A DNA stretch of 64,000 nt from Balamuthia mandrillaris. Lineage: Eukaryota; Discosea; Longamoebia; Balamuthiidae. The number at the start of each line of letters is the position of its first letter. Within the stretch, counting starts at the first letter, position 1. Under the pieces are notes generated by a model that was not told where the DNA came from, ran no database searches, and saw only the letters and a program-made list of their open reading frames with translations. Both the position numbers and the translations under genes were made by a program. The DNA lies in NCBI GenBank assembly GCA_031835245.1, contig JAVKOQ010000056.1, forward strand, positions 176,001 through 240,000. Direction: 5' to 3'. Shown one piece after another: positions 1-64,000 of the stretch.

Positions 1-595
1 CCAACCAAATCCCAACGAAGAGACAGACCTGTCTCTCCTCTGCAAAGCGCCACACACCTAACCAACGCGCAATGGTTTGGTGTGGCAGTGGTCCTTGTCG
101 ACACTGATTTTTCCCGCTGAAAGTCAGCGGGGAAGCGGAGGACTTTTTTGTTGCCCTTTTATCCCTTGCCATTTCTTTTCAGTCAACCAGGGCTTTCCCT
201 TTCTTGGGTGAAGTCCTAACCGCTAACCCTAACCTAAACCGGCTGCAGGTCTCCCAAAGAATAGCACGGCTGCGGCTGCTACTGCTTGCCAACAACCACC
301 GCCCCCAAAAAGAAAGACAGAGAAAAAAGCCCCCCATACATAAGAGAAGCCCTCATACATAAGAGAGTGGGAGGGGTTAGTGGCTGAACAGTTTGGTTCT
401 TTTTTTTGCAAAGCAGTGCACCTCACTACGGACCACCACCACCGCTACTGTTTAATCGAACAACAGCGCTTGCTTGCCTCTGTCGCTTCTACAGCACTTT
501 TGTTGGCTGCTCTTCAAGATAAACACAGAAAGTGGCAGCACCCTCTCCGCTGGTCTTAGTCTACCCAAAACAAAGAACAAGCAGAAGAGTAAAGG
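1..595. other. 5' flank of the sestrin gene; no gene seen
   Basis: No coding sequence is supported here. The stretch holds a TGTCGACA palindrome at 96-103, a short run resembling degenerate telomeric repeats (CTAACCCTAACC-like, about 219-240), and AG-rich sequence before the sestrin ATG at 596. It probably contains the sestrin promoter and 5' UTR. Confidence 0.5.
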
Positions 596-3063
596 ATGGA
601 CTCACCCGATTGGAGGCGAGACACGTCTCCTCCTCCCCCTTCAACGCCCAGCCCTGGCTCGCAACACCAGCGACCGCTCCCTGCTGCCAAGTCTCCTCGC
701 TCCAGCCTCCCGCTGGAGCTGGAGCTGGACCAAAGTGCCGCCTGCTTCCAGACCATCTGCGTCGCTGATCCAGCGGAGCGAGCGGAGGCTTTGGAGAGCT
801 TGCTCCAGTTCCTGCGCGACCAGGGAAATACCGAGAAAGGCAAGATGTTTCTTCGCTCGCAACTTCCACGCATGGTGCGGCTAAGCTGCCAGTGCCCCTT
901 TCCTGATGTCCGTGAAGCCTTTGCTGAGCTACTCAAGTTTTGCAGTGAGGTTCTATTTCGCTACTGCTCTCTCTGCTCTCTGCTCTCTGCTCTCTGCTCT
1001 CTGCTCTCTGCTCTCTGCTCTCTGCTCTCTGCTCTCTGCTCTCTGCTCTCTGCTCTCTGCTCTCCTCCCTCTGCTCTCTGCTCTCTGCTCTCTGCTCTCT
1101 GCTCTCTGCTCTCTGCTCTCGTTCTCTCCTCTCTCGTCTCCGGTCTCCCTTCGCCACTGTTGTCTCTACTCTCTTATGGTTGCGCTGTAACGGAATCGAG
1201 GTGCGGACTAACTCTGACCTCACAAAGGAGCTGCATATGGAGTTGCCACGATGGCATGGGGTTAGCGCGTTTGTGGATGAAAAGGAGCTTGTTCCGCTTG
1301 ATTCTGATGATGAGCTCACTCAAAGACTATTTGCAGAGATCTTTGTGCAAAGTGGGCGGCTGCCTCACTTCCTGCGGGTGCTGGCATGGCATGGGGGTTT
1401 CTTGGAAAGGTTCTATCAGACATACTCGCTTGTGATGACGGCGTCAGGTCCTTTGCAGCTGCACATACGCAGCTACATAGCGATAATGGCGGCTAGCCAG
1501 TATGAGTGCCTCTATCTTGTTCGTCTCATGGAGCAAGACTATCTTGCCAATGGTGGAGACCCTGCTTGGCTTGCTGGCATTTCCTACATCCCTAAAAAAT
1601 TGGTTTGTTGCTTCCTTCCTTTGTGTGAAGCTTCTGTTTGGCTTGTCCCGTTTCATATGAGCGTGCAAAGTGACCAACTTTTCGTATCCCTTAGGCCTCC
1701 TTGTTGGAAATTAATTGCTTGCTCGCACATCAACCGTGGCTTCTCAAGAAAGACCACATTGCAGTTTCGTTCTTTCTCTCCCTTTTTCGTGCTCTCTTTC
1801 TTCTTGTTCTTGTTCTTCCGCATTCCCTTCATTGTTTCTCACTGCAACGCTGTGACAATTTGCCGGAATCAATAGAAAGTAGCCAAGGGGGCTGATGCCT
1901 GGTCGATAGGGGAGCTGGTGCATGCCCTTGTTATTATGTCGACATTCCGCTTCATGGCAGGCGTCGTGTTTGGTTGTGGTATACTTCCAGAGTTAGATAT
2001 GAACGTAGAAGAGACCATCAACTTAGAGGATCTGCGAGGTACATCATTCCACTCCCTTGTTGAGACACTGCCAACCACCTTTTTCCTGATATTTGCCATA
2101 CAATAGCATCAGCTAAACCTGACATCAGAATGTCAGAGGAGCTTGCCAAAGTGGTCAGTGCCTTGACTGGCAGCAAGAACTCAAGTGAACAGGATGAGGA
2201 GGACCAGCCACAATCACAGAGGCTTGTTTTTGAGAACGCGGCCATGAACGGTTTGTAAAACTTCTACATATGGCAGAGGTCGCATCAGGAAATTACTAAC
2301 CGCGCAACCACCATCCACAGAAGAAGAAGGTGCAGCGACCAAAGCAGCAAGTGAGGAGGCTCCGCGTGAAGATAAACGAACGGCGATTACCGGAGAGAAT
2401 AGCAGTGCATATGTACAGAAATATGTGGGTGAGTTTAAGGGGCATCACGTGGACTTCGATGTTCGGTCCAAGGATTATTCCGTCTTTCATGTCCAATACT
2501 ACAGTTGGAAGGAGCATGGCTACGCTCTAGTCAGCCGCTTCTTTGCCGATGTGGCTCCGTTGCTTGATGACGAATTTGATTACATCTATTATATGACTGA
2601 CCGCTCGTATGCTATTCTCTTCGTTCTCTCCTCTCCAAACCAAACATACTGAACAACGATCTCATCCAATGTAGGATCGCGAGCCACGTCAATGTGGACA
2701 CGAGCCCCTTCCGAGAGGCTGTATGGTATTACGTTCATCGCATCAACGGCTTGCTGCACGCCGACTATGACTATCGAAATGTACATTATCCCTGTTTAGC
2801 AGCCCCTCTCTTTATGGTGTTTCTTATCACTAAATGGCATTTGTTTTTGTCCTCAGGTAAACCTGTATCTAAACCGGTCCATAAAGCATTTTGCCAAAAA
2901 GGCATCATGCTCTCCGAAAACCATAACCTACAACGATTTTGTGAATATCGGGTTGGACCTGCGAGCAGACGAGAAGTGCCATGTAAGCCTGCTGGCCGCC
3001 GAAGCTGCACGACAAGCCGAGCTACTCTATGGCCTCTATGCTGTTATGCAGTTTATGACATAG
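596..3063 (+). CDS. Sestrin (stress-response, GATOR2/mTORC1 regulator family)
   Basis: Sestrins are cytosolic stress and leucine sensors that restrain TORC1 through GATOR2; their N-terminal half is an alkylhydroperoxidase-like fold. The exons match family blocks in order: LRVLAWHGGFLERF and GPLQLHIRSYIAIMAASQ (1370-1500), the C-L-Y-L-V segment with GGDPAWL (about 1500-1570), the LLAHQPWLLKKDHI block (about 1711-1760), FRFMAGVVFGCGI (about 1947-1982), HVQYYSWKEHGYALV (about 2488-2533), AVWYYVHRINGLLHADYDY (about 2718-2775), and the C-terminal E-A-R-R-Q-A-E-L-L-Y motif ending at TAG 3061-3063. At least six introns interrupt it; the first (about 950-1200) is filled by a heptanucleotide satellite. 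The relay His of the human C-x-Y-x4-H site is Met here. ATG 596 opens a Pro/Ser-rich N-terminus. Exact splice sites are uncertain; the family call is firm. Confidence 0.9.
961..1130. repeat. (CTCTCTG)n heptanucleotide satellite in a sestrin intron
   Basis: More than twenty near-perfect TCTCTGC units lie on the sense strand inside intron 1 of the sestrin gene. The tract is open in several frames, which creates spurious Leu/Ser/Cys reading frames. Confidence 0.9.
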
Positions 3064-3487
3064 ACACACAACGAAACCAAAAACAAAACAAACATCTCCT
3101 CTTCTCTCTTTCAATCCATTTTTTCTATTTCAAATTTTCGTTGTTGTCTTATGTTGTTGTTTATGTTGTTATTGTGGTTGTTGTTTATGTTGTTATTGTG
3201 GTTGTTGTTCATCTACAAAGGAAAGGCAAATTGAGAAAAAGTGTCTTCTTTCCAACCATCCATCCATCCATCCATCCATCCATCCATCCATCCATCCATC
3301 CATCCATCCATCCATCCACATCGTCCCATAAATACTGTACTATAATACCAGCTAGGGTGTCTAGCACCACCATCGACCCATCAAACCAATGTTGATGATG
3401 ATGTTTTAAGAAAACGGTGCACAGCGCAGCGGTAGCGTTTGAACGGTGCAGAGGGGAAGGGAAGAAAGGAAGAAGGGAAGAAGGCTT
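3064..3487. other. Intergenic, convergent 3' ends with (ATCC)n microsatellite
   Basis: This stretch lies between the 3' ends of sestrin (+) and the WH2 protein (-). It contains TGTTGTTTATGTTGTTATTG-like repeats at about 3150-3210 and a TCCA tetranucleotide array at about 3257-3318. No gene was seen. Confidence 0.7.
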
Positions 3488-4545
3488 TCACCAACCGCGA
3501 TGTGGCACAGGAGGGCCACCGGGAGGACCACCACGAGGAGGAAGAGCAGGGCCTCGATTTGCCGAGGGGGGAGGTACAGCAGGGCTTCCTCGCCCTCTTC
3601 CTCCTGCCATCGGTGGCGGGCCACCCATCGCAGGAGGTGGTATGCCTCGTCCTCGTCCGCCTACTGCTGGAGGGGGTGCTCTTGGGCTTATGGAGGGAGG
3701 AACGGCGGGCGAAGCTCTTGGGCTGACGGGAGGAGGGCCTCCTATTGGTGGTGGTCCTCTTGGGCTTGGTGAGGGAGGAATAGCTCTGGTGGCCGCCGGG
3801 GGTGTGCTTACAGGAGGCGGTATGCCTCGTCCTCGGCCACCCGGTGGCGAAACCATGGGTGGGGGCACGGCTGCTCCACGACCACCTCCTCCTGGCACCG
3901 AAGGAGAGGGACGACCAGGTATGGCAGGGGCTCCCCCACTTCCTCCTGGCGCTGGTGGAGAGGGTCGACCAGGAATAGCAGGAGCGCCTCCACCTCCTCT
4001 TCCTACTGGTCCTCCTGGCGAAGGTCGTCCTGGAATGACGGGTCCTGCGGAGGGCGGACTGGGAAAGCCGCCTGGTCTTTGAGCAACTGCATGTGTCAAA
4101 CAACAGTTGTTTATTCAGGTTAGCAAAGAAGTGCAGTCTGGTGTTGCGGGCAGGGAACAAAGAGAGAAAGGAGGAGATCAAAAGGCAAAAAAGGTTTACC
4201 TCTGGAGGGAGGAGCAGGGCCGCCGGGCCGCACTGGCGCTGGCGGTCCACCACCCATGCCCATGCCACCGCCTCCTGCCTTTGGCTTTTCTGCATCCAAA
4301 CAAACACGCGTGTTGTTAGAAAAAGTGGGCAAAGAGAGGAGAAAGAGGGAGCAAAGATTTAGAGAAAAGGAACCGAGAATAGGAGCGCTTCTGTCGTTGG
4401 TCACAGCCTTTTTGAGACGAGCGCCCTTCTCAATGCTGCTCAGGAGGTCTTTGCGGCCCTTGGTGGCTGGCGGTGGTTTGAAATTGGAGGGATCAGGAGG
4501 GGGTGGTGGCCCCATCAAACCAGGCGGTGGTGGTCCGAAATTCAT
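3488..4545 (-). CDS. WIP/verprolin-like WH2 proline-rich actin-binding protein
   Basis: The protein is likely an actin-monomer and profilin-binding cytoskeletal adaptor. ATG at 4545 opens with poly-Pro (PPPPG, PPPPPDP). A WH2 motif follows at about residues 31-58 with the core LLSSIEKGARLKK and then a VTNDRSAP stretch, the signature of verprolin/WIP WH2 domains. Two introns (about 4383-4296 and 4203-4090) separate three exons. The last exon is almost entirely Pro/Gly/Arg: repeated IPGRPSP and GGRGRGIPPP units, ending H-R-G-W. Profilin-binding Pro runs are plentiful. I see no C-terminal WASP-binding block as in animal WIP, so it is either short or divergent. The complementary strand is also open because of the GC-rich repeats; that reading is a shadow. 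Confidence 0.75.
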
Positions 4546-5072
4546 CTTTGCTCTTTACAAAATAAATATAAATAAAGGTTGACGAGGGAGAAGAAGAAGA
4601 ACAAGAACAAGAAGGATGTTCGCTGCTGGCTGGCAAGGTGTGTTCCTTCCTCTCCCGACGTTGCACCTATCTCTGTTCTGCTGTTTTACTTCAAACAAGC
4701 AAAAAGCGCAATCATGCTAGTCTCTTTTTTTGGAGGAGGCGCAATATAGCGCGGCGATCTGATTCGCTTTTCACGGGCTCTGATTGGTTCCTCTTCCTCT
4801 ATTGAACTCTCCGCCTTTTTATGTTTAATTATAAAAACCCTCTCCAGCTCGCCGTTTTGTCGGAGTGCAGAACTTGTCCTTGTATGACGAACACCAGCTG
4901 AACGCTCTGCTTGAATCAGGGAAGGCTTACTCAAGGAGTTGCGACTGCGTTGATGGTGAGAACCCTTTAAGGTCTGACGGCCGGAAAGAGTGACAAACCG
5001 TCCGTCCAACCTTGGTAGGTTTTTGAGCCTTATTATTGAAAGAGAGAACGAAGCCAAAGTTTCAGTTTCACG
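4546..5072. other. Intergenic between WH2 protein 5' end and glomulin-like 3' end
   Basis: This is the promoter side of the WH2 gene and the 3' flank of the glomulin-like gene. A 123-codon open frame on the minus strand (4686-5057) has no recognisable protein and is more likely 3' UTR. Nothing else is supported. Confidence 0.5.
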
Positions 5073-7092
5073 TCATGTAGAGTTGGTCGTGGTGGCGTCG
5101 GAGGAAGAAGAGGAAGAGGTTGAGGCGACGGGGCGCAGCAGTTCAAAGACGCAATCGAGGACCTGTTGAAGAACATGGAGGTTCCCCAAAGAGGCAACAG
5201 AGGCGCTGTGCACGTCGGAGGGACGAAGAGCGGGGAAACCATGCTTCGTCATCAGGGCCACTCGCTTGCGCTGCTCTTCTGGGGTGAGCGCCCCCGTGTG
5301 CTCCTTGATCTGCCGCTGAATGGCCAGCGAGAGAGGTTCCAACAGATCCGCCTCGACCGCTTGTCGAAACTGTGGTTCCCAAACACCAACGTTTTGTTGT
5401 TGTGGTGAGTCCTCCTCTTTCTGCTTTGGTCTATCTCTCAGCAATAGGAAGCGATAGTAGTTCAGGGCGTTCATCCACACATCAAAGTCTTGCAAGAGGT
5501 TGCTCTCACCACTGAAGTGCATAAAGAAAGGGAACAGATCTAACAACTTTGGAGAGCTGAAAGGGGAAACCTTCTTTCTTTGTTGTTGATGCTCCTCATC
5601 TTTCGGCCATGCTCGAATAGTTTCCTGTTTGAGTCTGTGAATTAATAGCCCTTTGATGGATGGATAAGGGCAGGTCCGTAGCAGGTCCCCCAACAGGCGG
5701 TAACGTTCCTCCTCTTCAAACAGCGACAGGAAGGTGTTCAAGTGCAAAAAGGCTTCTTGTCGCCGCTCCAACTTCCCGCAGTTTGTCATGAACATTATCA
5801 AGTTCTACATAAAATGAAGCCTTAGCAGGAAGAAATAAAAATAAGACAACGCAGATAAAGGAAGAAACCTGTGCAAAGAGCACGAAAGTCTTCATGGAAA
5901 CTCCGAAAGTCATTATGTTCGCTTCTTGCGATGGATCAACGCTCACTATTGGTTGTGAAGCCACGCCCTCACGTCCATTGGGAGCAAGGTGTCCTGTCTT
6001 TCTTGCTTCTCTCTTTTCTTCGGTCAATGCATTCAGCATATGCCGCATCATTATCAAACCTTTCTCTGCAATAAGAGGGGCTGGACTAAAATAAACAAGT
6101 CAGTCAGGTCATATCGAGTGAAGAGGAAGGAGAAGAAGAGGGTTTAGCTTTCACATCGTACTCTTTTAACATTAGAGAAATGGAAGGTACAAGCAGGCAG
6201 TATCGGTATAATGGGGAAAGCACATTCCAAAAGGGACTATCTTCGGCCCAGCGTTGTTGTTCCAAGTTTATATAAAAATAGCAAGCGATGCCTACTAATA
6301 GTCGTTGTGCATCTTCATGTTCTTCATCAGCATTGACCTCTTTAGATGGAGTAGCTAAGTCAGTGTAAGAAGTCAAAAAGAAAAAAAAAACAAACTTTAC
6401 CAAGTGAAGGAATGCTCCTCAAAAGAAAAATAGGCTCAACTCCTAGCCTCGATAATATACACTACAAAGACGTTAGCAAAGAAAAGAAGCAACAAAATCA
6501 AAAATTGCAACAGAAGACATAAAAACAGACACACCATTGCCATTTGTGCTGTGGAAGATACATTATTGCTGTGATTCAAGTTGGTACGAGCGAGCAAGGC
6601 AAGATTCTCCAGCGTCAACACCATCGCGTTCAGGCGCTGCTTTAATTGCTTTCCAGAAAACTCATGAATGCGCTTCCAAACAGTAGGTCAGATTGTATTT
6701 TCGCAACATTTGGGAGTACTGCTACCTACCTTATCGTCATCCACTAACAAAGTGCTGAGCAAAGAAAGCACACTAGGAATAATGCATGCAGCATCTGTCG
6801 ATAGTTTGTACTTGTCAGCATCTTCACCATCGGTGTCTCCAAATGCGTTTGTTATTTTGATAGATTTCTTCATTTTATCATTCTCAATCTCATCACTGTC
6901 TTTTTCTTGTTCTTGGTCCTGTTCCTCCGTTTCTTCCCCTTCCTCTTCCTCTTCTTCGCTCTCGTCCTGTCTGTCGGGTGCAGAAGCAGTAGCGTGCCGT
7001 GCAAGCACACCTCTTCCAACATCAACAGTGCTCTGTATAAAGGTCGTTCGTTTCTGTTTTGGAAGGCGACCCAGCACTTTCATGAAGAGAGT

Positions 7093-7131
<39 letters not shown>

Positions 7132-7905
7132 CGTTGCATTATTGAAAAGTTGGATTGTTGGAAAGACATGTTTGGAGGAATGGAACGGAAAGCAAACCAG
7201 TCTCTAAGCAGCTCAACAAGCATGGAATACTGGTTGCTCTGTTTACTTTATGAACAGCCTCCTCGAGTGCAATGATGCCCTCTCGTGGATTGCCGGCCAT
7301 CGACAGCTGTCGAAGCAACTGAAGAGCGGAAGCATGAGAGAGAGAAAGCAGAGAAGAGAAAGAAGCACGCTGAAACGTAATGAATAATGAACCAAATGAA
7401 GTGAACAAACCTGTTGGCAAGCATGAGCTAGCGCCTCGTGATCCAGAAAATGAACGACGGTATCAACATATTCAAAGAAAATGTTCTCCAGAAGCCGCTA
7501 GAAAAAACTCTCCCACTTCAGTTAGCAGCCACCACTGAGAACTTTTTTGAAAAACAGAAACCAACCTGGTTGCTTATTATCGAGGAGAGCTGCCACTCCA
7601 CAAAAAAGCCCAGCTCGGCGTCCTTCCCCGGATTGTCAGCAAAGTGCCGCCATGCCTCTCGCAGCTCAGGTAGCAGCGCGTCTGATTGGGCTCCCTCCCC
7701 CTACAAAAGAACAAAGAAAGAAATCGCATTGCCTTGCATGAGAGGAGGAGAAAGAGAGCCGTGATACGTGGGGGAACATAAAAGGCACACAAACCTGCAG
7801 CAGGGCGTTCCAACGAGAGAGTGTACTCTGGCCAAGCCACGGAGAAGCTGCTGTTTGTTGTTCGGTCATCCCTTTTGGTTTTTTGTTTTCGTTAGGACCA
7901 TTCAT
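5073..7905 (-). CDS. Glomulin/ALF4-like protein (cullin-RING regulator family)
   Basis: Glomulin-family proteins are helical-repeat proteins that bind the RING protein RBX1 and restrain SCF ubiquitin ligases. ATG at 7905 begins MNGPNENKKPKG. I read about eight exons: STLSRWNALL, LREAWRHFADNP with FFVEWQLSSI, FEYVDTVVHFLDHEALAHAC, LRQLSMAGNPREGIIALEEA, an acidic exon rich in E/D (about 6700-7083), LGKRIHEF-type linkers, LLVGIACYFYINLEQQRW, and EKGLIMMRHMLNAL. The last exon carries the best family match: IKGLLIHRLKQETIRAW, then LLDLFPFFMHFSGESNLLQD, ALNYYRFLLLRD and LEPLSLAIQRQIKEH, in the same order as the glomulin C-terminus. It ends in Ser/Thr-rich residues at 5073. The acidic insert is unusual. 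Assignment rests on remembered family motifs, so it is moderately sure. Confidence 0.7.
7098..7130. repeat. (GA)n microsatellite in intron
   Basis: An uninterrupted AG dinucleotide run lies within an intron of the glomulin-like gene. On the sense (minus) strand it is CT-rich and close to an acceptor, like many introns in this window. Confidence 0.9.
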
Positions 7906-8302
7906 GTCGTCATGTGAACTTCCTTGTGCTCGCTGTCGGGCAGCTCTCCAGCACAGTTTGTACAGTTTGTTTGCATTATTGGAATAACGGGAGATCGCGT
8001 AAAGCCCGAATGGTGGTGGTATGCTTTATTACTTGGCGCCGATTTCCATAGTAACGGGTAGGGTTACCTAGGAGAAACTTGCTTTCTTGGTCGTCTGGCG
8101 GGTTCCCATTCATCTTTTCCTTTTCCTCATGAGTAGCCTAGCACCGCTTCTGCAAGTTGCACCGCGCGGTCGAGCAGATACGCGACTACCGCGAGGGTAG
8201 GTAAGGTTCCTCAATGCCTCCTAATAATATTGTTTTTTTATCATTCCACTTTTCACCGTTCATACCAAACCAACCGCCCTCCCCTTTGCTCTGCAACCCA
8301 CC
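7906..8302. promoter_or_regulatory. Divergent promoter region, glomulin-like gene and kinase
   Basis: These 397 bp separate two divergent start codons (ATG 7905 minus and ATG 8303 plus), so both promoters should lie here. No open frame or clear motif was recognised beyond a short inverted GTAACGGGTAGGGTTAC-like stretch around 8052-8068. Confidence 0.45.
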
Positions 8303-10462
8303 ATGCTAGAAATAACCCCCTCTCCCCGGCCTTTGCCAGCCACGTTGAAGGTTAAGCCCATGCTGGTGGCTGAGAGAAGGCCCTCCGTGAATGGCAATTA
8401 CACCATGCTTCATCTCCTCGGCAAAGGTGCTACCGGTGAGGTCAAGCTTGCCCAAGACAGGCGGGACGGCAAGTACTATGCCGTCAAAGTTGTTGATAAG
8501 GTATGTTGCCTTTTTTTTCTTCGGAACTTCGAGCTGTTTGCGCTTCTTATGTGTAACTCGTCATTTCGGTTTCCACTAACGACTCTTCATATGCACTCCC
8601 GTTTGTAGAGAGGTCTCACCAAGGAACAACAGATTCGCATTTCTCGAGGTACGCAACAACGGTATTAACATCTGGTTAGCTAAAGTATCCTTCTTACCAT
8701 CCCTTTGTTTTTTTCTCCCTGCTTGAGCAGAGTATTCCATAATGAAGCATGTACAGCACCCAAACCTCGTTCGTTTGGTGGAGGTTATTGAGAACCCCGT
8801 CGAGACGTGCATAGTTATGGACTATGCTAGCGGGGGTGACCTCTATACCCACATAGTCAGTTCGGAAAGGGGCAGACTCACGGAAGATGAAGCCCGCAGG
8901 GTTTGCATTCCTCTGCTCTTTCTAGCTTTATTTCCACGGTAGTGAGTGGTTCAGCACTGAAGTCCTCATTGATACACCAGATATTTGTACAAATAGGAGA
9001 GGCCTTGTTATACATGCACAACTCTGGGTATGTTTGCTTCCATTCGGTGACTCTTTACCTCAAACTGCTGACTTGCTTTATTTTACTCTTTCCTCCAACA
9101 GCTTCGTGCACAGAGACGTAAAACCTGAGAACATTTTGGTGTGTATAGACGCCGTTAACGTCATAAAAACTCTTCTTGCTCACTGTTCTTTTTGTTTTGT
9201 AATACCAAACAGCTGGGCCTTGATGGAAAAGCCTTATTAGGAGACATGGGATACGGGACCATGTGGAACAACAAGGTTCGCATCCATTTCTACTTCGGCT
9301 TTATTCAACAGTTTAGCACTAAGGATCTCTATACTTCTGCCTGCTAAACCAGACGTTAACAGACACAGCCTGTGGCTCCCTCTTTTATGCTTCTCCCGAG
9401 ATAGTGAGTGTGGGAGGGTACCGCTTGCTCCTTTTCTCCTCCTCTGTTTGCCGCCACAACACCGACAATAACACCCTTCTCTCCTAAATTGAACGGAACA
9501 GAACCTACAAGGGACCGGAGGTAGATGTCTGGTCGTTGGGCTGCGTACTCTACGTGATGACCACCGGAACGTTGCCCTTCCACGAGGCCACCCCCGACGA
9601 GACCAGAAGAGCTATCATCCGATATGACTTTAAGCGACCCTATCACCTCTCCCCCGAGCTCTGCCAGCTGCTGACTGGCATGCTGGACAAGGACCCAAAG
9701 CAGCGCATCACCATGAAGGAGGCCCTGCAGCACGTCTGGGTCAAGGGTAGGAAGAAGGAACTCTCTAGAGGTGCCAAGGCCAAGAGCAAGAGGCGCAGCC
9801 TGAGCGATCTCAGTAGGTCCATTCCTAAGAAGATCATGTTCTGGGCCAACAACAACAAGTTTGGTGAGGACGTTGACGAGGACGAGTTCGAGGCTGCGCT
9901 GGGTGAGCTTGCTGCCGCTGAAGAAGAGGGAGGAGAGGGCCAGGCGGGTCAGGAAGAGATACAACAACCTCCAGAACCCAAGACGCCACCCTCAAAGGAG
10001 CGCAAGCAAAAGAAGAAGAGCACTGCTGCTGCGCCGTTTGGCTTGGAAGAGATTCTGGAAGAAGGAGCAGAGGAGAATGGCAGTAGCAGTAGCCATGCCA
10101 GTAGCGGAGGAAGCAACGAAACTGCCAGCAGCGGAAGCAAGAAAAAGTCAGGAGGGTCACCCCCTCTCTTCAGCAACACCAGACGAAGGGCAGGCTCCAT
10201 GGCGTTGGACTTGACCGGTCTTCATCGTGGCGGCGGGCTGGAGTCTGGCAGCGACAAAGAGAGCGGCAAGGAGAGCAGTAAGGGGAGTGGCAAGCTCAGC
10301 AGCAAAGGCAAGAACAGCAAAGAAAAGATGAAGAAAAAGAGGAAGAGCAAGGACAAGATGACACGAACCAGAAGAAGGACCAGCTCCATGTCCGAACTGC
10401 CCGCCATCGACGAGGAGCTGCTCAAAGTACTTGACATGGCAGCCGAAGGCGCAGAGAAGTAA
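8303..10462 (+). CDS. Serine/threonine protein kinase, CAMK/SNF1-like
   Basis: This kinase phosphorylates Ser/Thr; its pathway is unknown. All core motifs are visible: glycine loop LGKGATGEVKLA, catalytic Lys in YAVKVVDK, C-helix Glu in EYSIMKHVQHPNL, the hinge VMDYASGGDLY, catalytic loop FVHRDVKPENIL, Mg-binding G-D-M-G in place of DFG, activation segment TACGSLFYASPEI, and VDVWSLGCVLYVMTTGTLPF. Domain order and the HVQHPNLVRL and KDPKQRITMKEALQHVWV segments are typical of CAMK/AMPK-related kinases. About seven short introns break the domain; the final exon (about 9510-10462) also encodes a ~220-residue tail rich in Ser, Gly, Lys and Glu with RRRS/RRTSS sites. The tail has no domain I recognise and may carry autophosphorylation or 14-3-3 sites. 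Confidence 0.9.
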
Positions 10463-10882
10463 CTTGGCTTTAGGCTTGCTATCCTCTCTATTGAGAGCCG
10501 CAGGTTTCTCGTTGGGGTGGACGAGTGCCCAGGTTTTTTTGTTCGTTGTTGTTGTTGTTCGTGTCACATTTTGTTTTTTGCTGTTTGTACTTGTAAATGT
10601 TTAATGGTGATGATGTTAAATGTTAGCTTGTAGAGTCGCGTTTACTTTAAAGCCCCCTTCCTCCCTCCTCCCCCAACAACCCCATGCCACCGTCTGAACT
10701 TGCCTCCGAAGAAAAAAGGCTCGATTCGTGACGTCATGGATATTATGAGAACGAACCAAGAAAAGGAACTTCCCAGAAAAGACCGAGGGGACTCACTCGA
10801 GAACCGAACAAGGCCCAGCAGCCGCAAAAGCACACAACACAATACAAAAAAACCAGTCAGGAAAGCAAACAACCACAGGCAA
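10463..10882. other. Kinase 3' flank and SBDS 5' region
   Basis: Contains a GTT trinucleotide run near 10540-10560 and C-rich sequence. From 10700 on the reading frame of the SBDS gene is open (Lys/Arg/Ser-rich) and has an in-frame ATG at 10736, so part of this may be a basic N-terminal extension of the next protein rather than 5' UTR. Confidence 0.4.
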
Positions 10883-12105
10883 ATGTCCTTCCAAGTAGTG
10901 AGACACAAGGTAGACCGCACCACCTTTGAGGTGCTGTGCAAGCCTGGCGCTGCCCTTAAATTCAGAGAGGGAAAGCTGGGCTGGTCCAACGTTCTGTTCT
11001 CTGATGAGGTAAATTTTTTTCAATTTCCTGCTACTACTCTCTCTATCTCTGTATGCTGCTCACCAAATCTACAGATCTTTACAGATCAATCAAAGGGGCA
11101 AAGGGCTAATGAAAGTGATCTTCAGTTAGTTGCTTTTAGTTTTTTTTTTGTGTGCTTGAGTGTGTTTTTATGAGCCCTCACTTACGATACAATCTATGCC
11201 TGCCTTGCACACAACAGAAAAGCTTTTGATACCTCCAATCAAGACGATATTGCCAAGTTAATTGTAGAAAAGGGAGAGCTGCAGTTGTCCGCCGCCGAAA
11301 GGAAGGCCAAGGTGGACAAAAAACGCGCCGAAATGGGTATTTTTTTTTCTTGTGAGATCAAGTTGTTTGTTTTATTTAATTTTGTCTACAAACTTAGTGA
11401 ACTACATTCACAAATACTTTATCGATCCTCGCACCAAGACACCTCACCCTGTATGTTCATCCTGTCACATAGTGCTTTTCACTTGTGAGAGTTTACTTAT
11501 CTGGATTCTTTGGACAATAGGTGGTGAGGATTGAGAATGCCTTTACTCAACTTAAAATCACTGTTGATCCTGATATGCCTGCTGAGCGTCAGGTGCAAGA
11601 TAAGGTTCTCAAGCGCCTTCCTGAAGTCCTTCCCATCAAGAAATGCGAAATGGAAGGAGTCCTTGTCGGTGCGTTCTCTTCTCTCTCCTTATCTGCCCTC
11701 TCTATCTCTGACTTTTTCACAGTGTCACACCAGTTCCTGGGTCAGGCTATGGGCTTGGTGAAGAAATATGCGTCAGTAGCTGGTGAAAAGTACACTTCAG
11801 AGGGCTGCGAGATGCAAGTAGCCATCGTACCAGGAGGTAGCTCCTTCCACTTGCTTTCATCCTTTCCAAAATTACATCCCTTTCACTCACTTGTTTGCTT
11901 TGCCTTCAATGCAGATTATGATACCTTCATGTCTGAGCTCAGAGACGCCACAAAGGGCAATTTCCAGTTTGACGTTATAGGGCAAGGAGGCCCCAGCGAT
12001 GAGGCCGGTGAGTCCAGTGGTGGCGGCAAAGGAAAGGGCAAGGGCAAGCGTGGTGGTGGAGGCGGTGGTAGGGGAGGAGGCAGGGGCAGCCGCGGCAGGA
12101 AATGA
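10883..12105 (+). CDS. SBDS: SBDS-family ribosome maturation factor with RGG-like tail
   Basis: SBDS works with the GTPase EFL1 to release eIF6 from 60S subunits. The exons match the three-domain family: FQVVRHKVDRTTFEVLCKPG and QSKGQRANESDL (N-terminal FYSH domain), KAFDTSNQDDIAKLIVEKG then ELQLSAAERKAKVDKKRAEM and YIHKYFIDPRTKTPHPVVRI (domain 2), and a ferredoxin-like third domain around GCEMQVAIVPG and FMSELRDATKG. Introns sit at about 11008-11220, 11336-11400, 11465-11520, 11670-11725 and 11838-11915. I chose ATG 10883 because homology starts right after it; ATG 10736 in the same frame would add 49 basic residues. The protein ends in an unusual Gly/Lys then RGG/RG-rich tail (about 12010-12102), absent from the human protein, suggesting extra RNA binding. 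Confidence 0.85.
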
Positions 12106-14306
12106 AGGGAGGGAAAGCTCTACTCTCTCTTCTGCCAGCCACTACATTGCGACATAGGCAACATTAGAGTGGTTCATCCATCTATGGCCATCATGAATTA
12201 TTACTGGTGGGCTTTTCTTCGTCCACCTGATGGTAGGCTGCATGATCTTGTAACTGTTTTTGCCAAATAAGGGGGAGGAGGCCCTGCCAACAACCGCCTT
12301 CCTTCCTTCCTTTGTTGATTGAACATGCAGCAGTTATGCCCATGGTGGTAGTTGCTAATTATTAAATACTTCCCCTCTTTTTGCATTCTTTTTTTTTCAC
12401 ATAAATCATAAATATGCAAAACCATAAAACAACCATGCTACACCCCACTGTTGAATCCTGAGCACAGAACCAAGAAAAAAAACAAACAAAGAGACAAAAG
12501 CTTAATGTTATAATAAGAAAAGGAAAACAAGTGTGTTCTTGGGTATGTTTGTTGTTACTTCTCTGTCTTGTTCTTGTTAGAGGGTGTTGAGAGGTTATGA
12601 CAAGAGAAAGACAAGGAATCGTGTAAGGGAGTCTTTGTTAATTCTAGTAGCAGCAAACAAAACAAAGAAACAAAATAAGGTAAAGATATATAAAGAAGAA
12701 TAAGTAAAGGTAAAAACACCTTTACCACTTTTCTGAGAGAAGCTCCAAAGAGCTTTCCAGAGTAGAGGGTTTAGTCCATAAGTCTAACCAATTGTTGGTT
12801 AAGTCCAACTTAACAAAAGAAAGGGACAATGATCAAAAAGGAGTGTATTCCAGAAGAAAGAAAAAAAGACAATAGGAGGAGATCTCCATCATTGCTTTAG
12901 GGGGTTTTGCTACCCTTTTCTTTCTTCTAGAATACACTCCTTTCTCATCATTTGTCCCATTCTTTTGTTAAGTTGGACTTAACCAATACAAACCATGAGA
13001 GAAGATAGAATGATACAATCAATATGCATACCAAAGATGCTTATCATACATAACATTCCAACGGAGAGGAACAGTATTTATAGTTGAGAGGCAGACCAAG
13101 GAAAGAAAGATGCTTGGGGTTAAAAAGCAGCTTTCTTAGTTTTTGAGTTCTGTATTAAGAAAAATTCCAGGGAAGACAAGAGAAAGATCTTTAAAATGGT
13201 TTGGTGTTGATATACAATTAATGACATCAATGACAAATGATTTAAAACTGTGGAGATTGTTGACATAAAAGAAGAAAGGATTGAAGAAAGAGTTAATTAT
13301 GTGAGCAGTTGCCAATAATATGTCTGCAGCATGGGTATGCATGCTTATCACATGATTTTTTCATGGTGCGGCATGGTTTGGCATGGTTTCAGATGGTTTT
13401 TTCATGGTTTTTTAAGAATTAAGCATGCTTTATTAAGGATTTGCATTTTACAGGACAACTGATCATGTTTCAGCACTGGTTGTTATTTGAAAAAAAAGAA
13501 AAAGTATTTACAAAAACATTAAAATATAAGGCAATGGTACTAAAATACTTAATTTCCAACATAGTGAATAGAGACACCACAATGAAAACAAATGTTTGTT
13601 TTGTTGTTTGCTTCTCTTTGCCCCCTTTCTGTCCAGAAACACAGAGATGACAACAAAGCTGGTAGAAACACTGGGAGGACTTTTTCCCAAAATAGACAGT
13701 TTATTCATTCTGAGTGTAAGATACCATGTCAGCTTATCATGTGAGTGCTCATGAATTGAGCACTCCTTTTACAGCACTGTTGATTTCCTTGGAAGTTCTG
13801 TAAGAGCAGTTGAGTGAAAGTTGAAGCATGTTGTTGACATTATGTAGACTAATTACCTACTTTCACATCACTAGATTATTTCCTTTTATTCCATTGCTAT
13901 TTCTGTACTTTCTTTTCTTTCATTCATACCACATCTTTCCCTCTTGATACTTATGTTTCTTTGTTTTTTCTGTAAAATGTTTTGACCTGGTTGTTGGTTC
14001 AATCTCAAGACTTTTAACATGCTTTGTCATGGTTTTTTCATTTTAAAAATAAAGTACCTGTTTTTCCACACTGGTATCCTGTGCCACAAACAGATGAGGA
14101 GAGAAAAGAGCAGCCACAAAGGGGACAGACATTAGCACAGATAGCAGGAGGGTCACCCAGCGAAGAAGGACACCTGAGGGGTCATTCCATTCAATTTTGC
14201 ACGTCAGCGTTCCGAACACGTCAGCACCTCACCACAAAACAGAAAACAGGAAAAGAGGCACGCACGCACGCACGCACCCAACGCAGACCACAGACCAGCC
14301 TTAGCC
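12106..14306. other. AT-rich gene-free stretch
   Basis: About 2.2 kb without a credible gene, clearly more AT-rich than its neighbours between roughly 12,480 and 14,060. It contains a long inverted repeat (12795-12986) and two blocks sharing TCATGGTTTTTTCAT-like sequence (about 13355-13412 and 14020-14045). Short open frames (for example 13136-13351 minus) show no coding character. It could be an inserted element, a replication or scaffold region, or simply long UTRs. Confidence 0.5.
12795..12986. repeat. 192-bp inverted repeat (foldback/MITE-like)
   Basis: The left arm (about 12795-12866) begins TTGGTTAAGTCCAACTTAAC; the right arm (about 12916-12986) is its reverse complement, with only a handful of mismatches and 1-nt gaps over about 71 bp. 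The central spacer is about 49 bp and holds a small AGGAGATCTCC-like palindrome. No coding capacity is present. The form matches a non-autonomous foldback element, but I cannot see a clear target-site duplication, so a structured RNA or recombination site is also possible. Confidence 0.8.
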
Positions 14307-14680
14307 ATGAAACCGAGTCAAGCCTTTGCGATAAAAGCCGCCCAAGGCGAGGAGCTCATGAAGCAAGGACATAAATGGTGGGTGAGCTGTTAGTTCGTTT
14401 GCTCGAACTTGTCCTACTGACTCTAGTGAACTCACCCTCTCCTCCTTCAGCACTTCCAAGACGCTTTTCAGGTGGAAGCCCGACTGGGAGGGAGCAGCCA
14501 TGGCCTATGAGAAAGCTGGTTCGTTCTGATCTGTCTATGCTACAATCATATCACAAGTAGGTCTGACGCTTTTGGTTCTTGTTTTCAGCTGTTTGCTTCA
14601 AAAACGCCAGGGAGAGCGAAAGAGCAAAAGAGGCCTTCACCAAAGCAGCAGAAGCCCAAATCAAAAACACGCTGTACCTT

Positions 14681-14722
<42 letters not shown>

Positions 14723-15823
14723 GGGTTTTTTTTGTGTTCTCTCTTGCTCTCTTTATGCCATGTTAGAGTGCTGACTTGCACTAACATGCACTGACTTGGG
14801 CCTCATTCAGGTACTTCACGGCGGGCAAGCACTATGAGAGTGCTGCCATGGAGGCGTGTACCCTGAAGCAGCACGATGAGGCGGTGCAGCTCTTTCAGAC
14901 AGCAGCCAACACCTTCAGCGAGGGTGATGCCGTTGACAAGGCTGGTGAGGTGTTGGTGGCCGCTGCTAAGTAAGTATCCTCCTTTTGTTTTGATTATGAC
15001 TTTTGTTTTGTTTTTCGTCTAAATTTTTGTTTTTGTTTTTGTTTTTTTTTTTTCAAACAATTTTGGCACTCCTTGTTGACTTGTTTGTTTACTTCCCCAA
15101 TAAGAACTGTGGAGGAACACAATCCAGATGCTGCTCTAGAGTTATACAACAGGTTTGTTGTTGTGTTTGGCGATCTTGTTTGCTCCAACGCTCGATTAAT
15201 AATATTAATAATATTTATTTTAAAAAAAACAAAACACAGTGCAGTGGAATATTTCGAAGTATGCGACAAGCAGAGGAGCATTGCTGATACCTACAAGGCT
15301 GCCCTTGTTTTGCTCATTCGCACTGAAAGGTATGTCATCCTTATCTCCAAGAGAGCACTGTCCTTGTAGTGTTCATTACCCTTTTCCTACAGGCTCGAGC
15401 AAGCCCTCGAAATGCTGAACAAGCTGATAGCGCTTCAACGAGAGATGTCGCAGATGCATGACCTGTTCAAGACCTATCTCACTGTTCTTATTGTCCATCT
15501 CCACCGAAACGATTATGTGGCCGCTGACAAAGCCTACCAAGAATTCCTTCAGTACGATTCACTAACTTAACTAGTCTCTCCTTGGCTCCCCTAATTGCTT
15601 TATCATATTTTAAAGAACGGAAGGCTTTATTCAAGCTGCTGAATCTCGTGTTGGAGGAGAGTTGTTAGATGCTTTCGAGAAACAATCTCCAGACGAGTTA
15701 ACGGTTTGCCTTAAGAAGCAAACCTTCAGTTTTCTTCCTAATCAGGTTCTCTTCTTTCTCTTATTAGCTTTCCCTTCCCTTCTCTTGCTCTTCGTTGCTT
15801 TCCTCTCCCCTCCCTCCCTCTCC

Positions 15824-15871
<48 letters not shown>

Positions 15872-16293
15872 GCTCTCTCCTCCCTCTCTCCTCCCTCTCT
15901 CCGAAATTTTAGTTGACATACATGAAAAAATAGATATACAAACTGGCCAAGTCACTTCGGGTTTGCGAAGACCTGGAACTGCCACCTGCAACTAAAGCGC
16001 AGAAGTTGGAGAAAGAGGAAATAACAGCTACCTCCAAGAAGTTGGCAGAAAAGCTTCAAGTGGGCGAACCACAGAAACAACCACCAGAACCAGCAACAAA
16101 GAAAAAGGTGGAAGAAGAGGAAGAAGAGGAAGAAGAGGAAGAAGAGGAAACAGAGGAAAAGGAAAAAGAGGAAGAAAAAGTAAAGGAAGTGGAAGAAACC
16201 GCTTCTGATGATGAATACAAGAAAACTGGTTCCAGCGAGGAGGAGAGCGAGGACGAGGAGGAAGGAGAAGACAAGTACTCGATGTTGCTGTAA
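14307..16293 (+). CDS. Gamma-SNAP (NSF attachment protein gamma)
   Basis: SNAP proteins recruit NSF to SNARE complexes so they can be taken apart after membrane fusion. ATG 14307 starts MKPSQAFAIKAAQGEELM. The TPR-like helical exons follow the gamma-type order: LFRWKPDWEGAAMAYEKAA, VCFKNARESERAKEAF, AGKHYESAAMEACTLKQHDE, AVQLFQTAANTFSEGDAVDK, AVEYFEVCDKQRSIADTYK, and the diagnostic VLIVHLHRNDYVAADKAY, which in my memory is gamma-specific. About nine exons are joined by introns with CT or TTC tracts. The final exon adds a tail of about 90 residues dominated by Glu (GAA/GAG run about 16105-16160), ending EDKYSMLL. Animal gamma-SNAP has only a short acidic end, so the long acidic tail is a lineage feature. 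Confidence 0.9.
15828..15870. repeat. (CT)n polypyrimidine tract in intron
   Basis: A pure CT dinucleotide run lies in the last intron of the gamma-SNAP gene, upstream of the acceptor. A similar run lies at about 14681-14716 in an earlier intron of the same gene. Confidence 0.9.
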
Positions 16294-16398
16294 AAGCAAA
16301 GCAGCTTCCTGCTTGGCTTAGTTGCGTTTTTGTTTCTCTTCTCTTTAAGATGTCTTTTGTACATAATTTAATAATAGAGGAGTAAAAGAAGAACATCA

Positions 16399-18389
16399 TC
16401 ATTTCGCTGGAGTAGTGGTTGAAGATGACGAAGAAGCAGATGAAGAAGGGAGAGAGGGCAACGCAGAAGAAGGAGAAGCAGCAAAAGGGAAATAAATGCC
16501 CTGCCTAAACCAACCCGCCGCAGAGATGAAGCCAAGCGGAAGGAACGAAGTGGCGCCGGGCCAACGCCTCGCCACCCACGCCACCACCCGGTGCGCCACC
16601 AGCGGCCACACCATCACGAAGAACAAAAAGGCACCACCGGCTGTGTACCTGGTGAGAGTGGAGGCCCACCCCCGTCCTTGTCTTCCGAGAGTACTCGGCC
16701 GTCGTCCAATCGACATCCTCTTTTCCTGTTGCTGTTGGAAGAGCAGCAGCTGTTGTTGTTGCTCGGAGAGTGCCTCTTCCAGCCGAGAGAGACCATGTCG
16801 AAGGTTATCGGCCAGACCATGCACGTATCCATCCATGTCATCCATGCGTTGCTCCACTTCCTCCAAGCCTTTCCGAAGGTCAGCCATGCGTTGGTGGAGA
16901 CCGCGAGGGGAGGAGGAGCTTCCACTGTCATCGCCCTCTCGGATGTTGCCAGTAAAACTTAGACCGGTCTCCTCCTCGACGTACATGAGGCGAGCGTGGA
17001 GGCGAGCCAGCACTGCCTCCAAGTGTTTAATCTCTCCTTGCAGCGCTCTTGCTCCGTATTGAAGCATTTCGACCTGTTCGTTGACTCCCGCGCCTTCCGT
17101 CATTTGTCCTATGTCATCGATGCTGTCGAAGAAGTGGTCTTCTTCCTCTTCTTCTTCTTCCTCGTTATTATTATTGGTAGCAGCGTATCCTTCTTCTGAC
17201 TCTTCGTCGTCGGCTTCGCTGACCACACCTCCTGCTCCACCGCCCCAATACTCAGTTTGACTGTCTGAACCTCTTTCTCTTTTGCCTTTGTCATAACGCG
17301 TAGCAGTTGGAGAAAAGGGTGGCAATCGTGGTGATGAAGGGATGGAAGTGGAGAGCGGGGAGGATGGTGCGGAGGAAGTACTGGTTGCTAGTTGTTGTTT
17401 CCTATAGCCATTACCTCCACCCCTTCTGGTCGTCGTGGAGGAGGGGCGCTGTTGCTGTCGAGGAGAGCTGATCATGTCTATAGAAGAGGAGGAAGAAGCG
17501 AGCCCTGGCAATGAGCCTCGGAGTGGGTCCACGCGATAACGAGCCAGTTTTTCTCGTGCCACTTCCATCCACTTCTGGAGAGAAGCCATTGTATTTTCTT
17601 TCACAAACGCTTCAATAGACTCTATAGACAATGCAATAATATAAGCGAGTGCACAGGAGAAGAACCACAAGGAGCTTCAACAAGAAGGAAAACGAAAGAA
17701 GAGGGAATAATAAGAAAGCACCTTTGAAGAGACGGCCTTTGTACTCATTGCGCGCACGGATGCTGCACATGCATCCTTCTGTGGTTGCTTCCACTCGCCA
17801 CTCCACTTTGTTTGTGAGAGATTCTCCAAGCGAGGATTTTTCAAAAAATATTGTGCTGGTTAGCACGAATGACCTGTTATTGAACCCAAAAAAAAACAAC
17901 GTCCGTTCAGCAGAACGCCGACAGCGCAGAGAAAGCAGAGAGAGCTTTAACAATATAGGACAGGAGAGGCAGAGGTGACAAAACAACACAAAAAAAAAAA
18001 ACGAACCCGTCGTTGGCAAAGTGATGGAGCTGTATTTCCTTAACGTGTGTGTTCTCGCCGGCCAACTTTCGTATGAGTGTGTTGGTGGTGCCGGCCGTCT
18101 TAAAGCGAACGACCCTCTGCTTCCTGCCGCCCGGCGCGTTCGTCCACGGCCCCACCTGAACGTCTGTTTCTCAATATTTATTGTTGGACCAGCAGCATGT
18201 TGGTAAGCACAAAAATAATGAATATTATTATTTTTTAAAAAAGGGGAGGGAGGGGATAGGAAGAGGACGAAAACCTTGGTGGCCGCACTTGTTGTGGTAC
18301 TCAATTTCAAAGTCGGGGCTCTCGAAGAAGAGACGGTAGAACGTGAGGACGCCCAGCGGCATCGCCTCCTCCATCGTGTACTGCTTCAT
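16399..18389 (-). CDS. VASt-domain (StAR-related) protein with C-terminal membrane anchor
   Basis: VASt domains of the VAD1/Lam/GRAMD1 families bind and move sterols at membrane contacts. ATG 18389 gives MKQYTMEEAMPLGVLTFYRL followed by FFESPDFEIEYHNKCG, matching the start of a VASt domain. Next exons give V-G-P-W-T-N-A-P-G with RVVRFKTAG, HVKEIQLHHFAN, SLGESLTNKVEWRVEATTEG and RARNEYKGRLFK, in family order. The long last exon (about 17590-16399) encodes a low-complexity Ser/Glu linker, a heptad-rich segment (EVEQRMDDMDGYVHGLADNL region), a hydrophobic span GGAFLFFVMVWPLVAHRVVA that reads as one transmembrane helix, and a Ser/Thr tail. No GRAM domain is seen upstream. The membrane anchor near the C-terminus fits a contact-site lipid carrier; this role is inferred. 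Confidence 0.75.
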
Positions 18390-18741
18390 CGTCGTTGTTG
18401 GTGATATAGCGTTGTTGTTCGTAGGGTTACTCCTCGCCAGAGGCGCCGTTCCTCAGAAGTCGCGCGAGTGAGGGTCGGATAACAGCACACACACAACACA
18501 CACACACACACACACACTGTGTCACGCCCTCACCAAGTATAAATAATATATAATATATATTTTTTCTTTTCTTTTTTTTTTCATTATTTCCAGTAAGCCG
18601 GCGACCCCTCGTCATCTTTCCGATCAGATCAAAAATTCCATGTCGACATTGCATGTGGAATAATCTCATGTCGACATTGAGTATGCTTTCACGTCGACTC
18701 CATTTATCGCGACGACATGAAGGGAGAAAGCAGACAGATAA
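18390..18741. promoter_or_regulatory. Divergent promoter with clustered TGTCGACA palindromes
   Basis: 352 bp between divergent ATGs (18389 minus, 18742 plus). It contains a CA microsatellite (about 18486-18518), an AT-rich block (18541-18590), and three GTCGAC sites: TGTCGACA at 18641-18648 and 18669-18676, and CGTCGAC at 18692-18698. The two full sites share the context ATGTCGACATTG and are spaced 28 bp apart, 66-100 bp before the AP endonuclease ATG. Confidence 0.55.
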
Positions 18742-20767
18742 ATGGAAGAAGAGCAGAAGGAGAGAACGTTTCGCCTCGTCAGTTGGAACGTGAACGGAAT
18801 ACGTGCCCTGCAAAGAAAGTTGGAAGAGAACAAGACCACCCTGGCTGAGTTCTTCTCCAGGCCGCCGATAGCCGCGGACGTGATCTGCCTGCAGGAAACC
18901 AAGATCGGCGCGCAGACTTTGAGCGAGGACCTCCTCCACGTCGCTGGCTACGAGTCCTTCTACGCTCACAGCAGAGTGAAGCAGGGCTACAGCGGCGTAT
19001 GCACGTTTGCCCGCGAAGGACTCACAATGGACGCCAAGGAAGGCTTTGGCATAGCAAAAGGTTTAGTCTTTTTTTTTTTTCGTTTTCAATCACAATTTTT
19101 CTCACTCACTGCTCGCTCTCTCTCGTTCTCTCTGTCTCTCTGTCTCTCTGTCTCTCTGTCTCTCTTCTCTCTGTCTCTTCTCTCGTTCTCTCTGTCTCTT
19201 CTCTCTTCTCTCTCTTTTGTGGTTTGGGAACAGACATTGACAATGAAGGCAGGTAAACACTGGCGTTTCTTCCTTTGGCTTGTTCCTTGAGCTTATTCTA
19301 TTTATGTGCTCTCTCTCTTTGCTTGATTAGGCTGTTGGTGACGGACCATCATCACTTTGTATTGCTGAACGTTTACTTCCCGTAACTTATTTAAAGCTTA
19401 TTGTTCTTTGTTTACATTTCGTTTTTGTCTTATGCTGTCTTGTGATGTTGTTGTCGTATGTTGTTTCGTTGTTCTTCTTGTTCTTGTTCTTCTTCTTCTT
19501 CTTCTTCTTCTTCTTCTTTCTTCTTCTTCTTCTTTCTTCTTCTTCTTCTTCTTCTTCTTCTTCTTCTTCTGCTTCTTCTTCTTCTTCTTGACAATGTCGT
19601 ACTTTGGTGTTCTGTGGGTTAAATGTTGACTGATACAGCCTGTTCGTAACGTATAATGTACAACAGCAATGGGGGCAGAGGAGGTGACAGACTGCGCGTC
19701 AAGAACGAGTTTCAAGAAGAGATACTGCGGTATTGCTTACAGCTAAGAGAAACGGGGAGGCATGTCATTGTCGTTGGTGATTTTAACATTGCTCACCAAG
19801 AAGTGGACGTCAACGCTGTTCCCAAGGTTCTCTCTCGCTCGCTCTCTTCTCTCCTTCTCAGTTTCTTATTCAATAGTTGGAATGTAGGAAGACGTAAGTG
19901 GCTTCTTGCCCTCAGAGCGACAATGGTTGAGTCGATTTTTGCGTGCTGGTATTCTTCTTCCTCTTTGCAAGCACTTTCTATCTCATATTATCCTTTTTTG
20001 TTTCCCTAAGAAAAAGCTATTTGATAAAATGTAGGTTTTGTGGACAGTTTTAGAGCACGTCATGAAGGTGAACCGCGTCATTTTACTTGGTGGAATCCTC
20101 GTAACGGTTTGTCATTGTTTCTGCAGTTGTCTTTTCTTTATGCTTACATATCTCATTTTCTTTGCACAAATTAGCTGCACGAGAAGAAAACAAAGGATGG
20201 AGGCTGGACTATGCTGTTGTGGATGCTGAGTTTCATCAATCAGATGTGTTGAATGCATCGCATCTAACATCCGTTGGAGGGAGTGATCACTGTCCAGTGC
20301 TACTGGAACTCAAACCGCAGGCAGCTCTTCCTCCCCATCCGTTTCCTGCGCTCTCTTCCAAACGCAAAAAGTCTCAAAAGAAGTTACACGCTTTCTTTGC
20401 TGCTCGTTCATCCTCCTCCTCTTCATTAGCATCATCTTCATCATCACTATCCTCTTCATCATCGTCACCATCACCACTTTCTTCTTCTTCTTCTTCTTCT
20501 TCTTCTTCTTCTTCTTCTTCTTCTTCTTCTTCTTCTTCTTCTTCTTCTTCTTCTTCTTCTTCTTCTCTCAAACGGAAGAGAGAAGGTCCTGAGAAACAGG
20601 ACGTTAAATCAGCTGAGGTTCCTACCACAACGAAGCGGCCGCGACAAAGAGTAGACAAGAAAGCAAAGCAGGAGGAGGAAGAAGAAAAAGCAAAAGCAAC
20701 AGAAGAAGGAAGAAAGAAGAAGAATCTCATCACCTCCTTTTTCAGCACGTCTTCAGCACAAAAATAG
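18742..20767 (+). CDS. AP endonuclease, ExoIII family, APE2-like
   Basis: It should cut DNA at abasic sites and remove 3' blocks in base excision repair, in the nucleus. Catalytic motifs are complete across the exons: SWNVNGIRA, ICLQETKI, GYSGVCTFAREG, LLNVYFP, VIVVGDFNIAHQEVDV, the HFTWWNPRN loop, WRLDYAVVD and GGSDHCPVLLEL. After the nuclease domain come a basic stretch with QKKLHAFF (about 20375-20398), matching the PCNA-binding PIP pattern Q-x-x-L-x-x-F-F, a ~30-residue Ser run encoded by TTC repeats, and a C-terminal KNLITSFF (20721-20744), a second PIP-like motif. PIP boxes point to APE2 rather than APE1. The Zf-GRF finger of animal APE2 is not visible. Introns at about 19061-19233, 19383-19655, 19828-20034 and 20107-20174 are CT- or TTC-rich. 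Confidence 0.9.
19480..19590. repeat. (TTC)n repeat in intron
   Basis: A long, slightly interrupted CTT trinucleotide run lies in an intron of the AP endonuclease gene. Confidence 0.9.
20478..20567. repeat. (TTC)n coding repeat, poly-Ser tract
   Basis: About thirty TCT/TTC units in the reading frame of the AP endonuclease encode a pure serine run between the two PIP-like motifs. The tract length is likely polymorphic. Confidence 0.9.
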
Positions 20768-20930
20768 CACCTTTTCAGAAGAATTACTGTACGATTAATT
20801 ACAGCACAGATCAATGACTCCTCTTGTGTCGACACAAATAAACAAAAAAGAAAAACAGCGGAATGACTCCTCATATGGTTTTTTTTTCTGTTGCGAAGAA
20901 AAGAAGAAAAGAAGAAAACACACACACAAC
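20768..20930. promoter_or_regulatory. Rrp9 promoter with TTGTGTCGACACAA palindrome
   Basis: A perfect 14-bp palindrome, TTGTGTCGACACAA at 20824-20837, lies 94 bp before the Rrp9 ATG. It carries the TGTCGACA core shared with other 5' flanks in this window. Confidence 0.55.
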
Positions 20931-23095
20931 ATGGACGACCCTTTCTTCATCTCCGAAAACGCCGCCAGGAAGCGAAAGCGAGGGAGAAGAGATGACGATG
21001 AGGCAGAAGATGAAGGTGAGTGACACTCTTGTGAAAAGTTTTTTTTTTGCGGTACCGTTGATCCTTCCTTCTTTTTTATTTTTCTTGCCGGGCATGACAG
21101 TGGGAGCGCTAGACGTGTCCGACAATGAAGACTCAGAAGAAGAGGAAGAGGAAGACAAATATGCAGATGAGACGCCTGATGAGAAGCGTATACGGCTTGC
21201 ACAACAGTACGTCCAGAAGCTGCAACAACAGGCTGTTGAGGAAGATGAAGAGGAAGAAGGCTTTATGAGAAGACGCTTGAAGCAGGATGCGGTGTGTACA
21301 CTCCTCTCTCTCTCTCTCTCTGTCTACTGGTTCGGTCGGACTGACTGTGAGAGTTATTAGCTTGAAGCGGCTGGCAAGGCCCGTTTCCAGATCGCCACTA
21401 AGGTTTTTTTTCTCTCGTCTTTACTGCTCTGCTCTCTTTCTCTTTGGCTCTCTCTCTTCTCGTGCTTGCATTTGCTCTGTTCGTGTTTTTTCACTCTGCT
21501 TCGCTCTCTGTTCGCGAACTCCACTCTCTCACACTCTCGCTTCCCTCCGCTCTCTCTTCCTCTCTATCTCTCGCCTCTCTCGCTCGCTCTCTCGCTCTTC
21601 TCCCTCTTTGCTGTCTCCTGTTGTCAACAAAAGGTGGCAGCGTTGGAGGTGAAACCCGGTCGGAGGCTAAAAGCACATAGCCTGTCTCCTACATGCGTGG
21701 CTCTCACTGAAGATGGAAACACAGCCTTTTCTGGTGGAAAGGACTGTCACGTTATTCAATGTAAGCCTTTTCAATGTTGTGCGCTACTGGCTCTTTGTTC
21801 GCTTTGCTTACTTGCAAAAATGACTACAGACGACGTTGAAACTGGGAAAAAATACTTCTACTATGGGCGGAGAAGCAGAAACAACATGAAAAAGGGTGAA
21901 AAGGTAACGGGGCACATTGGACACGTTTTGGCTGTCGCTGTCTCCTCTGATGGCAATCTGTTGGCCAGCGGCGGCGTCGATAAGATTATTCGCGTGTGGG
22001 ATACACGTTCTCACACTCTTGTGGACACACTCAAAGGTCACAGAAATCATGTTACGGTTCGTTTTTTTTCATTTCCTGTTGTCGTTCTTGCCTTGCCTTA
22101 TCTTTATTACAAGCATTTCTTATCATTTCGGTGCCTGTTCTGTCTTTTGTTTTTCTTTCTTAACTTAGGGCCACTAAACTTATCCCTTTGTTTTTTAAAA
22201 CACAAACTAGGGCCTAACATTCCGGAAAGGCACCCACGAGCTCTTCTCAGCATCAAAGGACATGACAGTGAAAGCCTGGAACGCGGACGAGATGACCTAC
22301 CTGGAGACCCTCTTTGGGCATCAAGGTGCCATCAACGCCGTCGACGCAGGCACAAGGGAGCAGGTGGTCTCCTGCGGGGAGGACGCCACCACTCGCCTCT
22401 GGAAGATCGTGGAGGAAACGCACTTGATCTACCGGGTGCCGCCGCAGCAAGACGGAGCCAACCTGGAGTGCCTGGCCATGCTCAACGACCAGAACTGGGT
22501 AACGGGCTCCCAGCAAGGATACCTCTCTCTGTGGAACGTTGGCCAGAAGAAACCCTGGGGAGAGGCTTCGGACGCTCACGATCCCCTTCGGCCGGTCGTC
22601 TCCATTCTGGAAGAAGAGCAAGAACATGAAGCAAATCACAAAACGGACCAGAAACAAGCGATGATTGCTCAGCCGCCAAAGAAGAAGCAGAAAGAGGAAG
22701 CTCCCCCTTCCTTACTCTATGCCAATGGACAACCAAACGGGAGCGGTTCCTCTTCAAAGCATCAACAAGAAGGAGAGGAGGACTCTTCCTCCCTTCCTCC
22801 TCCAAGGTATTGGGTGACGTCGGTGGCTACCTGCAGGAACACGGACGTGCTGGCCTCTGGCTCCCACGACGGCACCATTCGCCTGTGGAGAGCCAACAGA
22901 AGGAAAGGCAGGGATAGGAGCCTTTGCTTGGTTCAGAAGGTGCCCATGGTGGGCTTTGTCAATGGGTTGGCCTTTGGTCCCTCTGGTCGATTTTTGGTGG
23001 CGGCGGTGGGGCAGGAGCATCGCATGGGGCGATGGCAGCGTGTGCCGGAAGCTCGCAACGGACTCCATATCATCCCGCTTCTCTCCGATACATAA
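20931..23095 (+). CDS. RRP9: U3 snoRNP protein Rrp9 / U3-55K (WD40)
   Basis: Rrp9 is a WD40 protein of the U3 snoRNP and acts in nucleolar pre-18S rRNA processing. ATG 20931 opens MDDPFFISENAARKRKRG, a basic N-terminus, followed by an acidic exon and the family block TPDEKRIRLAQQYVQKLQQ. WD repeats follow: LSPTCVALTEDGNTAFSGGK with DCHVIQWD, GHIGHVLAVAVSSDGNLLAS with IIRVWDTRS, the KGTHELFSASKDMTVKAWN repeat, GHQGAINAVDAG with ATTRLWKI, LNDQNWVTGSQQGYLSLWN, and DVLASGSHDGTIRLWRAN. The C-terminus VAAVGQEHRMGRW and ARNGLHIIPL is diagnostic of Rrp9. There are about six introns. A Lys/Glu/Ser-rich insert (about 22600-22790) splits the late propeller, which is longer than usual. Confidence 0.92.
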
Positions 23096-23218
23096 TAATA
23101 ATGCCCTTCCTACAACAAACAAAAAGAAAAAAAAAGCCAAGAGGAAGAAGAAAGCCTTACTATTTTTTCTCTCTCTCTCTCTCTCTTGCAACGAGGGAAA
23201 GGAGGTGAATCCGTTGAG
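23096..23218. other. Short convergent intergenic spacer
   Basis: The 3' ends of Rrp9 (+) and the HORMA gene (-) meet here. It holds an A-rich run and a (CT)n run at about 23168-23188; no gene. Confidence 0.6.
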
Positions 23219-26060
23219 CTAGCAAGTTCTGGGTTTCTTTGTTTGTTGTTGATGTAACGGCTTCTTGATGACGCTGCACTTCTTTTGCTCACAGTTGGGA
23301 TCATCGTCGGTTGGAGGAGGCACCGCTCGTTCTTGCGCCTGCGAAGATGGGGCTGCCTTTCTCTTTCGCAAAGATTTTTTGGGGAAAGCGGAGCGTGTGG
23401 CTTTACTGTTGTTCCCTTTGTACACATGTACTTTGTCCTCGTCATCATCGTCTTCCACTTTGTCTTCTTCCTCTGCTTTATTGTTAGGCTGATGGGGCGC
23501 GTTCGTCAACCAATGTTGAACCTTGTCCTGCTGAACAAGGAATCGTCCTGTTAACATGGGATAAGTAAGCTCTTCCTGCTGACGCGATCAATGAAGATAA
23601 GTTTACCAGTGCGACGGCGCCCTGATGGAACTGCTATAAGCTCCTCCCTTTCCATTCGCGCAAGTATTCCCTTTTTTTTTTTTTTTTTTTTTAAGGTCTC
23701 TGATGTTATGATGTGCTGCTGCATGTAATGCTTTAACAAGTAGAATGTACCTTAACGGTCACGGCAGGGACCTTCCAAGTTGCGAGTTTTGCTTGAAGCT
23801 TCGTAGCACTAAGGGATTCCTGTTTTTTTTAAAGCCAATAGATTCACAGTTAACATCAAGACATAACAAAAGTAGGGCCAGTCATACCTCCGTTTTGATA
23901 GCTGGTTGAAGCAATGAAAAAAAAACAGGTGAGCATAACAATGAGGTCATGACAGAGACAAAAACATAAGAATGAAACCTTGAACAGCTCTGAAAAACAT
24001 TGCATTGTCATCGGTTGTCATAGGCTTGTCAGCCGCTGAAGGAGCGAGGAATCTTCCGTTGCTCCCTTTCGCTAGAACACCTCCCCTTAGCATGCGCTCC
24101 AAATATTCTGAGGTATTTTGTCATAAGAAAGCAACGACAAGAAAGCAAATGCGCAAATGTATGTACCCGATAAAACGTTTGACGTCAAGGATGGAAAGAG
24201 AACCTTTAATCGAGAGATCGTTACCGGTTTATCTAGTTGCTTAAGAACCTTCTCTTTGAATCCTGCTCATCCGAATTGTTATCAAAGGCTGCTGTTGGAC
24301 AAGATTGGATGCATACCTTCAAAACTGACTGCATTAACATTCTCTGCTGCTTCTTCTTGTTCCTCATCTTCCTCTTCGTCGACATGATCATCGACTTCTT
24401 CAGCGTCATCAGCAGAACTGTCGGACGTATCGCTCTCACCGCTGTCCTCGATGCAGTACTTCCTGTTGGGTAATGGTTGGCTCATCGGCTCCTCGTCAAT
24501 AGAGTCATCAAAGCTATCTACAGTCTACAGCAAACAAAATTGAATGAGCAATCGCTCCTCAGATTCAACCCTAGTCTTGTGTGTGAATGTACCGTCTTTA
24601 TGCGTAAGTTGAGCGTATGAAATGATGTATTTATCTCTCCAACTTTCAGCTTTACGGGCTCCGCCTCAAAATGAAGTGATTCTTCGTGGGAGGCACTATG
24701 AAAGAACTATGTACGAAGTTAAGCCCTCAACCGTTCAAACCAATGACAAATCAAACTAACCTTCGGCTCATAATCCACCGGAGTGATTTCTATCAGCAGA
24801 ACAGAGGTTAGAACTGACAGAGACAAGAATGAAACTGACTGACAGAAAGAAAGTTGACAGGCTAAGAGAGAAGAGAGCGAGAGCGAGAACGGTACTGTCG
24901 TAATATAGAAGTTTCATAGTAATAAAACGAGCATCTGTTGCAAAGAATGGTTAGGCAAAATCTTCAGCGAAACTCTGTAAGATGAGTTTTGAAAAAGGCT
25001 AACCTGGCAAGGGCTTAAGTGTTTGAGAAATTGTAACAAGGTTTCTAAGGCAACTGACGGTAGATTTCTTTATCTGATCTTTCGTTATCTGAGCTGGACT
25101 TTGTACTTTAACTTGCGCTCTTTGTCCGCCTCCTGTTCGTCTCATGTCAACCGAGATATCTGCATTCTCGCCATATGTGAAACGAACTGATTTGGCTTGT
25201 TAGGATAGTAGCAGATGACAGAGGAGGACGAGAATGCTGCGCACAATAGTAGCATTCCACGAGCGTATTTGGCTTGGTTGGGTCAAGATATATTCCAAAG
25301 ATCTGTATGCAAAATGAGTGAAAGCGAACTCTGTAAACCAACAGCAGGACAAGAGAGTGGGTAGGAATGGACGCACCATTGCACGAAGGTACTTTTTCGA
25401 TAGAGCATCAAATAATCCATCTAAGGGAAGAGGTATTACTGACGCAAAAAAAAAACGAACACTTGTGTTACAGAGGAACTGTTACCTTCAATCCAATTAC
25501 ACAAAAGTTTGGCTTCCTCGTTGCTTGGATAAAGAGACTTGATGTTTATACCTGCCAGCGCTGTAGCGGAAGGAGTAAAGGTTGGTTTGGTTAGCGAAAA
25601 CAATTACGACGATCAGATGTCTCGAAGTGCGAACCTTTGTCTCGAAAGCAGTCCTTTAATTAAAGAAGAGTTGAAAAAGTTATGAGCAAGCAGAGACGTG
25701 AAAGAAAACAATAGCGTAGAGATGTTTGGTTGGTACCTCTGGAAAAAGGTGTCGAAGGTAAGCGATGGTGCTCACTGCAGTCTAGTGTTTTTGGCCAACA
25801 ACAAAAACGAGTAGAAAAAAGGTTTAAACATAAAATTCCACCAACACCAAACAAACACAAACAACTAGCGAAGAATCCTGAGAAGTACCCTCAACAAGTT
25901 TCGCATCAACGTTAAGGACTGGGTTTGCGTTGGCGTCTCCTGTCGCACCTGTTGTAAGACAGACTACACAACCAAAGTATTTTTAAAAAAACGCAAACGT
26001 GTGTTCAAACGGAGCAACCGCACGCAAAACATTACCATGGTAAAAAAAAAGCTCGCGTTC
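23219..26060 (-). CDS. HORMA-domain meiotic axis protein (Hop1/ASY1/HORMAD-like)
   Basis: Hop1-type proteins line meiotic chromosome axes and promote interhomolog recombination. Reading the minus strand from about 25950, short exons give QSLTLMRNLLRVLLRILR, TIAYLRHLFPE, INIKSLYPSNEEAKLLCNWI, LFDALSKKYLRAMV, FGIYLDPTKPNTLVECY, ITKDQIKKSTVSCLRNLVTI with SQTLKPLP, and EITPVDYEPK. These match HORMAD1 blocks (the YLRGIFPE, DALQKKYLR and TPPDYQPP segments) in order. A Glu/Asp-rich linker follows (about 24280-24470), then EYLERMLRGGVLAKGSNGRF and ILARMEREELIAVPSGRRR, which look like winged-helix pieces of the Hop1/ASY1 C-terminal region. The last exon is acidic then Lys-rich. The first exon is not resolved: an in-frame stop lies just upstream of QSLTLM, so a start exon should lie near 26040-26170. 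More than ten introns. Confidence 0.78.
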
Positions 26061-26587
26061 CTCACCCAAGGCTAGGCTATTCAGCTGTGCAAAGCGTCTC
26101 ACCACCTACAAGCTTCGCGTTGCGTGCTCTTGCTGCTTCTTCTGCAGTTCTCCTTCCAAAAGAAACGAAAAAAAAAGTTTGGCGCGTGCTACGTTTTTTC
26201 CTTGTCAACGAAAAAACGTAGCACGCGCTCTCACTGTCACTCGTCCACACAGTGTGTCAGTCTAGCATGTGTGCAATTGTGTGTGTGTGTTGGTGTGTTT
26301 GTTTGCAGCGGTGGGTTACAAAGCAGGCCCTTTTAGTTTGGGGGAAAAATGGCGGGAGAAAAGGGTTCAGTCCCCTTTTCTTTTTTTTTTTTTTTGCTTT
26401 GTCGACTAAAAAGGATAATATCGATGATTTGTAAATTAATTGGGAAACTGTTGATTGGTTGGATTTATCGATAAGGCACACAGAGCGAGAGAGAGAGAGA
26501 GAGAGAGAGAGAAGAGAGAAGGGCTACTAAGGAGCGTGTTTGTTATGTAACATTATTTAACACATAAACAAAAAAGAGTGTGTTCTC
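26061..26587. other. Intergenic with perfect hairpin and (GA)n run
   Basis: Between the HORMA gene 5' end and the VKOR gene 3' end. It contains the hairpin at 26182-26228, a GT-rich run (about 26278-26300), a TGTCGACT near 26399, and (GA)n at about 26486-26512. No open frame is convincing; a first exon of the HORMA gene may be hidden at the low-coordinate end. Confidence 0.45.
26182..26228. repeat. Perfect 18-bp inverted repeat, 11-nt loop
   Basis: The left arm GCGCGTGCTACGTTTTTT (26182-26199) is exactly complementary to the right arm at 26211-26228. It is GC-rich at the base and A/T-rich at the loop side. It sits upstream of the HORMA gene, so it could be a regulatory palindrome or RNA hairpin. 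Confidence 0.85.
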
Positions 26588-27899
26588 TTAGTTGCTGTCT
26601 TCCACACAGCCAATCCAAGTCATCAGTTCAGAGGGGCTAGTGACGCCCGTTCGTCGCTGCTTCTCCTTCCCAGTTGCTAGATCGACTTTGATCCACGTGG
26701 GAAACTTCTGTATACCCTGCGCTCTGCACCTCGCCTCCTCTTTCTCGCAGTCAATGTAGTTGACCATGTGCCAAACCCCTCTTGCCTTCAGGATACTCTT
26801 CTGCTTTTGGCAGTAGGAGCAATATTCGGCGCCCCACATTTGCAACGCCCTGCCTTTCTCCGAGTCGAAGCAACGCTCCAACGGCGACCGCGTGTCTTCT
26901 TCCACCACTTCCATTCGTTGTTCCTCCTCTCCTTCTTGTGCCTCTCCTCCTGTTTCCCCTTCTCTGTCATCCTCTTCCTCTTCCAATTCTTCTTCATCCA
27001 TGTATTCTTCATCTTGGTCAACGATTGGTGGAAGGTCTTCCGTTGCTCCACGAGATGACAAAGGCGATGACTCAGCTACACCTTGGTATGATGAAGCAAG
27101 CACCGGCAAGTTGAAGAACAAGACAGGCAGAACTAAGAGCATGATGAGCAAGGGTGCGTAGGGCTTCAGGGCTTGAATGAAGCCCTCTGTGGAGGGCCGA
27201 CCGGGCAGCTTGTTGTATAGCTTCACGCTGAGAAAGATGATAAGGCCAATGAGGACATGGATGAGGGTGCACATCGGACACATCACTCTCAGATAGAGCT
27301 CCACTCCTAACAAATAGACCTTTGTGAAGAACGAACGTGAGAAGAGAATGAAAAAGAGACTAGCAAGAGAGCGACGAGCAGAGAAACATCCTGATGGACG
27401 CTTTCGCTGAGAAAAAGACAGAAAGCAGGAAAAGTTTACCACAAAAACGCCACCAGAGAGAGCCCACAGAAGAATGGCAGTGATGAAGTAGGCAAAGTGC
27501 CCATCGAACAAAAGCGTCCGCCACACAAAGAACAGAAGGATGAGATTCCACACGAGGCCGAACGCAGCTGAGGGCAACACAAAAAAAAAAGTGATCAGAA
27601 ATCACGAAAAAGAACTTCATCAGTGATGGAAAGACACAAGAACAAAAGACCAGGCGACTAAGGATGTATTTCGTACCAATGGGAACGCCAAAGAAAAGGG
27701 AGTAGGGGCCCTTGTTGATGGTGGTGCAGGAGATGGCGGAAGAGATGTCGCAAGAGGAAGGACCCTCCGCGTACTTCTCTTTCAGCAGGACCAGCGAAAT
27801 CAAACTGCCAACGAAGCCCAAGATGAACAAAAAGAAAAGGGGCTGCCGCGACCGCTCCAGCACGTAATTCTTGGTTTCATCGTCTTTGGTAGCTATCAT
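26588..27899 (-). CDS. VKOR-thioredoxin fusion membrane oxidoreductase
   Basis: VKOR-family enzymes sit in a membrane and pass electrons from thioredoxin-like partners to quinone, driving disulfide formation. ATG 27899 gives MIATKDDETKNYVLERSRQP, then the first TM helix FLFILGFVGSLISLVLL. The loop S-C-D-I-S-S-A-I-S-C-T has the conserved Cys pair, followed by KGPYSLFFGVPIGT. The remaining helices include WNLILLFFVWRTLLF and a catalytic C-P-M-C in LYLRVMCPMCTLIHV. After a further TM span (LLIMLLVLPVLFFNLPVL) comes an acidic linker, then a thioredoxin-like domain with W-G-A-E-Y-C-S-Y-C and FPTWIKVDL. The same fusion is known in bacteria and in plant LTO1. Introns lie at about 27677-27567, 27435-27405 and 27400-27311. 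Location (ER, plastid-like or mitochondrial) is not decided by the sequence. Confidence 0.9.
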
Positions 27900-28341
27900 T
27901 TTTCTTTGTGCGCAGCTCTTGCAAGGGAAAAGAAGAACAAGAAGAAGAACAAGAAGCAAAAGAGACAGAGAAAGAGAGAGAACAGCGTCGCTGTGATCCA
28001 GGACAACAAACAAACACCAAGAAGAAACTGTTTGTTCGCTTTTCCTGTCTCTTTTTGCTGTCGACGAGATGCCTTTTCTCAGCGATATTTCTTCCGAATT
28101 TCAAAGTCCCCGATTGCTGATGTCATCATCGATCGTCGACATTTATCCGTCCAAATTACACCCTGCAGAGATTGTAATCAGATTGTCCTCGGTTTGGGTT
28201 CCAATAAGAAAAAGAAAGAAAGGCATAACGGAAGAGGAAGCGAAGAGCGGAGAAGCGGAAGCATCGAAGGGGTACCGTTCTTTTTTTAAAAAAAAAAAAA
28301 ACACCTTCCCGGCAGGCGACCAAAGACGAATAGCATAAGAC
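27900..28341. promoter_or_regulatory. Divergent promoter between VKOR fusion and four-TM protein
   Basis: 442 bp between divergent ATGs. Two GTCGAC sites are present, TGTCGAC at 28059-28065 and CGTCGACA at 28134-28141. No further gene is seen; open frames here are A-rich low complexity. Confidence 0.45.
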
Positions 28342-28833
28342 ATGAACTTCAAAAAGCTGATGAACAACATGTCCAACATGGGCTTCTGGGGGGTGCTGAC
28401 CCTCTACCACATGGCCTACAGCATGCTCTTTGGCCTCTTCCTCTTCTTCTTCCCCAGGCAGGTGGCCAGCCACTTCCTCAAGGCCAGCGTCTACGAGGAC
28501 GTGATGAGCGCCACCGTCGACGTGCTGCCCCACATCACCCGCATGCTGGGCGTGCACCTGGTGGCCGTGGGCCTGCTCTTCCGCGTGTTTGGCAGCGTCA
28601 CGGACCCCAAGGCCCGGAACCGGGTGGCCATCTTTGCGCTCTGCTACTCCTCCCTGCCCTTCCTGCTGGACTGCTACAACCTCTACATCTCCACCAGCAT
28701 CTTTGCCAAGGGCGGCCTGCTCTTCACCATCTTCTGCCAGCTGGTGGGCATGGTCCTCTGCTGCACCTTCTTTGTGCTGCAAAACAACCACCCCGATCGG
28801 ACCGCCACCGACAGCAGGAAAAAGAGAAGTTAA
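28342..28833 (+). CDS. Small four-TM membrane protein, function unknown
   Basis: A single-exon frame of 163 residues. I do not recognise a family. Four hydrophobic helices are visible: about residues 18-38 (LTLYHMAYSMLFGLFLFFF), 64-84 (HITRMLGVHLVAVGLLFRVF), 93-113 (RVAIFALCYSSLPFLLDCYN) and 122-145 (GGLLFTIFCQLVGMVLCCTFF), with a basic tail KKRS that could act as an ER-retrieval signal. It is one of the few intronless genes here, and almost every third codon position is C or G, far more than in neighbouring genes. That may mean strong expression or a different history. It stands head-to-head with the VKOR fusion gene, 442 bp apart. Confidence 0.65.
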   Translation: MNFKKLMNNMSNMGFWGVLTLYHMAYSMLFGLFLFFFPRQVASHFLKASVYEDVMSATVDVLPHITRMLGVHLVAVGLLFRVFGSVTDPKARNRVAIFALCYSSLPFLLDCYNLYISTSIFAKGGLLFTIFCQLVGMVLCCTFFVLQNNHPDRTATDSRKKRS

Positions 28834-29204
28834 AAGAGAGAGAGAGAGACCTCTTTTTTTTTGTTTTTGTGTTTTTTCCCGCCTTTTTTTTTTTTTAATG
28901 GTTCTTCTCCTTCTGCTTTTCCCCTTGAGTGTTAAAGCGAGTGCACTGCTGTGTTTGTTGTTTGCTCTTTTTTTTTTTCTGGATGGAGAATGGACACTCG
29001 GCCCAACAAAAGTTTTGGTTTTGTTTTTTTCTTCTTTTTTTTTTTTATTCGCGAGAGAGAGAGAAGAGAGAGAGAGAGAGAAGGGGAGGAGAGAGGCGTT
29101 CTTCTATTCTTTTTTCTTTTGGTTTTTATTTTGTTTTTATTTATTTATTATTTATTATTTATTATATTTTATTTTAGTTTATTTTATTTATTTGCCGCAA
29201 GACG
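28834..29204. other. T-rich spacer before GatA
   Basis: Mostly T/A homopolymer runs, a (GA)n block at about 29052-29080 and TTTATT repeats at about 29130-29190. It presumably holds the 3' UTR of the four-TM gene and the GatA promoter. No gene. Confidence 0.6.
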
Positions 29205-29722
29205 ATGAGTTTGGGACGAGGAAGAAGCACGACAGTCCTCCTGCGGAAAGAGGGGGGAGGAGGAGGAGGAACCTCTTGGCTGGCCTCATGGAGGAGGGCG
29301 AAGGAACGACGTTCCTCCTGTTGGGGCTGCCAACCACAGCACCAGCGCCCCCCTCGGCTGCTGTACACCACCTCGGCCTCGGCGAGAGAGGAGGAAGTGG
29401 TGTCCTGGTCGATGAGCGCGCTGTTGGAGCGCTTGGAAGAGGGCAGCACCACCGCGGAGGAAGTGGTCACCGCCTGCTTGAAGCGCATGCGCCAAACGCG
29501 CCCCCTCAACGCCTTCATCTCAACCGCCAGCGAGGAAGAAGTGCTCCTCTCCGCTCGCAACTCGGATCAGAGGCGTCGTCTTTATCGGCCGCAGGCAGAG
29601 GACCCAGAAGGCAGCGCCAAGATTGGACGGCTGGAAGGAGTGCCTATCGCCATCAAAGACTCTTTTTGTACGAAAGACCTACCAACCACGTGCGCCTCTC
29701 GCATGCTCAAAGGTTTCACTCG

Positions 29723-29753
<31 letters not shown>

Positions 29754-31517
29754 TTCTCTGTCGTTCTCTGTCGTTCTCTTCTCTTCGTTGCTCTTCTTCT
29801 TGTTCGCTCTCTCTCTCTCTCTCTCTCTCTTGCTTCTTGAGTCAGCTAATCGATTCCTGTTTTATATTTCCACCTCGTTTGTGTTTTAACAACGAAAGAC
29901 TTTGTGCCTCACTATGATGCCAAAGTGGTGGAAGCTCTGCGCAAGCAGGGAGCCATCATCCTTGGCAAGACCAACATGGACGAGTTCTCGATGGGCTCTG
30001 CCAACACCTACAGCCACTTTGGCCCGGCCATCAACCCGCACTCACCACCGGGCGCGCCCTACGTGGCCGGCGGCAGCAGCGGCGGCAGCGCTGTTGCTGT
30101 GGCCAGCAACGCCTCCTTTGCGTAAGTGCTCTCTCTTGTTCTTCTCTTGTCTTTCTGCTTTCTGCGATCGATCCCGCCCTACTTTTCTTCGGTGTGCTTC
30201 CTTCTCTCGTTTTGATCATCATCCTCTCCTCTTCCTTCTTTGTTTAGTGCATTAGGAGCGGACACGGGAGGATCGGTGCGTCTTCCGGCGGCTTATTGTG
30301 GAGTGGTGGGGCTGAAGCCTTCGTACGGGCGGGTATCACGATGGGGGTTGGTCGCCTTTGGAAGTTCCTTAGACACGCCTGGCCTCTTCACCAAGTCCGT
30401 TGAGGATGCTGCAATCATGCTAGGTTGGTTTGGTTTTTCTTCTTTGTTCTCGTATCTTCTTCATGTCTTCTCTGTGGAGAAAGAGGTTAACAAAACATGA
30501 AAATATAGAGACCATAGCAGGAGAAGATCCGCGAGACTCAACAAGTGTGTCCAGGGAGGTACCTTCCTATCGGAAAGAATTGCGGCTTGCCTACGAGAAT
30601 GCTGCGAAGGACGGCAAACCGTTGTCAGGGATGAGGGTGGGGCTTCCCACGGAGTGCCTGGTGAAGGAGCTGTCCCAGGAGATTAAGGAGGTATGGGAGG
30701 AGGGAGCGGAGAAGCTGGCCGAGATGGGGGCGGAGGTGGTGGAGGTCTCCTTGCCGCGTACACAGTACGCCTTGCCTGCGTACTATATCCTTGCTCCTGC
30801 TGAGGCTTCCTCCAATCTCGCTCGTTATGACGGATTGCGATATGGTATTCTTTTCTCTCTTCTCTGCTGCACGCTTCTTTCGTTTTTGCTTCCGTTATCT
30901 TCTCTAATTCTCTCACTCCTCTCTGTCTTTTCTCCTCTTTTCTCTTCCACCTAACCCATTGTAATGTTACGTGCATAGGTTTCCGCTCTTCCAATAACCA
31001 AAGCGTGGCACCATCTCTGCAGGAAGTCTATTCAAACACACGGTCAGAAGGCTTTGGGGAGGAGGTCCAACGCAGAGTGCTGCTGGGTACCTTTGTGCTG
31101 TCCCGACGATTGTACGATAGCTATTACCGCAAGGCCCAACAGGTCAGGCGCTTGGTGCTGCAAGACTTTGAGCAGGTCTTTGAGTCGGGGGTGCACGCCA
31201 TCCTGCAGCCCACCGCCACCTCCTCTGCTTTTCCTCTGGACTCCAAGTTGGAGCCACTGGCCATGTATACCAACGATATCATGACCATTCCTGCAAGCTT
31301 GGCGGGTACCTATCGCTTTATCCTTTTTTTCTTCTTCGTTGTCACCTGTTAACAGCGTTAAAAACTCATAAACGCAATAGGATTACCCGCTATCTCGGTT
31401 CCGTTCTCGGCGTCAAAGAAGACGGGAATGCCTTTGGCTTTGCAGCTTATCGGCAAATATATGGACGAAGTGACCGTTCTCCGAGCGGCCAAAGCATTGG
31501 AACAGAAATTAAGATGA
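29205..31517 (+). CDS. Glutamyl-tRNA(Gln) amidotransferase subunit A, mitochondrial (GatA/QRSL1)
   Basis: GatA is the amidase subunit of the GatCAB complex that turns Glu-tRNA(Gln) into Gln-tRNA(Gln) in mitochondria. ATG 29205 starts an Arg/Ser/Gly-rich, acid-poor leader of about 60 residues that fits a mitochondrial import signal. The amidase signature is intact: catalytic Lys in [10 protein letters not shown], the Gly/Ser loop [12 protein letters not shown], and the nucleophile region [16 protein letters not shown] with [13 protein letters not shown]. Other family blocks are [30 protein letters not shown], and the C-terminal GLPAISVPF and [12 protein letters not shown]. Six exons are separated by introns at about 29713-29898, 30123-30246, 30423-30506, 30843-30977 and 31305-31379, most CT-rich. 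No GatB or GatC is in the window. Confidence 0.95.
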
Positions 31518-31583
31518 AAAAAGGTCACAACAACAAAATATATTCTATTCGGTTACTTCTATGAGCGGTGCTGTACAATGAAG

Positions 31584-31620
<37 letters not shown>

Positions 31621-31664
31621 CAAGATAGAGAGGAGGTTAACATTACGAAATGCTTGTTCAACAT
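31518..31664. repeat. Convergent spacer with (GA)n
   Basis: Between the 3' ends of GatA (+) and the clamp gene (-). The main content is an AG dinucleotide run at about 31588-31617. Confidence 0.6.
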
Positions 31665-32638
31665 CAAAGAGACAAGCATACCCAAGAAAAAGTTGAGGGC
31701 GCCCATTCTCTCCAATCTATAGCTAAGCGAAAGAGGTGATTCTGGACCCCTGATGGTGTTTGGAGAAGTTCAGCATCATACAAACGTACACTAAAAAACT
31801 AGGAAAGAACTTACAGTTGCAGTAAGATAAACTCTGCTTCAGGTAAACGAGCAGTGCCTTTGGCCATTTTCGCGAAGTAGGAAAACTTGAACATATCAGA
31901 GTATGGCTCTTGACACTGGACCGCAATGCCATCCCCGTTTTTTTTGCTGATAAACACTTTGCCTGCCACCATTTCGCTCACCACTGCAAAGAAGAAGTTC
32001 AACAGCAAGAAAGTGACCACTCGCTTGTAGCTGTTACCTTCTAAAGTTAGTTCTTCATCTGAAACGGCAATTCTCAACTGTTCTCCGAGTCCTTGGAGTT
32101 CCGTGCAACTGCTGGCAAGAACGCTAGTAGGCATCAATATTTCTGAAAGAAAAGCAAAAGAGACATCGTTAACATTACTAAGGAATGTGTTTCGATGAGC
32201 TTTTCTACCACAACAGTATTCTCTGTCCGGCATTGAGATTCGTTCTTGGTCGAGGACAATCTGGCAGATCTTTGAGAAGCAAAGCAAATCAAGTCAGCAT
32301 CAGCTTATGCTTGTGTTTGTGCAAGAAACAAACCTTGTATTCGCTCTTTTTCTCCAGAACGCCACTCTTCAGGATACTCTATTTGTGGATTTTTAAAAAA
32401 GAAAAGGTGAGCTAACGTCGCTTGGTGAAGACAGAATGCACAAGCGTTCCACTACCACGTTGAATGTGTCGTCCTCGTCCTTCAAAGAAAATACGACCAT
32501 GTCGTCCGCCTTTACATGTTTTAACACTGCAAAGAAAGAAAGCTATTTAAGCGCTACTGAAGAAACCCAGGCATTGAACGATGGTACCATTGTGCAACAA
32601 TTTCAAACGCAAACCAACTGTAATCAAGTCCCTTCCAC

Positions 32639-32677
<39 letters not shown>

Positions 32678-33068
32678 GTTAACTTTACGTTCGTTGCAAA
32701 TGAGAACCGAGTGCGCACATCTGGTATGTTAGAAAAGCCTCCCTTCGAAAGAGCACCAATTCGAGAACAAACACATGAGCAGCTAGGGGAACCGATTAGA
32801 ACAAAAAAGGGTGACGAGAAGAAACAAAGAGGAGAAACAAAGAAGAACGAACCGTCCATCGTAATGACCTTTATTCCCTCCGGCGTGAGGTCGACATTCA
32901 CCACATCCAACAAACTCTCCAAGATGCCAACCGTCCGGGCAAAAGACAAAGGAGCAGCCAAGCTTTGGATGACAACAAAATAAAAAGACCGATGGCACAT
33001 ATGTTCAGGAACAAGAGAGACCAGATGGATCAAAGAAAAACATCAACGTACGTCGCTTTGAACAGCAT
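31665..33068 (-). CDS. PCNA-like DNA sliding clamp
   Basis: PCNA forms a ring on DNA that holds polymerases and repair factors. Short exons on the minus strand follow the PCNA order: MLFKAT (ATG 33068), FARTVGILESLLDVVNVDLT then PEGIKVITMDG, VGLRLKLLHN, VLKHVKADDMVVFSLKDED then DTFNVVVE, LKSGVLEKKSEYK, QIVLDQERISMPDREYC, EILMPTSVLASSCTELQGLG then EQLRIAVSDEELTLE, EMVAGKVFISKKNGDG, and YSDMFKFSYFAKMAKG. These align with PCNA segments such as the LGIPEQEY interdomain region and the MPSGEFARICRDLS helix. The sequence is clearly more divergent than a typical eukaryotic PCNA, and the acidic C-terminal tail and the exact last exon are not clear. A specialised clamp paralogue or a 9-1-1 subunit is possible. 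Introns contain (GA)n at 32640-32676. Confidence 0.65.
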
Positions 33069-34063
33069 CTCTCACCCTCCGCTACGTCGTTTTCCCAAAG
33101 CGCTTGCAAACAAATCTGTTCTAAGTTTGTTTGCTACGTTTTTCTTTTCAAATTTTTTTCTTTGTGGCATGTTTGATAGAGAGAGTAGAGAGAGAGAGAG
33201 AGAGAGAGAGAGAAAGTGAAAGAGAGAGAGAGAGAGAGAGAGAGAGTAGAAAGTAGAGAGTAGCGCAAATGCGAGTTCCATTGATATGCGTTCTGTTGTG
33301 TGTTGGTTCGCAGCTGCGCCACGCATTTCATGTGGATGGCGTGGTGGAGAAAAAAAAGGCGGGAAAGTGGTTGTCGCGGTGTGCTTGATAAAAGTTCCAA
33401 TATGTCCCATAATGTAATCATTTCGATCTAACACTTTGGGAATTTGAGCGGGCGATATTTGTCCAATTCTTCATGGGAAACCTAGTGAACATTTTTGCTG
33501 GACATTTGCGCGGTATTCGGCCGTCACTCCCATTTACACGTCTCGGTGGCTGTCCATTTTATTGCACTAGCAAACCAAGAAGAAAGAGTTTTTTGCCGGA
33601 GAAACGCGCAAAACAAAAAATAAAAAAAAAACAGAGGGGGAAAAAGACCTTCACTTTGCTCTCCTCCCCCTCTTGCCCCCCTTGTCCAAGTATCCTGCAC
33701 TCCACTTCCTTGGGTGCAGCACGCACATTTACTTTAGAAAAAAGGTTCGCTTCTTCTTCTCTCTCCATTTTTTTTGGAATTATTATTATTAATGGGGTGG
33801 TGGTTGTTGGGTGGGAGAAAGCTCTCTATGAGTTACAACCTGACAGGTCCCCCCCCCTTTTTTTTTTTTTTTGTTCCCTTCCCCTCCCTTGCCCCCATTC
33901 ATTTTTAGACAGAGAGAAAAAAATAACATATTTGTTTTTTTTTCTCTGCAGACATACACTGAGCGAGGAGGGGGGGAACGACTCCATCCGAGAGAGCGCG
34001 AAAAGACCAAAGGGAGCGCGCAGACCGCCCTTTGCCTTTCCCTCCGTTGTTGTTTTTTTTTAA
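33069..34063. other. Divergent region, clamp gene and cyclin Y; possible first exon
   Basis: Contains (GA)n runs at about 33178-33246 and T-rich and C-rich tracts (33848-33872). An ATG at 33473 begins M-G-N-L-V-N, the sort of N-myristoylation start known from cyclin Y proteins. It could be the first exon of the cyclin Y gene, with acceptors at about 33951 or 34063, but I could not fix a frame-preserving splice with confidence. Confidence 0.35.
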
Positions 34064-36360
34064 GGCGGGCCGGGCCACAGCCACAAAATCAAAAAGTCAA
34101 GGTGGGTGAACCTTGGAGCAAGTACAAACGAGGAGAGGAAGAGGCGGCGGAGCGGGCGGCGGCTTCGAGTGTAGCGGAGGGCTCATCCGGGGAAGAGAAG
34201 GAGAAGGGGGAGGAGGACGAAGGGAAAGGCAGACCCCACTCCCGAAGTAAAGTTAAAAAGAAATCGGTAGCGGCGGTAGCGGCGATCAAAACAAGGAGTA
34301 GAAGGGGCTCGCAACAAGACAGAGAGCTCCTCAACAGAGAACAAGAGGAAAAAGAGGAGCGTGAGCAAAGGAACATAATCTATCGCTTGGTGGAGGAAGC
34401 CTGGATGTCATCTTCATCGAACAAACAAATGTCGAAGATGGGCGGCTCCTCGTCGTCCTCTTCATCGGCCTCGCCCGGCGGAAAGAAGAAGAAGAGCAGC
34501 TCCACCCAAAACCTACTGAACAACAATAACCATCAAACGCCGCTTACTTACTCGGAGTCGGATGAGGGCTACAACTCGGAGTCGTACTCGGGGTCAGAGG
34601 AGAGGGAGAGGAGGAGCCTTCCCCCTACCTGGAGTGACGACTCGGACGACTCGGACACCTCTGAGGAGGAGGAGGAAGACGAGGACGGGAGCTCGGAGGA
34701 GGAGGAGGAAGAAGAAGACGGAAAGGCCCGTGAGAATGGGGATGATGTGGACTTGGGCTGGAGTGACGACGAGGACGAGGGCTCTAACGCGCCGGACCCC
34801 AACGCTGAAGAGATGAAGAAAGCACTTACTTCTCCTCGCGCCCCTCGTACGTTATTTTGTTTTTTTCTCGCTCTCTCTCATTGTTGCTATTCGACTCACT
34901 TTCTCCTCTCCTTCCTTTCTCCTCTTTTCTTTCCTCATTTTTTCCCTCTTTTCTTTTGTTCCCACCTTTCTCCCTATGTTTATAGCGGATGGCAAAGGAA
35001 CAGAGCCTACACACCACATCTTGTTCAAGAAGATCAATCTAACAGAAAAGAAGGGAAGGTATCCTGCCGACCTGCGGAAGAAAGCCCTACCACGGCATAT
35101 GCGCGAGGAACAGGGCAACTTTCGCCGTCATAAGTCGAACTCTACCAGCTCTCTCTATGTTAACAGTACTATCAGTGCTCCAGACCTTAACCAAGTGCTC
35201 TGGTGGTATGTTGTGAGCTTTCCACACTTTCTTGCTCCTTCTTACTTTTTCTTTCTTCTCTTTTTCTCTCTTTCTCCCTTTTCCTTATCTTTTTGCTCAA
35301 CTAAAATCTAAACAAACCGCAGCATGGCCTCTGCTCTCTATTACCATGTATCAAATGGACACCAAACCCGCGACCCCGTTTTTTTCAACATTTTTAATGA
35401 AGAGAAACACCCTATAACGGTAATTATTCTATTCTATCACTTGTTCCTTCTGTTTTGTAATTGAGAACCCCACTTATTCTTATAACTGTTCAACTGCTTA
35501 CAGAAAGGACCGGTTGATACAAAGTCCATTCCTCGGGTGAAGGAGCTGTACAAGTTTTTGAGCACTATTTTCAAGGCCGAAAGGGTATATATCTCTTCTT
35601 GTTCTTCTTCTTCTTGTTCTTCTTCTTGTTTTTCTTCTTCTTGTGTTCTTCTTCTTCATCTTTTTTCTTCTCCTTCTCCTCCTTCTGCTTCTCGAGCGTG
35701 ACTAACATTTGCGTTGTGCTTGTTCTATATTAGTTGCCTTCCGAGTGCGCTATTTTATGCCTAGCTTATATAGAACGCCTTATCTCCGCCACAGGAGTTA
35801 CTCTTCATGCCTCCAACTGGAGACGTATTATCCTCTCTTCTCTTATTTTAGCCTCAAAAGTGTGGGAGGACCAAGCTGTCTGGAATGTGGACTTTTTGTC
35901 TGTCTTCCCCAATGTGGATGTGAACGATTTGAACAAACTGGAAAAATATTTTCTGGAACTTGTTGGCTATAACGTTAGTCTCAAAGCTAGCGAGTACGTT
36001 CCTTTCTCTCCTCATTCTCTTGTTCCTCTGCTCTTCTCTGCCTGTCTTCTTTCGCTTCTCCCTCCTGGGTCTAACCACTCACCAATTTTAGATATGCCAA
36101 ATATTACTTTGAGTTGCGAGAGTTAGCCGAGAAAGATTCTAAACACTTCCCATTGGAACCTCTCACCACACAAGGCGCTGCCAGACTTGAAGTATGTTTT
36201 TTTTTCTTTTTGTTGCCCTTGTGGATAATATCTCATTTTTATTTGTGTGTAGGAAAGAGCCAAAGAAACAGAACAACGAGTGAAGAGCACACTAAAGCTA
36301 AAACGTACATCCAGCGCCGGTTCATTGCCTATCAAGTCCCCTCCTGCCGTTATCAACTGA
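34064..36360 (+). CDS. Cyclin Y-like cyclin (CCNY family)
   Basis: Cyclin Y is a membrane-tethered cyclin that activates CDK14/16-type kinases. The coding part starts with a long low-complexity region (about 34064-34845): basic, then Ser-rich, then D/E-rich. Cyclin-specific exons follow: ADGKGTEPTHHILFKKINLT, SMASALYYHVSNG, VKELYKFLSTIF, the core SECAILCLAYIERLISATGV, NWRRIILSSLILASKVWEDQ, AVWNVDFLSVFPNVDVNDLN, KLEKYFLELVGYNVSLKASE, and YAKYYFELRELAE with HFPLEPLTTQGA. The ASKVWDDQAVWN block and FPLEPL motif are CCNY hallmarks. The C-terminus RTSSAGSLPIKSPPAVIN resembles the CCNY tail with its 14-3-3-type Ser sites. ATG 34405 is in frame, but coding character continues upstream, so the true start is probably in an earlier exon. 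Confidence 0.88.
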
Positions 36361-37517
36361 GGTCACACTGGAGCAAGGACAAAAAAAAAAGAGAGAGAGT
36401 GGAGGATGGATGGGTGGACTAGATCAGCAACAATGCCCACCACAAAACAAGCTGAAAGTGGAAGATATGTTCCACTGGAGGTTTGTTTGAAAAAAAAAAT
36501 ATCCAATAAAGAGGGGGTTGTATTGTTTTTTTCTTTCGTTCTTTCTTTCTTTATCTTTTGTAGGATGAGGGCGAAGGCCGAAGATGATCCCGCCTGACCG
36601 TGAGCCCATAGATATTCGTCCTCGCCCTGCTTCACCTCTTTCCTCTCTTCTTCTCTCACATCAAACTCTGTATACCTCGTCCTCGTGCGTGGTTCACTTT
36701 TTCCTCCGCTTATAATACAGTGATCGTACAGGAGTGTGCAGTGGTTGTGGCGGTTATGAGAACTGTTGCAGGGCCAGGTCTTGCCAAGCGTCCTCTTCCT
36801 CGTTTTCCAGCAATGGGCCTTGCGTTTTTCCAAGCAGAGTGAGATGATGATGTTGGATGAAAGAGAAAGAGAGCGACTACAAATGAGAAAGACAAGAGAG
36901 AGAACAGAGAGGAAGAGAGAGAGAGAGAGAGCAAGAGGAGGCGAAGAGAGAAGAGGGCGAGATCAAGAGCAGAGAGAGAGAGAGAGAGAGAGGCGAAGGG
37001 AGAAGAGGGAGAGGGAGCAAGAGAGAAGGAGCCGTAGAAAAGACAAAGAAGCGAGATGGTAGGAGGAGGGGGTACCTTTCTCCTCAAGAGAGTCGCTGTT
37101 GAGGCTTAACTCTGGTGGCAATACGATATCTGTTTATTATTTTTACGAACAACAACAGCGTGCTCAGATTGAATGGAAGAAAGGGGACGTCGACAAAACA
37201 AAAGAGCAAAAAGTACCGTCATTGGGTAGACCATCGGCTTCCCAATGGGCGTCCACAATGTCGTTCAAACAACGTCGCCGATGAACAATGGAAGAGAAGT
37301 TACTGTCACTCTAATCATCACAGAAAAGTCAACATTAAAAAAAAAAAAAAAGGAGATTTTGGCTGTACAATAAAGCACTCTCTCCCCTCCAACGCACCAT
37401 TGCTTACGACCGCTCCAAGTCCGATCGTCTGGTCGGAAGGGTTTGGAGTTTGCAGGTTTTGATTTGATTTCTTTCCTCCTTTGCTTTCTTTAATTGTTGA
37501 AAGAAGTAAAGCGGAGA
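36361..37517. other. Unassigned region with (GA)n; possible small gene
   Basis: No family is recognised. A polypurine GA-rich block (about 36860-37060) reads as Arg/Glu repeats. After it, a plus-strand frame 37099-37284 ends MSFKQRRR and has fairly normal amino-acid usage, so it could be the last exon of an unknown gene. Minus-strand frames at 36363-36833 are no better supported. Confidence 0.3.
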
Positions 37518-38763
37518 ATGGAAGAGCCCGCCGCCGCAGACGAGAGAGAGGAGGAAAGCCCAGCCCTTCCCGCCCTTCTCCAACCCTTTGCGCGCTCCAC
37601 CACCTGCGACCTCTCTCTCCAAGGTTTGACCTCCTTGCCGAGCGCGGTCGGCCGCCTCCGCGCTCTCACCGCCTGCCACCTCTCCCACAACGCGCTGAGC
37701 GCCTTGCCCAGGGAGTTTGGCCAGCTCACCGCTCTCACCCTCTGCGACCTCTCCTTTAACGCGCTGAGCGCCTTGCCCAGGGAGTTTGGCCAGCTCACCG
37801 CTCTCGCCAAGTGCAACCTCTCCTCCAACAAGCTGACCTGCTTGCCCAGGGAGTTTGGCCAGCTCCGCGCGCTCGCCGAGTGCAACCTCCGCAACAACGA
37901 GCTGGCCGCCTTGCCGAGGGAGTTTGGCCGCCTCACCGCTCTCACCCACTGCAACCTCTCCAACAACAAACTGACGGCCTTGCCGAGGGAGTTTGGCCAG
38001 CTCGGGGCTCTCAGATACTGCCACCTCCCCAACAACCTGCTGACCGCCTTGCCGAGGGAGTTTGGCCGCCTCACCGCCCTCAGGCGTTTCGTCCTGGATG
38101 GTAACCCCTTGGCGGCGCTGCCTTCTTCCATCCTTGAAAGCGCTCTTCCCTCAACCCTTTCACCAGCAAGACGCGCTTCACGAACAAGCGGAAGGGAACG
38201 ACGAAGGGCAGGAGGAGAAGCAGCAGAAGAAAAGAGTGAAAGCCAACCAATTATCGCCCAGGAGGAACCACCACGCAGCGGTGAAAAGTTTGTGGCACTT
38301 GAGCGGAGAGGCGGTGCTGAGGAACGAGCTTTTGCCAACTGGCCTGTTGGCCCCCATTCCATACCCGCCCTTCGCCTGGCTTTCTTCTTGTTCTTCTTCT
38401 GCTTCTCTAATGGAGAGGACCACACACCAACAAGGAACAAAAGAAGAACCGAGAGAAGAAGGAGAAGGGGGTGCGGTGGTGCTGCCGGAAGAAGTGAAGG
38501 AAAGGCTGGAACAGCTGCAGAGAAGATGCGATGTTTGTGCACAGCTGTTTTTAGAGGCAGAAGAGGAGGAAGACGGAGGACCCCCAAGGCAAATCTTGAG
38601 AAGGTTTTGGGACCAGCAACGCAGAGTTTGGTGGGAGTTGTTGTGTTGCAGCCAGAGCTGCCGCCACCGGCCCCTCACTGACTTGGTGGACATCAGCTTA
38701 ATGTTCACCTATCAGTGCAATGGGAAGAGAGAAAAAGAATTGCAGGGTACTCGTCATGCTTAA
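37518..38763 (+). CDS. Leucine-rich repeat protein, frame broken before C-terminal domain
   Basis: ATG 37518 (MEEPAAADEREEESPALP) is followed by about eight LRRs of 23 residues, nearly identical at the DNA level (69-bp period): units of the type LTALTLCDLSFNALSALPRE and FGQLTALAKCNLSSNKLTCL. The last is FVLDGNPLAALPSSIL at about 38090-38137. After about 38140 this frame becomes Arg-rich and unlike protein, whereas the frame one base on carries a plausible LRR-family C-terminus: AVKSLWHLSGEAVLRNELLP then PYPPFAWLSS, a C-D-V-C pair in RRCDVCAQLFLEAEEEE, and WWELLCCSQSC, ending at 38763. Similar double-Cys ends are found in many short LRR proteins. Either an indel (real or sequencing) or a weak intron with donor GTCCTG (about 38093) and acceptor CACCAG (about 38167) joins them. 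Function unknown, probably protein binding. Confidence 0.7.
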
Positions 38764-39340
38764 CATTTTTAACATTCCTTTATTTTCCTGGAATTATTTC
38801 ACAAAAGAAAGGAGCGCTCAAAAACTGCACAACGTGTGCGCAAGCAGCGGTCCGAAATTCCACGATTGTTTGGAACGGACACCTTCTGCCCACGCCGCAG
38901 TCCAGCGGTAATTGCTCGCGCGGGCAATTGCCGCGCTGCCTTGAGAATGAATGGGTTGGCTTGATGGACACAATTTGTTGTTCCATTTGTCCAACGACCA
39001 ACAATAGAAAAATTGGGAGAAAAAAAAGAAAGTTTGAAGAAGAAAAGAAGAGAAGAGAAGTAAAGCATTCAAAACAAACTGAACGAAGCAGAGGAAGGAG
39101 TTCTTTCGTAAAACGTGCGCTTTTTTGTGTTTTTGTTGTTTTTCGTTCCCCTTTGAGACTGACAAATGTGTTTCTTTTTTTTTCGAAATTAAACCAAAAA
39201 AAAACTTGTAGGGTCGATTGAGAATAAAGTTCGCCGCGTAGTTTGATCTTCATCGTGCATTTAAAAAAAAGGGGCCGTTAAAAAAAAACAAATAACAGTA
39301 GTAGGGCCTGCTACTTGCAACTTCTTAAATTTGAAAAAGC
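38764..39340. other. Intergenic with imperfect palindrome
   Basis: No gene is supported. An imperfect 28-bp palindrome around 38907-38934 pairs CGGTAATTGCTCGC with GCGGGCAATTGCCG; both mismatches would be G-U in RNA. A GA/A-rich block (39008-39062) follows. The end nearest 39341 is the promoter of the CTD phosphatase gene. Confidence 0.5.
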
Positions 39341-39745
39341 ATGAATTCTCCCATCACACAAGTTTCAAAAGAGGATCAAAACCCAATACTGCCTACTTAT
39401 TCAACTTCTACTGCACGTACGTTGGATGAGTTCTTCGTTCATTTTTATTGTTTTCTGATTCGATTGACTTTTTAAAACTTTACAAACCTTTGCAGACAAA
39501 CGGAAGAAAGCCTCTTTCCTGCGGTCTCTTCTCTTTTGCTGTTCTGCGGTTTCGGAAGAAAGCCCTACCTCTCCCTCTGTCTCGTCTATTCGCCTCTCTT
39601 GTAGCCCTTCCTCTCATGTACCTTTTTCTCTCCTCTTGTTTTTTCTCGCTCTTTATCTTTGCTTCTTTTTCCCTTTCTTTCTCTCCCCTCTCTCTGCCCC
39701 TGTCTCTCATACCTCGTGTTATTTCCCTGCTGCTCTCTCTCCTCT

Positions 39746-39781
<36 letters not shown>

Positions 39782-40742
39782 ACGCCCTTCTCACGCCCTT
39801 GGGATATAGGCCAGCACAGAATACTTGTTACCACCGCTACTTCCTGAAGACGCGGGCAAGAAAACGTTGGTCCTTGACCTTGACGAAACCCTTGTGCATA
39901 GTTCTTTCAAGGTATAACAACCCTCTTCATGCTCATCTTGTTCTCCTCCTCCTCTCTCCCTCTCTCTCTCCTCTCTTTTCCTCATATGCTTATAAATACT
40001 CTGCGTCCTTTTCAGCCGGTCAACAACGCGGACTTTATTATACCAGTAGAAATAGAGGATCAAGTGCATCAGGTATATGTGGCCAAACGTCCTGGCGTGG
40101 ACAAATTCATGAAACGGGTTGGAGAAAAGTATGAAGTCATTGTATTTACCGCTAGTTTAGCCAAGGTAACCTTGTCTTTTTTTGTCGTTACTTTCCTCCC
40201 TCTCTTAATTTTGTACATCGCTTTGCATACACAAAACTCATCTCACCGCTGAACAAAGTATGCTGATCCAGTGTTGGATCTTTTGGACAAATATAGAGTA
40301 ACACGGACACGTTTATTTCGGGAAGCATGTGTACAACATAAAGGCAATTTTGTCAAAGTATGCCTCCCCACTCCTCTTTATTACTTCTCTAGCCTCCCTT
40401 ATCTCCTTTGTTTTGCTCTCCTCTCTTCTCTTACTTCAATATCTCTTTCGCTTTTTTGCTGCTCTTCTTCTGTCTTCTCTCCTCTCTTTCGCATTTATGC
40501 CATCAACTCTAACTCACAACAATAAACAGGATTTATCGCGGTTAGGACGGGATTTAAAGTCAACCATCATCATCGACAACTCACCAGCATCGTACTTGTT
40601 TCACCCACAGCACGCCGTACCCATCGACAGCTGGTTTGACGACATGAGCGACACGGAGCTGTTGGACATGCTTCCGTTCTTGGACGAGCTGGCGCAAGTG
40701 GACGATGTTAGTGTGGTTTTGAGCAATCGTGGCAAGCAGTAA
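39341..40742 (+). CDS. Small CTD phosphatase (SCP/CTDSP family)
   Basis: SCPs remove phosphate from Ser in the RNA polymerase II C-terminal domain and other targets. ATG 39341 begins [15 protein letters not shown]. The second exon gives [17 protein letters not shown], resembling the palmitoylated Cys segment in animal SCPs. The phosphatase core is intact: [15 protein letters not shown] (DxDx(T/V) nucleophile), [80 protein letters not shown] and [20 protein letters not shown], then [12 protein letters not shown]. Introns at about 39423-39495, 39537-39809, 39913-40016, 40168-40258 and 40358-40530. It ends at TAA 40740-40742, followed by an AAAG tetranucleotide array. Confidence 0.95.
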
Positions 40743-40754
40743 AATGAACAATGT

Positions 40755-40815
40755 CGAAAGAAAGAAACGACAAGAAAGAAAGAAAGAAAGAAACGACAAG
40801 AAAGAAAGAAACGAC

Positions 40816-40859
<44 letters not shown>

Positions 40860-40872
40860 AAAGAAAGAAAGG
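40755..40872. repeat. (GAAA)n array 3' of the CTD phosphatase
   Basis: GAAA tetranucleotides interspersed with CGACAA-like units, in the probable 3' UTR or intergenic spacer (40743-41026). No gene is seen in this spacer. Confidence 0.9.
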
Positions 40873-41026
40873 ATGTCCTATGTTTTTTCGGATCTATTAT
40901 TTTATTTTATTTTTTATGGTGGAGCGTTTGTTGTTGTAACTTGGTTTGGGTTTAAAAGATAAAACATTAAAAATAAGAAAGCAGCAAAAAAGAACGAAAG
41001 TTATATCATTTTAAATATATATATTT

Positions 41027-42138
41027 TTATGAAGAAGAACTTCCAGCAGATTTGCCTTGTCTTCGTTGTTTGACGTCAAAGTTGAAGACGCGCGCCATGT
41101 TGACTTCGGTGATGGTGATCTGGTCCTTCAAAAAGTCCAAGTCCTGTTGCACCATCTCCAAGTTTTGCGTTGCGGACTCCAAGTTTCTGGTGAGGAGAGC
41201 GTTGGCTTCTTCTGTGCTGTACTCCACCATCACGTTCGCCTGCGTGAACAAAAAAGAATTGGAGAGAAAACGAGTAAGAGGAGAAAAGAGAAATGAAAGA
41301 AGAGACAACCGAGGAGGACGAGAGAAGAGGTTGAGAGAGAGAGAAGGGTTGCGAAGAGTGCTGGAGAAAAGAGAGAAGCCAAGAAGAGAGGAACAATGGA
41401 GAAGCCGAGAAGAGAGAGGGGGAGAGAGAGAGAAGGGTTGCGAAGAGTGCCGGAAAACAGGAAAGCACAAAAATACATACGCCAAGCCAAAGGCAAACCG
41501 TGTCCACGTTTTGAAGGGAGGCCTTGGCAAAGACACCTTCCGACAGTTCAAAGTGTGTAGACACTTCCTCTCCACTCTAATTTTTTTTTGATTGTGTTGA
41601 GTGACCAGTGAGAAGAGAGGAGAGAAGAGCGAGAGAGAAGAAAGAGAACAACAAGAGAAGAGGTTTTAACGGCAAACCAAACGTACCTTCCGTGAGAGCA
41701 AGTACTGAACCATGCTGAGGGCATTGCGTATGTCTGGTATTTTGGCCCTGAGGTTGGCTTTGCTTTGCACCAGTTTTGCTTCCAACAATTTGTAATATCT
41801 GTTTAAAAAAAAAGTGTTCATCAAACGAGATAAAGATTTGTTTTTCGCTCTTCTTAAACAGGCGAGGGAAAAGAAAGGATTGAAAAAAAGGAGGAGGAAA
41901 AAAAAACCTGTAGGCGGCTTGCATTTCTTTCAACGCTACCTCAGCGCTCTCATGTTTTGTCAGAAACGCACCCACATCATCCTGTATTTGTTCAAAAAGG
42001 TCACACAAAAGCACAGGGTAAAAACGACCTCCTCAAAAAAAAATGTCTCTTCGGTCACCGTTCAACGCGTACCAAAAACTGGGCTTTGGGAATGCCTCGC
42101 TCTTCGGGTGTTCCTTTGGCTTGTTCCGCTTCCATCAT
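41027..42138 (-). CDS. Prefoldin subunit 3 (VBP1/PFDN3)
   Basis: Prefoldin is a hexameric chaperone that hands nascent actin and tubulin to CCT; subunit 3 is an alpha-type subunit. Start [20 protein letters not shown] at 42138, matching the family motif RGIPEA. Further exons: [20 protein letters not shown] then [25 protein letters not shown] with [45 protein letters not shown], and [20 protein letters not shown] with [20 protein letters not shown]. The two long helices flank the beta-hairpin as expected for an alpha-class coiled-coil subunit. It ends in a Ser-rich tail at 41027. The gene is head-to-head with the Cys-rich repeat gene; only 158 bp separate the two coding parts. Confidence 0.92.
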
Positions 42139-42296
42139 CTTCTTGTTTTTTGCTTTCTCTGTTTTTTTTGGGGTCATATCCATGTCGACGCGAGTTGTCG
42201 ACAACTGAGATCCCAACAGATTATCTTAATTGTCGACATGTTACATTAATCATACCAGCCAATAAAAAATCAAACAATGTATTCATATTATAATAT
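42139..42296. promoter_or_regulatory. Divergent promoter with three GTCGAC palindromes
   Basis: This 158-bp spacer between prefoldin 3 and the Cys-rich gene holds TGTCGAC at 42183-42189, a perfect 12-bp palindrome GTTGTCGACAAC at 42194-42205 and TGTCGACA at 42231-42238. Three copies in 60 bp is the densest cluster of this motif in the window. Confidence 0.6.
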
Positions 42297-42845
42297 TTGC
42301 TCTTGCTGTCGGTGGTTACGCTAGTGGTGGGTCTGGTCCAACCTGCGGGAGCATTCGCCGTTAACGGCACCCAGTGCAAGGGCGACCTGTGCTGCTACCT
42401 GCCGAACGGCGGGGTTCAAGCCGGCGATCTCTTCAACGGCTGCTGCTACGGGCGAGACGGCTCCGTGGCTGCCGGAGGCAAATACAATGGATGTTTCTAC
42501 AGCAGCGCCGGCTCTGTCGCCGCTGGAGAGCAGTACAATGGCTGCTGCTACGGCAGGGATGGCAGCACACAGGCCGGAGGCAGATACAACAGCTGCTGCT
42601 ACGGCAGTAATGGCTCCGTTTCTGCTGGGAACCTCTTTAACGCCTGCTGCTATGGTCGTGACGGCTCCGTGGATGCGGGCGGGCTGACCAGGTCATGTTG
42701 CTACGGAAGGGATGGGTCGGTCTCAGCCGGTGGGCAGTGCAACCTATGTTGCTTTGGTTCGCGCGCGGCCAAGCACAGCTGCAGTGAAGGCGGCCTGCAC
42801 CATGGTTGCTGCAGTGGATCCGGCACTACTTGTTGTGGCAAATAA
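42297..42845 (+). CDS. Secreted Cys/Gly-rich repeat protein, start codon not found
   Basis: The frame opens directly with a hydrophobic, signal-peptide-like stretch (LLLSVVTLVVGLVQPAGAFA), then six to seven repeats of about 17 residues (51 bp) with the pattern N-G-C-C-Y-G-R-D-G-S-V-A-A-G-G-x-Y, each with a vicinal Cys pair. It ends GSGTTCCGK. No family is recognised. Disulfide-rich, secreted extracellular protein is the best description; nothing in it shows toxicity. An in-frame TAA lies at 42291-42293 and no in-frame ATG occurs between it and the signal sequence. The nearest ATG (42277) is in another frame. So the 5' end is disrupted, mis-sequenced, or uses a non-AUG start. The 3' end is 127 bp from the convergent 3' end of the giant fibre gene. 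Confidence 0.6.
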   Translation: MLLLSVVTLVVGLVQPAGAFAVNGTQCKGDLCCYLPNGGVQAGDLFNGCCYGRDGSVAAGGKYNGCFYSSAGSVAAGEQYNGCCYGRDGSTQAGGRYNSCCYGSNGSVSAGNLFNACCYGRDGSVDAGGLTRSCCYGRDGSVSAGGQCNLCCFGSRAAKHSCSEGGLHHGCCSGSGTTCCGK

Positions 42846-42972
42846 AGTCTTTGTCGAACACAAGAAGGCACTCCCTCTCGGCACAAAGCGAATGGAGCAA
42901 CAAGCCCAAGCAAGAGTATAGTGAAAAAAAAAATAATATAAAACATAAGAACAAGGTAAAGGGGAACTGACT

Positions 42973-45900
42973 TCAAGAGGATGACTTCAAGAAGGCTTCC
43001 CTCATTTCCATCATCTGCTGTTGCAGCAGCACCAACTGCTCATTCATCGCTTTTAACTCTTGTACTTCTCTCTCCAGTTTCTCCACTTTTTCCTTCAGCT
43101 CTGTTACCTCATCTCCTTGTTCTTCTTCGCCTCTTCTTCTGAACGTACTTCCACCCACGTAAAGGTCTCCCTCCACATAAACATCTCCATCGCGAGTGAC
43201 CAACAAGCCATTGCTGTTGGCACTGCATCCTGTCAAACTCACCGTGCCCGTTCCTACGGAGAAGATGGCGTCCAGTGTAGCGGCCGTCGCCGCGTCGTTG
43301 CACCATCCAAAGACGGCTTCCGCGTCCAGAGAGGTTTTCACGTTGATGCCATGCGCGAAGGAGCCTTCTCCAGTGGCGCGCACCACCGCTCCTGAACCGC
43401 GGGCTGTTTATTTTCATTATGAATGTTTAGAAAAAAGAGAGAGTTTGCGTTTGTGGATTTTGTTAAGCACGTACCCACACCGGATGCATGTGAGCCAACA
43501 GAGAGAGCTTCTACGAAGCCGCCATTGTAGGCTTTTTGGTTTTGTTGTTTGAGTGGAGGAATGAAAATAGAGAAACGAGAGGAGTGAGGCTTACCATAAC
43601 CAGCAGCGTGAGCTCCCTTCTCATCTGCTCTAATATATCCACCAGATTCAACTAAAGGTTTTTTTGTTTGAAAAGTATAGATAAAGTTTTGTTAAAAACC
43701 TCTGAGAAGAGAAAGAAACAAAAATATGATCATCTGACTTACCACATCCAGAAGATGATGCCCCGTAATTCTCTGCTATAACGTATCCAGACCCGTCAGC
43801 TATCAGCGAAATAGCAACATAAAAGAGGATACAGAGGAACAAAAAGTTAGTATGAAGAAACAGCCAGAAAGACAGGAAGAGATCAGTCTCTCAAGCAGAC
43901 CGTAGCCTGTAGCACGCGCTCCAGCTGCTGTGGCTTCAATATGACCACCCGATAGCGCTGTAGGTAACAACAAGAACAAGAACAAGAACAAGAACAAGAA
44001 CAAGAACAAGAACAAGAACAAGAACAAGAACAAGAACAAGAACAAGAACAAGAACAAGAACAAGAACAAGAACATAAGACAATAAAAGCAAGAGAATTAG
44101 GTATAACCCAAAGACATAAATTGTTTGTTTGTATCCGCAAACCGCACCGTAGCCTGATGCATAGGCTCCCTCAGCATTGGCTTTTATAGTTGCACTTCCG
44201 ACTGAAATAACAACAGAAAACAAGGAGTGGTTAAAACTGAGTAGGTTTGTTGATAAAGAGCCAACATACCAGCACCCGAGGCTTGGGCTCCATAATGCTG
44301 GGCCGAGATAATTCCCAAGGTAGCTAAGCAGATAAGAAAATATCAAGCAAGTCGGTGTAAGCCTCTTCTTGTTTTTTGTGTTCAACAAGACGTACCATAG
44401 CCCTGCGCAGAGGAACCGTCATGCGTGGCTTCAACAGTTGAGGTAAATTCAGCTTTAACAAAAGGAATATATATTAGGTCAGTCTGTGCCAACACACCAC
44501 TTTAAAAAAAACAAGAATTAAAAAAAGTCAACCGTATCCTCTAGCAAAGGCACCCTTGCCGCTGGCAGTGATTGTGGTGCCAGAACCAGATGCTTAAGAG
44601 GGGAGTGGCAGGGAAGCCGAGTATGAAAAGGAGAAGTAAGAATAAGAATGATAAGAAAAAACAATAAATCGAAACTGTGGGAGGATAGATCGCCACTTAC
44701 ACCACCCGGAAGCGTGTGCGCCATCTCCACTTGCGTAGATACTTCCAGAATTAACTGTTTATCACATTTGGGTGAAAGAGAGAGAGAAAAGAGAAGATAG
44801 AGTGAATGGGAATGTAAAGGAAAAAGAAAAGTGAAAATCAACCATAGCCATTTGCAAAGGAACCATGTGCTGCAGCCGTGGTGCCCAAGCCAAACGCAGC
44901 AGAATAGTCTCCAATGTTGGCCTCGTTCCATTGGGTGCCAGTGGCCTTGCCCGCACGAAACGCACCACGACTGCCATACCACAGCAACCGCACACCAGCA
45001 CCCGTCACAGTGGCTCCGCCGCCAGACAAGCCATCAAAGTTGGTGTTGGCCAAATTCTCGGTGGAGCTGATGACCATGGACCCGCTGGAGGAACGGTAGA
45101 TGCTGCTCCCTGTCTCCGTCCAGACCCCGCTCTTCCACTGGGTGCCACCCACGTAGAGTGCTGTCTTGACGTGAAGGGCTCCGGTCTTGGTGAGCAATAG
45201 CCCGTTGCTTTCGGAGGTGCAGTCGTAGGCGGCATCAAGGTTACCGATGCCCACGGAGAAGATGGCGTTGAGAGAATCAGCCTCGGTGCGGTCGTTGCAC
45301 AGGCCAAAGACGGCCTCGCCGTCGTTGCTGGCCTCCACATTGATGCCATGAGCAAACGATGCATCTCCGCTGGCTACTATCTGGGAGGTGAGACCAATTG
45401 CTGTTTGTTTTGTATTGGGTATAATATAACAACAACACCAACAAGAGAAATGAGATAAGTGTTAGTGTTCACGGAACCAAGGTGCTTTTTTCTAGCGAAT
45501 GACTTACCTATGCCAGATGCATGGGATGCGTTTCCAGTTGCCATTATTGAGCCAAAGTCCCCAGCTGTTTATAGAAAGAATTGTCAACACTAGGGCGTGC
45601 CTTAGAGAAACATGCAAGAACGAGAGAAAGAGTAGAATGTGGCATACTTTCGCCATAGGCATAGGACGCAGAAGAAGTAGCTGATATCGAAGAACTCTGA
45701 GCCGCTTTTGCATAAAACAAGTAGTAGTCCGGATAAATAGCTGGTCATTTACAATAAAAACAACAACCAAAGAAAAGAAGAAAAGCATTACCACAACCGC
45801 CTGCAAAAGACGACTGGCCAGAGGCTTCAATGGCGGAGTTATCAGCGACTAAATGGTCATGCATAGAGAAGAATTAGAACAACCCACCACCATTTATCGT

Positions 45901-48900
45901 TTACCGCAATCGCACACATACCATAACCTGATGCTCGTGCTGATTCACCGCTTGCCACAATCTGTCCGTTGTCCACTACAAGCCAAATGGTAAGCAAAAA
46001 AGCCATGGCACCCAACCAGAATTGGAAAGGAGTACCATAGCCAGAAGCAAAAGAGCCGCGTGCTTTAGCGGTGGTGCCCTGTCCAAAGGCCGCTGAGACG
46101 TAACCCAGCGCCTCCTCATTCCACTCGTGGTCCAGGGCCTTGCCCGCACGAAACGCTCCTCTGCTACCATACCACAATAACCTCACGCCCCTACCCACAG
46201 CGCCAAGGTAGGTCGACAGCTCATCGATATTCGTGTTGGTCAGGTCCTCTGTGCCGTTGATGAGGAGGGAACCACCGGAGCGATACACACTGGGCCCTTC
46301 CTCTAGCCAAGCGCCTGACAGTCTGGCCCCTCGAGAGTAGATGTCTCCCTCCACATGGACATCACCGAGGTTGGTTACCAGCAAGCCGTTACGAAAGTTG
46401 TTGCAGCTGTAGGTGCCGGAAATGGTGTTCAAGGTGCCCGAACCGACCGAGAAGATAGCATTTAGAGAGTCGGCTTCTGAACGGTCATTGCAGATACCAA
46501 AGACGGCCTCCCCGTCGTTGCTAGCATGGATGTTGATGCCATGAGCAAAGGATGCCACTCCACTAGAGAGAACACCCGAGGATACGCCATTTGCTGATCG
46601 TCGTTATCCGAAAGATGAGATAGGCAAAGGTAAACAAACGAAAAAGGGAACTTGTGAAATAAAGAACTTGCTGCTTACCATAGCCACTCGCAATGGAAGC
46701 ACTGCCGCTGGCCGTGATGGTTCCACTGACGGTGACTTAAAAAGTGTCAGTGAAAAAGATATCACAATAAAACATGGGCAAGTAGCAAGCATCGGGAGGA
46801 TTTCCTGGGAGGTACTCACCATAACCAGAGGCCTGAGCTCCAAGACTACTTGCTGTGATGCTGCCACTTCCCACTGTAATGCAAAAGAAAAAACGATAAA
46901 CAGAAGCAAAAACAAAACAAAAACAAAACAAAACAAAACCCAACCATATCCACTTGCAAAGGAGCCATGCCCGCTGGCTATGGTGCCCAAGCCAAACGCA
47001 GCAGAATAGTCTCCAATGCTGGCCTCGTTCCATTGGGTGCCAGTGACTTTGCCCGCACGAAACGCACCACGACTGCCATACCACAACAACCGCACACCAG
47101 CACCCGTCACAGTGGCTCCGCCGCCAGACAAGCCATCAAAGTTGGTGTTGGCCAAATTCTCGGTGGAGCTGATGACCATGGACCCGCTGGAGGAACGGTA
47201 GATGCTGCTCCCTGTCTCCGTCCAGGCTCCGCTCTTCCATTGGGTACCTCCCACGTAGAGCCCTGTCCTAACGTATAAATTTCCTGTTTGAGTAAGCAGC
47301 AGTCCATTGTTCTTGGCGGTACAGGCATTGCTGCTCAACGTGCCAGTGCCCACGGAGAAGATGGCGTTGAGAGAGTTGGCCTCGGTGCGGTCGTTGCACA
47401 GGCCAAAGACGGCCTCGCCCGTGTTGCTGGCCTCCACATTGATGCCGTGAGCAAACGATGCATCTCCGCTGGAGAGTACGTTTGAGGTTGCACCAATAGC
47501 TTTGTATTTTGGTTTAGCTTTAATGAAACAATATGATACAAGTGAAAAGTGAGAGTGAAAAAATGACAAACCAACACCAGATGCATATGCCGCTAAGCCA
47601 CTTGCTTCAATGCTACCCGCAGTATTAGCTGATATGATTTGTTAACGGGTCGTGTCAGTTCTTCGCATCTTTGTTGTTGCACATTGTATGAGTACGTACT
47701 ATATCCAGAGGCATGAGCTCCATTAGCAGTGGCTTTGATGTCGGATCCTCCAATAGCTATAGTTGTTTGCAGCGGTGCAAAAGGTGTGAGCAATTAAAAA
47801 TAAAAGATGAATGCAGAAAGAACCAAGTAACAAGAAGAACGAATAAATAACTCACCGTAGCCGCTTGCAGCGGAACCATCTGAGCTGGCTCTGATTTCAG
47901 AGCTGCCGCTGACTGAATTCAAGAAAGAGGCACAAGAATGAAAAGAGGAATACTGGTGAGTACATGAAGGAGACAAGACTGGAATGCAGTGGCGTCCAAA
48001 AAACTGAAATATTTTTGGGCATACCGTATCCAGAAACTGCAGACCCAAGGCCATCTGCTCTGAGAGTACCGCTGGCGACTATAAGCAGAGCATCACAAGG
48101 CACAAAAAAGTCGGTCAGCAAAACGCCAGTTCGGAATAGCACGCGCACCATACGCACCATATCCAGTGGCAAAGGAACCATGCCCATTGGCAGTGGCACC
48201 CAAGCCAAACGCAGCAGAATAGTCTCCAATTGTAGCTTCGTTCCATTCTGTGCCGATGGCCTTGCCCGCACGAAATGCACCACGACTGCCATACCACAAC
48301 AACCGCACACCAGCACCCGTCACAGTGGCTCCGCCGCCAGACAAGCCATCAAAGTTGGTGTTGGCCAAATTCTCGGTGGAGCTGATGACCATGGACCCGC
48401 TGGAGGAACGGTAGATGCTGCTCCCTGTCTCCGTCCAGACCCCGCTCTTCCACTGGGTGCCGCCCACGTAGAGCCCTGTCCTAACGTATAAATTTCCTGT
48501 TTGAGTAAGCAGCAGTCCGTTGCTTTCGGAGGTGCAAGCGTAGCTGCTCAACGCTCCAGTGCCCACGGAGAAGATGGCGTTGAGAGAGTCAGCTTCCGTG
48601 CGGTCGTTGCACACACCAAAGACGGCCTCGCCCGTGTTGCTGGCCTCCACGTTGACGCCGTGAGCAAACGATGCCGGGCCGGAGGCTATAACAGTTGATG
48701 TTGAACCATCAGCTGTGTTGATTTCAAGATAAAAAGCATTTAAGTCATCATAGCCACAGAAAACGTTCAGAGGAACGGCGGTCCAGACCTATGCCCGATG
48801 CATGAGCTGCATAGTCGTTAGCTTCAATAAGGCCTCCATTGTTCGCTATTGATGAAAAAAGAATTATTATTTCTTGGTGATGACAAATACGTGATATGTA

Positions 48901-51900
48901 TATCAATGTAGTTTTACCTTGACCAAAAGCAAAAGCGCCACTGGCGGTGGCTTTGATATCTGAATCTCCAGCAGCTTGTGTGTATGTTGTTTTTTTGTAG
49001 TATGTTAACACGTGGCTTCATGGCGAATACACATAGAGCGTACCATTGCCGCCAGCGTATGAACCGTCCCCGCTGGCCCTTATCTCTGAACTTCCCAGGA
49101 CTGAAAAAAGAAACAGTGCAAATGAGCCAATACAGACGGAGAGAAGAAGAAGAAGAAGAAGAAGAAGAAGAAGAAGAACAAGAAGAAGAAGAATGAAAGT
49201 AGCCATTATGGAGGCAACGCACCGTAGCCAGAGACTACAGCCGCGATTCCGCTTGCTCTGATGATACCGCTACCCACTTGTGCACGATAGGGTGAGCAAG
49301 AGCCGTCAGTGAATGCAAGAACGTTCATAATAAACAGAAATGAAAACAAAGAAAGAAATACTGCGTACCATAGCCCGTTGCGAAGGAACCCTGTCCACTT
49401 GCACCGACCCCCAAGCCAAAAGCAGCGGAATAATCTCCAATGACCACTTCATTCCATTGGGTGTTGGTGGCCTTGCCTGCACGGAATGCCCCACGACTGC
49501 CATACCACACCAGCCTCACTCCCGCTCCCTCCACCGTGGCCCCACTGCCCGACAGCCCATCAAAGTTGGTGTTGGAGAGATCCTCCACAGAGTTGATGAC
49601 CAGAGAACCGCTGGCCGTGCGGAACAAGCTGCTGCCTTCCTCCCTCCATGTGGCTGCCTTGTTGCCCTCCACATACAACCCGTTGATCACATGCACATCT
49701 CCTGTTTGTGTGACCACCAGGGCATTGTTCTGCGTGGTGCAGTCATAGCTGTTCAACGTGCCGGTGCCCACGGAGAAGATGGCGCCCAAGGAATCGGCCT
49801 CTGCACGGTCATTGCACACACCGAACACGGCCTCTGCGGTGTTGCTGGCCTCCACATTGATGCCATGGGCAAAGGATGCTTGTCCACTTGCCACAACACT
49901 GGATGTGGCTCCGTCAGCTGTTGTGCCGTTGCACAAACAACAACGAGATGGCAAAAGCATGAGAGAACAAAAACAAACAAACAAATAGGAGAAAGGGTGA
50001 TGACTGACCAACGCCCGAGGCTTGTGATCCCCAGTTGCTTGCCTCAATGGTTCCTCCATTGTTCGCTGGCACACAGACAGAAAGAGTCAATGCAAACGAA
50101 AATGAAACGTTTAAAGTTGTACGCACTCTGGCCAAAAGCAAACGCTCCGCGCGCACTCGCTCTGATCAACGAGCCTCCAGCAGCTTGGCAGTGCATGAAG
50201 AAAGAGGGTTGTCAGTTGCAATGAAAGGAGGGCTAAACAATTGCACCAATACAAGTGGTGGACAGCGGGAGGCAGCGTACCATAGCCTCTCGCAAAAGCT
50301 CCATCCACTGTTGCCCTGATGGTTGAACTGCCCAGAACTGGAAGAAGAACAAATAAAGCAAGAAATGAACAGATACAGAAATAAATGAGAGAAAGAAAGA
50401 GAAAAGAAAGAGAGAGAGAGAAGAGATCAGCGCACCATAACCAAATACTTGAGAGCCAATGCCGTCTGCTCTGATGATCCCACTCCCAACTGTGACAAAG
50501 AGCACAACACACCATTCCGTGTTAGAATGCCCCACAAAGAGCCCATGACAAAAATAAACAAATAAACAAAACAAACAACAAAAAACAAACAAGCAAATAA
50601 TAGAATATACAAAGAACAAGAATACAGACCATAACCACTGGCAAAGGAACCAGCACCAGCAGCCACGCCTCCCAAGCCAAAAGCAGTGGAATAATCTCCA
50701 ATGGCAGCTTCGTTCCATTGGGTGTTGGTGGCCTTGCCTGCACGGAATGCCCCACGACTGCCATACCACACCAGCCTCACTCCTGCTCCCTCCACCGTGG
50801 CCCCACTGCCTGACAGCCCATCAAAGTTGGTGTTGGAGAGATCCTCCACGGAATTGATGACCAGAGAACCGCTGGCCGTGCGGAACAAGCTGCTGCCTTC
50901 CTCCCTCCATGTGGCTGCCTTGTTGCCCTCCACATACAACCCGTTGATCACATGCACATCTCCCGTTTGTGTGACCACCAGGGCATTGTTCTGCGTGGTG
51001 CAGTCATAGCTGCTGTTCAGGGCACCAGTGCCCACGGAGAAGATGGCGCCCAAGGAGTCCGCCTCCGTGCGATCGTTGCACACACCGAACACGGCCTCTG
51101 CGGTGTTGCTGGCCTCCAGGTTGATGCCGTGAGCAAAGGATGCTTGCCCACTTGCCACAACACTGGATGTGGCTCCGTCGGCTGTTGTGCCGTTGCGTGA
51201 ACAACAAAAAGATGGAAAAACATATGAGAGTGAGCAAAAGCAAACAACATGGAATATGACAGGAGAAAGGGTGATGACTGACCAACGCCAGAGGCTTGTG
51301 ATCCCCAATTGCTTGCCTCAATGGTGCCTCCATTGTTCGCTGGCACACAGACGTGAAGCAAAACAGAGAATCGATATGGTGCAAACATCACATGAGAGAA
51401 AAGCAAAATTAGCATTGTGTTTCCTAAGCTCTTGGTTTCTTTTGTTGTACGCACTCTGGCCAAAAGCAAACGCTCCGCGCGCACTCGCCCTGATCAACGA
51501 GCCTCCAGCAGCTTGGCAGTGCATGAAGAAAGAGGTTTGTCAGTCGCAATGAAGGGAGAGCTACACAGTGCACCAATACAAGTGGTGAGTAGCAGCGTAC
51601 CATAGCCTCGTGCAAAAGCACCATCCACTGTGGCTCTGATGGTTGAACTGCCCAGAACTGGAAGAAGAACAAATAAAGCAAGAAATGAACAAACAGATAA
51701 AGAAACAACATGAGAGAAAGAAAAAGAGAGAGAGAGAGAGAGAAGAGATCAGCGCACCATAACCAAATACTTGAGAGCCAATGCCGTCCGCTCTGATGAT
51801 TCCACTCCCAACTGTGACAAAGGGCACAACAAACCATTCCGTGTTAGAGTGGTCCACAAAGAGGCCTTGACGATAAAACACGAAAACAAATAAAAACACA

Positions 51901-54900
51901 AAAACGAGCAGGAATACAGACCATAACCACTGGCAAAGGAACCAGCACCAGCAGCCACGCCTCCCAAGCCAAAAGCAGTGGAATAATCTCCAATGGCAGC
52001 TTCGTTCCATTGGGTGTTGGTGGCCTTGCCTGCACGGAATGCCCCACGACTGCCATACCACACCAGCCTCACTCCCGCTCCCTCCACTGTGGCCCCACTG
52101 CCCGACAGCCCATCAAAGTTGGTGTTGGAGAGATCCTCCACAGAGTTGATGACCAGAGAACCGCTGGCCGTGCGGAACAAGCTGCTGCCTTCCTCCCTCC
52201 ATGTGGCTGCCTTGTTGCCCTCCACATACAACCCGTTGATCACATGCACATCTCCCGTTTGTGTGACCACCAGGGCATTGTTTTGCGTGGTGCAGTCATA
52301 GCTGCTCAACGTGCCGGTGCCCACGGAGAAGATGGCGCCCAAGGAATCGGCCTCTGCACGGTCGTTGCACACACCGAACACGGCTTCTGCGGTGTTGCTG
52401 GCCTCCAGGTTGATGCCGTGAGCAAAGGATGCTTGCCCACTTGCCACAACACTGGACGTGGCCCCATCAGCTGTTGTACAGTTGCACAAACGAGTTAACA
52501 CAATGAACAACAAAATAGAATGTGGGTAAAAGGATGGTAACTGACCAACGCCAGAGGCTTGTGATCCCCAGTTGCTTGCCTCAATGGTGCCTCCATTGTT
52601 CGCTGGATAAAGAATCAATGCCATAGGAGAAATAAGATACTCTGCAAATATATTTCTTGCTCTCTTCGTTGGTCATACGTACTCTGGCCGTAGGCAAAAG
52701 CGCCCCGAGCACTCGCTCTGATCAACGAGCCTCCAGCAGCTTGTGAATAAAGAGACTATGTCAGAAACACACGTAGAAATAAACAAATGTAGCAAACTAA
52801 GCGTACCATAGCCTCTTGCAAAAGCTCCATCCACTGTGGCCCTGATGGTTGAGCTGCCCAGAACTGGCGGTACATAAAAAAAAAATGAAGAACAAGAACG
52901 AAGAAAGGTTAGATACAAAGCTCACACAATCTTGAGGCGTCCCTTTGCACGCACCATATCCAAATACTTGAGAGCCAATGCCGTCTGCTCTGATGATCCC
53001 ACTCCCAACTGCGACAAAGGGCATAAAACAACATTCCACAACAGAAAGTTTAGAAAAGAGATAGTGACAAACTAACAAATAAAACAGCAAGAATACAAAC
53101 CATAACCACTGGCAAAGGAACCAGCACCAGCAGCCACGCCTCCCAAGCCAAATGCAGCGGAATAATCCCCAATGGCAGCTTCGTTCCATTGGGTGTTGGT
53201 GGCCTTGCCTGCACGGAATGCCCCACGACTGCCATACCACACCAGCCTCACTCCTGCTCCCTCCACTGTGGCCCCACTGCCTGACAGCCCATCAAAGTTG
53301 GTGTTGGAGAGATCCTCCACGGAATTGATGACCAGAGAACCGCTGGCCGTGCGGAACAAGCTGCTGCCTTCCTCCCTCCATGTGGCTGCCTTGTTGCCCT
53401 CCACATACAACCCGTTGATCACATGCACATCTCCCGTTTGTGTGACCACCAGGGCATTGTTCTGCGTGGTGCAGTCATAGCTGCTGTTCAAGGCACCAGT
53501 GCCCACGGAGAAGATGGCGCCCAAGGAGTCCGCCTCCGTGCGATCGTTGCACACACCGAACACGGCCTCTGCGGTGTTGCTGGCCTCCACATTGATGCCA
53601 TGGGCAAAGGATGCTTGCCCACTTGCCACAACACTGGATGTGGCTCCGTCGGCTGTTGTGCCGTTGCACAAACAACAAAAAGATGGAAAATAAAAAAAAA
53701 ATGAGAGAACAAAAACGAACAAACAAACAGGAGAAAGAATGATGACTGACCAACGCCAGAGGCTTGTGATCCCCAATTGCTTGCCTCAATGGTTCCTCCA
53801 TTGTTTGCTGGCACACAACAGACAGAAAGAGGAATGTAAACGAAAGCAAGAAATAAGATTATTTGTACCAACCCAACATAGATTGAAGTTTTACGTACTC
53901 TGGCCAAAAGCAAACGCTCCGCGCGCACTCGCCCTGATCAATGATCCTCCAGCAGCTTGAAAGGTGAATGACGAAAGTCAGCAACATAACGGAGGAAAAT
54001 GTACGGCATGCAACAACAAAATTCATAAGTTAACAATGGAGGCCGCGTACCATAACCTCTCGCAAATGCACCATCCACTGTGGCTCTGATGTTGGAGCTA
54101 CCAAGGACTAACACCAGGCAAGGAGCAAAAAAACCACAAACAAGAGAGGAGTCAGGCACAAAAGTCATGTGAACATCGTGGGACGGTTTGCACGCACCAT
54201 ATCCAAATACTTGAGAGCCAATGCCGTCCGCTCTGATGATCCCACTCCCGACTGTGACAAAGAGCACAACACACCATTCCGTGTTAGAATGCCCCACAAA
54301 GAGCCCATGACAAAAATAAACAAATAAACAAAACAAACAACAAAAAACAAACAAGCAAATAATAGAATATACAAAGAACAAGAATACAGACCATAACCAC
54401 TGGCAAAGGAACCAGCACCAGCAGCCACGCCTCCCAAGCCAAATGCGGTGGAATAATCCCCAATGGCAGCTTCGTTCCATTGGGTGTTGGTGGCCTTGCC
54501 TGCACGGAATGCCCCACGACTGCCATACCACACCAGCCTCACTCCTGCTCCCTCCACCGTGGCCCCACTGCCTGACAGCCCATCAAAGTTGGTGTTGGAG
54601 AGATCCTCCACAGAGTTGATGACCAGAGAACCGCTGGCCGTGCGGAACAAGCTGCTGCCTTCCTCCCTCCATGTGGCTGCCTTGTTGCCCTCCACATACA
54701 ACCCGTTGATCACATGCACATCTCCCGTTTGTGTGACCACCAGCCCGTTTCTCTCCAATGTGCAATCATAGCTGCTGTTCAACGTGCCGGTGCCCACGGA
54801 GAAGATGGCGCCCAGCGTGTTGGCCTCCGCGCGGTCGTTGCACAGGCCAAAGACGGCCTCGCCGTCGTTGCTGGCCTCCAGGTTGATGCCGTGAGCAAAG

Positions 54901-56343
54901 GAGGCCTCTCCACTGGCTATCACACCGGATGAGCTGCCGCTTGCAAGGCCAGAGGCGTGGGCGGCCAAGTTGCTAGCCACAATAGTGCCACCGTCATCAG
55001 CTGGCCGGTGGGGTCCAAGAAGAAGCGAAGCTGGTGAGACACAAAGTGGAAAGGAGAGAGAGAGCAGGAGCAGAGAGAGAGAGCAGGAGAGAGAGAGAGA
55101 GAGAGAGAGAAGATGAAGATTGAAGCAGAGCGACAAACCATAGCCGCCCGCAAAAGAACTGTCGCCACTGGCAATGAGGCTTGAGCTACCACCAGCTGCA
55201 AGTAAGGGTGTAAGTGATAACTTCCAACTGTTGGGAGAGGGGGGGGGGGCCGCCCCCCCCCCGGGTGCTGGTCACCACCTCCCTCACGACGGAAGAGGGA
55301 CAGAGACACTCACCATAACCAGAGGCTTGCGCTGCAGTGCCGCTTGCCGTTATGCTTCCGCTGTTCACTGCAGAAGAGGAAAAGTGCTACCGGTCAGAAC
55401 AAAGGGCATTACACCAGGCACAACATGAAGGTGACGACTTCATCTTCTTCTCTCCTTTGCCTCTCCATTCGTTCTTTAATAATTGAAAGCGAAGAGGAAT
55501 GAAGCGGAGGAATAAAGAATAAGAAGCACAAGACGACGATGAAGAAGAACAAGAACAAGACGTCGCACAAACCGTATCCATTGGCAAAGGAGCCCTGTCC
55601 GCTGGCCGTAGGCCCCAAGCCGAACGCCGCGGACCACTCCCCAATGTTGGCCTCGTCCCACTGCGCGGCGGTGGCCTTGCCCGCGCGCAACGCCCCCCGG
55701 CTGCCGTACCACAGCAGCCTCACGCCAGCGCCCTCCACCACGGCGCTGCTGTTGGCGCCCAGCAGCCCATCAAAGTCGCTGTTGGCGAGGTCCTCCGGGG
55801 AGTTGATCACCAGGGAGCCGCTGGCGGTGCGATAGAGGCTGTTGGGCGCGGCTTTGGTCCAGGTGGCCGCCTGCTGGCCCTGCACGTAGACCTCCGCCAC
55901 GAAGAGGGCGTGGGGCACGTGGACGTCCCCCGTTTGGCTGACCACCAGGCCGTTGCCGCTGGTGTCGCAGGAGAGGGTGGCCGGGTTGAAGGCCCCCACC
56001 CCCACGGAGAAGAGGGCCTGGAGGCTGTCCCCCTCGGAGCGGTTGTTGCAGAGGCCCAGGACGGTCTCGCCCGTTCGGGTGGCCTCCAGGTTGATGCCGT
56101 GGGCAAAGGCTCCATCCCCGCTGGCGATGACGGCAACGCCGCTGCCTTTGGCTGTTGTTGTTTGGTTAAAACTAGCCAAGAGGAGGAGTGCTCAAGGAAG
56201 GAAGCTGTGGGGGAGAAGGACACAACTACGCACCCCAACCAGAGGCAACAGCACCGGCTCCCTCAGCTCTTATTTCACCGCCGTCGTCCGCTGTGGAATA
56301 GCAACACCAACCATTAGGCCATCCCAACAAAACAAAGGAGAGA

Positions 56344-56397
<54 letters not shown>

Positions 56398-56922
56398 CAG
56401 AGACAGAGAGAGAGAGAGAGCAGACAGAGAGAGACAGAGAGAGAGAGAGAGACAGAGAGGGAGATGAGAAGAGATGAGAGAAGAATGACAGACGGGCAAA
56501 GAGATAGCGAGACGAGGAACGGAGAAACAGAGCAAAAAGCGGAGAAGAGAAGCAACGCAAGTCCTACCCCAGCCGGTTGCAGTGGCCCCGGCTCCGCTGG
56601 CCGTTATGGCACCCGTGCCAGCTGTTTAAAGTGGGCGAAAAGTTGGCGGGTTAGCAACGACGACGCTAGCGAATGAAAGGAGAAGGCTGCTAAACAACTT
56701 ACCATAGCCGTTGGCTTGAGCTCCTTGGCCTTCCGCAGAAACTGTTCCGCTGTCAGCTGCATTTAAGCCATAATGTTGGTTCTTTTCTTTCACATACAGA
56801 AGGTGTGTCATGGAAGAACATACCATAACCGGACGCACGTGACCCTTTTTCACTTGCTGCGATCTCTCCATCCGAGCTTGACACTTTTGCAAACACACGC
56901 AAGGTAAGTAAGAATGACTGAG

Positions 56923-56982
<60 letters not shown>

Positions 56983-57171
56983 GATAGGACAGAGAGAGAG
57001 AGAGAGAGAACGCTTACCATAACCAATAGCGTACGCTCCGTTGCAGTCGGCTTTGATGAACTCAGTGGCTGTCATTTTGGCTGCAGAGGCACATTGTTGT
57101 CCAAGCCCTTCAGCGCCCCCACAGCACCAAAGCATCACCGCACAAATCACCGCGAACAATCCTGCCCTCAT
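42973..57171 (-). CDS. Giant secreted modular fibre protein with YadA-head/tail-fibre-like repeats
   Basis: By my reading about 57 exons encode about 2,900 residues. ATG 57171 begins a signal peptide (MRAGLFAVICAVMLWCCGGA). About 45 small exons (51-60 nt) each encode one repeat such as VGSGIIRADGIGSQVFGYG or LGSSTIRATVDGAFARGYG, the G-x-x-x-A-x-G pattern of YadA-type beta-roll heads. Ten large exons (about 555-610 nt) encode SFAHGINVEASN, EAVFGLCNDRTEADSLNAIF, SVGTGTL, NGLLVTQTGDVHV, a W-x-E-E-G-S-S-L-F-R segment, LVINSVEDLSNTNFDGLSGS, GVRLVWYGSRGAFRAGKA, NTQWNEAAIGDYSAAFGLG and GSFASGYG. Every intron is phase 1 and follows the first base of a Gly codon, so exons can be lost or gained without frame change. 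The last exon (43403-42973) has a truncated large module and a coiled coil (VTELKEKVEKLEREVQELKA) ending FLKSSS. No TM anchor is seen. The modules resemble bacterial/phage fibre proteins; an extracellular trimeric fibre or cyst-wall/adhesion role is inferred. Confidence 0.8.
43404..45400 (-). repeat. Higher-order unit 9 and small-exon run of the fibre gene
   Basis: One large exon (45400 to about 44845) followed by nine small exons with no large exon between them, up to the terminal exon. One intron contains a (CAAGAA)n array at about 43967-44070. Confidence 0.75.
43967..44072. repeat. (AACAAG)n hexanucleotide array in intron
   Basis: About 17 uninterrupted AAGAAC/CAAGAA hexamers inside an intron of the fibre gene. 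Confidence 0.9.
45401..46593 (-). repeat. Higher-order unit 8 of the fibre gene
   Basis: A divergent large exon (GDIYSRGARLSGAWLEEGPS, GRGVRLLWYGSRGAF) followed by four small exons, one of which (about 45745-45650) is atypical, with Tyr-rich IYPDYYLFYAK before the repeat. Confidence 0.75.
46594..47499 (-). repeat. Higher-order unit 7 of the fibre gene (shortened)
   Basis: Large exon of the second subtype with only two small exons behind it (SGSITASSLGAQASGYG and SGTITASGSASIASGYG), as if two or three small modules had been lost. Confidence 0.8.
47500..48712 (-). repeat. Higher-order unit 6 of the fibre gene
   Basis: Large exon of the second subtype (TQWKSGVWTETGSSIYRSSS, STENLANTNFDGLSGGG) plus four small exons, including SSEIRASSDGSAASGYG and AGSIEASGLAAYASGVG. 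Confidence 0.8.
48713..49917 (-). repeat. Higher-order unit 5 of the fibre gene
   Basis: Large exon of the unit 1-4 type, but its four small exons have diverged (SGIIRASGIAAVVSGYG, SSEIRASGDGSYAGGNG, DSDIKATASGAFAFGQG, NGGLIEANDYAAHASGIG). An intron carries a (GAA)n run at about 49141-49192. Confidence 0.8.
49918..51181 (-). repeat. Higher-order unit 4 of the fibre gene
   Basis: Same five-exon order. The intron at about 50545-50628 is almost identical to that of unit 1 (about 54305-54390), 3.8 kb away. Confidence 0.85.
51182..52470 (-). repeat. Higher-order unit 3 of the fibre gene
   Basis: Same five-exon order. Exons and parts of introns (for example the GGAAGAAGAACAAATAAAGC stretch at 51661) are shared with unit 4. 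Confidence 0.85.
52471..53652 (-). repeat. Higher-order unit 2 of the fibre gene
   Basis: Same five-exon order as unit 1, with nearly identical large exon (one indel at the NSSYDC/NSYDC position). Confidence 0.85.
53653..55000 (-). repeat. Higher-order unit 1 of the fibre gene
   Basis: One large exon (55000 to about 54392) and four small exons (repeats SGIIRADGIGSQVFGYG, SSNIRATVDGAFARGYG, GGSLIRASARGAFAFGQ and GGTIEASNWGSQASGVG types). This five-exon block recurs along the gene. Confidence 0.85.
55001..56151 (-). repeat. Higher-order unit 0 of the fibre gene (N-terminal, GC-rich)
   Basis: The first large exon (56151-55572) is the most GC-rich and most divergent (GETVLGLCNNRSEGDSLQAL, EVYVQGQQAATWTKAAPNSL), followed by two small exons and an intron with an 11-G/10-C palindrome at 55239-55262. 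Confidence 0.8.
56341..56462. repeat. (GA)n/(GACAGA)n tract in intron
   Basis: AG-rich run on the plus strand, CT-rich in the sense of the fibre gene, within an early intron. A second one lies at about 56927-57012. Confidence 0.9.
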
Positions 57172-57724
57172 CCTTCCTCCCACGGCCAACTCATACAAGT
57201 ACAAAAAAAACTATAACGGCCCTGACAGCTGCGTTCAAGGAACGGTCTTCCAAAGAAAAGAAAGGGATCACAGTCCTTGTTTGCTTGATTTGGAGTACCC
57301 GACACGCCGATAGAGAGAGAGCGGGTGGCATTACAAACCGCTGAAAAGGTTTTTATCAACCAAATTTTCCTAAAGTGGAAAGGGAGAACCATGTTGCGCT
57401 GTGCCGCTTGAGTCAACTCAAACCTGTGGTGCTGACGAGGTTGCTGCTTGGTGTTTGAAGGGGGTCTGTGGAAACCGTGTTGTTCACAGACAGGAGGATC
57501 CGAGCCACCCTTCGCTCCACCCTCCTCGCATGCCATGAAATAACCCTGCTTGATGGAAGTGATTCTGCCCGTCTCTAGCATTGGATTTGTGCCCTCGTTT
57601 ACGGAGAAGGCTTTCTTCCCCTGTGTAAAGGTCGAACATGAGGTTCGCGTAGATGACGCTACGGTGGCCTTGGCCTTTGTTTTCTTTCACCTTTGCTTGA
57701 ATTGTGTTTATTTTGAAAAGCATA
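57172..57724. other. Spacer between NDP kinase 3' end and fibre gene start
   Basis: The fibre gene promoter should be in the part adjoining 57171. A minus-strand open frame (57168-57581) shows no recognisable protein. No TGTCGACA element is present. Confidence 0.45.
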
Positions 57725-58574
57725 TCATAGTTTACCACCAAAGAAGAAGTTGATCTCTCGTGCAGCGCTTTCTTCAGAGTCTGGACAAGCATCACATGAG
57801 CAGTAACAAAAAGGATAGGAGAAAAGAGAGGGAAGGAGAGAGAGAGAGAGAGAGAGTGAGAAAAGAAGACCAATGAAGAAAGAGAAGAGAAAAGCAGTGG
57901 AAGTTGATAGCACAAACCAGAGCCATGAGTAGCATTGCGTGTGTCAGAGGTTGCATAGAGTGCCCGAATGCTGGTTGGAGCCTCTCGCAAAGCTCTTTGT
58001 TTGTGAGTGGGACCCATCAACGTCCGCCAGTCCGCTATAGCGTTATCTTTGCGTAGCACCAACGATACAATCGGACCACTGAATGGAGAGGAGAGTCAGT
58101 CATGTTTTTTGTGCCCTGTCTCTGCTCTTCTCTCTTCTTCTTCGTTTTTTTTACCGTTCTACAACAACTACGCATCTCCCTTCTCCCTTCTCTTTATCCT
58201 TTCCTCTTTTTTTTCCTTCTCTCTGCTCTCCTCCAAGCCCCGGACTTCAACCTTGTGATGAACGAGACTAGCCGCTGATAGAAGAACCGTCCTTCATGTT
58301 CCCCATAAAACCGTTCAGCGTCCTCGATGCTCAGCTGCAAAGTCTTCCAGTCCAACACCTCAAAGCCATTCCGCCGGATCAGATCAACGATCCCTCGAAA
58401 CGGATTGTTCTCAATTCCGGAACGTGTCGGCGTGGCAGAGTTGTGGGTGCGGTTGTTTGCAAAAGCGGAGGCCACCGACTGTTGGACAGAGGGCAGGGAT
58501 TGCTTGGGAAAGCTCGCCAGGAGGACATCCGGCTTGATGAGAGCCAACGTGAGCTGCTTTCTTGTTGCGTTCAT
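57725..58574 (-). CDS. NME6-like nucleoside diphosphate kinase
   Basis: NDP kinases move phosphate from NTP to NDP through a phospho-His. ATG 58574 (MNATRKQLTLALIKPD) gives the standard first strand, then about 40 unusual residues rich in Ser/Asn before FRGIVDLIRRNGFEVLDWKT. Then come ERFYGEHEGRFFYQRLVSFI, SGPIVSLVLRKDNAIADWRT with LMGPTHKQRALREAPTSIRA, and the catalytic site ATSDTRNATHGSG, then SDSEESAAREINFFF. The EGRFFYQRL and LMGPT-x-x-x-RA blocks match NME6 rather than NME1. Two introns at about 58251-58085 and 57915-57785 are CT-rich. All key residues (KPD, R, T, N-A-T-H-G-S) are present, so activity is plausible despite the insertion. NME6 of animals acts in mitochondria; here the N-terminus shows no clear import signal. 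Confidence 0.87.
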
Positions 58575-58830
58575 TTTCTTTTATTTTCTGTAGACATTCA
58601 TGACGACGTGATATGAACGTCAAATTCTTTGCATTGTTTGCATGCTGTCAGCGCCGACCAAAGGAGGAGGGACGAATACAGACTGGACGTGTCCACGGTG
58701 AAGACACTTTACACTGTAGACGGATTTGGGGTTGGATGAAGTTCGCACCCTGAAAAAGGGAATGATCATGTGCACCTCTTCGGGAAGAAAGGCAAAACAA
58801 ATTTTTTGTTGGTGGAGACCCAAACTGACC
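58575..58830. promoter_or_regulatory. Divergent promoter, NDP kinase and carboxypeptidase
   Basis: 256 bp between divergent ATGs. No recognised motif; the frame of the carboxypeptidase stays open upstream to 58726 without an ATG that would keep the signal peptide at the N-terminus. Confidence 0.4.
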
Positions 58831-60488
58831 ATGAAGCTCAACGCCTCCTTTATTCTTCTTCTGTTGTCGGTGGTGGTGTGTATTCAAGCGCGGCCAGCTC
58901 TGGAGGAACAGTGGGTCACCATTCGAATCGATATTCGCTCCTCGGATCTGTCAAAAGACGCCCATCTTGAAACTCTCAGCGCGCTCGGTGTGGTGCATTT
59001 TCTGGAGTCCAAGGCCCCCAGGAGCCAGATGGCGGTGGAAGAGGCGGTCTATCCAGCGGACTTCATTGAAGCGTTGATAACCCGAGACCTCGTCTTCAAC
59101 TTGGATAATGCAGGCTATGAATGGAATTATACAGAAAGAATAGCAGAAAGCGAAGCTGAAGAACTAGTGGCAAGAAGCAGTCTTTACTCTCGGGACGTTG
59201 ACCAACTGGCACAAAGAGCAGCTGGGCGATGCACCCCAGACAGAGCGTATCACACAGAGGCACAGCTAGAGGCATTTTTAAACGATGTGGTAGAGCACTA
59301 CCCCAATATTGCGTCGCTACAGAGCATCGGCAAAACAAAGAACCGACACGACATTTGGGCTCTCACCCTTTCCGATAACCCCAGTTAACTTCCTTTCCAT
59401 ATACCTTCTCAGATTCACCCTTTCCTTCATACTTCTTTCTCTTGCGCTCAAAACATTTTTTTGCTGACCCTCTGTTTCATGCGTTATAGCCAAGAACGAA
59501 GACAACGAGTCAGAGTTTGTGTACATAGGTAATATGCACGGAGACGAAATCATGGGCAGACAGCTGCTGATCCATCTGATCACCACGCTGACGTCTCAAT
59601 ACGGCTCAAACCCCCGCATCACTCGCTTGTTGGACAACATTCATATCACAATTATCCCCACCATGAACCCGGAGGGCTATAACAACGGCTGGCGAGGAAC
59701 CCATTCGCCAAATGTAGACTTGAACAGGTATAACACGTCTCTTTATTTTGCATCAACGGTCCTACTGATAATCTCCTGGCAGAGACTTCCCTGACCAATA
59801 TAAGCTAGGCCGTTACGGGCAGGAGGAGGAGACCAAAGCCATCATGGCCTGGAGCAACCTCCACCACCCCAACATCATCGCCAACTTCCATGGAGGTGAG
59901 ACGGTGGTGGTTTTTCCCTTTGATGGCCTGCCCTCCGGAGAGACCTGGTACTATTCACGAAAGAACAACGCTTCGCCAGATGACCGTCACTACAGAGCTC
60001 TGGCTTTGAGCTACGCCTCCCAAAACCCTGTCATGCGCAACCACCGCCGCTTTGCCAATGGTATCAGTAACGGAGCTGAATGGTATCCGCTGTACGGCAG
60101 CATGGGAGATTGGCATTACCTCCACCGCGGCGCGTTGGAGCTTACAATTGAGCTGACCGTGGAAAAGTGCCCTCACGGCTCGGAGTTGCAGACCCACTGG
60201 GACCACAACAAGGAAAGCATGTTAGTGCTGATGGAGCAGAGCTTTTTGGGTGTAAAAGGACACGTGAAGGACAAGGCCTCTGGAAAAGGTTTGAAGGCCG
60301 TGCTTCGGATTGACCAGCTTCAACCAGTGGAGACGGATGAGGAACACGGAGACTACTATAGATTCCTTGCTCCTGGAGAATATAGAGTAAGAGTGTCAGC
60401 AGATGGATATCACGGCGAGGTCCGCGATTTCAAAGTAGAAGCTGGAAAGGAAGCTACTGTGCTGGATATTCATCTTACCAAAGCTTAA
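58831..60488 (+). CDS. M14 zinc carboxypeptidase, N/E subfamily, secreted
   Basis: It removes C-terminal residues from peptides, in the secretory route or outside the cell. ATG 58831 gives a signal peptide (MKLNASFILLLLSVVVCIQA). A region of about 115 residues resembling a propeptide follows. The catalytic domain has HTEAQLEAFLNDVVEHYPNI, YIGNMHGDEIMGRQLLIHLI (Zn His and Glu), IPTMNPEGYNNGWRGTHSPN with VDLNRDFPDQY, ANFHGGETVVVFPFDG (third Zn ligand), GISNGAEWYPLYGSMGDWHY and the catalytic Glu in LELTIELTVEKCP. A C-terminal beta-sandwich of the CarboxypepD_reg type follows (LGVKGHVKDKASGKGLKAVL to LDIHLTKA), as in CPE/CPN/CPD. Two introns, at about 59386-59489 and 59728-59782. No membrane anchor. 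Confidence 0.95.
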
Positions 60489-60543
60489 CTGCTTTTCATT
60501 CACCTCCACTTTTTGTTATCGCAGGTATGAAAGAAATACGTTT

Positions 60544-63500
60544 TTATGTTCCACCTCCTTTTCCGGTTGTGGCTTCCTTCCACGCCCGATACCAACTCTC
60601 TACCTCCTCTTTCCCTACGTACACCTTCCAACTCGTAATGCCCACCTGTGGTTCTCTTCCATCGTTACTTGCACCGTGTCTCTCTTTTCTCCGAATCGTC
60701 ATAGGAACTTGTCCTTTCACCACATCCTTCGTGTCTTTGCTCAATTCCACTTCCAGCTCATCCAATAATACCGCCGCCTCCATGCAGTATGGCCTCTGAC
60801 TTCGTCCGTCACTTCCTTTGTCGCTGAGGAGATAAGCAATCTTCACCATGGATATGGAAGTGCCGCGAAACTTGGAGCTTCCGCTTTCTTTATCTACCGC
60901 CATCATTTCCTTCTTCTTTTTTGAGAATTGGGAGTCTTTTCCGGTTTTGGTGGCAATAACCAGCAGATCATTGAAGAGGAAAAGACGGACGCGACTGTTC
61001 TTCTTGCGGTTGTGCGTCTTGAAGGCTTGAAGATCAAGGAGCAACTTACGAGACCTACAGACTAAACCCTGTTTTGTGAAAGGAACTCTCAGGATAGAAG
61101 GACAAAGAAGAAACAGGAGAACAAGCAGTCAAATAAGAGACCTTGCTTCCTTGTATCTGCCCAAGGGCGTTCAACCCGTCTTTCTGTTGTTGAATTGTGA
61201 CGTCCACGAAGTCAGCTGTCTCAGACAGTGCGTCGTGTGCATCGGAAATGATCTGAAAGGTTCTTTGGGAGAGAGGAACGTCCTCCAGGTCGCACTCCCA
61301 CTCTGGTCGGCTTGACTCTGCCACTCTCATTAGTTCCTTTAAATTAAGTAAGTTAGCAATATTCAACACAAAAAAAAGGAGAATGAGAGAGAGAGAGAGA
61401 GAGGAGAAGAGCAAAGTAAAACAAAAACCTTAAAGAAAAGTACATAACGTGGTAACCGCTGAACGGGCATTATCAGATAAGCCGAGAAGTCAGTATATTC
61501 CACTGCAGCCTCCTTATCCAAGAGACGTTGACTGTAGAAATAGGCAAAGGAAGGAAAGGCACCCATGCAGTGCCGGAAACATGCTAAAGAGAAGGTGAAG
61601 TTATACTCTCCATATACTTGTCTCATAATGGTGGATGCACCGTGAAACAATTGCCCAATCTTCACTAATGCCTCCATTCTTGCCCTTGCGGTTATGTGAA
61701 TGTTGCTTTCCGACGTTGAAATGGCGTGCCTGCGAGTAGAAGGAGGAGTTCGTCCCCCTTCTTCTAAACGCTTCTCTCGTCTCTTTTCCAACGTAAGAAG
61801 AAACTCAGGCGAGAGAGGAAAGCTTGGGAGGGAATCCACTCTTGGAGGTGGAGCAGTTGAGGTCGTGGTTGATCTTCCTACCCCTTCTTCTCTGTCTTCT
61901 TGCCCTCGTTCTTCGTTTTGCGCTGTTGAGGCTCTACAAGTTCCTGCGCTTTGTTTTGCTCTACCGTCTTGTGTGGTTTGGCTTTTATTTTCCGAAGATG
62001 ATAGAGAAGGAGAAGAGGAGGATGCGCCCGAGCAGGACGTGGCAGTAGCCACTTTTCGCCATGAACCGTTGTGATGAGGAGAAGAAAGACTCCTATTTCT
62101 ATTGGAACCTGATGTTTCGTTTGTTTTCGACAGTTGGGAAGAAGAAGAAGAAGAAGAAGAAGAAGAAGAAGAAGAAGAAGAAGAACAAGAACAAGAACAA
62201 GAACAAGAACAAGAACAAGTAGAAGAAGAAGAAGAAGAAAACGTAGATGAACATAAATAAGAACCCGAAGTGTGGCAGCCAACTGTGTGGGATGTCGCAG
62301 ATGTTGAAGAAGATGACGAATTGGAATGGGAATGAGTCGAAGAAGCAGAGGTGAAGGACAAAACTTCAGAGGAGGAAGTTCTCGCGGAAGGCGTAGGAGC
62401 AGAAGAACGAAACGGAGACGCCAAGGAAAAAGCAGAATAAGATAATGGAGAAGAGGAAAGTGAGGTAGATATCATTCCGGGCAAAGACTGTGAAGATGAC
62501 GAAAACGAAGGTATAGAAGAACATGACGAGGAAGTCAAATCAGAGGCAGAACCCGACAAACAGCGAGAAGATGGATAAAATGTGGAAAACGAATCAACAG
62601 ATAAAGAAGCTTCCAACTCATCCAACACTTCTTCCAACGCATCCAACAAACGAGAGTGAATGGGTATCAACGTGGCAATTCCTCCAAAGATGTTATGCAC
62701 CATGTCCAAAGATAAGGCTTCATCGTCCCACTTTCCCTTAGGAGTCTCCCCGCTAAGCTTTCGGCGTTGTGCCTCGTAGAGTGGAACTACAAACGCCCGT
62801 ATTATGGTCTGCAAATGCCGAAAGTACACACATTCTGTTTCTAGTATCTCTTTCATTATCTTTATCTCTTTTGCTATTGAAAATAGATCGTTACCAATAA
62901 TGAAGCGAACTGGGTACACACAGGAGAACAAGGAGAGAAAGGGAGACACAAAGAGAGAGAGAGAGAGAGAGAGAAAGAGGGAGTGACTGAGTGGGACGGG
63001 CACCTTGCGAAACTCTTCGAGGGCTTGCAAAGACTGAACAAACATCTCCTCTTCTCAACGTGGACCCCGGCGAACTCTGTCTCGAACCACGAAGACTTCC
63101 CGTTCCTGGAAGGTTGTGGTTGTGAGCCATCAGGTTTCTCCCTTTGAGAGTCATGATAACTTTTGCCTTCTCCGCTTGAGCCTCGCGTACTGCAGCTCTT
63201 AAGGCTGGAGGAGAAGAAGGGTTTCCTTTGTTATTGAACTGGAGAGGTGGGGGATGTTTCTTTCTAAGGAGAGCTTCCGAGAGTTGATGACGAAGAAGCA
63301 GTTCGTCTCTTTCTCGTTCGCTCCGTTCTTTGCGTTTTTCCATAGAAGAAGGTCTTAACAGAGGATCCTCCTCTTCCTCGCATTCTTCCTTCCCTTCCTC
63401 GGGATTGTCCCTTTCGCCATAGGCTCTTTTCTTTTGCAGCAGTTCATCTTCTTCGTAGTCATCAACCTCGGCTGAAGAGTAGTTTTTGGAGGCCCTTTGT

Positions 63501-64000
63501 TCTTTGCGGCTCCTTAGTTCTGCCCGAAGCGAGGCGGAGTTCCTTTTGCCTTTTCTCTCCACCATTCTCTCTATCCTTTTGGCTTTTCTTGCCGTCGTCC
63601 GTTTCGCCTTCGCCTCGTTGATTGTTTCTCCAAAAGTTTCGGCTCTCTGTTGCACTTGGTCGTTGACAGCTTGTTCCTTTAGGAAGTGGTTCATGTTAGT
63701 TCCAAAGGTTTGGCTTCTTTGGTAGCTTTCCCTTCTGTTTGCCAAGTCGTAGCGAGACTCCGCTGCGACCGTTCTTCGCAGTCTCTCCATTTGTTCCTCC
63801 CCTCCTCCTTCAGCTGTGGTCTCTGGTTCGCTGTTCTTGAATTCTTTATCGTGAACCAGTAGCAGCAGCTTTTCAGCTCCCTCCGTCATTATCTCACACA
63901 GATGGTCTTCCTCTGCCGCCGTTGCTTGTTGTTCGTTTGGTTTTGTTGCTTTCATGCGATCCAGTTCCTTCTTGGGAGGTTGTGTTGTTGAGGCGGGGGC
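60544..64000 (-). CDS. RhoGEF (DH-PH) protein, 3' part; 5' end beyond window
   Basis: It should activate a Rho/Rac GTPase. The part inside the window begins with a charged, Arg/Glu-rich region without a known domain (63960-63060), then IKIMKEILETECVYFRHLQT with IIRAFVVPLYEA, the first helix of a DH domain. Its middle is broken by a Ser-rich insertion of roughly 250-270 residues (about 62560-61720) encoded partly by GAA/CAAGAA repeats. DH resumes with MEALVKIGQLFHGASTIMRQ, CMGAFPSFAYFYSQRLLDKE and DFSAYLIMPVQRLPRYVLFF. A PH-like domain follows: LLLDLQAFKTHNRKKNSRVR, LFLFNDLLVIATKTGK, ISMVKIAYLLSDKG, to VESWYRAWKEAT. Stop at 60544, with only 55 bp to the convergent carboxypeptidase stop. Confidence 0.85.
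62143..62240. repeat. (GAA)n/(CAAGAA)n coding repeat in RhoGEF
   Basis: Trinucleotide and hexanucleotide arrays read on the minus strand as Ser and Ser/Cys runs inside the DH insertion. Confidence 0.85.

Follow-up and report, generated by a model that had tools for sequence, protein, structure and literature searches.

The window analysed here is a stretch of 64,000 nucleotides of Balamuthia mandrillaris DNA. On its minus strand, read from 57171 to 42973, lies a coding region (42973..57171) of 57 exons, which encodes a protein of 2,909 amino acids. An independent model of the same protein is present at NCBI as 'hypothetical protein QOT17_007556 [Balamuthia mandrillaris]' (2,919 residues). It differs by ten residues at one acceptor, that of exon 9, which the NCBI model begins 10 residues earlier; RNA-seq is named among the inputs of the published Balamuthia annotation pipeline (PMC10471605). 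The 56 introns are 60-277 nt long, all 56 are of the GT-AG type and in phase 1, and each of the 55 internal exons has a length that is a multiple of 3; such regularity is partly by construction, as the exon search took phase-1 GT-AG exons only.

All the features lie on the minus strand. Exon 1 (57018..57171) holds the start codon, a signal-peptide-like N-terminus (hydropathy 2.81 over 11 residues) and a first repeat-like end (..DCNGAYAIGY). Four single-exon repeats come next (exons 2-5, 56234..56883), followed by module 1, composed of an A block, a linker and a B block (exon 6, 55573..56151). Two repeats (exons 7-8, 55139..55367) lead to exon 9 (54392..55000), where one repeat is fused to module 2 and for which a structure model was made (m0005d6147150). 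Five runs of four repeats then alternate with modules: exons 10-13 (53751..54251) and module 3 (exon 14, 53101..53652), exons 15-18 (52546..53008) and module 4 (exon 19, 51922..52470), exons 20-23 (51283..51811) and module 5 (exon 24, 50630..51181), exons 25-28 (50009..50489) and module 6 (exon 29, 49369..49917), exons 30-33 (48789..49276) and module 7 (exon 34, 48158..48712). Four more repeats (exons 35-38, 47572..48078) precede module 8 (exon 39, 46945..47499), two (exons 40-41, 46679..46873) module 9 (exon 42, 46036..46593), and four (exons 43-46, 45508..45975) module 10 (exon 47, 44843..45400). Nine repeats (exons 48-56, 43475..44754) separate this module from exon 57 (42973..43403), which encodes a truncated module reduced to its A block, a helix-like tail of 44 residues (42976-43107) and the stop.

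The 45 single-repeat exons encode 19 residues in 29 cases, 18 in 14 and 20 in the other two, the copy fused into exon 9 and the repeat-like end of exon 1 being additional. The ten complete modules have 183-193 residues, the eleventh, truncated one ending in a heptad helix. An earlier note, made from the sequence, had described a signal peptide, about 45 repeats, ten modules and a terminal coiled coil in an intron-rich gene, and all are present where it placed them. Its repeat formula, G-x-x-x-A-S-G-Y-G, needs one correction: the last G is absent from the protein because that codon is split by an intron (G|GT...), and after A-S-G-Y the spliced codon reads Ala or Val in most repeats ('ASGYA', 'ASGYV'). 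Past the N-terminus the window protein has no strong hydrophobic stretch (19-residue maximum 1.36). At a score of 18, a repeat-exon profile had zero matches on the plus strand and none on the two strands of the 64 kb outside the gene; its matches inside the gene are there by construction, since it was trained on the gene's own repeats. Pairwise differences between the ten modules are mostly synonymous, with dN/dS of 0.03-0.36 in the 43 of 45 pairs that were computable; introns, open frames and dN/dS lead us to reject a pseudogene.

The gene belongs to a family. Thirteen further loci with family matches are found in the same genome of 775 contigs, nine of them with 16 or more repeat exons. On the opposite strand, the count of chained repeat exons is 0 in the eight loci checked, an earlier first profile having given 3 unchained matches. 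A simple paralogue (C48, 719 residues) consists of an N-domain, a B block, 22 repeats, an A block and a helix. By eye, repeat sequences differ between paralogue groups, and the repeats of C310, C20 and C550 are regular and alternating. The motif [RK]-h-x-x-h-E, which we take to be a trimer motif, is present in its K form in the window and in C48 and in its R form in C27, and is absent in C310 and C550; we give it little weight.

Homologues of this family are numerous in prokaryotes. Each of three protein searches scored the approximately 7,990 candidates with most shared words. One of them retrieved 147 database homologues with E <= 0.001 (best 5.1e-31), and 99 of the 120 homologues listed carry PF05658 (YadA_head), PF13884 (Peptidase_S74) or both. 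Built from Balamuthia only, a B profile at iE <= 1e-5 recovers 204 of 559 prokaryotic targets, 110 of them among 134 proteins and the others among open reading frames of GTDB loci, against none of the 559 shuffled. The 134 proteins had been selected by similarity, and the other 425 targets are open reading frames at loci that the B motif had picked out, many of these frames being due to chance; the counts should therefore not be read as natural frequencies. The A profile finds 17 of the 559 at <= 0.01 (14 of the 134 proteins; shuffled, 0); a combined A profile, used in other scans, was trained partly on proteins that it then finds, P0015 and P0125 included. In all 13 targets with both blocks, an A follows a B. 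Eight prokaryotic or metagenome rows have a collinear A-linker-B, and six B blocks of these rows are 41-61% identical to the B block of C48. The repeat profile, trained on the Balamuthia repeats that it counts there and not on prokaryotic proteins, has 464 matches of 18-21 residues in the 134 relatives versus 3 in their shuffled copies; arrays of five or more G-x-I-x-A-x3-G-[AS]-x-A-x-G repeats with 18-21 spacing are found in 27 of the 134. Comparison of profiles relates Balamuthia A to prokaryotic A (probability 75%, E 2.5e-5) and the repeats to 14-residue YadA-like turns (probability 75%, E 2.6e-5). Relatives of the B block are found in Bacteroidota, Acidobacteriota, Ignavibacteriota and others.

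Could this kinship be an illusion created by chance or convergent low-complexity repeats? Gly, Ala and Ser make up 44% of the window protein, and composition did mislead some scans: PF14532 and PF12257, scored by Pfam on the whole protein, were dismissed as inflated by the repeats, no stretch passing alone, and four PHROGs matches were dismissed likewise. However, the B block is not of low complexity, its best iE in prokaryotic targets reaches 1.9e-22, the order of A and B is kept, and the B and A matches withstood a control in which the residues of the targets were shuffled, none of the 559 shuffled targets being matched. We find convergence highly improbable. On sequence evidence, the B block, the repeats and the A block are homologous to those of prokaryotic YadA-head/tail-fibre proteins and stand in the same order. 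The earlier note had proposed this kinship, and database homologues, collinear modules, the B profile and the shared long repeat bear it out; a match to PF05658 itself is absent from protein and genome in Pfam profile scans, and scans of single modules with Pfam, PHROGs and NCBIfam gave no useful match.

That the homologues are prokaryotic or come from metagenomes might suggest that the gene is a contaminant from a bacterium, virus or phage, or that it was transferred recently and left unprocessed. Against this stand the 56 introns in a frame common to the NCBI model, the 13 further loci in the same genome, and a signature of the B block, [WF]-x-G-S-R, which is present in 10 of 10 window modules and in five of the seven other B matches of the genome (it is absent in C159 and C2), but in 0 of 203 prokaryotic B blocks, where a Pro-type pattern prevails (172 of 203). 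The intron structure leads us to reject contamination, to which we grant practically no chance. The gene appears as an intron-rich eukaryotic derivative of fibre proteins from prokaryotes, outside the trimeric-autotransporter and S74 families. A tree of B blocks (99 rows, 51 columns) does not single out a donor, and its 14 Balamuthia rows need 2 changes, a result compatible with one origin as well as with more than one. The W-Y-G-S-R DNA pattern had no match in viral_contigs, and none of the 28 stretches matching module alignment A1 encodes a relative; a giant-virus origin is therefore unsupported here. With the bacterial B motif, 7 of 29 matching stretches were confirmed as viral loci, versus 209 of 248 confirmed in genome_contigs, and a regular-expression search for three or more long repeats found none in the 81 viral loci obtained with P0002 and P0122.

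The structure model of exon 9 has a mean pLDDT of 70, with residues 21-90 at 76-92. Fold searches with it gave no significant match; among the best ranked are YadA-like and S74 proteins, 4usx and 3laa coming first, far below significance. Three BFVD entries match the model with probability 0.99-1.00, at 1.6-1.9 A over 64-69 columns (E 0.018-0.20): one is YadA-like, one is an S74 protein and one a baseplate protein. A Pithovirus protein is also matched in BFVD (E 0.14). For the relative P0125, the single-chain model of the repeat region shows two strands in each repeat (pLDDT 87-96 over residues 311-480) and resembles single-chain beta-helices.

What might these proteins do? With moderate confidence, we see the gene and its paralogues as homologous to those of prokaryotic YadA-head/tail-fibre proteins; secretion of their products is predicted, and these would likely form rigid extracellular fibres, probably as homotrimers via the C-terminal helix, with a putative function as extracellular coat or adhesive fibre. 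The signal peptide would send the chain into the secretory pathway, and the helix would gather chains, a role that falls to a chaperone or beta-barrel in the prokaryotic proteins. Each repeat of 18-20 residues may form one turn of a beta-solenoid, while A and B blocks would close and restart solenoid segments, stiffened by the cysteine pair found in each A block of the Balamuthia protein. With every repeat encoded by an exon of its own, flanked by phase-1 introns, gain or loss of repeats would leave the frame intact, and the window giant, with its ten A-B joints, would be the basic fibre in elongated form. A fuller scenario, which we propose tentatively and rate at somewhat under an even chance, is that a prokaryotic tail-fibre or adhesin head became a eukaryotic family of secreted trimeric fibres, with one exon per solenoid coil, exon count setting length and surface, a coiled coil replacing the chaperone, and the giant aligning eleven head units.

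To be sure, a beta-solenoid could also be secreted as a monomer that acts as a scaffold at the surface, in the wall or for binding, its helix having no part in trimerisation. Modelled as a single chain, the repeat region of P0125 folds well, and the terminal helix of the C27 genes is indistinct from shuffles. Yet the last exon is matched at 12 places outside the window's contig, and in 11 of these the match extends from the A block into the helix (it ends before it in C202); moreover, many prokaryotic relatives carry S74, the trimerisation chaperone of tailspikes (PMC3742443), and the BpaC paper describes as misleading a model that treats such an obligate trimer as one chain (PMC9543794). We see the monomer as unlikely. 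A fibre of the same fold might instead be an adhesin directed at prey or host, which binds other cells and does not build a coat or wall. Binding is the role of TAA heads and of tail fibres, and the variation of repeats between paralogue groups is as expected of binding surfaces, but the regular alternation in C310, C20 and C550 is closer to that of a spacer or wall polymer; this leaves the adhesin a slim prospect. Should the trimeric fibre be the right reading, it would be an extracellular fibre class that the literature searched does not show for eukaryotes, a prokaryotic scaffold that gained introns and expanded one exon at a time, and a case in which control of length by the number of exons can be tested. 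The note's remark that the type is not known in eukaryotes agrees with our searches: no eukaryote but Balamuthia appears among the few matches that name an organism (most are nameless), protein searches found no similar protein in another named eukaryote, and the open-access literature searched shows no such fibre class in other eukaryotes. Balamuthia causes a brain infection described as almost always fatal (PMC10471605), and fibres abundant on its surface or wall, if specific to it, would be candidate diagnostic or imaging targets.

The closest known systems are prokaryotic S74 fibres. P0001 and P0003, for example, have B, repeats and A in the order of Balamuthia, as well as tandem A-linker-B joints, and P0001 and P0008 share its long repeats. 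P0001 and P0003 end in the Peptidase_S74 chaperone (PF13884), whereas the Balamuthia protein has a helix in that place: a Pfam scan of the whole protein P0121 found no S74, and the genome's only match is on another contig, C60. Balamuthia differs further by its introns, its [WF]-x-G-S-R signature and the cysteine pair of its A blocks, missing in eight aligned prokaryotic rows. The metagenome proteins P0122 and P0002 carry Peptidase_G2 (PF11962), a B block and 27 and 19 long repeats, respectively; P0122 is the best match of the 719-residue paralogue (E 1.4e-59) and has a further match in phrog_4775, a phage pre-neck appendage family. Profile scans found no Peptidase_G2 in the protein or the Balamuthia genome. 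Among trimeric autotransporter heads (YadA, BpaA, BpaC), the A2 profile, built from B blocks of Balamuthia and prokaryotes, gives its best score to the solved BpaC head (7o23, E 8e-5), in a match limited to the last, YadA-like half of B, where no stretch passes by itself. YadA-type head turns have 14 residues (PMC9543794), against 18-20 in the Balamuthia repeats. PF05658, present in many homologues, had no match in pieces of the protein, P0121, the 719-residue paralogue or the genome, and the Pfam scan of P0121 found no YadA beta-barrel anchor, its C-terminus being a helix-like tail followed by the stop. Reuse of a trimerisation part by eukaryotes has a precedent: the S74 domain chaperones trimerisation in phage tailspikes, and eukaryotic proteins of the MYRF type carry this chaperone (ICA) domain (PMC3742443), which the Pfam scan did not find in P0121. 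MYRF took the chaperone; by contrast, the Balamuthia family took the head blocks and the repeats without it.

The giant fibre-like gene of the window runs as a single unit of 57 exons from 57171 to 42973 on the minus strand, its exons having been placed with the repeat pattern as guide, between GT/AG sites that keep a phase-1 frame open. All 56 introns (60-277 nt, median 90.5) are GT-AG and phase 1, and the length of each of the 55 internal exons is a multiple of three, a regularity partly due to construction, as the search admitted only phase-1 GT-AG exons. For this reason agreement with the NCBI model is an independent check: a whole-protein search over 7,985 scored candidates gave one match, the 2,919-aa 'hypothetical protein QOT17_007556 [Balamuthia mandrillaris]', at 100% identity. 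From our spliced product of 2,909 residues it departs solely at the exon 9 acceptor, by ten residues. We infer that this model derives from the annotation of the published genome, where PMC10471605 describes gene prediction by Funannotate with RNA-seq reads as input; that ITSON01 assembly, probably of the same strain, counts 65.2 Mb in 841 scaffolds, and the genome with the window 64.8 Mb in 775 contigs. The protein comprises a hydrophobic N-terminus, 45 one-exon repeats of 18-20 residues and ten long modules (conserved block A, linker, conserved block B), and its last exon encodes a half module and, before the stop, a helix-like tail of 44 residues; the single-repeat exons ahead of successive long exons number 4, 2, 4, 4, 4, 4, 4, 4, 2, 4 and 9. 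The intron-rich eukaryotic gene with some 45 repeats and ten modules claimed in the earlier note is thus borne out. Converging on it, an open frame of the plus strand (42294-42845) encodes a cysteine-rich protein in which a CCYGRDGSVxAGG-like unit of about 20 residues recurs some six times; it has no Pfam match, and its relatives lie on contigs C439, C265 and C194. Further away, 69-base units stand in tandem at 37627-38082 and by eye resemble leucine-rich repeats.

Outside Balamuthia, the kin found for this protein are prokaryotic or from metagenomes. A 500-residue query retrieved 147 proteins at E <= 0.001 (best E 5.1e-31); of the best 120, 99 carry the Pfam families Peptidase_S74 or YadA_head or both, and where an organism is named, which is seldom, it is bacterial. 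Profiles trained exclusively on Balamuthia sequences were tried on 559 prokaryotic targets (134 proteins fetched by similarity and 425 ORFs of B-motif loci, so that counts are not natural frequencies): the B profile matched 204 at iE <= 1e-5 and the A profile 17 at <= 0.01, shuffled copies giving 0/559 in both cases, and a B block was followed by an A block in all 13 targets bearing both. Exon 9, where one repeat is fused to module 2, aligns with eight prokaryotic or metagenome proteins, A, linker and B being collinear. Two cysteines are invariant in all eleven A blocks of the window and present in aligned paralogue A blocks; none of the eight has a cysteine at the corresponding columns. When GTDB was scanned for the bacterial B motif, 209 of the 248 matching stretches were confirmed; the 80 kept represent 78 distinct loci, by record title from Bacteroidota, Ignavibacteriota, Acidobacteriota, Bdellovibrionota, Omnitrophota and others. 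The long repeat is also prokaryotic: its profile gave 464 matches in the 134 retrieved proteins (3 in shuffled copies), 27 of these proteins having five or more. By eye, the long repeats of P0125 and P0015 give way to YadA-like turns, followed by an A block that is marked by a profile trained partly on these very proteins. The best relative of a 719-aa Balamuthia paralogue is P0122 (10.5 kb metagenome contig), in which a B block and 27 long repeats are combined with a Peptidase_G2 end that matches phrog_4775, a family of phage pre-neck appendage proteins.

Within Balamuthia the giant belongs to a family. Searches found at least 30 places with one module and at least 23 with the last exon, the window's own included. 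In 13 further loci, chained repeat exons numbered 48 (C310), 48 (C20), 51 (C550), 22 (C511), 22 (C48), 21 (C529), 28 (C27, two genes, their N-terminal exons counted), 20 (C202, two genes), 17 (C85, one a serine-rich artefact by eye), 1 and 2 at contig ends (C113, C98), and 1 and 2 (C2, C159). The opposite strand gave no chain in any of eight loci checked; an earlier, cruder profile had given three unchained matches there. C48, C529 and C511 resemble one another and may be alleles. On C310, C20 and C550, 18-residue and 19- or 20-residue repeats alternate by eye along much of the array, forming a higher-order pattern. C2 and C159 carry strongly diverged B-like blocks with one or two repeats each, and are perhaps an older branch.

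In the 719-aa product of spliced C48, a hydrophobic N-terminus and an N-domain precede block B, which is followed by 22 repeats, block A and a helix. Since the A-B linker of the window modules (GSLVINSVEDLSNTNFDGL) is similar to the sequence that closes the paralogue N-domain (GSLLVPASFDNLNNDFDGL in C310), the giant looks, by eye, like basic units joined in line. Modules 2-6 fall within long direct repeats that take in the introns and reach 1,873 nt at 86%, a pattern that points to growth by tandem copying; dN/dS is 0.03-0.36 across the 43 computable module pairs of 45. Of the 12 last-exon matches on other contigs, 11 extend into the helix, and the one on C202 stops short of it, at residue 100. 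Six terminal helices were scored against 500 shuffles each: four were reached by 12, 0, 1 and 0 of them, the C27 pair by 74 and 78. N-termini are hydrophobic in all four family genes examined, and hydropathy finds no strongly hydrophobic stretch downstream in the window protein, which, judging from its N-terminal hydropathy, would be secreted. Assembly would be led by the C-terminal helix, each repeat forming one coil and the A and B blocks acting as caps. At a rise of about 0.48 nm per coil, 45-50 coils alone would span some 20-25 nm, the modules adding further length.

How should such a protein be classified? In a Pfam scan it matched none of YadA_head, the anchor, S74 and G2, and neither G2 nor YadA_head (PF05658) matched anywhere in the genome. 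The single S74 match of the genome (C60:36323-36541) lies in a reading frame without fibre repeats, by eye, possibly a MYRF-type protein. Among the open-access papers listed by literature searches, none describes such a fibre family in eukaryotes in its title or abstract, and among named database rows, most rows carrying no name, Balamuthia is the only eukaryote with such proteins. Lacking YadA_head and anchor, the protein is filed apart from trimeric autotransporters, and, lacking the S74 end, apart from S74 tail fibres; in the literature found, MYRF, as reported in PMC3742443, comes closest as a eukaryotic protein with tailspike parts.
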